Positions 1-58,250 of a stretch of DNA of 58,250 nucleotides are shown here, piece after piece (positions within the stretch are counted from its first letter, which is position 1; each line of letters starts with the position of its first letter). A program made the position numbers and the translations under genes. The notes below the pieces were generated by a model. It was not told where the DNA came from, searched no databases, and saw nothing but the letters and a program-made list of their open reading frames with translations. The DNA lies in NCBI GenBank assembly GCA_027490985.1, contig JAIXXC010000228.1, positions 1 to 58,250 on the forward strand, read 5' to 3'. This DNA is from Verrucomicrobiales bacterium (lineage in GTDB: Bacteria > Verrucomicrobiota > Verrucomicrobiia > Limisphaerales > UBA9464).

Positions 1-213
1 CAGGCTACGCTACGCCCCGAACCAAACGAGGGCCGGAAAATGGGGAAACATCGTTTCAGTTGCAAACGATTTCTCCTGAAAAGTGAAAATCGCCCGATCC
101 CGAGAACGGCTTTCGGAACTCGTTTCACCCCCAGAAGCCCACGCCCCGACGGCCCGACGCCCCGACTCGCGGCCCGCAAACCGCCCGCCCCGGCATCGAC
201 TGCGTCGCATGGA

Positions 214-242
214 TTGACCTGCCGCCTTGCCCCCGGTATACC
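214..242 (+). promoter_or_regulatory. sigma70-like promoter (TTGACC-N17-TATACC) for the prepilin gene
   Basis: TTGACC at 214-219, 17-nt spacer, TATACC at 237-242, ATG at 255. Confidence 0.6.
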
Positions 243-254
243 CTAGGCCTGCCA

Positions 255-1106
<852 letters not shown>

Positions 1107-1135
1107 CCGACTCGCGTCTCACCACGCACCTCACG

Positions 1136-1160
1136 AAACGCCGCCACCTGGCGGCGTTTC
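1136..1160 (+). terminator. hairpin terminator after the pseudopilin gene
   Basis: aaacgccgcc-acct-ggcggcgttt perfect 10-bp stem followed by a T-rich stretch. Confidence 0.7.
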
Positions 1161-1168
1161 TGCTTTCC

Positions 1169-2173
1169 ATGAATCCCCGGATCATCGCTTCCCTGGTCTT
1201 GATCGGTACTTGTGCCCTGTGGGCCTTCAGCTTTCCGCTGCTCAAGTCCATCGAGCAACTGGGCCAGCGCAACGCTCCGGGCAACGGCAGCCTGTTCCTC
1301 TCCACCCTCCTGGTGGCCTGCCGCTTCACGTGCGCCGCAGGACTGTTCCTGGTGGGCAATGCACTCCGGTGCCGATGGCGGCGATCACGGCCCAGCGCCG
1401 GAGCCCCGGAAACAGCCCGACTTTCCATCCGGCCCACGGCCCTCGAATGGCAGCAGGGGCTGGGCATCGGCCTTTTCGGTTCGCTCGGACTCATCCTCCA
1501 GATGGATGGACTGGCCTACACCGAAGGCTCCGTGTCGGCCTTCCTGACGCAGGGCTATGCGGTGTTGATCCCGATCTGGGTGACGATCACGGCCCGACGC
1601 CTGCCCGGTTGGACGGTCGTGGGCGCCTGCCTGCTGGTGGGGCTCGGGGCGGCCTTGCTCGCCGGAGTGAGCCCGGATCACCTGCACCTGGGCCGCGGCG
1701 AGTGGGAGACCCTCGCCGGTTCGGTGCTCTTCGCCGGACAGATCCTGTGGCTCGAACGTCCACGCTTCGCCGGCAACGATTCCATCCGGGCGACCACCGT
1801 GATGTTCGGCGCGATGGCGCTGACCGCCTGGCCCCTGGCCTTCGCTCTGGCACGGCATCCGGGCGACGTCGTCAAGGCGGTCCAGTCGAGCGAGATCGTC
1901 ACCCTCTTCGCGCTGCTGCTCTTCGGATGCACCCTGGCCACCTTCCCGCTGGCCAATCACTGGCAACCCAAGGTGAGCGCCACCCAGGCGGGGCTCCTCT
2001 ATTGCACCGAACCGGTGTTCACCAGCCTGGTGTGCCTGTTCGTACCCGGTTGGATCTCCCGGTCGACCGGCTTGACCTACCCCGACGAATCCGTGCACCT
2101 GCGATTGATCCTCGGAGGCTCGTGCATCCTGGCAGCCAATGTGTGGATCCTGCTGCGACCGCCCCGAAGCTGA
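1169..2173 (+). CDS. EamA/DMT family transporter
   Basis: multi-TM protein of about 334 aa with EamA-like repeats. Confidence 0.85.
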   Translation: MNPRIIASLVLIGTCALWAFSFPLLKSIEQLGQRNAPGNGSLFLSTLLVACRFTCAAGLFLVGNALRCRWRRSRPSAGAPETARLSIRPTALEWQQGLGIGLFGSLGLILQMDGLAYTEGSVSAFLTQGYAVLIPIWVTITARRLPGWTVVGACLLVGLGAALLAGVSPDHLHLGRGEWETLAGSVLFAGQILWLERPRFAGNDSIRATTVMFGAMALTAWPLAFALARHPGDVVKAVQSSEIVTLFALLLFGCTLATFPLANHWQPKVSATQAGLLYCTEPVFTSLVCLFVPGWISRSTGLTYPDESVHLRLILGGSCILAANVWILLRPPRS

Positions 2174-2181
2174 GGCGGTGC

Positions 2182-3048
2182 CTACTTCCAAGTCATTCGC
2201 GTGAAGACCGGGAAATGGTCGCTGGGCTGACGCCCCCCCGGGGTGAGATCCACCACCTCGGTCCAAGGCACGTCCGCCTCGCCCCGGTAGAGGATCCAAT
2301 CGATGCGGGCACTGTTGAAGGTGGACTGCCCGAAGCCGTTGAAGGAATTGAGTGTCTCGTTCTTCCGTTGGGCGGCCGAAAACCAGGAGTCGGTGAATCC
2401 GATGTCCTTGGTGAGCGCGTCATAGACGGTGTTGCGGGTGGCCACGGCGTTGAAGTCACCCATCAGGATCACCCGATCGGAAGGCGGCAGCTTGGCCAGG
2501 CGCTTCTGGATCAGCGCCGCCCCCTTCTCGCGGGCCGGTTGCAGCGCATGATCGAGATGGGTGTTCCAGAAATGAAACTCCTTGCCGGTCTGACGGTCGC
2601 GAAAGTGCACCGAGGTGACCATGCGCCGATTGGGGTTGCCCCAGGTCGACGACCCGATGACCTCCGGGGTGTCGCTCAGCCAGAAATGATCGTAGGCCAA
2701 CGGCTCGAAGCGTTCCCGCCGGTAGAAGATGGCCATGAACTCGCCGCGACTGCCCCCGTCCCGACCGGTGCCGATCCAATCGTATTCCGGCAGGTCCGAG
2801 GCCAGTTCCCGCAACTGGAAATACACTCCCTCCTGGGTGCCCATGAGGTCGGGGGCGTATTGCTTGAGGAGCGTCTTCATGGCCGGGCGGCGATCCGGCC
2901 ACGCCTCGGGCCCCTTCAGGGTCGCGTAGCGGAGATTGTAGGTCATCAAGCGCAGTTCAGCGCCCCCCTTGTCATCCCCGCGTTCGGCCAAAGCCGGCGC
3001 GGTGGCGATGAGGGGAAGGGCCGAGAGGAACCGGCGGCGGGAGTTCAT
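2182..3048 (-). CDS. endonuclease/exonuclease/phosphatase family protein with Tat-like signal
   Basis: MNSRRRFLSALPLIATAPALA signal; LMTYNLRY, GTQEG, MGDFNAV, SDHFPVF motifs. Confidence 0.9.
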   Translation of the reverse strand: MNSRRRFLSALPLIATAPALAERGDDKGGAELRLMTYNLRYATLKGPEAWPDRRPAMKTLLKQYAPDLMGTQEGVYFQLRELASDLPEYDWIGTGRDGGSRGEFMAIFYRRERFEPLAYDHFWLSDTPEVIGSSTWGNPNRRMVTSVHFRDRQTGKEFHFWNTHLDHALQPAREKGAALIQKRLAKLPPSDRVILMGDFNAVATRNTVYDALTKDIGFTDSWFSAAQRKNETLNSFNGFGQSTFNSARIDWILYRGEADVPWTEVVDLTPGGRQPSDHFPVFTRMTWK

Positions 3049-3168
3049 GCCTCCAGAAACTACGCCCACGGCCAAACCTCAAGCAAAAGCAGGGTGGACC
3101 CGAAACCGGCAACCTCACCCCGGCCCTGCTGTTCAGGCCCATGTTCAGCCCCACGGGTGCGGTCCGCC

Positions 3169-5775
3169 TTACCGGGGCTTTTCGAGCAGGCTCTCGCGGA
3201 TGCGCCGGGCTCGCTGAGACCAGGGGGCCGACACGGCCGGCAATTCGCGGGCGACGTGCTCGTACAGCCCGGCCGCCTCTCCGGTGCGTCCGAGGCGCTC
3301 CAGAATCTCCCCGGTGGCGCGGGCCGCCTCGGCCAGCAGATCGGCCGACATCGTCTCCCCGGGCAGCAGGACCTTGCCCAGAGCGACATCGAGGCCCGCC
3401 TGGATGGCCCGCTCGAGGTATTCGCCCGATTCGGATCCGCTGCGCAGTTCGGCCATCTTGCGATTCACCGCGGCGTATCCCAACCACGCCCGGCAACGGG
3501 TTTCGACCCCGGCTCCCGGCAGCTTGGCCGACCGCTGGTACAATTCGGCGGCCCGGGTGTAATCGGCCGGATTGAGGGTGCTGAGCTGGAAGTGACAATT
3601 GCCCATCATCCCCAGGGCCGGAGCCAGATAGGGACTGTTGGTGAATTCGAGAACGCGCGAAAAGGCCTCCAAAGCCAACCGATAGCGCGACAACGGATCG
3701 GCGCCCGATTCGACGGGCTTGGATTGGAGAAGTTCTCCGTAATGGAACAGGGCGGCCGACTGGATCTCCGGCGGGGCCGCCTTGTCGTTGATCAATTCGC
3801 GGAAGTGCTCGGCGGCCGAATCGAAGTTCTGGAGTTTGCGCCCCGCCTCGGCGGCCCAGATCTTGGCCCGATACCAGGTTTCGCCCCGAGCCGCCCGGAC
3901 GGTGGCGTTGGTCAGGATGGCGGCGCTGGCCTGGCCCGCTTGAAGGTAATCCTGCTGCTCGAAGAACCGGCCGGCCAGCCACAGCTGGGCCGACAGGGTT
4001 CCCGGGTCGGTCGGGTTCTTGGCCGCCAATTCGGAGAACTGCACCATGGCTGCGGCCGGATCTCCGGACCGCGACAGGGCATAGGCCAGATGGAATCCCG
4101 CACGCACCGCCCCCGGGTGCTGCGGATGAGCCGCGAGCCAGCGCCGCAGTTCCGCGACCGAATCGGACCACCGCTCGTCGTGCAACCCGAGCATGGCCAG
4201 TTCGAGCTCCACTTCGGGGCGGACGGCGCTGTCGGGAAACCCCTTGAGGTAGTCCTGGAGCAGTCCACGCCCCAGTTCACCGGCTCCCTGACGGGCCAAC
4301 GACGACCCCAACCACAGGGCGCTGCGTCCGGCACGGAGGGACGCCCGGGGCAAGGTCAGCAGACGCCGAAGGGCCGCTTCGCCAGCCGGCGCGTTGGAAC
4401 TGGCGATGGCCGACACGACGACCTGCTCGAGGGCCATGGGCATCCAGGCATCCCGTTCCACCGGGACCTCGGCGACCCGGTCGACCAACTCCAGATAGCC
4501 CTTGAGGGCCTGAGGCGCGTCTCCGAGCCAGGCCGCGGCATCGGAAGCCTTGTACCGCGCCACCAACCCGTCGGCTGAAGCGGCCGGCAGGAGCCCCATC
4601 GCGGCCTGGAAGCCGGTCAAGGCCTGCGACATCGCAGTCTTGGACTGGGTAGCGAGCGCCTCCTCCCATCGGCACCAGGCCAGGGTCAGGGCGACCGTCC
4701 CGCGCACTTCGGGAGGCGGATTGAGCGCCGCGGCCTTCTCGAGTTCGGCCACGGCCCGGAGGAGGCTGGCATTGGATTCGATCCCGGCGGAGGCGACCCG
4801 ATTGGTGGCGTGACGACCGAGATGCTCGCGCAGGTGGATCTGCCCCAGACGCAGTCTCAAGACGCTGGCGGAGGGGTCTTCAGCCAAGCCCGAAGCGATC
4901 CCCTCGAGGCGTTCGCGAGCCAGGGCCACCTGTCCTTGCGACACCCACCAGTCGCTGAGTTGCGTGACCGCATCGATCCGGAACGACGCCGGAACCGACG
5001 GGGTCAGATTCTCCTCGAGAGCCGTCACGGCCCTGGCCCCCTGTCCCGAGGCCAGGAGCAGTCGCCCGAGGAGGGCGGACGATTCGGGACGTCGCCCGGC
5101 CAAACCCTCCGCGTCGGACAAGCGCCGGAGCTGCTCGGCGGCGGCCAAGGCCTGATCGCCCTGACGGCCGGCTTCGAGGATGCGCACCTCGAGTCGTAAG
5201 CGGTCCCACTGGGCACCGGGAGTCCGGGCGTAGGGCGTCGCAGCCGTCACGGCCACCCGGGCCTGGCTCCAGTTCCCGGAATCGAGGTGGGCCTGCGCGG
5301 CCAGCATCGAGCCGCTCCACAGCAGGTCGGCGGGCTTGCCTTGGGCCAGAGCACCCCGGAACGGCCCATCGGGCTGATCAAGAAGAGACGCGGCCTCTTT
5401 GGCCTGACCCGATCGGGCCAACGACTCGGCCTGTCGGATCGAGGCATGGAGGGTCAAGTCCGATCCGGGAAACCGCGACAGGTACAAGGCGAAAGTCTTC
5501 TGCGCTGCGGCATGATCCCCCCGCCCCGCCTCGGCTTCGCCCTGGGCATACAGGGCCCGGCGCGAGGCCTCGGCCTTCAGGCCCGAATCCGGGAACTGGG
5601 TGGCGAAGGCTTGGAACTCCTCGGCCGCCCGGGCATAGGCCCCGATCGAGAAGGAGCGGAGCGCGGCGTGGAAGGCCACCTGATCCGGCCCGTCGGCCGC
5701 GAAGACCGAGAAAGCCACCACGGCTCCGGCCAACCCGCCCCACCTCCGCCTGGATTCCTCGCGCAACCAACGCAT
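3169..5775 (-). CDS. large exported tetratricopeptide-repeat protein
   Basis: N-terminal signal-like segment and many TPR-like helical repeats (for example YARAAEEFQAFATQFPDSGLKAEA). Confidence 0.8.
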   Translation of the reverse strand: MRWLREESRRRWGGLAGAVVAFSVFAADGPDQVAFHAALRSFSIGAYARAAEEFQAFATQFPDSGLKAEASRRALYAQGEAEAGRGDHAAAQKTFALYLSRFPGSDLTLHASIRQAESLARSGQAKEAASLLDQPDGPFRGALAQGKPADLLWSGSMLAAQAHLDSGNWSQARVAVTAATPYARTPGAQWDRLRLEVRILEAGRQGDQALAAAEQLRRLSDAEGLAGRRPESSALLGRLLLASGQGARAVTALEENLTPSVPASFRIDAVTQLSDWWVSQGQVALARERLEGIASGLAEDPSASVLRLRLGQIHLREHLGRHATNRVASAGIESNASLLRAVAELEKAAALNPPPEVRGTVALTLAWCRWEEALATQSKTAMSQALTGFQAAMGLLPAASADGLVARYKASDAAAWLGDAPQALKGYLELVDRVAEVPVERDAWMPMALEQVVVSAIASSNAPAGEAALRRLLTLPRASLRAGRSALWLGSSLARQGAGELGRGLLQDYLKGFPDSAVRPEVELELAMLGLHDERWSDSVAELRRWLAAHPQHPGAVRAGFHLAYALSRSGDPAAAMVQFSELAAKNPTDPGTLSAQLWLAGRFFEQQDYLQAGQASAAILTNATVRAARGETWYRAKIWAAEAGRKLQNFDSAAEHFRELINDKAAPPEIQSAALFHYGELLQSKPVESGADPLSRYRLALEAFSRVLEFTNSPYLAPALGMMGNCHFQLSTLNPADYTRAAELYQRSAKLPGAGVETRCRAWLGYAAVNRKMAELRSGSESGEYLERAIQAGLDVALGKVLLPGETMSADLLAEAARATGEILERLGRTGEAAGLYEHVARELPAVSAPWSQRARRIRESLLEKPR

Positions 5776-5886
5776 CGGCCCACTCTCCGGACCTCACCCT
5801 TGTCGGGCAAGCGGAGACCCACGGGTCCGGGGAATCGAAAAAAAGAGGGCCCTTCCCGATTTCGCGCCAGAGGCTATCGTCGTGAC

Positions 5887-7092
5887 ATGCAGTTCAGTCA
5901 CGGCGCCACGGGAGTCTGGAAAGGGGGCTGGGATGAAGCGGGGATCACCCGCTGGGCCACTGCCTTGCGCCAGCAATTGACCCCGCCCGGCGTGACCCTC
6001 GGATTGGTGTTCATGGCCCCTTCGCTCTTCTCCCATGCCGAAGAGGTTCTGGAGATCCTGCGGGTGCACGGGCGCATCCCTTGTCTGGTGGGCTGCTCCG
6101 GCGTCGGCCTGGTTTCCGGGGGCGACGAATTCGAAGAGGGGGCCGATCTGGTGCTCGGACTCCATCGGCTGCCGGGCGCCACCCTGAAAGCCTTCCATTT
6201 CGACAACGACGAGATCGATGCCACCGAAGACGCCGCGGCGTGGATCCAAAAGACCGGCCTGTCGGCCGACCAAGTCAACGGCTGGCTCGTCTTCGCCAGC
6301 CCCTTCGACCTGAACGGCGAAGTGTGGCTGCGGAACTGGAACAAGGCCTATCCCGGCATTCCCGCCATCGGCGGGTTGGCCAGCGGCGACTTCTCGGCCC
6401 AGCAAAGTCAGGTGTACCTCGATGGGGCCGTGCACGAACACGGGTTGGTGGCCGTGGCCCTCACCGGCGACGTGACCCTCGAGACCGTGGTGTCGCAAGG
6501 CTGCACGCCGATCGGCGACAGTTGGACGATCACACGGGCCGAGCGGAACTTCATCCTCGGCATCGCCAACCGTCCGGCCTACTCGGTTCTCATGGAGACC
6601 TTCGAAGGGCTGAGCCCGGAGGAGCGCAAGAAGAGCCAGAACAACCTCTTCGTCGGACTGGCCATCGACGAGTACCGCGAGGAGTTGCACTGCGGCGACT
6701 TCCTGGTCCGCAACCTGTTGGGGGGCGATCCCAAGAATGGGGCCCTGGCCGTCGGAGCCTATCCCCGGGCCGGACAGACCCTCCAATTCCAACGGCGCGA
6801 CTCGGAGACCGCCGACGCGGAACTGTCGGCCCTGCTGGCCCGGGCCCGCACCGATCTGGCCGGGCGACCGATCTATGGCGGGTGCCTCACGGTGTGCAAC
6901 GGTCGGGGCTCCCGGTTGTTCGGCGTGCCCAACCACGATGCGGGGCTGGTCCAGGAGCAACTCGGCCCCGTGGCCATCACCGGTTTTTTCGGCCACGGAG
7001 AGTTGGGTCCGGTGGCCCGGCAGAACTTCCTGCACGGCTACACCGCCTCGCTCGGTCTCTTCGTGCCCAAGTCGCCCCTCCGCCCCGGATGA
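5887..7092 (+). CDS. FIST N/FIST C domain-containing protein
   Basis: VGCSGVGLVSGG, IPAIGGLASGDF, and C-terminal GCLTVCNGRG...TGFFGHGELGP typical of FIST proteins; internal ATG used rather than the longer ORF start. Confidence 0.82.
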   Translation: MQFSHGATGVWKGGWDEAGITRWATALRQQLTPPGVTLGLVFMAPSLFSHAEEVLEILRVHGRIPCLVGCSGVGLVSGGDEFEEGADLVLGLHRLPGATLKAFHFDNDEIDATEDAAAWIQKTGLSADQVNGWLVFASPFDLNGEVWLRNWNKAYPGIPAIGGLASGDFSAQQSQVYLDGAVHEHGLVAVALTGDVTLETVVSQGCTPIGDSWTITRAERNFILGIANRPAYSVLMETFEGLSPEERKKSQNNLFVGLAIDEYREELHCGDFLVRNLLGGDPKNGALAVGAYPRAGQTLQFQRRDSETADAELSALLARARTDLAGRPIYGGCLTVCNGRGSRLFGVPNHDAGLVQEQLGPVAITGFFGHGELGPVARQNFLHGYTASLGLFVPKSPLRPG

Positions 7093-7208
7093 GCCGCCCG
7101 CCCACCCCGGATGCTGCGAGGCTTTTCCCTGCCCGACCCCGGGAGTTGCCACAACCGCCCCGACTCTGCCTTCATCTGCGTCCATCTGCAGCCAATCCCG
7201 ATTTCTGA

Positions 7209-9206
7209 ATGAACGACGAACAACAACCCCAGTTTGAATCCGCGAAGTCCGAGGTTCAACGCAAGACGCTGGACCAGCGCGAGCAGATGAATGAACTGAT
7301 GCGCCTGCGTCACTCCTGCGCGCACATCCTGGCGACAGCGGTCCTGCGGCTCTGGCCCGATGCGTTGTTGGACATCGGACCGCCCACCGAAGAGGGCTTC
7401 TACTACGACTTCGAACTGAAGCACCGCTTCACCCCAGACGATTTCCCGAAGATCGAGGAGGAGATGCGCAAGGTCACCAAGGAGAACCAGGTCTTCGAGA
7501 AGTCGATCAAGACCCGCGAGGAGGCGCTGGCCTACTTCCAAGGCAAGGGCCAGACCTTCAAGGTCCAGCGCCTGGGCGACATCCCCGAGGGCGAGCCCAT
7601 CAGCTTCTTCCAGAACGGCGAGTTCGTGGACCTCTGCGCCGGCCCCCATGTGATGCGCACGGGGAACGTGAAGCCCGGCGGCATCAAGCTGCTCAAGGTC
7701 GCCAGCGCGTATTTCCGCGGCAACGAGAAGAACCCCCAGCTCCAGCGCCTGTACGGAACGGCCTTCAAGAACAAGGAGGAGTTGGACACCTGGCTCAAAA
7801 TGCAGGAGGAGGCCCGCAAGCGCGACCACCGGAAGATCGGCGCCGAGATGGGGCTCTTCGCCATGGACGCCGAGTACGTCGGGCCCGGCCTGCCGCTGTG
7901 GCTGCCCAAGGGCACGGTGCTGGTCGAGGAGTTGGAGCGTCTGGCCAAGGAGACCGAGTTCCAGGCCGGCTATGTGCGCGTGAAGACCCCGCACCTGGCC
8001 AAGGAGAAGATGTACAAGACCTCCGGCCACCTGCCGTATTACGCCGAGTCGATGTTCCCCCCGATGGAAATGCTCGAGGAGGACGAACGCCAGAAGCGCG
8101 ACGATCTGATGGAGCGTCGCGCCGACCTCATCCAACTCGCCGAAGGCATGGGCAAGGCGATCGCACCGAACCCCAGCGGCTACACCGAGGAGCAGGTGCG
8201 CCGTGACATCCAAAAACTGGAGTCCGAGATCACCCTGTTGGGCGGTCGGTATTACCTCAAGGCGATGAACTGCCCGCATCACCACCGCATCTTTGCGGCG
8301 GAACCGCGCAGCTACCGTGACCTCCCCCTGCGCTTGGCCGAGTACGGCACCTGCTACCGCTACGAGCAATCGGGTGAACTGTTCGGGCTCATGCGCGTGC
8401 GCAGCATGAACATGAACGACGCCCACCTGTACTGCACGGCCGAGCAGTTCGCCGAGGAGTTCCGGGCGGTCAACGACATGTACCTGAAGTACTTCAAGAT
8501 CTTCGGGCTCGACCGCTACCAGATGCGCTTCAGCACCCACGACCCGTTACGCCTGGGGCAGAAGTTCGTCAACGAGCCTGAACTCTGGAAGAAGACCGAG
8601 GACATGGTCCGCCAGGTGCTCATCGAGTCGGGCATCAACTACGTGGAAGTGGCCAACGAGGCGGCGTTCTACGGACCCAAGATCGACGTGCAGGTCTGGA
8701 GTGCCATCGGCCGCGAGTTCACCATCGCCACCAATCAGGTCGATTTCGCCGTGCCTGCCCGCTTCGGGCTCACCTACCGCGACCGCGACAACACCGAGAA
8801 GACCCCGCTGTGCATCCATCGCGCCCCGCTGGGAACCCACGAGCGCTTCATCGGCTTCCTCATCGAGCATTACGCCGGCAACTTCCCGTTGTGGCTCGCG
8901 CCGGAGCAGGTCCGGGTGCTCACCCTCAATGACGAGGCGCCCCTGGTGGAGTACGCCAAGTCGATCACCGCCGAACTCCGTGCCCAGTTCGTGCGGGTGG
9001 AGGGCGACTGGAGCGCCAATCCGGTGAAGGCCAAGATCGCCGACGCCGAGACGGCCAAGGTGCACACCATGCTGGTGGTGGGTCAGCGCGACCTGGAGGC
9101 TGGAGCCGTCAGCGTCCGCCTGCATGGCAAGGGCAATGTGGGTGCCAAACCGCGTGCCGAGGTGATCGCCGACCTGCTGGCCTCCATCCGCGAACGCCGC
9201 GCCTGA
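7209..9206 (+). CDS. thrS: threonine--tRNA ligase
   Basis: full-length ThrRS with HSCAHILA, MNCPHH, FGLMRVRSMNMNDAH and C-terminal anticodon-binding domain. Confidence 0.97.
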   Translation: MNDEQQPQFESAKSEVQRKTLDQREQMNELMRLRHSCAHILATAVLRLWPDALLDIGPPTEEGFYYDFELKHRFTPDDFPKIEEEMRKVTKENQVFEKSIKTREEALAYFQGKGQTFKVQRLGDIPEGEPISFFQNGEFVDLCAGPHVMRTGNVKPGGIKLLKVASAYFRGNEKNPQLQRLYGTAFKNKEELDTWLKMQEEARKRDHRKIGAEMGLFAMDAEYVGPGLPLWLPKGTVLVEELERLAKETEFQAGYVRVKTPHLAKEKMYKTSGHLPYYAESMFPPMEMLEEDERQKRDDLMERRADLIQLAEGMGKAIAPNPSGYTEEQVRRDIQKLESEITLLGGRYYLKAMNCPHHHRIFAAEPRSYRDLPLRLAEYGTCYRYEQSGELFGLMRVRSMNMNDAHLYCTAEQFAEEFRAVNDMYLKYFKIFGLDRYQMRFSTHDPLRLGQKFVNEPELWKKTEDMVRQVLIESGINYVEVANEAAFYGPKIDVQVWSAIGREFTIATNQVDFAVPARFGLTYRDRDNTEKTPLCIHRAPLGTHERFIGFLIEHYAGNFPLWLAPEQVRVLTLNDEAPLVEYAKSITAELRAQFVRVEGDWSANPVKAKIADAETAKVHTMLVVGQRDLEAGAVSVRLHGKGNVGAKPRAEVIADLLASIRERRA

Positions 9207-9223
9207 ACGCCGGCCCCCCGTCG

Positions 9224-9259
9224 CTTCCGGAGTCTCCGCCTGGGTGGAGGCTCCGGAAG
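9224..9259 (+). terminator. stem-loop downstream of thrS
   Basis: cttccggagtctcc ... ggaggctccggaag, long stem with one mismatch; no strong U-tract. Confidence 0.45.
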
Positions 9260-9323
9260 GCCCCGATGAATCCTCCGGCGGGATCCTTGACCCCGCCCCG
9301 CCGCGCCCCATCCTCCCGGCCCG

Positions 9324-11519
9324 ATGTTTGATCTGGGATCGCTCAACCCACAGCAACGGGCCGCCGTGGTCACCCACTCCGGTCCGGTCCTGATCCTGGC
9401 CGGGGCCGGCACCGGCAAGACCCGCACCCTCACCTGCCGCATCGCCCACATGATCGGCAAGGGCATCGCGCCGGGTCACATCCTGTCGGTCACCTTCACC
9501 AACAAGGCGGCCAAGGAGATGCTCGAGCGGGTCAACGAAATGATCCCCAAGGTGCCCCGGTCGCGTCGGGAAGCCGGCGCCCCCGAAGACCCGTTTCTCG
9601 AACGCCCCACCCTGAGCACGTTCCACTCGCTGTGTGTGCGGATCCTCCGGCAGCACATCGAGAAACTGGGCTACAAGAAGAACTTCGTGATCTACGACAC
9701 CGGCGACCAGCTCGCCGCGATGAAGAAGATCCTGAGCCAGATCTCGGCCAAGGGTGAGAAGACCGATGCCGGGGCGGTGCTGTCCATGCTCAGCAAGTTC
9801 AAGAACGGCGGCAGCCGCGGCGGCTTCGAGGACCCCTCGGTCCGCGCGCTGGCCGAACATGTGGCCCGCCGCTACGAGAGCGCCCTCCACGCCTGCAACG
9901 CGGTCGATTTCGACGACCTCATCCTCCTGACCCTCCGACTGTTCCGCGAGCACCCCGACGCCCTCGAGGCCTGCCGTCGCAAGTACCGCTACGTGATGGT
10001 CGACGAATACCAGGACACCAACGCCAGCCAGTTCGAGCTCATCCATCATCTGGCCGGCGTGTCGCGCAATCTGTGCGTGGTGGGCGACGACGACCAGTCC
10101 ATCTACGGATGGCGCGGGGCGGAAATCGCCAACATCCTCGACCTCGAGAAGCACTACCCCGAGGTCAAGATCATCAAGCTCGAGCAGAATTACCGCTCCA
10201 CCAACACGATCCTCAAGGCGGCCAACGCCGTGATCCGGCAGAACACCCGACGACGCGAGAAGAGCCTGTGGTCGGCCAAGGGCGACGGCAGCAAGATCAC
10301 CCTGTACGCCTTCGACACCGACGAGACCGAGGGACGGACCGTGGTGGAGAACATCGAGTACGACCGGCTCACCCGGCAGATCCCCTGGGGCAAGCAGGCG
10401 ATCCTCTTCCGCACCAACATCCAGTCGCGCCCGATCGAAGCGGCCCTGCGCAAGGCGCGGGTGCGCTACCGACTCATCGGCGGCCAGAGCTTCTTCGACC
10501 GCAGCGAGATCAAGGACATCCTCGCCTACCTGAAGACCTTCGTGAATCCGAACGACGATGTGAACCTGCTGCGCATCGCCAACAAGCCGGCCCGGGGTCT
10601 CAGCGATGTCACCATGGAGCGGCTCCTGGCCTTCAGCGCCGAGCGCAAGGCCAGCGTGTACACGGTGATGCGGCACACCGACGTGCTGGCCTCCTTCCAG
10701 GCCCGCACCCGCGATGCCATCACCGGCTTCGCCCACTGGATCGACACGACACGCGCCCCCCTGCTCCAGGATTCACCGATCTGCCTGAGCAACTGGGCCG
10801 ACCATTGGCTCGAGGAGACCGGCTATCTGGCCGACCTGCGCCGCGGCGAGAAGAATCAGGACGTGGCCGACAACCGGGTCCGGAACATCCAGGAACTGCT
10901 CGACGATCTGGACGGCGACCTGACGGCCGAGGCTCGCCGCAAGAAGCGCGAGGCCACGGCCCCCAAGAAGGCGGCCAAGCCGGTGGACCTCGAGAACGAC
11001 CCGGAGGGACTGCTCTCCGACATGACGGCCGCCCCCCGTCCCAGCGGGCCCCTGTTGCCCGATGCGGCCCCCGAGTACCTCGGCAAACCCATGGACCGGC
11101 TCGATGAGTTTTTGGCAGGCGTGACCCTCGATCAGGAACGCGAGGAGGAGAAGGATTCCACGGGCGACCAGGTCACCCTCATCACCCTGCATGCGGCCAA
11201 GGGACTCGAGTTCCCCCATGTGCACATCATCGGGGTCGAAGACGGCCTCCTGCCCCACTCGCGCAGCAAGGACGAAGGCACCCTCGATGAGGAACGGCGT
11301 CTGTTCTACGTGGGCATCACCCGGGCCCAGGAGACCCTGCGCATCAGCCACTGCTCCGGTCGGCGGCGCTACGATCAGGTGATGCCCTGTCACCCGTCCC
11401 CCTTCCTGCGCGAACTGCCTCCCGAATGCGTGGAAGACGCCGACGAGGCCGCGGCACGCCCGGTCGACAAGGACGATGGGGGTGATTGGTTCAAAGCCAT
11501 GCGCGAAGCCTTGGAATGA
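9324..11519 (+). CDS. UvrD/Rep (PcrA-like) superfamily 1 DNA helicase
   Basis: LNPQQRAAV, GAGTGKTRTL Walker A, DEYQDTN, GDDDQSIYGWRGA, HAAKGLEFPHV motifs. Confidence 0.95.
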   Translation: MFDLGSLNPQQRAAVVTHSGPVLILAGAGTGKTRTLTCRIAHMIGKGIAPGHILSVTFTNKAAKEMLERVNEMIPKVPRSRREAGAPEDPFLERPTLSTFHSLCVRILRQHIEKLGYKKNFVIYDTGDQLAAMKKILSQISAKGEKTDAGAVLSMLSKFKNGGSRGGFEDPSVRALAEHVARRYESALHACNAVDFDDLILLTLRLFREHPDALEACRRKYRYVMVDEYQDTNASQFELIHHLAGVSRNLCVVGDDDQSIYGWRGAEIANILDLEKHYPEVKIIKLEQNYRSTNTILKAANAVIRQNTRRREKSLWSAKGDGSKITLYAFDTDETEGRTVVENIEYDRLTRQIPWGKQAILFRTNIQSRPIEAALRKARVRYRLIGGQSFFDRSEIKDILAYLKTFVNPNDDVNLLRIANKPARGLSDVTMERLLAFSAERKASVYTVMRHTDVLASFQARTRDAITGFAHWIDTTRAPLLQDSPICLSNWADHWLEETGYLADLRRGEKNQDVADNRVRNIQELLDDLDGDLTAEARRKKREATAPKKAAKPVDLENDPEGLLSDMTAAPRPSGPLLPDAAPEYLGKPMDRLDEFLAGVTLDQEREEEKDSTGDQVTLITLHAAKGLEFPHVHIIGVEDGLLPHSRSKDEGTLDEERRLFYVGITRAQETLRISHCSGRRRYDQVMPCHPSPFLRELPPECVEDADEAAARPVDKDDGGDWFKAMREALE

Positions 11520-11552
11520 ACCCGGACCCCATGGCACGCTCGATTTCATTCT

Positions 11553-12467
11553 GTGTTCTTCCGAGTCGTTGAATGGTTCCTGTCGGCCCTGCTGGGCGCG
11601 ATCCGCTGCCTGCCGCTGATGACGGTGGCCCGATTGGGGCGCCTGCTGGGCGGTCTGGCCTGCCGGATCGACCGACGTCACCGACTCGTGGCCGAAGACA
11701 ACATCGCCCGGTCCTTCCCCGAGATGAGTCCCGCCGAGGTCCGGGCGCTGGCGCTCGAGAACTTCCGACGGGTGGGAGAGGCCTACGCCTGCGCCATCCG
11801 AACTCCGGGCATGGATCCGAAGGAGTTGGCCGATCGCATCGAGTTCGTGGGGCTTGCCGACCTGCTTCAGAGCGGAGCCGATCGATTGGTCGTGGCGACC
11901 GGCCATTTCGGGGGCTTCGACCTGCTGGCGCATGTTCAAGGGCATTGGCCCGATTGGCGTCTGGCGACCACCTACCGGGCCCAACGATTCGCTCCGCTCA
12001 ACACGGTCCTCCAGCGCTTGCGAAGCCTGACCGGAGTGTGGTTCATCGAACGGCACGACGCGACCCATGCCGTTTCTCGGCTCTTCAGCAATAAAAAGAC
12101 CATTCTGGCCCTGTTCTCGGACCAACACGGTGGGGGTAAGGGGCTGTGGTTGCCCTTTCTCGGGCGTCACAGCTCTTGCAGTCCGGCTCCGGGCGTCATG
12201 GCCTTGCGCTACAAGGCGGCCTTGACCATGGCCATCTGCTACCGCACCGGACTGGCGCGCTGGCGGATCGAAGTCGGTCCGGTGATCCCGACACACAACG
12301 AACAGGGCCAAGAGCGACCCATCGAGGCCATCATCCAGGATGTCCAGATCCAGTACGAGATCGCCGTGCGGCGGGACCCGGCCAACTGGTTCTGGGTGCA
12401 CCGCCGCTGGAAGCCCCCCTCGGCCCATCAACGGGCCCAGAGCCAAGCCACCACTCCCGTGCCATGA
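11553..12467 (+). CDS. LpxL/HtrB-like lysophospholipid (lipid A) acyltransferase
   Basis: HFGGFD (HX4D) motif and family context; GTG start; overlaps waaF by ATGA. Confidence 0.85.
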   Translation: MFFRVVEWFLSALLGAIRCLPLMTVARLGRLLGGLACRIDRRHRLVAEDNIARSFPEMSPAEVRALALENFRRVGEAYACAIRTPGMDPKELADRIEFVGLADLLQSGADRLVVATGHFGGFDLLAHVQGHWPDWRLATTYRAQRFAPLNTVLQRLRSLTGVWFIERHDATHAVSRLFSNKKTILALFSDQHGGGKGLWLPFLGRHSSCSPAPGVMALRYKAALTMAICYRTGLARWRIEVGPVIPTHNEQGQERPIEAIIQDVQIQYEIAVRRDPANWFWVHRRWKPPSAHQRAQSQATTPVP

Positions 12468-13594
12468 ACACCGAAACCCCGGGGCACATCCTCATTCGGG
12501 GCGTGAATTGGCTGGGCGACGCCGTCATGACCACCCCGGCGGTCCTGCGCCTCCGCGAACGATTTCCCGAAGCGCGGATCACCCTGCTCTGCCCAGAAAA
12601 GCTGCAAGACCTGTGGGTCTCCCATCCCGCCGTGGATGCCGTGCGCACCTTCAAGGCCGGTGAGGGGCTCGGTTCGGTCGCCCACGGCCTGCGCTCGATT
12701 GGCGCCGATCTGGCGGTGGTCTTGCCCAACTCGTTCCGATCGGCGCTCGAGGTGTGGTGGGCGGGCATTCCGCGACGGGTCGGTTCCGGACGTTTCCCAC
12801 GGACCCTGTTCCTCACCGACCGCGTCGCGGCCGACCCGGGTGTCGTGCGCATGCGCAAGCGCACCGAGGCGGAGGTGCGGCGGCTGACCGGATCCCCCGG
12901 AGCCCGGCCAACACCCCGCACCGTCTACCCGACCGCGTCCCATCAACTGCACCACTACCTCCGATTGGTGGCCCCTCTGGGGGCCCGACCGGAGCCGCTC
13001 CCGCCCAGCCTCACGCCCCCCCCTGCCGCCACCCGCACGATGACCGATCGACTCGGAATCGCGCTCGGCTCCGGAAAGCCCCTCGTGGGGCTCAATGCCG
13101 GAGCCGAATACGGACCGGCCAAGCGCTGGCCCCTGGAGCGCTTCACTGAAGCGGCCCGCGGACTGGCCCAGCGAACGGGTTGCCACTTCGTGCTGTTCGG
13201 CGGCAAGGCCGATCAGGCCCTCGCGGAAGACCTGAGCAACCGTCTGCAAGGGCTCCCGGTCACCTCGCTGGCCGGCGCCACCACGCTCGCCGAATTGATG
13301 GCGGCCCTGGCCTTGTGTCGGGTGGTGATCACCAACGACACGGGACCCATGCACCTGGCCGCGGCCCTGGGTGTCCCGGTGGTGACGCCGTTCGGCAGCA
13401 CTTCGCCCGAACTCACCGGCCCCGGGCTTCCGGGCGATCCGCGCCACCACCTGCTGCTGGGCTCGGCCTCGTGCGCCCCGTGCTTCCTGCGCCAATGCCC
13501 GGTGGATTTCCGGTGCATGGATTCCATCCCGGCCGATCGCGTGGTGAACGCGGCCCTCGAGGTGCTGTCCGGTCGTTCAGGCACCCCCGCCTGA
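12464..13594 (+). CDS. waaF: lipopolysaccharide heptosyltransferase II
   Basis: ILIRGVNWLGDAVMTTPAVLRLRERFP, GAEYGPAKRWP, NDTGPMHLAAALGVPVV. Confidence 0.93.
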   Translation: MNTETPGHILIRGVNWLGDAVMTTPAVLRLRERFPEARITLLCPEKLQDLWVSHPAVDAVRTFKAGEGLGSVAHGLRSIGADLAVVLPNSFRSALEVWWAGIPRRVGSGRFPRTLFLTDRVAADPGVVRMRKRTEAEVRRLTGSPGARPTPRTVYPTASHQLHHYLRLVAPLGARPEPLPPSLTPPPAATRTMTDRLGIALGSGKPLVGLNAGAEYGPAKRWPLERFTEAARGLAQRTGCHFVLFGGKADQALAEDLSNRLQGLPVTSLAGATTLAELMAALALCRVVITNDTGPMHLAAALGVPVVTPFGSTSPELTGPGLPGDPRHHLLLGSASCAPCFLRQCPVDFRCMDSIPADRVVNAALEVLSGRSGTPA

Positions 13595-13598
13595 GCCC

Positions 13599-13626
13599 GA
13601 TCGACCCCAGCGGATCGACCCCAGCG
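13599..13626. repeat. 14-bp tandem duplication (gatcgaccccagcg x2)
   Basis: direct reading of intergenic sequence after waaF. Confidence 0.8.
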
Positions 13627-13654
13627 GATCCCCCCACCAGGGCGACTCGCTCAG

Positions 13655-13680
13655 GAAGGCCCGGAATGGGCCGGGCTTTC
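13655..13680 (+). terminator. hairpin terminator after waaF
   Basis: gaaggcccgg-aatggg-ccgggctttc, 10-bp stem with one G-U pair. Confidence 0.65.
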
Positions 13681-13805
13681 GGAATCGAGCCCAAGGCCGT
13701 TGATCCGCCTGCCGGACACCCGCCTGGTTGACGCGTTCCGGAGCGACGCGGAGTCCGGGCTTTCCTCCCTGGGGGCAATCCTGCTACAGCCTCCGGTCAC
13801 TCCCC

Positions 13806-16800
13806 ATGCGCAGGTTTCCGCGGTTCCTCATCGCAGGCTGGGCCCTTGGAATGGCCGTCCTGGCCCAATCCCGGGCTCCGGAACCGGTGTGGCGTGAGGT
13901 TCCCGGAGGGCGAATCCGCTCGCTGTCGGTGTCCTCGGGGACGACGGTCGGCTTCACCCGGATGCCATCGACGATCACGGGGGTTTCCGTGACCAACGCG
14001 GTGAGCGAAGCCTCGATGGCCAACAACCGGATCCTGGAGAACGGCTCCGGGGTGGCCCTCGGGGATGTCGATGGAGACGGGCTGTGCGACCTGTATTTCG
14101 CGCGGCTCGAGGGATCCAACGCATTGTACCTCAACCGCGGTGGCTGGCGTTTCGAGCGCCAGGCCGAGGGGGGCGGTGCCGCCTGTGCCGACCAACCGAG
14201 CACGGGCACGGTGTTGGCCGACGTCGATGGCGACGGGGATCTCGATCTGCTGGTCAACGGGATCGGCGTGGGCACGCGACTGTTCCTGAATGACGGATCC
14301 GGACACTTCACCGAATCCACCCGGCACCGGCTCGCGAAACGGCTCGGGGCCACCTCGCTGGCGCTGGCCGACATCGATGGCGATGGCGATCTCGATCTGT
14401 ACGTCACGAATTATCGGACCACCACCTTCAAGGATCATCCGCCCGGATTGCGGGTCGAGGCTCGCCGGGAAGCCGACGGATCCATCCGTGTCACACCGGA
14501 AGACCGGTTCATCGCGGTGGGCGAACGGGACGGCAGCGCCGAGATCCTGGAACGGGGAGAGCGGGACTTCCTCTACCTCAATCGCGGCGGCGGCGACTTC
14601 GCCCCGGTTTCCTGGACCGAAGGCACCTTCCTCGACGAGGACGGTCGCAAACTGGAGTCGCCCCCCACCGACTGGGGCTTGAGCGTGATGTTCCGCGACC
14701 TGAATGGCGACGGGTGGCCCGACCTCTACGTGTGCAACGACTTCGTGCACTGGAAAGACCGCGTCTGGCTCAACCGTGCCGGGGCCGGTTTCCAGGCGGC
14801 TCCGCGCACCCTCTTCCGGAACCAGAGCCTCAGCTCCATGGCCGTGGACGCGGCCGACCTCAATCGCGACGGCCTGGTGGACCTCTTCGTGGTGGACATG
14901 GTCAGCCGCGATCAGGAGCGCCGGGCCTGGCAGCGGCCGAACACCATGGCCTCGGTGTTGCGCCCGCCGGTCCAAGATCCGGCCTTCCGGCCCGAAGTCA
15001 CCCGCAACACCTTGCATGTGGCGCGGGCCGGAGGTCCCTTCGCCGAGATCGCCCAGTTCGCGGGTCTGGCCGCCACCGAGTGGTCATGGAGCGCGGTCTT
15101 CATCGATGTGGATCTGGACGGGTGGGAAGACCTGCTGGTGGCCAACGGCAACGCCCACGATGTGCAGCATGCCGACATCCTGGCCGCCCAATCGCGGGAG
15201 CGGAGCACTCCCAGCGCCGAACAACGGCTGCGGAACCTCTCGCGATTCCCGCGACTCGACACCGCCAACCTCGCCTTCCGCAATCAGCACAACCTGCGAT
15301 TCGAAGACCGCAGTCGGGAATGGGGCTTCCAGGATCGCGGCGTGACCACGGCCATGGCGCTGGCCGACCTCGACAACGATGGCGACCTCGATGTGGTGAC
15401 CTGCAATCTGGGCGACGCCGTGGGCCTCCACCGCAACGAATCCGGCGCCCCGCGGGTGGCGGTGAGCCTGAAGGGCACCGGCGGCAACACGCACGGGATC
15501 GGCGCTCGCATCGTCGTCGAAGGGGGCCCGGTTTCCCAAAGCCAGGAAATGGCCGCCGGAGGGCGTTATCTGTCCGGAGACCAGGCCTTGAGGGTCTTCG
15601 CCGCCCGACCCGATCGGCCTCTGACGGTCGAAGTCCATTGGCCCGGCGACACGATCAGCCGGATGACCGGCATCCCGCCCAACTCGCACCTCGAGATCCG
15701 GGAAGATTCAGCCCGCCCTCTGGCCAAGACCCCGTCGGCAGCCACTGGTGCAGATGCCGTCACCAGCACAGGCGACGGATTGTTCGAGGAAATCTCCGCC
15801 GCACTGAACCATCGCGATCCACCGCGCCCGTCCCAGGATCTGGAACGGCAACCCCTGCTGCCTCGAACCCTGTCCACCGAAGGACCGGGAGTGGCCTTCT
15901 TCGACATCGACACCGACGGATTCGACGACCTGCTCCTGGCCGGACGCGGAGAATGGCTCGTTTTCCGGAACGACCGCGCCGGGGGCTTCCAACCGAGACC
16001 CGACCTGAGCCTCAAGGCCGGGCAGGCCCATTCCGTGACCGGCATCGCCGCCGCCTTGGACCGGCAGGGAATCGCGCTGGCCACCGGTCATCAACCGACC
16101 GCCGGGAGCAACGGTCCCGCGGCCCTGGGCTCACTGCTGCGGACCAACCAATCCCAGAGCCTCGGCGAGTCGCTTCAGGCTTCGGGCAGCGTCGTCCTGG
16201 CCGACTGGGATTCCGACGGAGCGCTGGATCTGGCGGTAGCCGGTCGATACCTCCCCGGGCGCTGGCCCGAATCGGCCGACACACGCCTTTTCCGAAACCA
16301 GGGTGGCCAGTACACCCCCTGGATCACTCTCACCAACACCGGTCTGGCCACGGGGTTGATCGGCACCGACCTCACGGGCGACGGCAAACCGGAGTTGGTC
16401 GTGGCGGCCGAATTCGGGCCGTTGCGGTTTTTCCAATCCGACGGAACGACGCTGCGCCCCTGGAATCCGGCGTTGATGACCGCCGACGGCCGCTCTGCCG
16501 ACTGGCTCGACTACCAGGGACGCTGGACCGGGCTCACCGCGGCCGACTTCGACAACGACGGCCGACTCGACCTCGCCGCCGGCAACTGGGGCTGGAACTT
16601 CGGCGAAGGCCGCATCGACCCCGCTCGGGATCCGGTGCGCATCACCTATGCGGAGTTCCTGCCGGGCACGGTCGCTCCGCTGATCCACGCCTGGGATCCG
16701 GTCCACCGACGCGAGGTACCCTGGCGGGAACTGTCGGCCGTCCGCGAAGCCTTGCCGTTCGCCGCCGAGACGGTTCCCTCCCATGAGGCCTATGGTCGGG

Positions 16801-17501
16801 GTGGTCTGGAACGCTTGCTGGGCCCCCACGCTCAAGGCGCGCACCGGGTGGAGTCGCGGTGGCACGCGTCCACGGTGTTCCTCAACCGGGGCGATCGCTT
16901 CGAGGTCCGGGCCCTGCCGGCCGAAGCCCAGTGGGCCCCGGCCTTCGGCCTCACCGCCGCCGATTTCAATGGCGACGGCTTCCAGGATCTCTTCCTCGCG
17001 CAGAACTTCTTCGGGGTCGACGCCGAGACCTCCCGGCATGACGCCGGCTTGGGCCTCCTGTTGACCGGGGATGGTCGCGGGAATTTCAAGGCCCTGTCTC
17101 CGGCGGCCTCCGGCATCGTGTTGCCCGGCGAGGGCCGAGGCAGTGCGGTCGGTGATTTCGACCTCGATGGGCGGGTCGATCTCGTGGTCACCCAGCAGGC
17201 CGGTCCCACCGCCCTGCTCCACAACCGCGCCGCCCGCCCGGGCTGGGGATTGCGGCTCGAGCAACCCGGCTCGAATCCGCTGGCCATCGGTGCGGTGGTG
17301 CGCGCCGAATTCGGCAGCGCCAGCGGGCCGGCCATCGAAATCCGGGCCGGCTCGGGCTGGTGGTCGCAAGACTCGTCGCGGGTGCTGATCACCGGCCTCC
17401 AGCCCCCCACCGCGGTCCACATCCGCTGGCCCGGAGGCGCCCAACAACGCCATCCGTGGAGCCCGAATGTCCGGGAGATGCGCATCCGCCGGGTCCCTTG
17501 A
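13806..17501 (+). CDS. exported CRTAC1/VCBS (FG-GAP) repeat protein with ASPIC/UnbV-like segments
   Basis: signal peptide; many DxDGDGxxDL calcium-binding FG-GAP motifs (DVDGDGLCDLY, DVDGDGDLDLL, DIDGDGDLDLY, DFNGDGFQDLF). Confidence 0.9.
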   Translation: MRRFPRFLIAGWALGMAVLAQSRAPEPVWREVPGGRIRSLSVSSGTTVGFTRMPSTITGVSVTNAVSEASMANNRILENGSGVALGDVDGDGLCDLYFARLEGSNALYLNRGGWRFERQAEGGGAACADQPSTGTVLADVDGDGDLDLLVNGIGVGTRLFLNDGSGHFTESTRHRLAKRLGATSLALADIDGDGDLDLYVTNYRTTTFKDHPPGLRVEARREADGSIRVTPEDRFIAVGERDGSAEILERGERDFLYLNRGGGDFAPVSWTEGTFLDEDGRKLESPPTDWGLSVMFRDLNGDGWPDLYVCNDFVHWKDRVWLNRAGAGFQAAPRTLFRNQSLSSMAVDAADLNRDGLVDLFVVDMVSRDQERRAWQRPNTMASVLRPPVQDPAFRPEVTRNTLHVARAGGPFAEIAQFAGLAATEWSWSAVFIDVDLDGWEDLLVANGNAHDVQHADILAAQSRERSTPSAEQRLRNLSRFPRLDTANLAFRNQHNLRFEDRSREWGFQDRGVTTAMALADLDNDGDLDVVTCNLGDAVGLHRNESGAPRVAVSLKGTGGNTHGIGARIVVEGGPVSQSQEMAAGGRYLSGDQALRVFAARPDRPLTVEVHWPGDTISRMTGIPPNSHLEIREDSARPLAKTPSAATGADAVTSTGDGLFEEISAALNHRDPPRPSQDLERQPLLPRTLSTEGPGVAFFDIDTDGFDDLLLAGRGEWLVFRNDRAGGFQPRPDLSLKAGQAHSVTGIAAALDRQGIALATGHQPTAGSNGPAALGSLLRTNQSQSLGESLQASGSVVLADWDSDGALDLAVAGRYLPGRWPESADTRLFRNQGGQYTPWITLTNTGLATGLIGTDLTGDGKPELVVAAEFGPLRFFQSDGTTLRPWNPALMTADGRSADWLDYQGRWTGLTAADFDNDGRLDLAAGNWGWNFGEGRIDPARDPVRITYAEFLPGTVAPLIHAWDPVHRREVPWRELSAVREALPFAAETVPSHEAYGRGGLERLLGPHAQGAHRVESRWHASTVFLNRGDRFEVRALPAEAQWAPAFGLTAADFNGDGFQDLFLAQNFFGVDAETSRHDAGLGLLLTGDGRGNFKALSPAASGIVLPGEGRGSAVGDFDLDGRVDLVVTQQAGPTALLHNRAARPGWGLRLEQPGSNPLAIGAVVRAEFGSASGPAIEIRAGSGWWSQDSSRVLITGLQPPTAVHIRWPGGAQQRHPWSPNVREMRIRRVP

Positions 17502-17556
17502 TCCCGCCGGTTTCCTGTTTGCCCGCTCGGAGGCCTTGGCGGATTGTCAGGGCCGA

Positions 17557-18090
17557 ATGTCGTATTCCGAAGACCTCATCCTCCGTGCCCGGCGGGTTCG
17601 CCTGTTCCTCTGCGACGTCGACGGGGTGCTCACCGACGCGACCGTGAGCATGGGTGGCGGATCCGAGACCAAGGTGTTCCACATCCGGGATGGTCTGGGG
17701 CTCCGGCTGCTGCAGACCGAGGCCTCCATCCGCGTGGGCTGGGTTTCGGCCCGTCCGAGCGAAGCCACCGTCCAGCGGGCCCAGGATCTGAAGATCGATT
17801 TCCTGCATCAGTCCTCCGGCCCGAAGGTCGCCGCGATCGAAGCCTGGCTGAAGGAGACGAACGTCACCTGGGACGAGGTGCTTTACATGGGGGACGATTG
17901 GGTGGATCTGGCCGCGCTCAAGCGGGCCGGGCTGGCCATCGCCCCGGCCGATGCCATCGACGAGGCCCGCCGCATCGCCCATTGGGTCACCCAGAAACCC
18001 GGAGGCCACGGCGCCGTCCGTGAGGCGGTCGATCTGCTGCTCAAGGCCCAAGGGCACTGGGAACGGATGATCGAGAAATTCGCTTCCTAA
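17557..18090 (+). CDS. kdsC: KdsC-type 3-deoxy-D-manno-octulosonate 8-phosphate phosphatase (HAD)
   Basis: VRLFLCDVDGVLTDATVSM, FHIRDGLGLRLL, YMGDDWVDLAAL. Confidence 0.88.
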   Translation: MSYSEDLILRARRVRLFLCDVDGVLTDATVSMGGGSETKVFHIRDGLGLRLLQTEASIRVGWVSARPSEATVQRAQDLKIDFLHQSSGPKVAAIEAWLKETNVTWDEVLYMGDDWVDLAALKRAGLAIAPADAIDEARRIAHWVTQKPGGHGAVREAVDLLLKAQGHWERMIEKFAS

Positions 18091-18120
18091 CCCGCGGCCC
18101 CGATTCCAAGACTTCGCACC

Positions 18121-18645
18121 ATGTCCTTGTCTCGCCTCCGATCGCCGCTGGTCTCCCTGCTGGGACTCCTGGCCCACGGGGCCTTGGCCGAGGGAGCCGG
18201 AACCAACGGCGCCCCGGGCGCACTCCCGGCGACAGCCCCCAGCGGTGCCGCGGCCGCCACGATCCGGCAGTGGGGCATCAGCCTGCGCGACAGCGTGACA
18301 GGCCGCCTCCAATTGAGATTCTCATCGACCGAAGCCACCCCCGTCGCCTCGGGCAAGGGAGGTCTGGTCCCGGCGTTGTGGGATGTCACGGGCCTCCGCC
18401 TTGAGTCCTTCCGCCCCGACGAGACCTCCGACTTCATCATCGAATCGCCCTCCTGCCGGGTGAATGTGGCCCAGCACGACGTCGGTTCACCCGGCACCTT
18501 CACCGCCCGACGGGAAACCGACGGCATCGCCGTGAACGGCCGCGGATTTCAATTCGAGGGTGCCGAACGTCGGCTCACCGTCACCAACTCGGTCCACATC
18601 GAACTGCGCACCCGCCTCTTCCAGCCCAAAACCGCAACCCCATGA
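18121..18645 (+). CDS. LptC-like LPS export protein (divergent)
   Basis: signal sequence, small exported protein between kdsC and lptA; ATGA overlap with lptA. Confidence 0.6.
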   Translation: MSLSRLRSPLVSLLGLLAHGALAEGAGTNGAPGALPATAPSGAAAATIRQWGISLRDSVTGRLQLRFSSTEATPVASGKGGLVPALWDVTGLRLESFRPDETSDFIIESPSCRVNVAQHDVGSPGTFTARRETDGIAVNGRGFQFEGAERRLTVTNSVHIELRTRLFQPKTATP

Positions 18646-19232
18646 TCCGCCGCGTCCTCGCTCCCCTCTTCGGCCCCTTCCTGGCTTCAGTCCTGGCCCT
18701 GTCTCTGGGCTCCGGTTCGGCACAGGCCCAGCAACAGGACAAGATCCTGTTGTCCGCCACCAACTGCGTGCTGGAACTCGAAAAGGGCGTCTACCACCTC
18801 TGGGACCATGTCCGGGTGGAATCCCCCGGGGTCCTGCTCATCACCTGCGACGACCTCCGGGCTTCCCTGCCCCAGGACAAGGCCTCGGGCGCTGCGAGCC
18901 CCCTGCCCACCGGAGGCAAACTCCAGTCGCTCATCGCCTCGGGCGGAGTGGCGATCGAACTGTACCAGCCCGGTGCGAACGGCTCGACCAATGTGGTGCG
19001 GGCCTTCGGCAAGCAGGCCGAATACGGCTCCCAGGAGGAGATCCTGATCCTGACCGGAGAACCCCGCATCGAAACGGCCTCGGGCTCCATGATCGGCACC
19101 GAAGCGCTCATCTACGACCTCAAGTCCCGGACGATGCGCAACCGCGGATCCTATCGCATCGAACTCAGGTCGGACATCCTGAAGGGGTCGACGCTCTTCA
19201 ACCGCGGAACCAACGCCCCGAAATCCCGCTGA
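18642..19232 (+). CDS. lptA: LptA/OstA-like periplasmic LPS transport protein
   Basis: signal peptide and OstA-like pattern (GTEALIYDLKSRTMRNRGSYRIEL); position immediately before lptB. Confidence 0.72.
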   Translation: MIRRVLAPLFGPFLASVLALSLGSGSAQAQQQDKILLSATNCVLELEKGVYHLWDHVRVESPGVLLITCDDLRASLPQDKASGAASPLPTGGKLQSLIASGGVAIELYQPGANGSTNVVRAFGKQAEYGSQEEILILTGEPRIETASGSMIGTEALIYDLKSRTMRNRGSYRIELRSDILKGSTLFNRGTNAPKSR

Positions 19233-19234
19233 CC

Positions 19235-19993
19235 ATGGCCACCGCAGCCCAGAGCGCCCCCAAGGATCCGACGCCGCTCCTGTCGGTCGACGGACTGGCC
19301 AAGGCCTACTCGGGCCGCCGGGTGGTCGACGGCGTGTCGATCCACGTCGGAGCCGGCGAGATCGTCGGCCTGCTCGGCCCCAACGGCGCGGGCAAGACCA
19401 CGTCATTCAACATGACCGTGGGTCTGGTCCGACCCGACGCCGGTTCGGTGAAGTTCCTCGGCACCGACATCACCCGGCTGCCGATGCATCGCCGGGCGCG
19501 CCTGGGCATCGGGTATCTCACCCAGGAGCCGAGCGTGTTCCGCAAGCTCACCGTCGAGCAGAACATCCTGGCCATCCTCGAGACCTGCGAGGGGTCGGCC
19601 GCCGATCGGCGATCCCGATTGGCCCACCTCCTCGACGAATTGGATCTGGCGCGACTGGCCAAGAGCTACGCCTACCAGCTGAGCGGCGGTGAGAAACGTC
19701 GACTGGAGATCACCCGGGCGCTGGTGACCTCGCCCCGCCTGCTGCTGCTCGACGAACCCTTCGCGGGCATCGACCCGATCGCCGTGTACGAGGTGCAGAA
19801 GATCGTCCGGCGTCTGCGCGAGCGGGGGTTGGGCATCCTCATCACCGACCACAACGTGCGCGAGACGCTCCGGCTGGTCGATCGGGCCTACGTCATCCAT
19901 CAAGGCCGGGTCCTGGTCGAGGGCACGGCCGAGTTCCTCGTCAACGATCCCAAGGCCCGGGACATCTACCTCGGGCCCGACTTCAACATGTGA
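19235..19993 (+). CDS. lptB: LPS export ABC transporter ATP-binding protein
   Basis: GLLGPNGAGKTTSFNM, RLGIGYLTQEPSVFRKLTVEQNI, LSGGEKRRLEITRAL, GIDPIAV, ITDHNVRETL. Confidence 0.96.
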   Translation: MATAAQSAPKDPTPLLSVDGLAKAYSGRRVVDGVSIHVGAGEIVGLLGPNGAGKTTSFNMTVGLVRPDAGSVKFLGTDITRLPMHRRARLGIGYLTQEPSVFRKLTVEQNILAILETCEGSAADRRSRLAHLLDELDLARLAKSYAYQLSGGEKRRLEITRALVTSPRLLLLDEPFAGIDPIAVYEVQKIVRRLRERGLGILITDHNVRETLRLVDRAYVIHQGRVLVEGTAEFLVNDPKARDIYLGPDFNM

Positions 19994-20013
19994 CATCCCG
20001 CAGGTCCCAGCCC

Positions 20014-20955
20014 ATGAAACCGTCCAACGTCACCGTCGAGAAATTCTACACCGACCACGCCGGACCCCTCGGGCTGAACCTGCTCACCGGGGGCAACTCG
20101 CTCGACCGGCTCATCCAGGAGCCCACGGTGAACCGCCCCGGCCTGGCGCTGGCCGGATTCCGCCGCTACTTCGCCAACAAACGGGTGCAGGTGCTCGGGG
20201 CGGTCGAGACTTCCTACCTGCGTTCCATCGAGCCCGACCTGCGTCGCCAGCGTTACAACGAGCTCTTCCGCTACAAGATCCCCTGCGTGGTGCTCTGCCG
20301 GGGCATCCGCCCGGAGCCGGAATTCCTGGCCGCGGCCGACGACCGCGGAGTGCCGGTGTTCCAGACCGAACTGGTGACCATGAAGTTCATCAGTCAGGCC
20401 ACGTTGGCCCTGGAGCAGTTGTTCGCCCCGCGGACGCAGATCCACGGCTGCATGGTCGATATCCAGGGCATCGGCGTGATCATCCAGGGCGAGAGCGGGA
20501 TCGGCAAAAGCGAGGCCGTGCTCGGGCTGCTGGAGCGGGGTCACAGCCTGGTCTGCGACGACATCGTCTGCCTCACCCTGGCCGACGGCAAAGAGCTCTT
20601 CGGCACCGGCAAGACCATCACCCGCAACCTCATGGAGGTGCGGGGCATCGGCATCATCGATGTCGCCGCCCTGTTCGGCGTCGCCGCCATCCGCGCCGAG
20701 AAGCGCGTGGATCTGGCGGTGACCCTGAAGGCCTGGGAAAAGGCCGGGGAGATCGACCGCCTGGGGCTGGATCAGGGACATGCGAACTTCCTCGGGATCG
20801 ACATTCCGCACATGGACCTGCCCGTGCGCCCCGGTCGCGACATCGCCCGGGTCGTCGAGGTCGCCGCGCTGCACACCAAGCTCAAGCTCAGCGGCATCAA
20901 CCCGGCCGAAGACCTGCAGCGGCGCCTGATGATGCAGATGAACCCCCGACTGTAG
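20014..20955 (+). CDS. hprK: HPr kinase/phosphorylase
   Basis: GESGIGKSEAVLGLLERGHSLVCDD and MEVRGIGIIDVAALFG motifs. Confidence 0.93.
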   Translation: MKPSNVTVEKFYTDHAGPLGLNLLTGGNSLDRLIQEPTVNRPGLALAGFRRYFANKRVQVLGAVETSYLRSIEPDLRRQRYNELFRYKIPCVVLCRGIRPEPEFLAAADDRGVPVFQTELVTMKFISQATLALEQLFAPRTQIHGCMVDIQGIGVIIQGESGIGKSEAVLGLLERGHSLVCDDIVCLTLADGKELFGTGKTITRNLMEVRGIGIIDVAALFGVAAIRAEKRVDLAVTLKAWEKAGEIDRLGLDQGHANFLGIDIPHMDLPVRPGRDIARVVEVAALHTKLKLSGINPAEDLQRRLMMQMNPRL

Positions 20956-20981
20956 CCCCCCCCTTCACCCGACCGCGGCCC

Positions 20982-21326
20982 ATGTACGAGTCCCGGACCG
21001 AAACCCCGATCCACAGCCGCCGATTCGTCGGTCGCCTGCTGGTCCATCTCGGCGTGGCTGTCGGTCTGTTGACCCTCTCGCTGGCCGGCGGGATGGCGGG
21101 CTACATGGCCCTCGAAGATCTCCCGGCCATCGACGCCTTCCTCAACGCCTCGATGTTGCTCGGGGGTATGGGCCCGGTGACCCCTCCCAAGACCGAGGCG
21201 GGCAAACTCTTCGCCGGTTGCTACGCGCTCTACGCCGGGCTGGTCTTCATCGTGACGGCCGCGCTGATCTTCACCCCGATCGTGCACCGGGTGCTGCATC
21301 AGTTCCATTGGGACGACGAAGACTGA
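20982..21326 (+). CDS. small 2TM membrane protein resembling an ion-channel pore module with a non-canonical filter
   Basis: two hydrophobic helices flanking AFLNASMLLGGMGPVTPPKTEAGKLFAGCYALYAGLVF. Confidence 0.6.
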   Translation: MYESRTETPIHSRRFVGRLLVHLGVAVGLLTLSLAGGMAGYMALEDLPAIDAFLNASMLLGGMGPVTPPKTEAGKLFAGCYALYAGLVFIVTAALIFTPIVHRVLHQFHWDDED

Positions 21327-21349
21327 ACCGCCCGGAGTCGGATCCCCCT

Positions 21350-22735
21350 TCAGCCGAGGAACTTCCCGGGGTTCAGGATGCCCGCCGGATCGAGCGAGGC
21401 CTTCACGCGACGGTGCAGGGCATCGGATTCGGGCGAGACGGCGATGGACCACCAGGGTTGCTTGGCCAACCCCACGCCATGCTCGCCCGTGATGCTGCCG
21501 CCGAGGGCCACGACGCCCTGGAACAACTCATCCAGGGCCCGATCGCTGGCCGCACGCTGCGCCGGCACGGTCTCGTCGAGCATCAGGTTCACGTGGATGT
21601 TGCCGTCTCCGGCATGACCGAAACAGGCCACCCGGATGCCGTGTTTTTTCTGGAGCGAGGCACCGAGCCGGAACAGGGCCTCGAGGGATCCGCGCGGCAC
21701 CACGACATCTTCATTGAGCTTGGTGAGCCCGGTGTCGCGCAGCGAGTAGCTGAACTCCCGGCGCAGCTTCCAGAAACGTTCACACCCTTCAGGCCCCAAG
21801 CCCTTCTGGATGAAGGTCGGCTTGAAGTCGGCGAGCAGCCGACTCAGCTCGGTGATCTCGGACCGGACCGCCCGCTCGCGGCCGTCGAGTTCCACGATCA
21901 TCAGGGCTCCCGCGCCCCGGAGCAGTTTGGAACCGGTGCGGCGACGGGCCGCATCGACGGTGAAGCCGTCGGCCAACTCCAGGGCGCTCGGAATGAATCG
22001 GGCGGCGAACAGGGCGCGGATCGCCCGCGCAGCCGTTTTCATGTCGGGGAACCCCACCCCGACACAGGCCCGATAGGCCGGGAGCGGCAGCAATTTCAGC
22101 GTCGCCTCGGTGACCACTCCGAGCATGCCTTCGCTGCCCACGAACAGACGGTGCAAATCGAACCCGGTCTTGTTCTTGTGGGTCCGACCGCCCAAGCGGG
22201 TCACCGTTCCATCGGCCAGCACGACCTGGAGGGCCATCACATAATCGCGAGTCACCCCGTATTTCAGACAGCGCGGCCCTCCGGCGTTGGTGGCGATGTT
22301 GCCCCCGATGGAGCAGTCGGCCCGACTGGCGGGATCCGGCGGATAGTAGAGTCCCTGACGTTCAACGGCCTCCTGCAAGGCCGCGGTCCGCACACCGGGC
22401 TGGACGACCGTCACGAAATCCACCGGACTGATCTCCAGGATCCGGTTCATCCCGGCCACCGAAAGCGCAATCCCCCCCTGAACCGGAACGCACCCGCCGA
22501 CATAACCGTGGCCGGCACCGCGAGGGGTGACCGGGATCCGGTGCCGGGAGGCGAAGGCCAGGATGCGCGAGACCGATTCCACCGACCCGGGCAGCGCGAC
22601 CGCCTCGGGCAGGTGGGAGGCGAACCACTTGTCGCCCGCATGGGCGGCCAGGGTTTCAGGCGTGAAAACCAGTTCTCCGGGCGGCAATTGCCGCGCCAGA
22701 CGACCAAGAAGAGACCGTCGCGTCACGCCCGTCAT
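21350..22735 (-). CDS. FAD-binding oxidase (GlcD/D-lactate dehydrogenase family), possible Tat substrate
   Basis: TPRGAGHGYVGG, SIGGNIATNAGG, GHAGDGNIHVN, GEHGVGLAK; N-terminal TRRSLLGRL. Confidence 0.9.
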   Translation of the reverse strand: MTGVTRRSLLGRLARQLPPGELVFTPETLAAHAGDKWFASHLPEAVALPGSVESVSRILAFASRHRIPVTPRGAGHGYVGGCVPVQGGIALSVAGMNRILEISPVDFVTVVQPGVRTAALQEAVERQGLYYPPDPASRADCSIGGNIATNAGGPRCLKYGVTRDYVMALQVVLADGTVTRLGGRTHKNKTGFDLHRLFVGSEGMLGVVTEATLKLLPLPAYRACVGVGFPDMKTAARAIRALFAARFIPSALELADGFTVDAARRRTGSKLLRGAGALMIVELDGRERAVRSEITELSRLLADFKPTFIQKGLGPEGCERFWKLRREFSYSLRDTGLTKLNEDVVVPRGSLEALFRLGASLQKKHGIRVACFGHAGDGNIHVNLMLDETVPAQRAASDRALDELFQGVVALGGSITGEHGVGLAKQPWWSIAVSPESDALHRRVKASLDPAGILNPGKFLG

Positions 22736-22826
22736 CCTGCGCGCCGGGGCCCACGGAGGAAACATCGAAAGGCCTCCGCGGTTTGCTCTTCCCGAGACCG
22801 CAGCGGCAATGGCGCGATCCCATGGG

Positions 22827-23426
22827 CTACTGGGCGCCCAACTCCTTCACCCGGATCCGGCGGTATTCCATCTGACCGCGATCGGCCTCCAGACCGATGG
22901 GGCCCGTCTCGGGCAACTTGAGCGCGGCCTCCAGCACTTCGCCATTGCAGGTGCAGTGGGCCACGTTGTCCTTCACCACCACCTCGATCAGGTTCCAGTC
23001 CTGCGGCTTGTACTTCTTGAGGGCCTTGTACGGCCCCGCCACCAGATAATCGCGGCACTGCAACTGCGGCCCGCGCAAAAAGATCCCGCTGTCGGCATTC
23101 ACCGAGGCCCGGAATTCGAGCCTCAGGATGAAGTCTTTGGGGAATTCCCGTTGCGTCCACAACTGGCGCAAGTGCGGCCCCTTCGACGGCGCGTAGTCGT
23201 TGACCACGATCTGACCGTCCTTGGCCGTGTAGCGCCCATCACTGGCCTCGATCTTGCCGTCGAAGTTCTCGGCGGGCTTGTACTTCCAGCCGGTCAGGTC
23301 CTTGCCCGGGACCAAGGAGACGAATCCCGGCTCCATCTGGAACGACTCGGCCCGCCCCGCGCCGACGCACAGGGCCAGGACCAAAGCCAGACAAGGACCG
23401 GAAAGAAGGAAACGATGGGGATGCAT
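22827..23426 (-). CDS. exported DUF1080 (3-keto-disaccharide hydrolase-like) protein
   Basis: LTGWKYKPAENFDGKIEASDGRYTAKDGQIVV, FRASVNADSGIFLRGPQLQCRDY. Confidence 0.85.
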   Translation of the reverse strand: MHPHRFLLSGPCLALVLALCVGAGRAESFQMEPGFVSLVPGKDLTGWKYKPAENFDGKIEASDGRYTAKDGQIVVNDYAPSKGPHLRQLWTQREFPKDFILRLEFRASVNADSGIFLRGPQLQCRDYLVAGPYKALKKYKPQDWNLIEVVVKDNVAHCTCNGEVLEAALKLPETGPIGLEADRGQMEYRRIRVKELGAQ

Positions 23427-23489
23427 GGAGGTAGATCCGGATCGCACCAAGCCCCACTCGGCTTGTCAACGGAAGCCCCCTCCGATCGT

Positions 23490-24353
23490 TCAAAAACGCC
23501 ACGAAATACCCAGGAACGGATTGTAGTCGGGGGCCGATGCGGTCACCCCGAAATTGCAGCCGGCGTCCAATTGGATGTCTTCGGTGAGCAGGTAGGTGAG
23601 TCCGCAATCCACCAACCCCTGCCAGGGGGAATCCGATTCGAAGGGGTGGATGGTGAAGAACTCCACATAACCCGAAAGCCCGCCCACGATGGAATGACCC
23701 ACCACCACCGAATTGACCGACTCCAGATGATGCCCCGAACGCCCATCATTGCGCAGGCAATCCAATCGGGTTTGCAACCCCAGGTCGAATTCCCCGGGCA
23801 ATCGCAGGGCCAACGGCAGCAGCAGGCCTCCCTCCACGGAACCATTGCCGACGGTCCGACCGGCGGTGGGCACCTTCACATAGGGAATCACCCCGAAAGC
23901 CGACGCCCCCGAATCGTTGCCCCAGAAGTTCTTCTTGAAGCGAATGGTCAGGTCGCCCAGGCCCGACGCCCGATCCGTGAGGCCGGCGGCGCGATCCTCG
24001 ACCCGGGTTCGCACATAACTGTCGAGAATCAGGTGGAGATCCAGCGATGGCAGGAGTCCGGTCTTCAGATTGACCGAGGCCAGCTTGGTCATCTCGGAGT
24101 CGACCCCGGATGCATCGGTGTCATGCGTCCAGGTCGCGATGTCCGACTCCACCTGAAAATGCCCGGCATCCACCGTGTAGGGGCCTTCGGTGAGACTCGG
24201 ACGATCGGTGATGAGCGGACGCATGGCATCACGAGGCACCGGATTGAGTAGATGATACTGACTCTTGTCCGTCTCCGACGCGGTGATCCCACCGTGACCG
24301 CAGAGGCATATCGCCCAAGCCGAATGCAGGAATAGTTCTCTGAATGACCTCAC
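23490..24353 (-). CDS. exported outer-membrane beta-barrel/transporter-like protein
   Basis: RPSLTEGPYTVDAGHFQVESDIATWTHD and C-terminal GISWRF (aromatic terminus). Confidence 0.75.
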   Translation of the reverse strand: MRSFRELFLHSAWAICLCGHGGITASETDKSQYHLLNPVPRDAMRPLITDRPSLTEGPYTVDAGHFQVESDIATWTHDTDASGVDSEMTKLASVNLKTGLLPSLDLHLILDSYVRTRVEDRAAGLTDRASGLGDLTIRFKKNFWGNDSGASAFGVIPYVKVPTAGRTVGNGSVEGGLLLPLALRLPGEFDLGLQTRLDCLRNDGRSGHHLESVNSVVVGHSIVGGLSGYVEFFTIHPFESDSPWQGLVDCGLTYLLTEDIQLDAGCNFGVTASAPDYNPFLGISWRF

Positions 24354-24501
24354 GTCGCGAGGCTAACCAAAGGCAGTATTTTGAAAACGGTTTGTTGTTT
24401 TTACATTTTCACACCCTTTTTTGCATCACCCCCCCGTCTCACCGTCGCTCCATCGGTTCATAGCCTGTCCCTCGCGGATTGGGCCGGGTTCTGACCTTCC
24501 A

Positions 24502-24538
24502 TCAAGCCGCCCGACCTGACCGACCCTCCGCGGCTTGA
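24502..24538 (+). promoter_or_regulatory. stem-loop in the aroC 5' leader
   Basis: tcaagccgc ... gcggcttga, 9-bp perfect stem. Confidence 0.4.
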
Positions 24539-24598
24539 AACAGGGGGATCGCCTTTGATCTTCCTCCCATCTGCCGGTTGCCCCAAAATGGACCCGCC

Positions 24599-25699
24599 AT
24601 GGGCAACACGTTTGGACACCTTTTCCGCATCACCACCTGGGGCGAATCGCACGGCGGCGGCGTGGGCGTGGTCGTCGACGGTTGCCCGCCCCGGTTGCCG
24701 CTGACCGAAGCCGACATCCAACCCGACCTGGACCGCCGCCGCCCGGGGCAATCGTCGATCGTCACCCCGCGCAAGGAGACCGACACGGTCAAGATCCTGT
24801 CCGGAACCTTCGAAGGCCTCACGCTCGGGACCCCGATCTCGATGTGGGTCAAGAACGAGGACTTCCGCTCCGAGGCCTACAACGAAATGGCCGAGAAGTT
24901 CCGCCCCTCCCACGCGGATTACACCTACCACGTCAAATACGGGCATCGTGCCTGGCCGGGCGGCGGACGGACTTCGGCCCGCGAGACCATCGGACGCGTG
25001 GCCGCCGGAGCGATCGCCAAGAAACTCCTCAAGGAATTCTGGGGGGTCGAGGTGCTGGCCTGCGTGACCCAGGTGCAGCACCTGAAGGCGACGGTCGATC
25101 CTGAAACGCTCACTGCGGAGGCCATCGAGTCCAACATCCTGCGCTGTCCCGATACCACGGCCGCGCCGGCGATGATCCAACTCATCGAAGAACGCCGCAG
25201 TCAGGGCGACAGCGTGGGCGGCATCGTCCTCGGTGTGGCCAAGAACGTGCCGGTGGGCTGGGGAGACCCGGTGTTCGATCGACTCGAGGCCGATCTGGCC
25301 AAGGGGATGATGTCCCTTCCCGCGACGAAGGGCTTCGAGATCGGATCCGGATTCGACGGAGTGTTGCTCACCGGACTGCAGCACAACGACGCTTTCCGGA
25401 ATGTCGACGGCAAGATCGTGACCACCTCGAACCGATCCGGAGGCATCCAAGGGGGCATCTCCAACGGGGCCACCCTCCACTTCCGCGTGGCCTTCAAGCC
25501 CGTGGCCACCGTGATGCACGAGCAGGACACCGTGGACATCCATCTTCAGAACACCACGTTGCGCGGGCGCGGGCGTCACGATCCGTGCGTGCTGCCCCGA
25601 GCCGTGCCGATGGTCGAGGCCATGACCGCCCTGACCCTCATCGACCACGCGCTCCGGCACGAGGCCCAGTGCGGCCACCGCGAACGCTGGGCCTCCTGA
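24599..25699 (+). CDS. aroC: chorismate synthase
   Basis: [48 protein letters not shown]; full-length family match. Confidence 0.97.
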
Positions 25700-25822
25700 G
25701 CCGACCGAAGGGTCCCCAAGGTCGGAACGCCACCGGGCTGCGGCCACCGGGCGATCCGACTTCCGCGCTCACGCCGCCGAAAAAGACTGTCGCATCGTCG
25801 GGACTGCGGTTGACTTGCGGGC

Positions 25823-27364
25823 ATGTCCCTCTCGCTGCCCGGTTTCCGCCGATCCGCCTTGGCCACGATCCTCACGACAGCCTCCACCCTGGGGCTCGGA
25901 TGGGGCCTCACCGCCTGGGGAGCCGACCCCAAACCCAGCCCCAAACCTTCGGGCGCCCAGGTCGACGGCGCTTTCCACAAGGTGATCCTCGACACCGACC
26001 GCGATCAGGACGGCGATGGCACCCCCGAGGACACCGTGGTCAACCCCATGGAGATCGCCGTGGCCCCGGACGGCCGGGTCTTCTACATCGAACGGGCCGG
26101 CCTGTTGAAGGTGTGGAACCCCACGACGCGCTCCTCGTCCGTCGCCGCGACTCTCAAGGTGTTCACCGAACTCGAGGACGGCCTGCTGGGAATCACGCTC
26201 GATCCGAAATTTCCCAAGAATCCGTGGGTCTACCTGTTCTATTCGGATCCCCAGACCCGAACCAACGACACCCAGCACAAGACCGGCGACAATCGGGTCT
26301 CCCGCTTCACCTTCCGCGACGGAACCCTCGACCTGGCCAGCGAGAAGATCCTGATGCGCATCCCCACCCAGCGCGATCAATGCTGTCATTCGGCCGGATC
26401 CCTGGCCTTCGACGCCGCCGGCAACCTGTATGCCGCCACGGGGGACAACACCCACCCCGGCGAATCCGACGGCTACAGCCCCATCGATGAACGCCCCGGA
26501 CGCGAGCCTTGGAACGCCCAGAAATCGGCCGCCAACGCCAACGACCTGCGTGGCAAGATCCTGCGCATCCATCCCGAGGCCGACGGCACCGCCACGATCC
26601 CGGCCGGCAATCTCTTTGCGCCCGGCACGCCCAAGACCCGGCCCGAGATCTATGTCATGGGCAACCGCAACCCCTTCCGCATCAGCGTCGACAAGGCCAC
26701 CGGACACCTCTACTGGGGCGAGGTAGGCCCGGATGCCGGCGGCCCCAACGACAAACGCGGTCCCGCCGGCTTCGACGAGATCAATCAGGCCCGCGCGGCG
26801 GGCAATTTCGGATGGCCGTTCTTCGCCGGAGACAATCGGCCCTACCACCGCTACGACTTCGAGACGCGCCAACACGGGGAACCCTGGGACCCGGCCCACC
26901 CGATCAACCCCTCGCGCTTGAACACCGGACCGTCGGAACTGCCGCCGGCCCAACCCGCCTTCATCTGGTATCCCTACGGAGCCTCCACCCGTTTCCCGGA
27001 GGTGCGCAACGGAGGCCGGACCGCGTGTGCAGGCCCTGTTTACCGCTACGACGCCGCGTTGTCGTCGGCGCACAAACTGCCCAAGGAATTCGACCGGACG
27101 CTCTTCATCTACGAATGGTCCCGCAACTGGATCCTCGCCGTGCACCTCGACGAGGATCACAAGATCGCCAAAACCCCGGATGGCAAGCTCCGAATGGAGC
27201 GCTTTTGCCCCAACATGACCTTCATGCGCCCCATGGACCTCGAGATCGGAGCCGACGGCTGCCTGTATGTGCTCGAAAACGGCACCGCATGGGTCGGAAA
27301 CAAGGACACGCAACTCGTCCGGATCGAGCACCACCCGGTGGCCGGACAGCCCGGGCAACCGTGA
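25823..27364 (+). CDS. exported PQQ-dependent sugar dehydrogenase (glucose/sorbosone dehydrogenase family)
   Basis: NPMEIAVAPDGRVFYIERAG, DGLLGITLDPKF, GNRNPFRISVDKATGHLYWGEVGPDA. Confidence 0.87.
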   Translation: MSLSLPGFRRSALATILTTASTLGLGWGLTAWGADPKPSPKPSGAQVDGAFHKVILDTDRDQDGDGTPEDTVVNPMEIAVAPDGRVFYIERAGLLKVWNPTTRSSSVAATLKVFTELEDGLLGITLDPKFPKNPWVYLFYSDPQTRTNDTQHKTGDNRVSRFTFRDGTLDLASEKILMRIPTQRDQCCHSAGSLAFDAAGNLYAATGDNTHPGESDGYSPIDERPGREPWNAQKSAANANDLRGKILRIHPEADGTATIPAGNLFAPGTPKTRPEIYVMGNRNPFRISVDKATGHLYWGEVGPDAGGPNDKRGPAGFDEINQARAAGNFGWPFFAGDNRPYHRYDFETRQHGEPWDPAHPINPSRLNTGPSELPPAQPAFIWYPYGASTRFPEVRNGGRTACAGPVYRYDAALSSAHKLPKEFDRTLFIYEWSRNWILAVHLDEDHKIAKTPDGKLRMERFCPNMTFMRPMDLEIGADGCLYVLENGTAWVGNKDTQLVRIEHHPVAGQPGQP

Positions 27365-27412
27365 GTTCGCACCCCGTTTGAACCCCTTCGTCGATTTTTC
27401 TCAAAAAACGTA

Positions 27413-27440
27413 TTGCACGGACAACACCGGTTGCTAAGGT
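27413..27440 (+). promoter_or_regulatory. candidate promoter for rpsL (TTGCAC-N16-TAAGGT)
   Basis: hexamers read directly 5' of the rpsL leader. Confidence 0.45.
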
Positions 27441-27492
27441 CCGCGCTCCCGTTTCTGTCGCTACTGACGGAGACGATAACCTTTCGGCATCG

Positions 27493-27888
27493 ATGCCTAC
27501 GATTAACCAGCTGGTCCGCAAGGGCCGCACCAAGATCAACTACAAGTCCAAGTCTCCGGCCTTGGAGAACGCGCCCTTCCGTCGTGGCGTTTGCCTGCAG
27601 GTCATGACCCGCACCCCCAAGAAGCCGAACTCCGCCATGCGGAAGGTGGCCAAGGTGCGTTTGACCAACGGCTTTGAAGTGATCGCCTATATCCCTGACG
27701 AGGGCCACAACCTCCAGGAGCACTCGATCGTTCTCGTCCGCGGCGGCCGCGTGAAAGATCTCCCCGGTGTCCGCTACCACATCGTCCGCGGCACCCTCGA
27801 CGCCGCCGGCGTCGAGAAGCGTCGCGTCAGCCGCTCCAAGTACGGCGTCAAGCGCCCGAAGGCCGGTGCCGCTGCCAAGAAGAAGTAA
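27493..27888 (+). CDS. rpsL: 30S ribosomal protein S12
   Basis: [12 protein letters not shown]...[15 protein letters not shown]; canonical. Confidence 0.98.
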
Positions 27889-27912
27889 TCCAACTCCGTT
27901 TCCGATCTTTGT

Positions 27913-28386
27913 ATGTCCCGTCGTCGTCAAGCCATCAAGCGTTCCGTCATCGCGGACGCCAAGTATAACAGCGTCCTCGTCGGGCGCCTGGTGAACACCG
28001 TGATGTTCAGCGGCCAGAAGAATGTCGCCCGCCGCATCGTCTACGGAGCCATCGAGGCCCTGGCCGAGAAGACCCCTGGAGTCGATCCCCTGGAGATCGT
28101 CCAGCGCGCCATCGACAACGCCAAGCCGCGCATCGAGACCAAGGCCCGCCGCGTTGGCGGTGCCACCTATCAGGTCCCCATGGAGGTCACCCCGGATCGT
28201 CAAACCTCCCTCGCCATGCGTTGGATCGTGGGTTATGCCGACGACCGCAAGGGCATCCCCATGAAGCAGGCCTTGGCGACCGAGCTGCTCGAGGCCTATC
28301 AGGGTCAGGGCAACGCGATCCGCAAGCGTGACGACGTGCACAAGATGGCCCAGGCCAACAAGGCGTTCGCACACTTCCGCTGGTAA
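27913..28386 (+). CDS. rpsG: 30S ribosomal protein S7
   Basis: MSRRRQA...FINTVMFSGQK-like, canonical S7. Confidence 0.98.
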   Translation: MSRRRQAIKRSVIADAKYNSVLVGRLVNTVMFSGQKNVARRIVYGAIEALAEKTPGVDPLEIVQRAIDNAKPRIETKARRVGGATYQVPMEVTPDRQTSLAMRWIVGYADDRKGIPMKQALATELLEAYQGQGNAIRKRDDVHKMAQANKAFAHFRW

Positions 28387-28403
28387 TCCATTCCTTTATG
28401 TGA

Positions 28404-28431
28404 CGCCCCGATGCCGAGTCGGGGCGTTTTT
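28404..28431 (+). terminator. intrinsic terminator between rpsG and fusA
   Basis: cgccccga-tgccgag-tcggggcg followed by ttttt. Confidence 0.8.
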
Positions 28432-28461
28432 CATCTCCAAAAACGACGATCTTTCCCATCC

Positions 28462-30648
<2,187 letters not shown>

Positions 30649-30682
30649 TCTCCCTCCACAAAACTCAAACCTGTTCTTTGCA

Positions 30683-30991
30683 ATGGCTGGACAACGTATC
30701 CGTATCCGACTCAAAGCCTACGACCACCGGGTCATTGACGCTTCGGCGAGTGAAATCGTCGAGACCGTCAAGCGCTCCGGCGCCCGTGTCGCTGGCCCAA
30801 TCCCCCTCCCGACCAAGATCGAGCGCCTGACCGTGCTTCGTTCGCCCCACGCGGACAAGAAGTCGCAGGAATCGTTCGAGCAGCGCACCCACAAGCGCCT
30901 GCTGGACATCCTCGATCCCACTGCGAAGACCGTGGACGAGCTCAAGAAGCTCAACCTCCCGGCCGGCGTCGACATCCAAATCAAGATCTAA
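30683..30991 (+). CDS. rpsJ: 30S ribosomal protein S10
   Basis: [41 protein letters not shown]. Confidence 0.98.
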
Positions 30992-31002
30992 CTTTCCCAG
31001 CC

Positions 31003-31788
31003 ATGCCTCTCGGACTTATCGGACTCAAGGTGGGTCATACCCGTGTGTATGACTCCAACGGTGTACTCGTGCCCGTCACGGTCGTCCATGTCGGACCCAA
31101 CCGGGTGCTTCAGGTCAAGACCAAGGCCTCCAAAGACGGCTACGACGCCGTCCAGCTGGGCTACGGTGACCAGAAGATCGGACGCCTGACCAAGGCGGTC
31201 GTCGGTCACCTGGCCAAGCAGGGTGTCAAGGTCGACGCCGCTGGACAGAACGGCGAACAGCCGGTGCTCACCGGCGTCAAGCGCATCCGCGAATTCCGCG
31301 ACTTCTCCAAGGAAGTGAAGTCGGGAGACACCGTGGGCGCCGACCTCTTCCAGGCCGGACAGTTCGTGGACGCCATCGGCACCACGAAGGGTCGCGGTTT
31401 CGAGGGTGTCGTCGGCCGCTGGAGCTTCCGCGGCGGTGATTCCACTCACGGCGCCAAGGGCTGGCACCGTCGTTCAGGCGCCATCGGTCAGCGCCTCTTC
31501 CCCGGCACCGTCATGCGCGGCATGAAGATGCCCGGTCACATGGGCGTGGTGCGTCGTACGTCGCAGAATCTGGAGATCATCCAGGTTCGTCCCGACGACA
31601 ACGTGCTCCTCATCAAGGGCAATTTCCCGGGCAGCGAGGGAGACTATTGCATCATCCGTGAAGCGAAGAAGATCTCGATCAACTCCGCTCGCCTGAAGCA
31701 GATCACCGACGCCCGCAAGAAGGCGAAGGACGCTGCCACGGCCAAGAAGGACGACAAGAAGGCCGCCGCCGCCGCCAAGAAGAAGTAA
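31003..31788 (+). CDS. rplC: 50S ribosomal protein L3 with Lys/Ala-rich C-terminal extension
   Basis: canonical L3 (GFEGVVGRWSFRGGDSTHGAKGWHRRSGAIGQ) with tail KKAKDAATAKKDDKKAAAAAKKK. Confidence 0.97.
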   Translation: MPLGLIGLKVGHTRVYDSNGVLVPVTVVHVGPNRVLQVKTKASKDGYDAVQLGYGDQKIGRLTKAVVGHLAKQGVKVDAAGQNGEQPVLTGVKRIREFRDFSKEVKSGDTVGADLFQAGQFVDAIGTTKGRGFEGVVGRWSFRGGDSTHGAKGWHRRSGAIGQRLFPGTVMRGMKMPGHMGVVRRTSQNLEIIQVRPDDNVLLIKGNFPGSEGDYCIIREAKKISINSARLKQITDARKKAKDAATAKKDDKKAAAAAKKK

Positions 31789-31804
31789 CTAAGGAACCTG
31801 TTCC

Positions 31805-32431
31805 ATGAAACTTTCGATCAAAGACTCCAAGGGAAACGCCGCCGGCGAGCTCGATGTCCGTTTCGAGTTGATTGCCGACGGTCGCGGTACCCAGGCCGTC
31901 CACGACACCGTGGTCGCCTACAACGCTGCCCAGCGCAGCGGCACCGCCTGCACCAAGACCATGGGTGATGTTGCCGGCACCGGCAAAAAGCCCTGGCGCC
32001 AGAAGGGAACCGGTCGCGCCCGCGCCGGCTCCTTCGCCAGCCCCCTGTGGCGCGGCGGTGGCGTGGTGTTCGGCCCGAAGCCCCGTGACTTCTCCAAGAA
32101 GGTCAACAAGAAGGTCAAGAACCTCGCCCTCCGCAAGGCGCTCAGCGAGCGTCTGAAGTCGGGTGACGTGGTCCTGATCAGCGACCTGAAGCTCGCCGCC
32201 GCGAAGACCAAAGACTTCGTGTCCGTGCTGCAGGCCCTCGGTCTCGACGGCAACACCAACCTCGTGGTCCTGGGTGCGGCCGACAAGTCCGCCTACCTCG
32301 CCAGCCGCAATGTGGCCGGCGTCGAGCTCAAGACCGCCGATCTGGTCAACACCTACGACCTGCTCAAGTACGACAAGCTCGTCTTCACCAAGGCCGGCTT
32401 CGAGGCGGTCGAGGCGCGCATCGCCAAGTAA
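31805..32431 (+). CDS. rplD: 50S ribosomal protein L4
   Basis: GTGRARAGSFASPLWRGGGVVFGPKPRDF. Confidence 0.96.
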   Translation: MKLSIKDSKGNAAGELDVRFELIADGRGTQAVHDTVVAYNAAQRSGTACTKTMGDVAGTGKKPWRQKGTGRARAGSFASPLWRGGGVVFGPKPRDFSKKVNKKVKNLALRKALSERLKSGDVVLISDLKLAAAKTKDFVSVLQALGLDGNTNLVVLGAADKSAYLASRNVAGVELKTADLVNTYDLLKYDKLVFTKAGFEAVEARIAK

Positions 32432-32449
32432 CCAGAAAGGGAAACCAAC

Positions 32450-32731
32450 ATGACCATTTTCGACACCATCAAGACGGTCCGCATCACTGAGAAGGCGGCC
32501 CTTCAGACCGAAAAGTTCAACAAGTACACCCTTCTGGCCGATCGCCGCGCTTCCGCGCCGCAGATCAAGAAGGCCGTGGAGCAGCTCTTCAACGTCAAGG
32601 TGACCAAGGTCAACACGGCGAACTACGAGGGCAAGGCCCGTCGCCAGATGACCAAGGCCGCCGGCAAGAGCAGCGACTACAAGAAGGCCGTCGTCACCCT
32701 CAAGAAGGGCGACAAGATCGCCTTGGTGTAA
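32450..32731 (+). CDS. rplW: 50S ribosomal protein L23
   Basis: ITEKAALQTEKFNKYTLLADRRASAPQIKKAVEQLFNVKVTKVNT. Confidence 0.95.
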   Translation: MTIFDTIKTVRITEKAALQTEKFNKYTLLADRRASAPQIKKAVEQLFNVKVTKVNTANYEGKARRQMTKAAGKSSDYKKAVVTLKKGDKIALV

Positions 32732-32754
32732 TCCACACTCGATCCGTTTGCTTC

Positions 32755-32794
32755 AACGGCGCAGGACTCGCGAGGGTCTTGCGCCGTTGTTGTT
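32755..32794 (+). terminator. palindromic intrinsic terminator after rplW
   Basis: aacggcgcaggactcg/cgagggtcttgcgccgtt near-perfect inverted repeat followed by gttgttc. Confidence 0.75.
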
Positions 32795-32862
32795 CACCCC
32801 GTTGCTCTCGCCGTACGCAACCGGATCTTTTCCCAAACAGAGCCTGTCCCTAGTGTCGAGCC

Positions 32863-34302
32863 GTGTCGCAGTCGAACCTCTTTGAATTGGGCGGTGCATC
32901 GGGCGTGCCCGACCCGGCCAAGCCGGACGGCACGGCACTGCACGGGCTCGGTGCGGAGCGAGCGATGTCGGCAGCCCCGCTGGCCTCGCGCATGCGGCCC
33001 CGGACCCTCGAGGAATACTCCGGACAGCGCCACCTGCTGGCCCCCGGCCTGTTGCTCCGCCGGGCCATCGATGCCGACCGCATCCAGTCGCTCATCTTCT
33101 TCGGCCCTCCGGGCACCGGAAAGACCACCCTGGCCCAGATCATCGCAGCCCGCTCGAAATCCCGATTCGAGAAGCTCAATGCGGTCGAGTCGAATCTGGC
33201 CGAGATGCGCCGCGTGCTGCAGGGAGCGAACCATCGGCTTCGCAACACCGGCGAGTCCACCCTGCTCTTCATCGACGAGATCCACCGGTTCAATCGGGCC
33301 CAACAGGATGTGCTGTTGCCGGATGTGGAAAGTGGCGCGGTGAAGCTCATCGGCGCCACCACCCACAATCCGTTCTTCTTCATCAACTCGCCGCTGGTCT
33401 CCCGGTCGCAAGTCTTCGAGCTCCGCGCCCTCGAGGAATCCGACCTGCTGGACCTGTTGCGACGCGCTCTGTCGGACCCCGACCGCGGCCTCGGGCACCA
33501 ACGCATCGCCGCCGAACCCGAGGCTCTGGCCCATCTGGCCCGCATCTCGGATGGCGATGCCCGCAAGGCGTTGAACTCCATCGAGATCGCCGCACTGACC
33601 ACCCCGCCCGGCCCCGACGGGATCATCCGGATCAGTCTGGCGGTCGCCGAGGAGTGCATCCAACGCAAGGCCATCGTCTACGACGGGGATGGCGACGCCC
33701 ACTACGACACCATCAGCGCCTTCATCAAGTCGATGCGCGGCAGCGACCCCGACGCCACGCTCTACTGGTTGGCCAAGATGATCCACGCCGGCGAGGATCC
33801 CCGGTTCATCGCCCGGCGCATCATGATCCATGCGGCCGAGGATGTCGGATTGGCCGACCCGATGGCCCTCATCTTGGCCACCGCCGCCTGCCAGGCCGCG
33901 GAGGTCATCGGCTGGCCCGAGGCCCGGATTCCCATCGCCGAAGCGGCCCTCTACATCGCCACCGCCCACAAAAGCAACTCGGTGGTCAAAGCCATCGATG
34001 CGGCCCTGGAGGACATCCGATCCGGACGGACCTTGGCCGTGCCGAACCACTTGCGGGATGGGCATTACGCGGGATCCAAGGTGCTCGGACACGGCGAAGG
34101 CTACCGCTACGCCCACGATTTCCCCGGACACCATGTCACCCAGGATTATCTGGGGGCCGCCCGGCGTTTCTATGAGCCCACGACCCAGGGCCACGAGCGG
34201 AAAATCTCGGAACGGCTGGATCAATGGCGTCGGGCTTCAGCCGGGAGCCCACCGTCCTCGCCCCCTGCCCCGGGCGGTTCGTCCGAAGCACCCAAGTCCT
34301 GA
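32863..34302 (+). CDS. rarA: replication-associated recombination protein A (MgsA/RarA AAA+ ATPase)
   Basis: RPRTLEEYSGQRHLL, FFGPPGTGKTTLAQI, FIDEIHRFN; GTG start. Confidence 0.94.
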   Translation: MSQSNLFELGGASGVPDPAKPDGTALHGLGAERAMSAAPLASRMRPRTLEEYSGQRHLLAPGLLLRRAIDADRIQSLIFFGPPGTGKTTLAQIIAARSKSRFEKLNAVESNLAEMRRVLQGANHRLRNTGESTLLFIDEIHRFNRAQQDVLLPDVESGAVKLIGATTHNPFFFINSPLVSRSQVFELRALEESDLLDLLRRALSDPDRGLGHQRIAAEPEALAHLARISDGDARKALNSIEIAALTTPPGPDGIIRISLAVAEECIQRKAIVYDGDGDAHYDTISAFIKSMRGSDPDATLYWLAKMIHAGEDPRFIARRIMIHAAEDVGLADPMALILATAACQAAEVIGWPEARIPIAEAALYIATAHKSNSVVKAIDAALEDIRSGRTLAVPNHLRDGHYAGSKVLGHGEGYRYAHDFPGHHVTQDYLGAARRFYEPTTQGHERKISERLDQWRRASAGSPPSSPPAPGGSSEAPKS

Positions 34303-34357
34303 GCCCCGGATCCTGACCTCTGCCCGCAATGTCGACCACCGACGGAGGCCGTTTTTG

Positions 34358-34388
34358 CGGGCTCACGGGCTCACGGGCTCACGGCCTC
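34358..34388. repeat. 8-bp tandem repeat (cgggctca x3 plus one imperfect unit)
   Basis: direct reading of intergenic sequence. Confidence 0.8.
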
Positions 34389-34409
34389 AAATACCATCCC
34401 CGGTTTCGA

Positions 34410-34775
34410 TCAACCGAGATCGCTCCACCGTTCGATCTGTCGGCGTTCGCGCTTGGTCGGCCTCCCCAGCCCGCGTGCCCTGAATCCGGGTTCCAAGGCC
34501 TTCTGCCGCGCTTCCTCCCGGGCCTCCGGCGGGGTCAGATCCTGGGCGAACGCAGCCACATCGGGTGCCGAAACCCGACGCGGCGGGAACCCCAGCACCT
34601 TGTAGACGCGGGTGATGTCCCCGGTGCGGGCCGACACCGTTTCGCCCGCCTTGGCCTCCCGAGCCGGCTTGATCGCCACGCCATCGACCAGCACCCGCCC
34701 GTCCTTGATGGCCTCCTGGGCCAGAGACCGCGATCGGTACAACCGAATGTTCCAGAGCCACTGATCCCAGCGCAT
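34410..34775 (-). CDS. RNA-binding S4 domain protein (HslR-like)
   Basis: MRWDQWLWNIRLYRSRSLAQEAIKDGRVLVDGVAIKPAREAKAGETV...RPTKRERRQIERW. Confidence 0.88.
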   Translation of the reverse strand: MRWDQWLWNIRLYRSRSLAQEAIKDGRVLVDGVAIKPAREAKAGETVSARTGDITRVYKVLGFPPRRVSAPDVAAFAQDLTPPEAREEARQKALEPGFRARGLGRPTKRERRQIERWSDLG

Positions 34776-34945
34776 GCGGGCAGCATGAAGCATCGCGGCC
34801 GAAGCGCCAACGCTTCCGAGGGACACGCTTCCGAAGGATAGGCGGCGGGTCTCACGGACCCATCCATGAGATTTTCGCCGATGGAGCAATCGAGCAATAC
34901 CCCGAAACCCGTGCTGATAGGGAATACCTCCCCATGCTATCGGCC

Positions 34946-35158
34946 ATGAGAATCGCCATCGATGTTCCCGATGCACTCATCGCGTCACTGGACCGTGTCA
35001 GTGCGCTCGAACGACCTTCCCGGGCAGCAGTGATCCGCGATGCGATCACCGAAGACCTCAAGGTTGAATCCCTATCGGCCGCGGAAGAGGCCTTCGGGCT
35101 TTGGAAGAAGAGTCAGGTGGACGGCGTCCAATACCCCAAGTCTCTCCGTGACGAGTAG
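34946..35158 (+). CDS. ribbon-helix-helix (CopG/VapB-like) protein, apparently an orphan antitoxin
   Basis: MRIAIDVPDALIASLDRVSALERPSRAAVIRDAITEDL; C-terminal FGLWKKSQVDGVQYPKSLRDE. Confidence 0.75.
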   Translation: MRIAIDVPDALIASLDRVSALERPSRAAVIRDAITEDLKVESLSAAEEAFGLWKKSQVDGVQYPKSLRDE

Positions 35159-35296
35159 GAATGCCGATGAAGGCAGGTCTCGGCCGATCCGGATCGATTT
35201 AACGGTAAGGAAAGGAATGGCTGAAACTCACACCAGAACGACAGAGCAAAAAGAATCGGTGGTCGCAGCCGACGGGGGATTCTACGATTCCGCCCG

Positions 35297-36310
35297 ATGA
35301 GTGACCTGTCGAAGTCGCGGCTCGCAGAACTGCTCGGGGCCGCCTCCAAGGCCCGCCTGTGGGTCGTCGGAGACGTGATGCTGGACCAATTCGTCTGGGG
35401 ACGCGTGAGCCGAATCTCGCCCGAGGCCCCGGTGCCCGTCGTCGATTTCGACCGCGAACACCTCATGCCCGGGGGAGCGGCCAATGTCGCCCGGAACGTC
35501 ACGGCCCTGTCGGGCAACGCCGAGTTGGCCGGAGTGATCGGCAAGGACGAGGCCGGCCAAACCCTTCGGGAGTTGCTGGCCTCGGAGCGCATCGGTTGCC
35601 GCAGTCTGGTTTCCAGCACCCGACGCCGCACGACCACCAAGATGCGCATCGTCGCCGGCCAGCAACAAATCGTGCGGCTCGACCGCGAGACCCGCGGCGA
35701 GATCGACGAGGCCACCACCCAAGCACTGCTCACCAAACTCGAGCGTGCCCTGCCCCGGCTCGATGGGGTGGTCGTGGGCGACTACGGCAAGGGCGTCGTC
35801 ACCCAGGCCTTGCTCGATGGCATCCGGGAGCGCTGCAAACAGGCCGGATGCTGGATCAGCGTGGATCCCAAGCCGGTGCACTCGCTGGATCTGCGTGGGC
35901 TTTCCCTGATCACCCCCAACCGCAAGGAGGCCTTCGAACTGGCGGGGATCGAAGACTCGGTCCGGGCCGCCGATCCGATGGCCGACCGACCGCTGCAGGA
36001 GGCCGTCCGGAGACTCCAGGACACCCTCCGGCCCGCGTTGCTGCTGGTCACTCTGGGCGAACTCGGGATGCTGCTCTGCCGGCGCGATCAACCGCCCTTC
36101 CATGTGCCCACCGTGGCCCGCGAGGTGTTCGACGTGTCGGGCGCCGGCGACACGGTGATCGCCGCGTTCACACTGGCCATCGCGGCCGGAGCCTCGCCGA
36201 TCGAGGCCACCGTGTTCTCGAATCACGCGGCCGGCGTGGTGGTGGGCAAGCGGGGCACGGCCACCGTCAGCCCGTCGGAACTCCGCGCAACCTTCGATGA
36301 AGCCGATTGA
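35297..36310 (+). CDS. hldA: D-glycero-beta-D-manno-heptose-7-phosphate kinase (RfaE1/HldA domain only)
   Basis: VVGDVMLDQFVWGRVSRISPEAPVPVV, GGAANVARNV, DVSGAGDTVIAAF; no nucleotidyltransferase domain. Confidence 0.9.
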   Translation: MSDLSKSRLAELLGAASKARLWVVGDVMLDQFVWGRVSRISPEAPVPVVDFDREHLMPGGAANVARNVTALSGNAELAGVIGKDEAGQTLRELLASERIGCRSLVSSTRRRTTTKMRIVAGQQQIVRLDRETRGEIDEATTQALLTKLERALPRLDGVVVGDYGKGVVTQALLDGIRERCKQAGCWISVDPKPVHSLDLRGLSLITPNRKEAFELAGIEDSVRAADPMADRPLQEAVRRLQDTLRPALLLVTLGELGMLLCRRDQPPFHVPTVAREVFDVSGAGDTVIAAFTLAIAAGASPIEATVFSNHAAGVVVGKRGTATVSPSELRATFDEAD

Positions 36311-36314
36311 CCCC

Positions 36315-36869
36315 ATGAGACCGGCCATTTTCCTCGATCGCGACGGAACCCTGATCGTTGAAAAGCACTACCTGCACCGCCCCGAAGAGGTCGAGATCTT
36401 CGCCGAGGCCGCCCCCGCCCTGCGCCGGTTGAGTCAGGCCGGCTTCGCGCTGGTGGTGGTCACCAACCAGTCCGGTGTGGGCCGGGGCTACTACACCGAG
36501 GCCGATGTCCACCGGGTGCACGATCACATCCGCACCGAGATGGCCCGGGCCGGAGTCGAGTTCCTCAAGTTCTACTCGGCCTTCGAGGCCCCGGACCAAC
36601 CGAGCCGCGGCCGAAAACCCTCGCCGCAGTACCTCTGGGACGCACGCGATGAATTCCAGCTGGACCTCGCGGGCAGCTACATGGTCGGCGACAAGCGCAT
36701 CGATCTGGAGGCCGGCTGGAATGCCGGAGTGAAGCGGAGCATCCTGGTTCGCACCGGGTACGGCGCTGAACTGGAACGCCAAGAGGGCTCCTCGCTCGAT
36801 CCGGCGATCGTGGTCGACGGTTGGCGCCAGGTGGCCGACCGGATCCTGTCGCTCGACACCCCCCGCTGA
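36315..36869 (+). CDS. gmhB: D-glycero-beta-D-manno-heptose 1,7-bisphosphate 7-phosphatase
   Basis: RPAIFLDRDGTLIVEKHYLHRPEEVE, VTNQSGVGRGYY, MVGDKRIDLEAG. Confidence 0.92.
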   Translation: MRPAIFLDRDGTLIVEKHYLHRPEEVEIFAEAAPALRRLSQAGFALVVVTNQSGVGRGYYTEADVHRVHDHIRTEMARAGVEFLKFYSAFEAPDQPSRGRKPSPQYLWDARDEFQLDLAGSYMVGDKRIDLEAGWNAGVKRSILVRTGYGAELERQEGSSLDPAIVVDGWRQVADRILSLDTPR

Positions 36870-36878
36870 ACAAGTCCT

Positions 36879-37271
36879 TCAGCACTCCCGGGCCCCGGGA
36901 ACTTCCATCCTGAAACGCGGGATGCGAACCACCACCCGTCGCCCGGAATCGTCCACCCCGAGGTAGGCCCCTTCGGCCACGGCCGAATGGGTCCCGATGA
37001 TGTGACGGCTGTTGTAGCTGAACTTGCCACCGGGCGGAATGACCGGGGTTTCACCGACCACGCCATCGCCCTCGACCACCAGCACCGTGTCGTCTTCGTG
37101 GGTGACCACCCACTTGCGTCCGCGGATCGTCACCGGCACCGGCGACTGATTGTGGATCGAGATGAAATAGATGAAGGAATGCGGTTTGTCGGACTGGTCG
37201 GCCCCGAGCCGCTGATAGAGCAGGCGGTCCACCGTGACCTTCAGTCCGGGCAACTCGATCAGTTCTCCCAT
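36879..37271 (-). CDS. apaG: ApaG (DUF525) family protein
   Basis: FIYFISIHNQSPVPVTIRGRKWVVTHEDDTVLVVEGDGVVGETPVIPPGGKFSYNS; the exact start codon is uncertain (ORF runs to 37316). Confidence 0.9.
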   Translation of the reverse strand: MGELIELPGLKVTVDRLLYQRLGADQSDKPHSFIYFISIHNQSPVPVTIRGRKWVVTHEDDTVLVVEGDGVVGETPVIPPGGKFSYNSRHIIGTHSAVAEGAYLGVDDSGRRVVVRIPRFRMEVPGAREC

Positions 37272-37405
37272 GGTTCCCATCTGAGCGGATCCTAGACCCG
37301 GAGGGTGGATTGACAAGAACCCGGTCCCCTCTTTCGAAAGCCGGTGCGCTTGGGCGTGGCTTCCCGATGACGGGCGCGATACGGTCGCCCGCGACGTTCG
37401 ACACC

Positions 37406-38767
37406 ATGCCCAGCGTTTACATCAAGACCTACGGTTGCCAGATGAACGAACGGGACAGCGAGGCTGTCTCGGCCCAACTCCTGGCCCGCGGCTATTCTCT
37501 GGCCGCTTCCGAAAACCAGGCCGACGTCGTGCTGCTGAACACCTGCAGTGTGCGCGACATGGCCGAGCAGAAGGCCCTGAGCAAGATGCAGAATGTCATC
37601 GGCGTGGACCGCAAGCGCGGCGGGCGCCAGATCCTCGGATTCCTGGGCTGCATGGCGCAGAGCCGGGGCGGCGAACTCATCGACCAACTCCCCGACGTGG
37701 ACCTGGTGCTCGGCACCCAGAAGACCCACCGGACCGGCGAATACCTCGATGCGCTGTTGTCGGGATCCCGCGACAAGGTCGTCGATACGGCCGAGGAAAC
37801 CGGCAGCGAGTCGGCCATCCGCGAGCACCTGGGCCACGGCATCGGCAACGATTCGCGCCCGGTCACCGCGTTCGTGAGCATCATGCAGGGCTGCAATCAG
37901 CACTGCACCTTCTGCATCGTCCCATCCACACGGGGCGAGGAGCGCAGCCGGCCCATGGACGACATCGTGGCCGAATGCCGCGAACTGGCCGCCCGCGGCG
38001 TCCGTGAGATCACCCTGCTCGGCCAGATCGTGACCAGCTACGGCCGCCGGATGTACCCGGTGCAGGACGGCCGCAGCGCCTTCGTGCAACTCATCGAGGC
38101 GGTGCACGCCATCGAAGGCATCGATCGGATCCGCTTCACCTCGCCGCACCCCAAGGGCTACGGCGACGACCTGGTCGAGGCCTACGGACGGCTCCCCAAG
38201 CTCGTCGAGAGTGCACATCTGCCCGTCCAGAGCGGCTCGAACCGCCTGCTCAAGCTCATGCACCGGGGATACACCCGGGAGCGTTTCCTCGAGATCATCG
38301 CCAAGTTGCGGGCCGTGCGCCCCGACATCGGCCTGAGCACCGACATCATCGTGGGCTTCCCGGGCGAGACCGAAGAGGACTTCCTGGAGACGCTGTCGCT
38401 GTGCCAAGAGATCCAATTCGACCAGGCGTTCCTGTTCAAATACAGCCGGCGGCGGGATACGCCGGCCGCGGCGATGCCCGACCAGTTGGCCGAGGAGGTC
38501 ATCGAGGATCGGCACCAGCGCCTCTTGGCCGAGATCAACCGGATGGCCATGGCCAAGTTCGAGGCGCACGTCGGTGGACTGGTCGAAGTGCTCGTCGAGG
38601 GGCCCAGCCACCGCAACCCGGCCCGCTACGAAGGCCGGACACGCACCAACAAGATCGCCGTCTTCGAAGGCTCCCCCCGTCATCACGGGCAGATCCTCAA
38701 CCTGCGGATCGAACGCGTGGGCAGCTTCACGCTCTACGGCAACCCAGCGATTCTCGGCCTCGACTGA
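37406..38767 (+). CDS. miaB: tRNA-2-methylthio-N6-dimethylallyladenosine synthase
   Basis: YIKTYGCQMNERDSE, MQGCNQHCTFCIVPSTRGEERSR, C-terminal TRAM-like region. Confidence 0.93.
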   Translation: MPSVYIKTYGCQMNERDSEAVSAQLLARGYSLAASENQADVVLLNTCSVRDMAEQKALSKMQNVIGVDRKRGGRQILGFLGCMAQSRGGELIDQLPDVDLVLGTQKTHRTGEYLDALLSGSRDKVVDTAEETGSESAIREHLGHGIGNDSRPVTAFVSIMQGCNQHCTFCIVPSTRGEERSRPMDDIVAECRELAARGVREITLLGQIVTSYGRRMYPVQDGRSAFVQLIEAVHAIEGIDRIRFTSPHPKGYGDDLVEAYGRLPKLVESAHLPVQSGSNRLLKLMHRGYTRERFLEIIAKLRAVRPDIGLSTDIIVGFPGETEEDFLETLSLCQEIQFDQAFLFKYSRRRDTPAAAMPDQLAEEVIEDRHQRLLAEINRMAMAKFEAHVGGLVEVLVEGPSHRNPARYEGRTRTNKIAVFEGSPRHHGQILNLRIERVGSFTLYGNPAILGLD

Positions 38768-38785
38768 GCGGCTCGGCCCCGCCTC

Positions 38786-39682
38786 TCACCGGGACAGCAG
38801 GACGAGATACCGTTGGAGACGCTGCGACTCCGCGGCGTCGCGCCGCTCCTGATGGATCACATGCAGGTTCGCGATCATCCGCTGGAGACAGCGTCGGGCC
38901 GTGATCGGTTGGAGGAGAATGGACCCGTCGGACTCCGGCAACGCGAAGTGCGCCAGACGTTGACGGGCCTCGGAGCGGGTCACCAAACGCCCCCCGTGGA
39001 AGGCATCGATGAGCCACTCCCCCTGCGCATCCTGATAGCGACAGAGGAAATGCCCCGGCATCCCGATGCCCACCACCGGAAGCCCCAGACGCCGGGCCAC
39101 GAACTGATACAGACAACACAGCGTGATGGGGATGCCCCGCCGACGGTCGATGACCCGGTCCATGTAGCTGTTGTCGGGATCGAAATACTGCTCGGAATTG
39201 CCCCGAAATCCGTGTTCCCCGAAGAGCACGGCATTCAGAGCAGCAATCACTCCCGCCCCGTCCGTGGCGGCTTCCACCGCCGGCGCGGCGACCTGGGCCC
39301 ACCCATCCAACTGAGCCTGGTAGGCCTCGATCGGGGCCTCGGGGTTGCGGGTCCGGGCGAGCATCCAGACGGCTTCTTCGAGGTCGAAGTGCTCCCCGTG
39401 GCCGGCGCAGAACTCGAGGAATTCCCGATCGGCATCGATCCTCGCCCGGGCATCCCACAGTTCCCGGACGCGAGCCCGGATCACCGGATCGCCATGCAGC
39501 CGGTGGGCCTTCAACCACGGCTGGGGACGCCCCCGCGGAGCCAACTGTTCCCGGATGGTCTCGACCACCGTGGGATCGTCATCGCCCAGCAGAGTGAGCA
39601 AGGCCCGCTGTCGAACGGCCGATGGAGCCGATGAGGCCGATGGAGCCGGGCAACCTTCCGTGGTGGCTCCATCGGGATTCAT
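38786..39682 (-). CDS. SirB1 family transglutaminase-like/TPR protein
   Basis: NAVLFGEHGFRGNSEQYFDPDNSYMDRVIDRRRGIPITLCCLYQFVARRLGLPVVGIGMPGHFL. Confidence 0.9.
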   Translation of the reverse strand: MNPDGATTEGCPAPSASSAPSAVRQRALLTLLGDDDPTVVETIREQLAPRGRPQPWLKAHRLHGDPVIRARVRELWDARARIDADREFLEFCAGHGEHFDLEEAVWMLARTRNPEAPIEAYQAQLDGWAQVAAPAVEAATDGAGVIAALNAVLFGEHGFRGNSEQYFDPDNSYMDRVIDRRRGIPITLCCLYQFVARRLGLPVVGIGMPGHFLCRYQDAQGEWLIDAFHGGRLVTRSEARQRLAHFALPESDGSILLQPITARRCLQRMIANLHVIHQERRDAAESQRLQRYLVLLSR

Positions 39683-41064
39683 GCGGCATCGAACATCTTT
39701 CCCGGATTGAGAATCCCCTGCGGGTCGAGCTCCCGCCGGAGCCCCCGCATCACCCGCATGGAGGCGTCGCCCAGGAACTTCGGCAGGAACTCCTTCTTGG
39801 CCACGCCGATGCCATGCTCACCGGTGATCGTGCCTCCGAGGCGGATGGCCTCGTCGAAGATTTCCCGGAAGGCCACATGCACCCGGTGCATTTCTTCGGT
39901 GTTGCGCTCGTCGGTCAGGAACGTGGGATGGAGATTGCCGTCTCCCATGTGACCAAAGGTGCCGATGCGGAGCCGGTGCTTCTTGGCCACCTGGTCGACA
40001 AAGCGGATCATCCGGGCCAACTCGCTGCGGGGCACGGTGGCGTCTTCGAGGATGGTCGTCGGCGACACCCGGGCCAGCGCGCTGAAGGCCGAACGACGCG
40101 CACCGGCCAGCGCATTGGCCTCGGCCTCGGTGGCCGCCTTGCGAACCTCCCGACACCCGTTGGCCCGGGCGATCTCTTCCATGCGAGCGGCTTCTTCAGC
40201 CACCTGGGCCGGATGACCGTCGGTTTCCATGAGCAGCAGGGCCTCGCAATCGGGGAGCCCGATCTTGGCGTAGTCTTCGACGCACCGGAGGGTGGTCCGG
40301 TCGAGGAACTCGAGGGTGCAGGGGATGATCTTGGCGGCGATGATGTCGGAGACCGTCTGGGCGGCCGCATCCATCGCATCGAAGGTGGCCATCAGGGTCT
40401 GCTTGGCCGCGGGCTGCGGGATGAGCCGGAGCAGCACCCGGGTGATCACGCCGAGGGTTCCCTCGCTGCCGATGAAGAGGTCTTTCAGGGAATACCCGGC
40501 GACGTCCTTCACGCACTTGTTGCCCGTGAAGAGGATCTCGCCGTCGGGCAGGACGACTTCCAGGCCCATCACGTAATTGCGGGTGATGCCGTACTTGAGC
40601 CCACGCAAACCGCCAGAATTCTCGGCCACGTTGCCGCCGATGGTGCTGATCTTCATCGAACCCGGATCGGGCGGATAGAACAGGCCGGCCGCCGCCGCCG
40701 CCTCGGCGATTTGCAGCGTGGTGGCCCCGGGTTCGGCCAGCAGGGTCAGGTTGGCCCGATCGACCTCCAGGATGCGGTTCATGTGCACCGTGCATAGGAC
40801 GATGCACCCGGGCACCGGCAGCGATCCCCCGCTCAGGCCCGTGCCGGAGCCCCGGGTGACCACGGGGGTTTTCGTGCGTTGGGCCAGACGCAGGACGGCC
40901 TGGATCTCGGCCGCGGTCCGCACAAACACCACACAACCGGGTTGCTGGGTCAGGGCGGCCGTACCGTCGAAGGCGTAGACCATCAGGTCTTCGGCCGAGG
41001 TGAGGACCGATCCGGGCCCGAGAAGCCCCACCAGTTCGGAGATGATTTCGGGGGAACACGCCAT
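39679..41064 (-). CDS. FAD-binding glycolate oxidase subunit GlcD-like
   Basis: TRGSGTGLSGGSLPVPGCIVL, GNVAENSGGLRGLKYGITRNYV, GHMGDGNLHPTFL, GEHGIGVAKKEFL. Confidence 0.93.
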   Translation of the reverse strand: MACSPEIISELVGLLGPGSVLTSAEDLMVYAFDGTAALTQQPGCVVFVRTAAEIQAVLRLAQRTKTPVVTRGSGTGLSGGSLPVPGCIVLCTVHMNRILEVDRANLTLLAEPGATTLQIAEAAAAAGLFYPPDPGSMKISTIGGNVAENSGGLRGLKYGITRNYVMGLEVVLPDGEILFTGNKCVKDVAGYSLKDLFIGSEGTLGVITRVLLRLIPQPAAKQTLMATFDAMDAAAQTVSDIIAAKIIPCTLEFLDRTTLRCVEDYAKIGLPDCEALLLMETDGHPAQVAEEAARMEEIARANGCREVRKAATEAEANALAGARRSAFSALARVSPTTILEDATVPRSELARMIRFVDQVAKKHRLRIGTFGHMGDGNLHPTFLTDERNTEEMHRVHVAFREIFDEAIRLGGTITGEHGIGVAKKEFLPKFLGDASMRVMRGLRRELDPQGILNPGKMFDAA

Positions 41065-41067
41065 GGT

Positions 41068-41721
41068 TCAGGCCTGGTTGGAGGGGGCTTTACGGGCCTT
41101 CCACGCTTCCCACACCACGGGCAGCACCGACACGAAGATGATGCCGAGCACGATCAGCTCGAAGCGCTTCTTCACGAATTCCAACTGTCCGAGAAACCAC
41201 CCCGCCGGGAGGATCAAGCCGACCCAGGCCAGCGCCCCGACGGCATTGACGAACATGAACCGCGACCGGTTCATCGCCCCCATGCCCGCCACGAACGGCG
41301 CGAAGGTGCGCACGATCGGAACGAACCGGGCCAGGATGACGGTCTTGCCCCCGTACACCTCGAAAAACCGCTGCGTCTTCTGCAGATACTCGGGCCGGAT
41401 GATCTTCGGAAATCGTCGGGTCAGATAACCGCCGGCAAACCGCCCCACCGAATAATTCACCGCGTCTCCGATGACGGCGGCGACGACCATCAAGGCCCCG
41501 GCCACCCAGACATTGAGACCCGAGGCCGGATTGGCCGCCACCGCGCCCACGGCGAAGAGCAGCGAATCACCCGGGAGCACCGGGGTGAACACCAACCCTG
41601 TCTCGGCGAAGATGATCAGGAAGAGGATGCCATAGACCCACGCGCCATGATCGCTGGTGAGTCGATACAGGTGGTCCTGCAGGTGCAGCACCACGTCGAG
41701 GAAAGCTTTGATGAGGTCCAT
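41068..41721 (-). CDS. DedA/VTT family membrane protein
   Basis: FAETGLVFTPVLPGDSLLFAVGA, RFVPIVRTFAPFVAGMGAMNRSRF. Confidence 0.92.
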   Translation of the reverse strand: MDLIKAFLDVVLHLQDHLYRLTSDHGAWVYGILFLIIFAETGLVFTPVLPGDSLLFAVGAVAANPASGLNVWVAGALMVVAAVIGDAVNYSVGRFAGGYLTRRFPKIIRPEYLQKTQRFFEVYGGKTVILARFVPIVRTFAPFVAGMGAMNRSRFMFVNAVGALAWVGLILPAGWFLGQLEFVKKRFELIVLGIIFVSVLPVVWEAWKARKAPSNQA

Positions 41722-41756
41722 GACGGGAAAGGGTTCTCGGAGTCGAGTTGGCGGGC

Positions 41757-42080
41757 TCAACGGCTCGGCGCAGCACCGCCGGCACCACGAACCTCGTCGA
41801 CTTCCTGCGTCTCCAATCGGATCGAGCGCCGGATGAACACCCAGGCGATGGCCCAGACGAAGGGGAAGAACAGCACCCCGAGCACCAGCCACGAGAGGGT
41901 GAACCCACCGACTCGACGGGCCATCTGATCCGGAGCCAGGTAATTGAGGAGGGGCAACCCCACCAAGGCCAACAGGAACGCGCTCGCGCACAGGATCGAC
42001 AAGGTCAACTGCCGCCGCATCAAACGATGAAGGAAGGCTTCGGAATGGATGTCCCGGTCGGGAGGGGCGGGGTCGGACAT
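41757..42080 (-). CDS. DUF485-like small membrane protein
   Basis: RLMRRQLTLSILCASAFLLALVGLPLLNYLAP...WLVLGVLFFPFVWAIAWVFIRRS. Confidence 0.6.
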   Translation of the reverse strand: MSDPAPPDRDIHSEAFLHRLMRRQLTLSILCASAFLLALVGLPLLNYLAPDQMARRVGGFTLSWLVLGVLFFPFVWAIAWVFIRRSIRLETQEVDEVRGAGGAAPSR

Positions 42081-42194
42081 GAGCGCAGGATGGGGCGAAA
42101 GCCCGACCGCCGTCCAAGCGATTTGCAGGCGGCTCCAGGGAATCACCGGTGGACGACCGTTGCCCGGACCCGAATCGCCCCACAGGATTCCCCC

Positions 42195-42779
42195 ATGAAG
42201 GTGACAGTCTATTGCGCATCGAGTTCGGCAGCCCATCCGGACTATGCGCAGGCGGCCCATGACTTCGGAGGCCTCTTGGCCCGCGCTGGCGCAACCACGG
42301 TCTACGGGGGCGGCGCCATCGGATCGATGGGGCGTCTGGCCGACGGAGCCCTGGCCGCGGGCGGGCGCGTGATCGGCATCCTGCCCCGGTTCATGGGAGA
42401 CCTCGAGTGGGCGCATCCGCGACTGAGCGAGGTGATCTGGACCGAGACCATGGCCGAGCGCAAACAACGGCTGGCCAGCGAAGGCGACGCCATGGTGACC
42501 TTGCCCGGCGGCACCGGCACGCTCGAGGAACTGCTCGAAGTGCTGACCCTGAAACGCCTGGGGCTGCTGTTGAAGCCGGTGATCATCGTCAATCAGCGCG
42601 GGTTCTACGCCCCACTGCTCCGCCTGCTCGACGACTGCGTGGCCGAATCGTTCATGCATCCCCGGCATCGGGAGATGTGGACCGTCGTGGACCGGGTGGA
42701 TCAGGTCATTCCGGCCATCGAGTCCAGCCCGGCCTGGACTGCCGAGGCCCGGGATTTCGCTGTCCAGAAATCGCTCTGA
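42195..42779 (+). CDS. LOG family / TIGR00730 Rossmann-fold protein
   Basis: VYCASSSAAHPDYAQAA, GGGAIGSMGRLADGAL, LPGGTGTLEELLEVLTLKRLG. Confidence 0.93.
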   Translation: MKVTVYCASSSAAHPDYAQAAHDFGGLLARAGATTVYGGGAIGSMGRLADGALAAGGRVIGILPRFMGDLEWAHPRLSEVIWTETMAERKQRLASEGDAMVTLPGGTGTLEELLEVLTLKRLGLLLKPVIIVNQRGFYAPLLRLLDDCVAESFMHPRHREMWTVVDRVDQVIPAIESSPAWTAEARDFAVQKSL

Positions 42780-42848
42780 TCCCATTCGCCCTCCGTTCAC
42801 TCCCGTTCCGGCTTGCGGCCGACCGAGCGACGGGCGGAGGCTCGTCCC

Positions 42849-44741
42849 ATGGAGTTCGCCCAACGCCTGTGGATCACCCTCCTCTCGGTCGGCTTCTGCT
42901 TCGCCTCGCTCACCACCCTCGGAGACACCCCGGCCGATCCCAACGCCGCGTGGTTGGCCGAGCACTACACCAAATATGAGCACCGCATCCCCATGCGCGA
43001 CGGCGTGCGACTCTTCACCCGCGTGTATGTGCCCAAAGACGAGTCCGAGAGCTACCCGATCCTGCTGACGCGAACGCCCTACACGGTGAAACCGTACGGG
43101 GTGGACAACTACAACGACCCCGATGGCACCTTCGCCGCACTGGCCAAGGACCGGTTCATCATGGTGTCGCAGGATGTCCGCGGCCGCTTCGGATCGGAGG
43201 GGAAGTTTGTGCACATGCGCCCCTTCAACCCCAACAAGGAGCTCAAAGATACCGACGAAAGCACCGATGCCTGGGACACCATCGATTGGCTGGTCAAGAA
43301 CACGCCCAACAACAACGGCAAGGTGGGCATGTTCGGGATCTCGTACCCGGGCTTCTACACGTCGATGGGCATGATCGATTCCCATCCCGCCCTGAAGGCG
43401 GCCAGCCCGCAGGCCCCGATCACCGATTGGTTCATCGGCGACGACATCCACCACAACGGCGCGTTCTTCCTGTCGCAGAATTTCGGCTTCTTCTGGTGGT
43501 TCGAATTGCCCAGCGAGGATCCGCTGCGCGACGCCGGCCGGAAGTTCGTGTTCAACAACGCCGACGGCTACGACTTCTTCCTGCGGATGGGGTCGCTCGG
43601 GAACTCAGAAACCCTGCACTTCAAGCAGCGCGTGCCCATCTGGACCGAGTTCCTCGATCACCCCAACTACGACGCCTACTGGCAGGCCCGCAACATCCGC
43701 CCGCACCTCAAGAACGTGCGCTGCGCGGTGCTCACCGTCGGCGGGTGGTTCGACGGAGAAGATCTCTTCGGAGCCCTCGAGACCTACCGATGGACCGAGA
43801 AGCTCAATCCGGGGATCACCAACCTGCTGGTGATGGGTCCCTGGACCCATGGGCAATGGAGCCGCGGGCCCGGCGATCGGGTGGGTGACGTCGATTTCCA
43901 CGTGAAGACCGGGGAGCATTACCGCGAGAAGATCGAGCTGCCGTTCTTCCGCCAGTTCCTCAAGGGCGACACCAACCGCTTCCAACCCGAGGCCCAGATG
44001 TTCGAGACGGGCACCCATCGCTGGCGGCGCTTTGACGCCTGGCCGCCGGCACGGGCGACCTCGCAAACCCTGTATTTCCACCCCGGAGGCCGCCTCGTGG
44101 CCGGCACCCCGCCCCCGGCGACCGACACCGGCTACGACGAATTCCCCAGCGATCCGGCCAAACCCGTCCCCTTTTCGCAGGAGGTCACCACCGACTACCC
44201 GCGCGGCTACCCGACCCACGACCAGCGATTCGCGGCTTCGCGCCCGGATGTCCTGGTTTATGAAACCGAGCCGCTCGAAGAAGACCTGACCCTCGCCGGC
44301 CCCCTCGAGGCCACGCTGCAGGTGGCCACCACCGGCACCGACGCCGACTGGGTGGTGAAGATCGTGGACGTGTACCCGCCCGACTTCCCCGATCCGCAAC
44401 CCAACCCGGCCCACCTGCGGATGGGCGGTTACCAGCAGCTCATCCGCGGCGATGTGATGCGCAGCCGTTTCCGCAAGAGCTTCGAACACCCGGAACCCCT
44501 GAGGCCCGGTGAGGTGACCCCCGTGGCCTTCACCCTCCCCGACGTGCTCCACACCTTCCGTCGCGGTCACCGCGTGCAAATCCAGGTCCAAAGCAGCTGG
44601 TTCCCGCTGGTGGACCGCAATCCGCAGATCTTCGTGCCCAACATCGCCCGGGCCCAGGCCGCCGACTTCCGCAAAGCCCTCCATCAAGTCCACCGCACAC
44701 CGAAGGCCCCCTCGGCCGTGACCGTGCGAGTCTTGAAGTGA
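42849..44741 (+). CDS. exported CocE/NonD family hydrolase (X-Pro dipeptidyl-peptidase S15-like)
   Basis: MVSQDVRGRFGSEG, VGMFGISYPGFYTSMGM nucleophile elbow, C-terminal jelly-roll-like region. Confidence 0.92.
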   Translation: MEFAQRLWITLLSVGFCFASLTTLGDTPADPNAAWLAEHYTKYEHRIPMRDGVRLFTRVYVPKDESESYPILLTRTPYTVKPYGVDNYNDPDGTFAALAKDRFIMVSQDVRGRFGSEGKFVHMRPFNPNKELKDTDESTDAWDTIDWLVKNTPNNNGKVGMFGISYPGFYTSMGMIDSHPALKAASPQAPITDWFIGDDIHHNGAFFLSQNFGFFWWFELPSEDPLRDAGRKFVFNNADGYDFFLRMGSLGNSETLHFKQRVPIWTEFLDHPNYDAYWQARNIRPHLKNVRCAVLTVGGWFDGEDLFGALETYRWTEKLNPGITNLLVMGPWTHGQWSRGPGDRVGDVDFHVKTGEHYREKIELPFFRQFLKGDTNRFQPEAQMFETGTHRWRRFDAWPPARATSQTLYFHPGGRLVAGTPPPATDTGYDEFPSDPAKPVPFSQEVTTDYPRGYPTHDQRFAASRPDVLVYETEPLEEDLTLAGPLEATLQVATTGTDADWVVKIVDVYPPDFPDPQPNPAHLRMGGYQQLIRGDVMRSRFRKSFEHPEPLRPGEVTPVAFTLPDVLHTFRRGHRVQIQVQSSWFPLVDRNPQIFVPNIARAQAADFRKALHQVHRTPKAPSAVTVRVLK

Positions 44742-44742
44742 G

Positions 44743-44899
44743 GCACGAGCATTGCGGGCGACGGCCCCATCCCCCCGCCCCGCCCCATAAGCGGGATCGG
44801 GCCATAGCCCGCAACGGATCGTAAGCACCCTTCCCCCCGCGCGCGCAGCGCGAATCATCCTTCGACGCACGAGCATTGCGGGCGACGGCCCGATCCCGC
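44743..44899. repeat. three-copy intergenic repeat (two direct, one inverted)
   Basis: copy A 44743-44775 and copy C 44867-44899 (33 bp, 2 mismatches); inverted copy B 44791-44815 matches 44875-44899 at 22/25. Confidence 0.85.
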
Positions 44900-44985
44900 G
44901 CCCCCCCACCGCCCCCAAGCGGACGAGTTCGGGCTTGGCTCCCGGGCGGGAAGGGCGCTCAATTTGCGGACTCCCTCCCGATTGC

Positions 44986-46344
44986 ATGAGCACCGACTCG
45001 CCCCAGTTCCTGTCCCGCGAGGCCACCGTGGCCGGGCCAGGATTCTCGCGGTGGTTGGTGCCACCGGCGGCGATCGCCGTGCACATGTGCATCGGCGAGG
45101 TCTACGGTTTCAGCGTCTTCAATGAACCCCTGAGCCGACTCCTCGGCGCCACCGCACACGACCCGGCTCGGGATTGGACCATTCCGCAGATCGGTTGGAT
45201 CTACTCGATCGCCTTGGTCCTGCTCGGACTTTCCGCCGCGGTGTTCGGCAAATGGGTCGAGCGCAGCGGCCCCCGCAAAGTGATGGTCACGAGCGCCACC
45301 TGCTTCTGTTCCGGACTGGTGTTGTCGGGCATCGGAGTGCAGCAGCACTGGCTGTGGCTGGTGTACCTGGGATACGGCGTGATCGGCGGCATCGGACTCG
45401 GACTGGGCTACATCGCCCCGGTGTCCACCCTGATGAAATGGTTTCCGGATCGGCCCGGCATGGCCACGGGCATGGCCATCATGGGCTTCGGCGGAGGCGC
45501 ATTGATCGGGGCCCCTCTCGGCGTGACCCTGATGGCGCATTTCAAGACGGCCACCGATCCGGGCGTCGCGTCCACGTTCTTCGCCATGGCCGGCCTGTAT
45601 GCCGTCTGGATGCTCTTCGGAGCCTGGCTCGTCCGGGTGCCCGCGGCCGATTGGAAGCCAGCGGGTTGGCAACCCGCGGCGGCCGGATCCAAGGCCGGAC
45701 CCGCCCAGGCGGTGTCCGTGGATCAGGCCTGGAAGACCCCCCAATTCTGGCTCCTGTGGATCGTCTTGTGCATGAACGTCAGCGCGGGCATCGGTGTGCT
45801 CGGACAGGCCTCGCTCATGTGCCAAGACCTCTTCGGTGTCAGCGCCGCCGTCGGAGGCGGATTCGCCGGACTGCTGTCGCTCTTCAACATGGGAGGCCGC
45901 TTCCTCTGGTCGTCGGTGTCCGACCTCACCGGCCGGCGCACGGTGTATGCGATCTACTTCCTCCTGGGAGCCCTGCTCTACGCACTGGTGCCCTGGACCC
46001 AGAAGATCGGCAGCCGCGCCCTGTTCGTCGCCGTGACCGCGGTGATCATCTCCATGTATGGCGGTGGTTTCGCCACCATCCCGGCCTACTTGCGCGATCT
46101 CTTCGGAACCCATCAGGTCGGGGCCATCCATGGCCGACTGATCACGGCCTGGTCGCTGGCGGCCATCGTCGGCCCAAATCTCATCAACTACATCTCCGCC
46201 GCGAAGAAGAAGGCCGGCGTGCCCGCGGCCGAAGCCTACAACAGCACCCTGTACCTGATGTGCGGCCTGCTGCTGGTGGGGCTGATCGCCAACCTGCTGG
46301 TGCGCCCGGTGCATCCGCGACACCACCTGGCAACGGCCCGATAG
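44986..46344 (+). CDS. OFA (oxalate/formate antiporter-like) family MFS transporter
   Basis: CIGEVYGFSVFNEPLSRL, GLGYIAPVSTLMKWFPDRPGMATGMAIMGFGGGALIGAPL, DLFGTHQVGAIHGRLITAWSLAAIVGP. Confidence 0.93.
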   Translation: MSTDSPQFLSREATVAGPGFSRWLVPPAAIAVHMCIGEVYGFSVFNEPLSRLLGATAHDPARDWTIPQIGWIYSIALVLLGLSAAVFGKWVERSGPRKVMVTSATCFCSGLVLSGIGVQQHWLWLVYLGYGVIGGIGLGLGYIAPVSTLMKWFPDRPGMATGMAIMGFGGGALIGAPLGVTLMAHFKTATDPGVASTFFAMAGLYAVWMLFGAWLVRVPAADWKPAGWQPAAAGSKAGPAQAVSVDQAWKTPQFWLLWIVLCMNVSAGIGVLGQASLMCQDLFGVSAAVGGGFAGLLSLFNMGGRFLWSSVSDLTGRRTVYAIYFLLGALLYALVPWTQKIGSRALFVAVTAVIISMYGGGFATIPAYLRDLFGTHQVGAIHGRLITAWSLAAIVGPNLINYISAAKKKAGVPAAEAYNSTLYLMCGLLLVGLIANLLVRPVHPRHHLATAR

Positions 46345-46362
46345 CCTCCCCCCCCGCGCACC

Positions 46363-46530
46363 ATGCAACGTCTCCTGCTCATCGCCGCCTGGATCCTGGT
46401 GCTGGCCCCTCTGTCCTGGGGGGTGGCCCGTTCGGTCCAGCGCTCGATGCCCCTCTTCACAGCCGACAAAGCCGCCGGCGCGCCGCTCCAGAATGGCTTG
46501 ACGACTCCGACCCAACCCACCAGACCCTGA
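46363..46530 (+). CDS. small single-TM protein resembling the MFS transporter small subunit (not in the ORF track)
   Basis: manual translation MQRLLLIAAWILVLAPLSWGVARSVQRSMPLFTADKAAGAPLQNGLTTPTQPTRP*; directly after an OFA MFS gene. Confidence 0.72.
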   Translation: MQRLLLIAAWILVLAPLSWGVARSVQRSMPLFTADKAAGAPLQNGLTTPTQPTRP

Positions 46531-46561
46531 CTTTTTTCCAGAAACCACCCCATCCCCACCG

Positions 46562-47917
46562 ATGAAAACACTGACTCCCCTGCTCCTGGCCTCCGCGCTG
46601 TCGCTGACCGCCGTGGCCGCCGAACCCAAACACAACACCGCCCTCCCCGGCGGCAAACTGCCCAAGCCCGTCAAGGTGTCCCTCGTGAAGGTCGCCGGCG
46701 GCTTCGTCGATCCCGTGCGCGTCTCGCTGGCCCCGGGCGACAACAACCGCCTCTTCGTCTGCGAACGGACCGGCGTGGTGAAGCTCATCAAGAACGGCAA
46801 GGTCCAGGACAAGCCCTTCCTCGACATCCATGAGACGGTGGTCAGCTCCTTCCTCGAGCAGGGTCTCTACGACCTCGAGTTCCACCCGAAATTCGCCGAG
46901 AACGGCAAGTTCTACGTCCACTACTCCGACATGTGGTTCAATGGCGCCGGGTTCATCGTCGAGTACCAGGTCTCGAAGACCAACCCCGACAAGGCCGATC
47001 CGGAGTCGGCCCGGGTGGTCTTCCAAATGCCCCGCCCCTACGCCAACCACAACGGCGGCGAGATCGCCTTCGGACCGGATGGCTACCTGTACATCGGCAG
47101 CGGTGATGGCGGTTGGGAAGGCGACGTCCTGGGTGCCGGCCAAGACCTGAGCACCTGGCTGGCGAAGATCCTGCGCATCGACGTCAACCCCAGCCAACCC
47201 GACCGCGGCTATTCCATCCCCAAGGACAACCCCTTCATCACGCCAGGCTCTCAGATGAAGCTCTTCGGCGTGACCGAAGAGGCCTTCAACAAGATCCATC
47301 CCAACGCCAAGCCCGAGATCTGGAGCTACGGCCTGCGCAACCCGTGGAGCTTCCAGTTCGACCCCAAGACCGGCGACATGTACATCGCCGACATCGGCCA
47401 GAACCACTACGAGGAGGTCAATTTCGAGCCCCGCGGCAAAGCGGGCGTGAACTACGGCTGGAAGTTCATGTGCGGCACCCATCCGTTCCCCCTGCCGCTC
47501 GACGCCAGCGGCAAGCCCGATCTCGATGCGGTCAAGGACGCCCCGAAGGTGGGTGAGGCCCCGATTTGCGAATACAGCCATGTCGACCAGGGCAATTGCG
47601 TCATCGGCTTCGGCGTGTACCGCGGCACCAAATACGCCCAGATGGACGGCACCTACTTCTTCGGCGACTGGGGCTCCGGCAAGGTCTGGGGCACGGCCCG
47701 CGATGCCCAGGGCCAATGGCAGATGCAGGAATTGCTCAACACCAAGCTGATGTTCACCGGCGGCGGTCAGGGTTCCGATGGCACCCTCTACGTCACGGAC
47801 GCCAAGGCCAACTACGGTGGCCCGGCCGATCCGGCACAGAACGAGCGCGGTGCGGTGTGGATGCTGGTGCCTTCCGACAAGGTGCCCGCCGGCGCCGAAG
47901 TGGCCCCGGTGGAGTGA
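46562..47917 (+). CDS. exported PQQ-dependent sugar dehydrogenase (glucose/sorbosone dehydrogenase family)
   Basis: signal peptide; GLYDLEFHPKF, NHNGGEIAFGPDGYLYIGSGDGG, GLRNPWSFQFDPKTGDMYIADIGQ. Confidence 0.9.
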   Translation: MKTLTPLLLASALSLTAVAAEPKHNTALPGGKLPKPVKVSLVKVAGGFVDPVRVSLAPGDNNRLFVCERTGVVKLIKNGKVQDKPFLDIHETVVSSFLEQGLYDLEFHPKFAENGKFYVHYSDMWFNGAGFIVEYQVSKTNPDKADPESARVVFQMPRPYANHNGGEIAFGPDGYLYIGSGDGGWEGDVLGAGQDLSTWLAKILRIDVNPSQPDRGYSIPKDNPFITPGSQMKLFGVTEEAFNKIHPNAKPEIWSYGLRNPWSFQFDPKTGDMYIADIGQNHYEEVNFEPRGKAGVNYGWKFMCGTHPFPLPLDASGKPDLDAVKDAPKVGEAPICEYSHVDQGNCVIGFGVYRGTKYAQMDGTYFFGDWGSGKVWGTARDAQGQWQMQELLNTKLMFTGGGQGSDGTLYVTDAKANYGGPADPAQNERGAVWMLVPSDKVPAGAEVAPVE

Positions 47918-47964
47918 TCCATCGCCGCGGCAACCACCCGCGAACCCATCCCGATCTTCCGTCA

Positions 47965-48006
47965 CCCGGGGGCAAAGCTCAGGCTTGGCCCCCGGGCCTT
48001 TTTTGG
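47965..48006 (+). terminator. intrinsic terminator between the PQQ dehydrogenase and cupredoxin genes
   Basis: cccgggggcaaagc-tcag-gcttggcccccggg followed by ccttttttgg. Confidence 0.8.
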
Positions 48007-48035
48007 GGTCCACTGTCGAAAACCAACTGATCGCC

Positions 48036-48623
48036 ATGTTCCGGAATCTCGCCCTCGCCTGCGCCCTTGCCCTCAGTCCTCTGGTTTGGGCGGCCGACGC
48101 CCCCGCCGCCCCCGGACACGACCACGGTGCGCCTGCCGCTGACTCCAAGGCACCGGAACCCAAGGAATCGATGTTCCTGTCGGTGGACCCGAAGTCACCG
48201 AAGACCGCACGCCTCGTGGTGGTTTCGGCGTACAACGCGGTGAACTACGGCATGAACTTCAACGGCTTCGCCAAGGGCGGTGCGCGCTACACCATCCCAC
48301 AAGGCTGGACCGTGTCGGTGGTCTTCACCAACAACAGCCCGGTGCCCCACAGTGCGATCGTGGTGGAGAAGCCCGTGGTGAAAAAACTCCAGATGGGCGA
48401 ACCGGCCTTCAAGGGAGCCTCGACGCCCTACCCGGTGCGCGGCACCACGGGCAAGACGGGCGTGCCCTTCGAGTTCGTGGCCGATGAGGCCGGTGAATTC
48501 GCCATCGCCTGCGGCTTCCCCTCGCATTCGGCCAACGGCCACTGGATCGCCTTCGACGTCAGCGCCACGGCGACGGCCCCCAGCCTGCAGTTTGGCGACA
48601 AGCCCGCCTACGTGGCCCGCTGA
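48036..48623 (+). CDS. exported sulfocyanin-like cupredoxin
   Basis: signal peptide; YTIPQGWTVSVVFTNNSPVPHSAIVVE and FAIACGFPSHSANGHWIAF. Confidence 0.72.
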   Translation: MFRNLALACALALSPLVWAADAPAAPGHDHGAPAADSKAPEPKESMFLSVDPKSPKTARLVVVSAYNAVNYGMNFNGFAKGGARYTIPQGWTVSVVFTNNSPVPHSAIVVEKPVVKKLQMGEPAFKGASTPYPVRGTTGKTGVPFEFVADEAGEFAIACGFPSHSANGHWIAFDVSATATAPSLQFGDKPAYVAR

Positions 48624-49549
48624 TGCCCGTCCCGGTCCTGAACTCTCCCCGTCCCCTGGGCCACTCCGGGGTCTGCCTCGCCTTGGGGATGTTCGACGGG
48701 GTCCATCTCGGCCACCAGCATGTCATCCGGCAGGCCCGGATCGACGCGCGGGCGCGGGGCGACTCCACGGTCGTGGCCACCTTCGATCCGCACCCGTTGA
48801 CCGTGGTCCGGCCCGACAAGGCCCCCCGACTCCTGCAGTCGCTGCCCCAGCGCATCGCCACGCTGGAATCCCAGGGAGCCGACGCCGTGCTGGTGCTCCG
48901 CTTCGATGAGGCCCTGAGCCGGAAGAGCGGCGAGGCTTTCGTTCGCGATCTGGTCGCCGGCTTCGGTGGCCTGCGGAGCTTCACCGTGGGTCAGGGATTC
49001 CACTTCGGTCATGGCCGCAGTGGCAATGTCCCGCTCCTGAGAACCCTGGGCCGCGAACTGGGATTCTCGGTGAATGCCGTGGCGCCGATCCACATCGGGC
49101 CCGAGGTCGTGAGCAGCACCCGGGTCCGCTCCGCCTTGCGCGACGGCAAGCTCGGCCTTGTGGCCGAACTCCTCGGTCGGCCCTACAGCCTCGCCGGGAC
49201 GGTCGTCGAAGGCGACCGACTGGGACGATCTTTGGGATTCCCGACGGCCAACATCCCGGTCGAAGGGCTCGAATTGCCGCCCTTCGGCGTCTACGCCGCC
49301 CGGGCACGCCATGCCGGTGGCGAGTTTCCGGCGGCGGTCAATCTGGGTCTGCGCCCCACACTGCAGTCACCCCAACCGCAGCTACGGTTCGAGACCCATC
49401 TCATCGGATTCGAAGGCGATCTCTATGGCCACGACCTGACGGTGGAACTGGTGGGCTTCCTGCGTCCGGAGCGTCGATTCGCCCACCTCGACGCGCTGAA
49501 AACCCAGATCACCAAGGACATCGCGGCCGCACTGAAGGCCTTGAGCTGA
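48623..49549 (+). CDS. ribF: bifunctional riboflavin kinase/FAD synthetase
   Basis: GMFDGVHLGHQHVI, TFDPHPLTVV, VSSTRVRSALRDG, GDRLGRSLGFPTANI. Confidence 0.94.
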   Translation: MPVPVLNSPRPLGHSGVCLALGMFDGVHLGHQHVIRQARIDARARGDSTVVATFDPHPLTVVRPDKAPRLLQSLPQRIATLESQGADAVLVLRFDEALSRKSGEAFVRDLVAGFGGLRSFTVGQGFHFGHGRSGNVPLLRTLGRELGFSVNAVAPIHIGPEVVSSTRVRSALRDGKLGLVAELLGRPYSLAGTVVEGDRLGRSLGFPTANIPVEGLELPPFGVYAARARHAGGEFPAAVNLGLRPTLQSPQPQLRFETHLIGFEGDLYGHDLTVELVGFLRPERRFAHLDALKTQITKDIAAALKALS

Positions 49550-49662
49550 GTCGCCATCGAGTGATCACGAGGCCCCGATTCGGGACCGGCCTTCCTGAGG
49601 GTGCCCTTCAGGGATCTTTCCGGGATTGCTTCATGCCGCGACCCCGGTTCAGCGTCTGCCCC

Positions 49663-50370
49663 ATGAACTCCCGTTCGCTGGCGACTCTGTTGTTGTGCCT
49701 GTCCCTGGGTTCGGCGGCCCAGGGCGCCGATGTGGCCAAGTCCACCGCCTCGACCGGCCCGTGGATCGATCTCTTCGACGGCAAGTCCACCGCCGGTTGG
49801 CGCGGATTCGGCAAGCCCGCCTTCCCGGAACAGGGATGGATCGTGAAGGACGGCTGGCTCACCCATGTCGCCAAGGGAGGCGGCGGAGACATCATCACCG
49901 ATCGGCTCTTCACCGACTTCGAACTGCGGTTCGAATGGAAGATCTCCAACGGCGGGAACAGCGGCGTGAAGTACTTCATCGATGAGGCGCGCAAGGCGGC
50001 GATCGGCCATGAGTATCAGGTCATCGATGACGCCGCCCATCCCGATGCGAAGATCGGCCCCAAGCGACAGACGGCCGCGCTCTACGACGCGATTCCGGCC
50101 CGGTCGCCCCGCGTGAAGCCCGCCGGAGAGGTCAATGAATCGGCGATCATCGTCCGCGGAGATTCCGTGGAACACTGGCTCAATGGCGACTGCGTGCTGA
50201 AATACCAGATCGGCTCCCCGGAACTGGCCACCGCCAAGGCCGCCAGCAAGTTCAAGAACGAGGCCAAGTGGGGCACCCGCTTCCCGACCCCCATCCTGCT
50301 CCAAGATCACAGCGACGCGGTGGAGTTCCGGGACATCCGCATCCGTGAACTGAAACCTGCGAACCGATAG
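49663..50370 (+). CDS. exported DUF1080 (3-keto-disaccharide hydrolase-like) protein
   Basis: WIDLFDGKSTAGWRGFGKPAFPEQGWIVKDGWL, DFELRFEWKISNGGNSGVKYF, YDAIPA, VEFRDIRIRELK. Confidence 0.92.
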   Translation: MNSRSLATLLLCLSLGSAAQGADVAKSTASTGPWIDLFDGKSTAGWRGFGKPAFPEQGWIVKDGWLTHVAKGGGGDIITDRLFTDFELRFEWKISNGGNSGVKYFIDEARKAAIGHEYQVIDDAAHPDAKIGPKRQTAALYDAIPARSPRVKPAGEVNESAIIVRGDSVEHWLNGDCVLKYQIGSPELATAKAASKFKNEAKWGTRFPTPILLQDHSDAVEFRDIRIRELKPANR

Positions 50371-50452
50371 ATACCGCCCACCGGATCGATTTCCTGGCCG
50401 GACCGTTCGATCACTGGCCGGATTGGGCAACCTGCAATAACCTTTCTTCCCG

Positions 50453-52156
50453 ATGATCCGTCTCTGGAGAGTTCTCGCCCCGCTGGCCCTTTGCCTGTGC
50501 CTGGGCACCGTCCGACTCCGCGCCGATGGCGCGGACGACGCCTTCATCCGCATCTACAACCTGATCCAGCAGGCCGACGCCCATCGGGAGACCGGCCAAT
50601 GGTCGGCGGCCCGAGCCGCCTATACCGAGGCCCGATCGGGGCTGGAGGCACTGCGCCGCAACTACCCGGCCTGGAACGAGCGGGTGGTGGCCTATCGGAT
50701 CCGCTATGTCGGCGAACGCCTCGAGGCGCTGAAGGCCCGGCCCGAAGCGTCGGAAGCACCGACGGCGGCCACGACGAATGCCGCACCCCGTGCCACCCAG
50801 GGCACCCCCGCGGCGACCCTGGCCCCGAACGGAGAGGTGGTGGCCCAGTTCGAGCAGTTGAACCTGCAGATCCAACGCCTTGCGGCCGACAAGCAACTGC
50901 TCGAGGCGAAGCTGCGCGAGGCCCTGACCGCGCAACCGGCCCCGGTCGATCCGAGGGAATTCCAGGCGGCCATCGAGCGGATCACCGCCCTCCAGACCAC
51001 CAACAAGGTGTTGCTGTCCTCCCTTGAACAGCAGGAGGCCGAGCGTCGCAACCTGGTGGACAAGGTGGTCGCCGACGAGGCCCGGGCCGCCCTCAACGAG
51101 GCCAACAAGAGCCTTCTGGAGCAGAAGATCGCCGCCGGACGCATCGAACAGCAGCGCCAGGAGATCGAAACCCGGCTCAAGGAACTCCAGGCCGGACCGC
51201 TCCAGACCCTCCAGAAGGAGAACAGCACGCTCAAGCAGCAGGTCACCGAACTGAAGTCCGACACCGAACGGGGCAAGCAGGTGGCCGAATTGTCCGCCCG
51301 ACTGAGCCAACTCCAGCTCGATCTCGACGAGACCCGGAAACGCAATGCCAGCCTGGCGTCCGAGAAGGCGGGCCTGGAGAAACAACTGGGCGAGCTGCAA
51401 GCCCGGTCGTCCGAGGAAAGTCTGGCCAAGATCCGGCAACTGGAGAGTTCCCTGGCCCTGGCCAAGGCCAACGCCGAGCGGAGCGTCGCCAATGCCGAAC
51501 TCATCGCCGGCACTCTGGCCAAGGAGAAGCAGGCCCGTACCGACCTCGAACTGGCCAATCAATCCCTCAAGTCCAAGGTCGGCGAACTCACCCGGGGCGC
51601 CGACCAGCGGGCCGCGGCGGTGAAGACCCTCGAGACGGCTCTGGCCGCCGAGAAGGCCGAGCGCGAGGCGATCCGGGCCGAACTGGCCGCCACCGAGCGT
51701 AAACTGGCTGCGGCGACCAGCGCGTCCACCAACGCCGCGACGGTCGAGGCCAGCGTCCGATCCACCGAGGTGAGTTCCTTGCGCACCGAGGTCTGGAAGC
51801 TCCGTTCGGCCCTCAAGGAAGGCGCGACCCGGGAAGCCGAGCTCAAGTCGGCCCTGTCGTCGGAACGCGAATTCCGGGAACGACTGACCCGCGAAAAGGC
51901 CGCGATCGAACAACGTCTGGCAACCGCCCTGAAGGCGGCCCCGGTCCCGGAGGCCGCGGCCACCCCCAAAGACACCGTCAAGGCCCTGGCCAAGATGGAG
52001 ACTCGGGTCCGGAAACTGGAGGAGGAGCGCGACGCGCTGCAGCGACGGCTCCAGAAACTCAGCCAGACCACGCAGACCCGGTTGGCCACCGGGGGCGTTT
52101 GGCGTGCGGTCACGGCGCGGGAGCAGGTCGAGGAGTTCCACCGCCGTCGCCGCTGA
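50453..52156 (+). CDS. exported long coiled-coil protein of unknown function
   Basis: signal peptide followed by roughly 450 residues of Ala/Glu/Leu/Lys-rich heptad-like sequence. Confidence 0.75.
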   Translation: MIRLWRVLAPLALCLCLGTVRLRADGADDAFIRIYNLIQQADAHRETGQWSAARAAYTEARSGLEALRRNYPAWNERVVAYRIRYVGERLEALKARPEASEAPTAATTNAAPRATQGTPAATLAPNGEVVAQFEQLNLQIQRLAADKQLLEAKLREALTAQPAPVDPREFQAAIERITALQTTNKVLLSSLEQQEAERRNLVDKVVADEARAALNEANKSLLEQKIAAGRIEQQRQEIETRLKELQAGPLQTLQKENSTLKQQVTELKSDTERGKQVAELSARLSQLQLDLDETRKRNASLASEKAGLEKQLGELQARSSEESLAKIRQLESSLALAKANAERSVANAELIAGTLAKEKQARTDLELANQSLKSKVGELTRGADQRAAAVKTLETALAAEKAEREAIRAELAATERKLAAATSASTNAATVEASVRSTEVSSLRTEVWKLRSALKEGATREAELKSALSSEREFRERLTREKAAIEQRLATALKAAPVPEAAATPKDTVKALAKMETRVRKLEEERDALQRRLQKLSQTTQTRLATGGVWRAVTAREQVEEFHRRRR

Positions 52157-52180
52157 ACCCCTCGCCCACCCAAGAGTTTC

Positions 52181-52909
52181 ATGGCCAGCAAGTTCTTTGT
52201 TCCCGGTCCGGAACGCGCCCCCAAGGTCGAAGACCTCTTCGCGACGATCGCGCCCCGGTACGATGTCATCAACGACCTCCAGAGTTTCGGCATGCACCGC
52301 CTCTGGAAGGGGCGGATGGTCGAAGCGGCCCGACTCCGGCCGGGCGAACAGGCCTTGGACGTGTGCTGTGGCACCGGCGATGTGACCTTCCGACTGGCCC
52401 GCACCGGGGCCGACACCGTCGGGTTCGACTTCAGCCATGCCATGCTCGCGGTGGCGGCCCAGCGGGCGGCCCAGATCCCGCTTCCCTCCGGTTCGGGTAC
52501 GGTGCGTTTCCAACAGGGAGACGCCCTCGACCTGCCCTTCGTCGACCGCTCGTTCGACGTGGTGACCATCAGCTACGGCCTGCGCAACCTGGCCGACTTC
52601 CACCGCGGACTCCGGGAATTGACGCGGGTGCTCCGGCCCGGAGGCCGGCTGCTCGTCCTCGACTTCGGCAAGCCGGACTTCCTGCCATGGCGGTGGGTCT
52701 ACTTCCAATACCTCGAACGCATCTGCCCCCTGTTCGGCAAGGTGTTCTGCGGTGACGGCGACACCCACGGGTACATCCTCGACTCCCTGAAGGCCTACCC
52801 GGCGCAACACGGGGTGGATTCGGCCCTGCGGGAACTCGGTTATGTCGAGACCCGCATCCAGACCCTGCTCGGCGGCACCATGACCCTGAACACCGCCCGT
52901 CGCCGCTGA
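52181..52909 (+). CDS. ubiE: demethylmenaquinone/ubiquinone methyltransferase UbiE/MenG
   Basis: FATIAPRYDVINDLQSFGMHRLWK, LDVCCGTGDVTF, DALDLPFVDRSFDVVTISYGLRNLADF. Confidence 0.94.
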   Translation: MASKFFVPGPERAPKVEDLFATIAPRYDVINDLQSFGMHRLWKGRMVEAARLRPGEQALDVCCGTGDVTFRLARTGADTVGFDFSHAMLAVAAQRAAQIPLPSGSGTVRFQQGDALDLPFVDRSFDVVTISYGLRNLADFHRGLRELTRVLRPGGRLLVLDFGKPDFLPWRWVYFQYLERICPLFGKVFCGDGDTHGYILDSLKAYPAQHGVDSALRELGYVETRIQTLLGGTMTLNTARRR

Positions 52910-52985
52910 CCCGCCCCGCCCTCCCGTTGCGGCCGAAATCCCGTCTGGCGATCCGGTCGAAGGTCCCTAAACTGGCACCCGTACG

Positions 52986-53414
52986 ATGAAGATCCTCTTC
53001 CTCAACGGACCGAACCTGAACCTGCTCGGCACGCGCCAGCCGGAGATCTACGGGCGGGACACCTTGGCCAGCATCGAAGCCTCCGTTCAGGAACGGGCCC
53101 GAACCCTGGGCGTCAGCGTGGAGTTCCGGCAGACCAACGACGAGGGGCAGCTGGTCACCTGGATCCAGCAGGCCAAGGGATCGGTTCGGGCCATCGCGCT
53201 CAATGCGGCCGCCTACACCCACACCAGCGTCGCCATTCGCGATGCGATCGCGGCGGTCGAGTTGCCGGTCATCGAGGTGCACCTGTCCAACATCCACGCC
53301 CGCGAAACCTTCCGACACCACTCCATGATCGCCCCGGTCTGTCGCGGGCAGGTCAGCGGATTCGGAGCTTTCTCCTACATTCTGGCTCTCGAAGCCGCCG
53401 TTAACATTAACTAA
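52986..53414 (+). CDS. aroQ: 3-dehydroquinate dehydratase type II
   Basis: [53 protein letters not shown]. Confidence 0.96.
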
Positions 53415-53629
53415 TTTACGTAAACCTCGTTTTTGACTCGAGTTGACGCAAAAACCAATCAGAACTGACGCTTGACCTTGGGAGGCCAATCTCCCTAGGT
53501 TCGGGCCGCTTCGACACGAAACTGTCACCTGAAGAAACTGCTTCAGCACCGTTTCGAGCGCTGGCGACACGATCATCTCGAGGACTCCCGCTCATCCCCT
53601 TGGAGCGGACCTCAACCGAAAAAAGCACT
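53415..53629 (+). promoter_or_regulatory. AT-rich regulatory region upstream of accB with palindromes
   Basis: tttacgtaaa palindrome at 53415-53424; gtttttg-actcgagt-tgacg-caaaaac at 53429-53455; TTGACC-N18-TAGGTT near 53474-53503. Confidence 0.5.
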
Positions 53630-54106
53630 GTGGACCTGAAAGAAATCAAATCGATCATCGACCTGATGAAGAAGAACTCCCTGTCGGAGTTCGAACTCGA
53701 GGAGAAAGACTTCAAGATCAAGCTCAAGCGGCCCATCGGCGGGTCCGGCCCCATGCTCGGAGGCCCGGTGGATGACCCCGAACTGACCGCCTATTCGGCG
53801 CTGGCCCGGCAATCGGCCGCCGCGGTGCCGTCCAGCCCGGCTCCCGCGGCCGTGCCTTCCGGACCGGAATCGGAGATCCGCAGCCCGATGATCGGCACCT
53901 TCTACCTCACGCCCTCGCCCGACGCGGCTCCCTACGTCGAAGTGGGCAGCGAAGTGGGCCCCGACACCGTGGTGTGCATCCTCGAGGCCATGAAGGTCAT
54001 GAACGAGATCAAGGCCGAGGCCCGGGGCATCATCACCGCCGTGGTTGCCGAGAACGGCAAACCGGTTGAGTTTGGGCAGGTTCTGTTCAAGATCCGCCCG
54101 CTCTGA
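53630..54106 (+). CDS. accB: acetyl-CoA carboxylase biotin carboxyl carrier protein
   Basis: [33 protein letters not shown]; biotinylation motif [15 protein letters not shown] start likely. Confidence 0.95.
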
Positions 54107-54203
54107 GTCCGGGAGGGCGCTCTCCGCCCTCCAGTCGCGCAGTCCCCATTTCCGGATCGGCCGATGCCATTGTGCTTGGAGCCGGAACGTTCCCGTACCT
54201 GTC

Positions 54204-55589
54204 ATGTTTGAAAAGATCCTGATCGCCAACCGCGGTGAAATCGCCATGCGCATCATCCGCGCCTGCCGCGAGATGAACATCAAGACGGTGGCCGTGTACT
54301 CCAAGGCGGATGCCAACTCGATGCACGTCCAGGTCGCCGACGAGGCGATCTGCATCGGAGACGGCCCTTCCACCGACAGTTACCTGCGGATCGACCGCCT
54401 CATCTCGGCCGCCGAGATCACCGACGTCGACGCCATCCATCCGGGTTACGGATTTCTCAGCGAAAACGCCCACTTCGCCGACGTCTGCGAGAGCTGCAAC
54501 ATCCGCTTCATCGGGCCCCGTTCGGCCGCCATGAACGCGTTGCACGACAAGTCCAGCAGCCGCGATCTGGCCAAGCGGGCCAAGGTGCCCACGCCCCCGG
54601 GTTCCGACGGATTGGTCGAGACCGAGCAGGAGGCCCTCACGGTGGCCAAGCGCATCGGTTATCCGGTGATGATCAAGGCCATCGCCGGCGGCGGTGGCCG
54701 CGGCATGCGGGCCGCCCACAACGACATCTCGCTGGTCAAGGGCTACCACACCGCACGCACCGAGGCCGAGAAGGCCTTCGGCAATTCGGGCGTGTACATC
54801 GAGAAGTTCATCGAGAACCCGCACCACATCGAGTTCCAGATCCTCGGCGACACCCGCGGCAACATCATCCATCTGGGCGAGCGCGACTGCTCCATCCAGC
54901 GCCGCAACCAGAAGGTCATCGAAGAGACCCCCTCGCCGCTGCTGGATCGCAAAGACCTCAAGGATCTCCGCAAGAAGATGGGCAAGGCGGCCCTGGCCAT
55001 CGCCGAGATGGCCGGCTATTCGAATGCCGGCACCGTGGAATTCATCGCCGACGACACAGGCAATTTCTACTTCCTCGAGGTCAACAAGCGCATCCAGGTC
55101 GAACACCCCATCACCGAAGAGGTCACGGGTGTCGATCTGGTCAAACAGCAGATCCTCATCGCGGCCGGTGAAAAGCTGACCATCAGCCAGAGTGACGTGA
55201 CCCTCAAAGGCCACGCCATCGAATGCCGGATCAACGCCGAGGATCCCTTCAACGATTTCCGCCCGAGCCCGGGCCGCATCGAGATGTATTACCCCCCGGG
55301 AGGCCCGGGCATCCGTCTCGATTCGCACGCCTACGCGGGCTACACCATCCCGCCCTACTACGACTCGATGATCGGCAAGCTCATCGCCGTGGGCAAGGAC
55401 CGTACCGACGCCCTCAACAAGATGGCCCGTGCGCTGAGCGAGTTCATGGTGACCGGCGTCAAGACCACCATTCCGTTCGAGCTGGCCATCCTGCAGGATC
55501 CCGACTTCCGTCGGGGTCACTACACGACCAACTTCGTGGAGCGGTTCTTGGGCGGGGCCCGCCGCGAACTGATCCAGGACAAGGCCTGA
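54204..55589 (+). CDS. accC: acetyl-CoA carboxylase biotin carboxylase subunit
   Basis: [54 protein letters not shown]. Confidence 0.97.
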
Positions 55590-55627
55590 GCCTCCGGTCC
55601 GGGTTTCATCGACGGACGGAAAATGGA

Positions 55628-55645
55628 CGGGCGAAAATTCGCCCG
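55628..55645. repeat. perfect 18-bp inverted repeat downstream of accC
   Basis: cgggcgaa-aa-ttcgcccg. Confidence 0.6.
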
Positions 55646-55696
55646 CCACCTCAATCACTGCTTGGTCTTGCGGAGGCGGTTGGCTAAACCACGGGG

Positions 55697-57214
55697 GTGT
55701 CTTCCGCCCACCCTTCGACCGCAACGCCCCACGGATCGGCAGACCGATTCCCGCCGCAGATCAAGTACATCATCAGCAACGAGGCCTGCGAGCGGTTCAG
55801 TTTCTACGGGATGCGCAGCATCCTGACCCTGTACATCGCCAAGCATCTGGGTCAGGGATCGTCGAAAGCCTCGGAGATCGTCCACCTCTTCGTCTTCGGC
55901 GTGTACTTCATGCCCCTCTTCGGAGCCTGGCTGTCGGACCGGGTCCTGGGACGCTACAAGACCATCCTCTTCATCTCCCTCTTCTACTGCCTCGGACACG
56001 GGGTGCTGGCCCTGGCCGATCTGGTCCAGACCCAGGAGAGCAAACTCTGGCTTCTCTACGCCGGACTGGCGCTGATCTCCTTCGGCGGCGGCGGCATCAA
56101 ACCCTGCGTCTCGGCCTTCGTCGGCGACCAGTTCCATGCCGGCCAGGGACACCTGCTCCAACGGGCCTACGGGCTGTTCTACTGGAGCATCAACTTCGGC
56201 TCCTTCTTCTCGTTCCTGGTGATCCCGCGGGTGGCCAAGGACTACGGCTACGGATGGGCGTTCGGTGTCCCGGGCATCTTCATGGGCTTGGCCACACTCT
56301 TGTTCTGGTTGGGCCGCAAACACTACCAGCACGTGCCCCCGGCGGGCCCCCAAGGCGGCAGCTTCTGGGAGATGCTCTGGTATGCCCTGACCCATCCGGC
56401 CGCACGGAGGCAGGGAGCCGGTTTCTGGAGCGCCTGCGAGCACCGCTTCTCGTTTGAACAGGTCCATGCCGCCAAAGCCGCGACCAAGGTGGCGATGGTG
56501 TTCGCACTGATCCCCTTCTTCTGGGCGCTTTGGGACCAGAACAGCACCACCTGGGTGCTCCAGGGCGACAAGATGACGCCCTATCTGTTCAGCGAGGGCA
56601 CCTTGAACTTCCCGATCGTGGGCGCGGTGCTGCGGTTCATCATCGGCGACCGCATCGGCGCCGAGCAGATGCAGTCGATGAACGCCCTGCTGGTGATGAT
56701 CATGGTCCCGATCTTCACCTACATCCTGTTCCCGGTGACCGAGAAGTCGGGCCTCCGCGTGACGACCTTGCGGCGCATGGGGGCGGGCCTGTTCCTCACG
56801 GCCATCTCGTTCCTGATGGTGTCGGTGATCGATCAACGGGTGGCCGGTGGCGAGAAGCTCAGCGTGCTGTGGCAGACGCTGCCGTACATCGTGCTGACCG
56901 CGGGCGAAGTGCTCGTCTCCAACACCGGTCTCGAGTTCGCCTTCCGGGAGGCCCCCGCCTCCATGCGCAGCACGATGATGAGCTTCTGGCTGCTGACCAC
57001 CGCCCTGGGCAACCTGGCCATCGCCAAGGTCTTCGGCCTGAACGTCAAGGAACGCCTGGCCGACGGCACCGAGGTGCTGCATGTCTCCGGTCCGGCCTTC
57101 TTCAACCTGTGCGCCGCGATGCTGTGTGTGGTGGCCGTGGGCTTCGTGTTCGTGGCCTTGCGCTACCAATACCGGGATTCGGCCAAACCCGGTTCGGCCC
57201 CGGCGTCGCGTTGA
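55697..57214 (+). CDS. POT/PTR family MFS peptide transporter
   Basis: IISNEACERFSFYGMRSILTLYIAKHL, GGGGIKPCVSAFVGDQF, FYWSINFGSF, EVLVSNTGLEFAFREAPASMRSTMMSFWLL. Confidence 0.95.
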   Translation: MSSAHPSTATPHGSADRFPPQIKYIISNEACERFSFYGMRSILTLYIAKHLGQGSSKASEIVHLFVFGVYFMPLFGAWLSDRVLGRYKTILFISLFYCLGHGVLALADLVQTQESKLWLLYAGLALISFGGGGIKPCVSAFVGDQFHAGQGHLLQRAYGLFYWSINFGSFFSFLVIPRVAKDYGYGWAFGVPGIFMGLATLLFWLGRKHYQHVPPAGPQGGSFWEMLWYALTHPAARRQGAGFWSACEHRFSFEQVHAAKAATKVAMVFALIPFFWALWDQNSTTWVLQGDKMTPYLFSEGTLNFPIVGAVLRFIIGDRIGAEQMQSMNALLVMIMVPIFTYILFPVTEKSGLRVTTLRRMGAGLFLTAISFLMVSVIDQRVAGGEKLSVLWQTLPYIVLTAGEVLVSNTGLEFAFREAPASMRSTMMSFWLLTTALGNLAIAKVFGLNVKERLADGTEVLHVSGPAFFNLCAAMLCVVAVGFVFVALRYQYRDSAKPGSAPASR

Positions 57215-57289
57215 ACCCGCCGCATTGAATTGGACACCGATCCGATCCATCGTTACCCGACGACAACGGAACCCCCTCGAACCACTGCC

Positions 57290-57979
57290 ATGTATTACAT
57301 CCAAGGCGCCGACCAGAAGGAATACGGACCGGTTTCAGCAGACCAACTCCGCCAATGGATCTCCGAGAACCGGCTCAATCGGTTTTCGCCCGCCCGGGCC
57401 GAGGGCGACTCGCTGTGGAAGACCCTGGGTGATTTCCCGGAGTTCGCCGAGGCGCTGGGGGTCTCGACCCCGCCTCAGCAGACGTCACCGGCCTTCAGTC
57501 CCGGCGTTTCGCCCCAACCCGATCCGGTGTATGGCTCCGGTTTCCGGTCGTCCACGCCCGGCATTTCCGAGTCGATCGTGGACAGCAAGCTCAAGGCGCC
57601 CGCCATCGGCATTCTCGTCACCGGGGTCCTCGGGACCGGCATCTCCCTGTATGGGGTCCTCGCCGGGTTGGCCGGGTCCGGAAACAAGACCGAGATCCCT
57701 CCGGGCATGCCCCCGGAAGCGGAACGGTTCCTAAAGACCTACGTCAGCACCCTGGAAGCCTTCAGTGTGCCCCTCAACCTGCTGGCCCTGATCCTTGGGG
57801 TGCTCACGCTCTTGGCCGGAATCAAGATGCTCCAGCGGCGTTCCTACGGTCTGGTGATGACCGGCGTCATCCTCGGAATGCTCCCGTGCTTGAGCCCTTG
57901 CTGCTGCACGGGGCTACCGTTCGGCATCTGGGCCCTGGTGGTGCTCAGCAATCCGGAAGTGCGGGATTCCTTCCGCTGA
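57290..57979 (+). CDS. GYF_2 (DUF4339) domain membrane protein
   Basis: MYYIQGADQKEYGPVSADQLRQWISENRLNRFSPARAEGDSLWKTLGDFPEF, then TM segments. Confidence 0.82.
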   Translation: MYYIQGADQKEYGPVSADQLRQWISENRLNRFSPARAEGDSLWKTLGDFPEFAEALGVSTPPQQTSPAFSPGVSPQPDPVYGSGFRSSTPGISESIVDSKLKAPAIGILVTGVLGTGISLYGVLAGLAGSGNKTEIPPGMPPEAERFLKTYVSTLEAFSVPLNLLALILGVLTLLAGIKMLQRRSYGLVMTGVILGMLPCLSPCCCTGLPFGIWALVVLSNPEVRDSFR

Positions 57980-58058
57980 GCCGGTCTTCGGACGCGGAGC
58001 CCCACCGGTGGACCTCCCTCGGTTGACCTCCGTTGACCTCCGGATCCTCCCTACCCCG

Positions 58059-58250
58059 ATGACAACTCCCCCTGTGCTGCCCCCGGAGTCGACGCCGAAC
58101 CGGGCAAGCGACTCCAGCGCGGGGTCGGTCACAACCCACCCGCTTCAGGTCGCCGCGGCGGCCGGTGCGGTGGGCGGGGCTGTGATCGTGGCCGCGGCGT
58201 TGCTCTGGTTGCTCTGGCGCTTCGAACCTCAGGGTCAGGTCTTTTTCCCG
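58059..58250 (+). CDS. possible DUF2752-type membrane protein, truncated by the window edge
   Basis: open frame MTTPPVLPPESTPNRASDSSAGSVTTHPLQVAAAAGAVGGAVIVAAALLWLLWRFEPQGQVFFP to the last base. Confidence 0.45.
   Translation, partial: MTTPPVLPPESTPNRASDSSAGSVTTHPLQVAAAAGAVGGAVIVAAALLWLLWRFEPQGQVFFP

Follow-up and report, generated by a model that had tools for sequence, protein, structure and literature searches.

Tuning of the axial copper ligand is a textbook theme of the cupredoxins, for which the natural variants described usually have Met, Gln, or a hydrophobic residue at this position and nitrosocyanin is the main red outlier. To our knowledge, axial-His sites are known only as mutants. 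Rusticyanin binds copper through His85, Cys138, His143, and Met148, and sulfocyanin through His110, Cys171, His176, and Met181; both share the spacing C-x4-H-x4-M (PMC517927). Nitrosocyanin, the red copper protein, has a His2CysGlu site (PMC9241007). Laboratory replacements of the axial Met by His include the azurin Met121His variant, which has a type 1.5 site (Kroes 1996, cited as ref. 20 in PMC4059628), and a laccase variant in which the potential changed from 357 to 371 mV, a shift of +14 mV (PMC6487685). In the open literature searched (most subscription-journal papers lay outside the search), we found no description of a natural axial-His cupredoxin and nothing relevant on pairs of a PQQ dehydrogenase and a cupredoxin.

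The window analyzed here is a 58,250-nucleotide stretch of a Verrucomicrobiales bacterium (contig JAIXXC010000228.1). It holds a complete open reading frame of 195 codons, ending in TGA, for an apparently exported cupredoxin that we call CUP; the translation includes SPVPHSAIVV and ACGFPSHSANGHW. Feature positions are collected in Table 1. CUP belongs to the SoxE family, with a PF06525 match of 53.7 bits (E = 2.1e-14; gathering cut-off, 21), but reaches only 41.4 bits against the TIGR03094 sulfocyanin equivalog model, for which the curated cut-off is 168.4. The first-pass annotation had named it a sulfocyanin-like cupredoxin. The SoxE or sulfocyanin-like part of that name is upheld by the PF06525 match, whereas a strict sulfocyanin assignment is not, given the TIGR03094 score and a loop, CGFPSHSANGHW, that deviates from the sulfocyanin signature at several positions, Met among them. 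Judged by its sequence, CUP is a variant of the cupredoxin/SoxE kind.

Table 1. Positions of the features discussed; coordinates refer to the window unless a locus (L number) is given.
Feature	Position	Strand	Details and basis
MFS transporter	44935..46344	+	L-lactate MFS model NF049980, 326.5 bits (cut-off 320); often beside the pair, in either orientation
GSDH-family (PF07995) HHIP-like beta-propeller	46562..47917	+	signal peptide; constant upstream partner of CUP
Hairpin and T6 tract between propeller and CUP	about 47965..48004	+	CCCGGGGGCAAAGCTCAGGCTTGGCCCCCGGGCCTTTTTT; terminator- or attenuator-like; fold z = -2.46
CUP, SoxE-family cupredoxin with His at the axial-Met position	48036..48623	+	195 aa; translation, PF06525, conservation, AF2
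Predicted Sec signal peptide, residues 1 to about 20	48036..48095	+	MFRNLALACALALSPLVWAA; from sequence, cleavage site by eye; residues 1–35 low pLDDT
N-terminal tail with His (H28-D-H30)	48117..48125	+	at least two His in the tail of 29/29 homologues
M73-N-F-N-G, equivalent of sulfocyanin FNFNG; M73, rival axial ligand	48252..48266	+	alignment; FNFNGTS signature (PMC517927)
H105, predicted first copper-ligand His (P-H-S)	48348..48350	+	codon CAC; invariant (36/36)
C159, predicted copper-ligand Cys	48510..48512	+	codon TGC; invariant (36/36); sole Cys of the mature protein
H164, predicted second copper-ligand His	48525..48527	+	codon CAT; invariant (36/36)
H169, at the axial-Met position (rusticyanin Met148)	48540..48542	+	codon CAC; alignment; invariant (36/36)
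Rhizobial plasmid SoxE-family proteins with CARQTHLMDGHW loop	L058:2929-3522, L059:2938-3528, L060:2803-3396		plasmid searches
Giant PVC-type protein with DUF7133, HEAT, F5/8, and Met-type cupredoxin domain	L076:1-3249 (G000:C143)		loop CTFPGHxxxMWG; same genome as CUP

The AF2 model of CUP has a mean pLDDT of 86 and a confident core, with blocks past residue 40 at 89–98; the tail after the signal peptide is of low confidence, and the well-modeled domain starts at about residue 40. In a Foldseek search, rusticyanin ranked first, followed by laccase and nitrous-oxide-reductase entries (cupredoxin domains), these best hits all having a probability of 1.00; the model thereby matches the Greek-key beta-sandwich of solved cupredoxins. 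Rusticyanin is also among the best sequence matches and has an identical C-x4-H-x4-axial spacing, but it differs in its axial Met148, in its role in iron oxidation, and in sequence overall (about 22% identity). The archaeal sulfocyanin/SoxE proteins (PF06525, TIGR03094) share with CUP the Pfam domain, the C-x4-H-x4-(axial)-W spacing, NFNG, and a first ligand in PH; CUP differs from them in having His for the axial Met and the loop CGFPxHxxxGHW rather than CGI[AL]GHAxxGMW, in being bacterial, and in being paired with a propeller.

The copper loop of CUP reads C159-G-F-P-S-H164-S-A-N-G-H169-W, and H105 lies within PHS. Translation and codon positions agree with the Cys and His codons and the upstream SPVPHSAIVV segment given in the first-pass annotation, which had also proposed that His occupies the axial-Met position. 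The alignments bear this out: H169 pairs with rusticyanin Met148, ungapped, in both phmmer single-sequence and profile alignments, and also with the Met in the signature published for sulfocyanin, C-G-I-[AL]-G-H-A-[VAQ]-[SA]-G-M-W (PMC517927), so that the loop ends in G-H-W where the signature has G-M-W. A type 1 blue copper site would combine the His2Cys triad with an axial Met or Gln; CUP has the triad (H105/C159/H164), but the axial residue is His in 36/36 proteins.

Those 36 distinct Verrucomicrobiota proteins (40–91% identity to CUP in the aligned subset) came from 19 relatives on GTDB contigs and from PF06525 searches of 96 related and 388 phylum-wide genomes. H105, C159, H164, H169, and W170 are invariant throughout, and the loop C-G-F-P-x-H-x3-G-H-W is present in every stand-alone Verrucomicrobiota member examined. 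The family is rare in the wider phylum (6/388 genomes at E ≤ 1e-5 in the PF06525 search). Among 29 sequences, the H169 codon is CAC in 16 and CAT in 13, a synonymous change, and CUP is under purifying selection between near pairs, whose dN/dS is far lower than 1 (dN 0.06 and dS 0.77 against locus L001, for instance). The invariance, the synonymous switching, and the low dN/dS together indicate that H169 is maintained by selection. A sequencing error or single-strain oddity is ruled out by the 36 homologues and their alternating His codons.

Related cupredoxins elsewhere, sampled outside Verrucomicrobiota on plasmids only, vary at the axial position. Rhizobial plasmid proteins annotated as "sulfocyanin-like copper-binding protein" (Sinorhizobium, Microvirga, and Phyllobacterium) resemble CUP in their PF06525 domain, a loop ending in GHW, and an axial-position His, but their CARQTHLMDGHW loop does not have CGFP, they have no Met73, and no constant propeller partner was seen. 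One Phyllobacterium plasmid copy (L061:2935-3443) has an apparent frameshift before the copper loop; it is annotated short and was recovered by tblastn in two pieces. The sulfocyanin-like protein of Deinococcus sp. NW-56 (WP_104992204.1) shares PF06525 and 37% identity over the core with CUP, but it has an axial Gln in the loop CGVPGHGMGGQY and its gene adjoins nirK, the copper nitrite reductase gene. Giant PVC-type proteins in the source genome and its relatives contain a fused cupredoxin domain with a normal axial Met. The axial residue therefore varies among Met, Gln, and His within related cupredoxins. The branches in the tree of the verrucomicrobial and rhizobial His proteins are very long and do not separate one origin of the axial His from two.

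The propeller encoded directly upstream of CUP scores 127.5 bits against PF07995 and 48.5 bits against the curated PQQ-dehydrogenase model TIGR03606, below the cut-off of 434.55; it also matches TIGR02604, a family of giant PVC proteins, weakly. By sequence and fold, its closest solved relatives are HHIP proteins, followed by PQQ aldose sugar dehydrogenases (the pLDDT of the model is only 69). HHIP proteins are not known to be enzymes. Residues H163, R259, and N260, which we take to be the equivalents of His144, Arg228, and Asn229 of sGDH, are invariant, and the protein has both the PF07995 domain and a catalytic-type His/Arg-Asn set. On these sequence features, the propeller is likely an oxidoreductase. 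PqqC was absent from the source genome (G000) and from all genomes of the same family tested; if the donor is PQQ-dependent, its PQQ would have to come from outside the cell, and otherwise a different cofactor would be required.

CUP lies directly downstream of the propeller gene on the same strand in all 34 non-identical loci that show both genes, with a gap of 12–197 bp, while the outer flanks vary: genes for RibF, a 3-keto-disaccharide-hydrolase-family protein, and the MFS transporter are present in some loci only or are inverted. Using E ≤ 1e-120 to define propeller orthologues in 33 related genomes, we found both genes in 32, 31 of them by search and one (G047) in which CUP is cut by a contig end. 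The exception is G067, in which the propeller is followed by an unrelated gene (L084:5257-5994) with the motif CFMHPWM (C-x2-H-x2-M), cupredoxin-like by eye and with no Pfam match over cut-off, an apparent replacement of the downstream partner. Outside the 33-genome set, G330 (L088) has a CUP without a propeller within about 5 kb. The linkage is strong evidence for a functional propeller-CUP pair. The propeller itself is extremely conserved (96–99% in close loci versus 83–95% for CUP). The presence near the pair, in many loci, of an MFS carrier that matches the L-lactate transporter model is a hint of a carboxylate-related substrate.

The hairpin and T6 tract between the two genes are conserved in the genus of the window and present in all 11 close loci aligned. 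The element is single copy in the genome, and we rejected the idea of a genome-wide repeat. Several other genera have short propeller-CUP gaps of 12–55 bp, mostly without the hairpin. The hairpin may partly uncouple CUP transcription from that of the propeller.

We favor the reading, to which we assign a probability of roughly 0.55, that CUP is a small periplasmic electron carrier in which H105, C159, and H164 bind a single copper and H169 substitutes for the axial Met as the fourth ligand, and that its electrons probably come from the propeller. In this scheme, the exported apo-protein would take one copper into the four-residue site; the propeller would oxidize a small substrate and hand single electrons to the copper; and CUP would pass them on to the respiratory chain, a heme-copper oxidase subunit II gene being present. 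With only one conserved Cys, the site is expected to be mononuclear, and a binuclear CuA center, which needs two conserved loop Cys, was rejected. It is probably a natural Cu(His)3Cys-type site of type 1.5 or 2 character, with the same ligand set as azurin Met121His and other engineered variants of this type if H169 binds copper; those are laboratory mutants, whereas CUP is natural. A changed axial ligand with altered color and potential is plausible. The +14 mV change in laccase means that a large potential shift should not be assumed, and, together with the type 1.5 azurin site, it makes color or type a safer prediction than a large drop in potential. A point for the electron-carrier reading is that rusticyanin, the top Foldseek match, is itself a Cu(His)2CysMet protein. 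Further points are that giant PVC proteins in these genomes, of the family to which the propeller shows its weak TIGR02604 match, have a Met-type cupredoxin domain fused to them, and that the gene following the propeller in G067 has a cupredoxin-like motif. Counting against it are the invariant M73 in NFNG, the absence of PqqC, the HHIP relatives of the propeller, the hairpin in the genus, and the G330 CUP without a propeller.

The alternative that survives best, although we consider it unlikely, is that H169 sits at the axial position without binding copper (protonated, flipped out, or hydrogen-bonded); the center would then be a perturbed type 1 site or an ordinary three-coordinate one, and the His would serve docking, proton coupling, or stability. 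The laccase precedent shows that an axial His need not act as a strong ligand, since the Met-to-His change at the type 1 site had only that small effect on potential and cut efficiency 400-fold (PMC6487685). Set against this, His binds copper strongly, and the site type of azurin is altered in the Met121His variant (cited in PMC4059628); moreover, invariance in all 36 proteins and the same His in the rhizobial homologues are more in keeping with a ligand than with a residue acting at the surface.

Another Met could, in principle, provide the axial sulfur, with H169 as a secondary or exchangeable ligand. M120 was discarded because it is not conserved. A single further Met, M73 (GMNFNG), is invariant (36/36); it occupies in all homologues the place of the leading F of sulfocyanin FNFNG, with NFNG retained, and lies two residues ahead of F75, which aligns near rusticyanin residues that we presume to be close to copper. 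The distribution of this Met makes such a role improbable. The same column is Met in the giant fused cupredoxins (MRYD/MIYD), which have a normal axial-Met loop, and this does not look like compensation; it is Ile in the rhizobial GHW proteins and Leu in the Deinococcus Gln protein. The presence of Met in the Met-loop proteins and of Ile in the rhizobial ones shows that M73 does not track loss of the axial Met.

We regard it as similarly improbable that CUP is a copper chaperone or sensor whose His tail and (His)3Cys site hold copper without electron transfer. The N-terminal tail contains two or more His in every homologue, and among red or green cupredoxin-like sites there are some without an established role in electron transfer. 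CUP shares its fold and loop with electron-transfer cupredoxins, however, and its constant neighbor is a GSDH-type propeller; among copper-homeostasis genes, no constant neighbor was seen. The tail His residues themselves (GHDHG and variants) are possibly involved in copper loading. Finally, nitrosocyanin, like CUP, is a natural departure from the His2CysMet site of cupredoxins, but a His2CysGlu site was rejected for CUP, in which the first-ligand His105 is invariant and no Glu ligand is indicated.

More broadly, there may be a natural cupredoxin clade with a genuine Cu(His)3Cys site, fixed in several families of Verrucomicrobiota and present in rhizobia too, that serves an HHIP-like beta-propeller oxidoreductase as its dedicated redox partner; we put this wider proposal at a little under even odds. 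If H169 binds copper, nature already makes a type of site that we have so far known only from laboratory mutants. Natural selection and strict conservation of such an axial His would let the biological use of the site be studied, with ready-made homologues bearing Met, Gln, and His at the axial position for comparison. If the pairing is true, CUP would also be a concrete redox partner with which to assay a bacterial protein related to the HHIP-type propellers.
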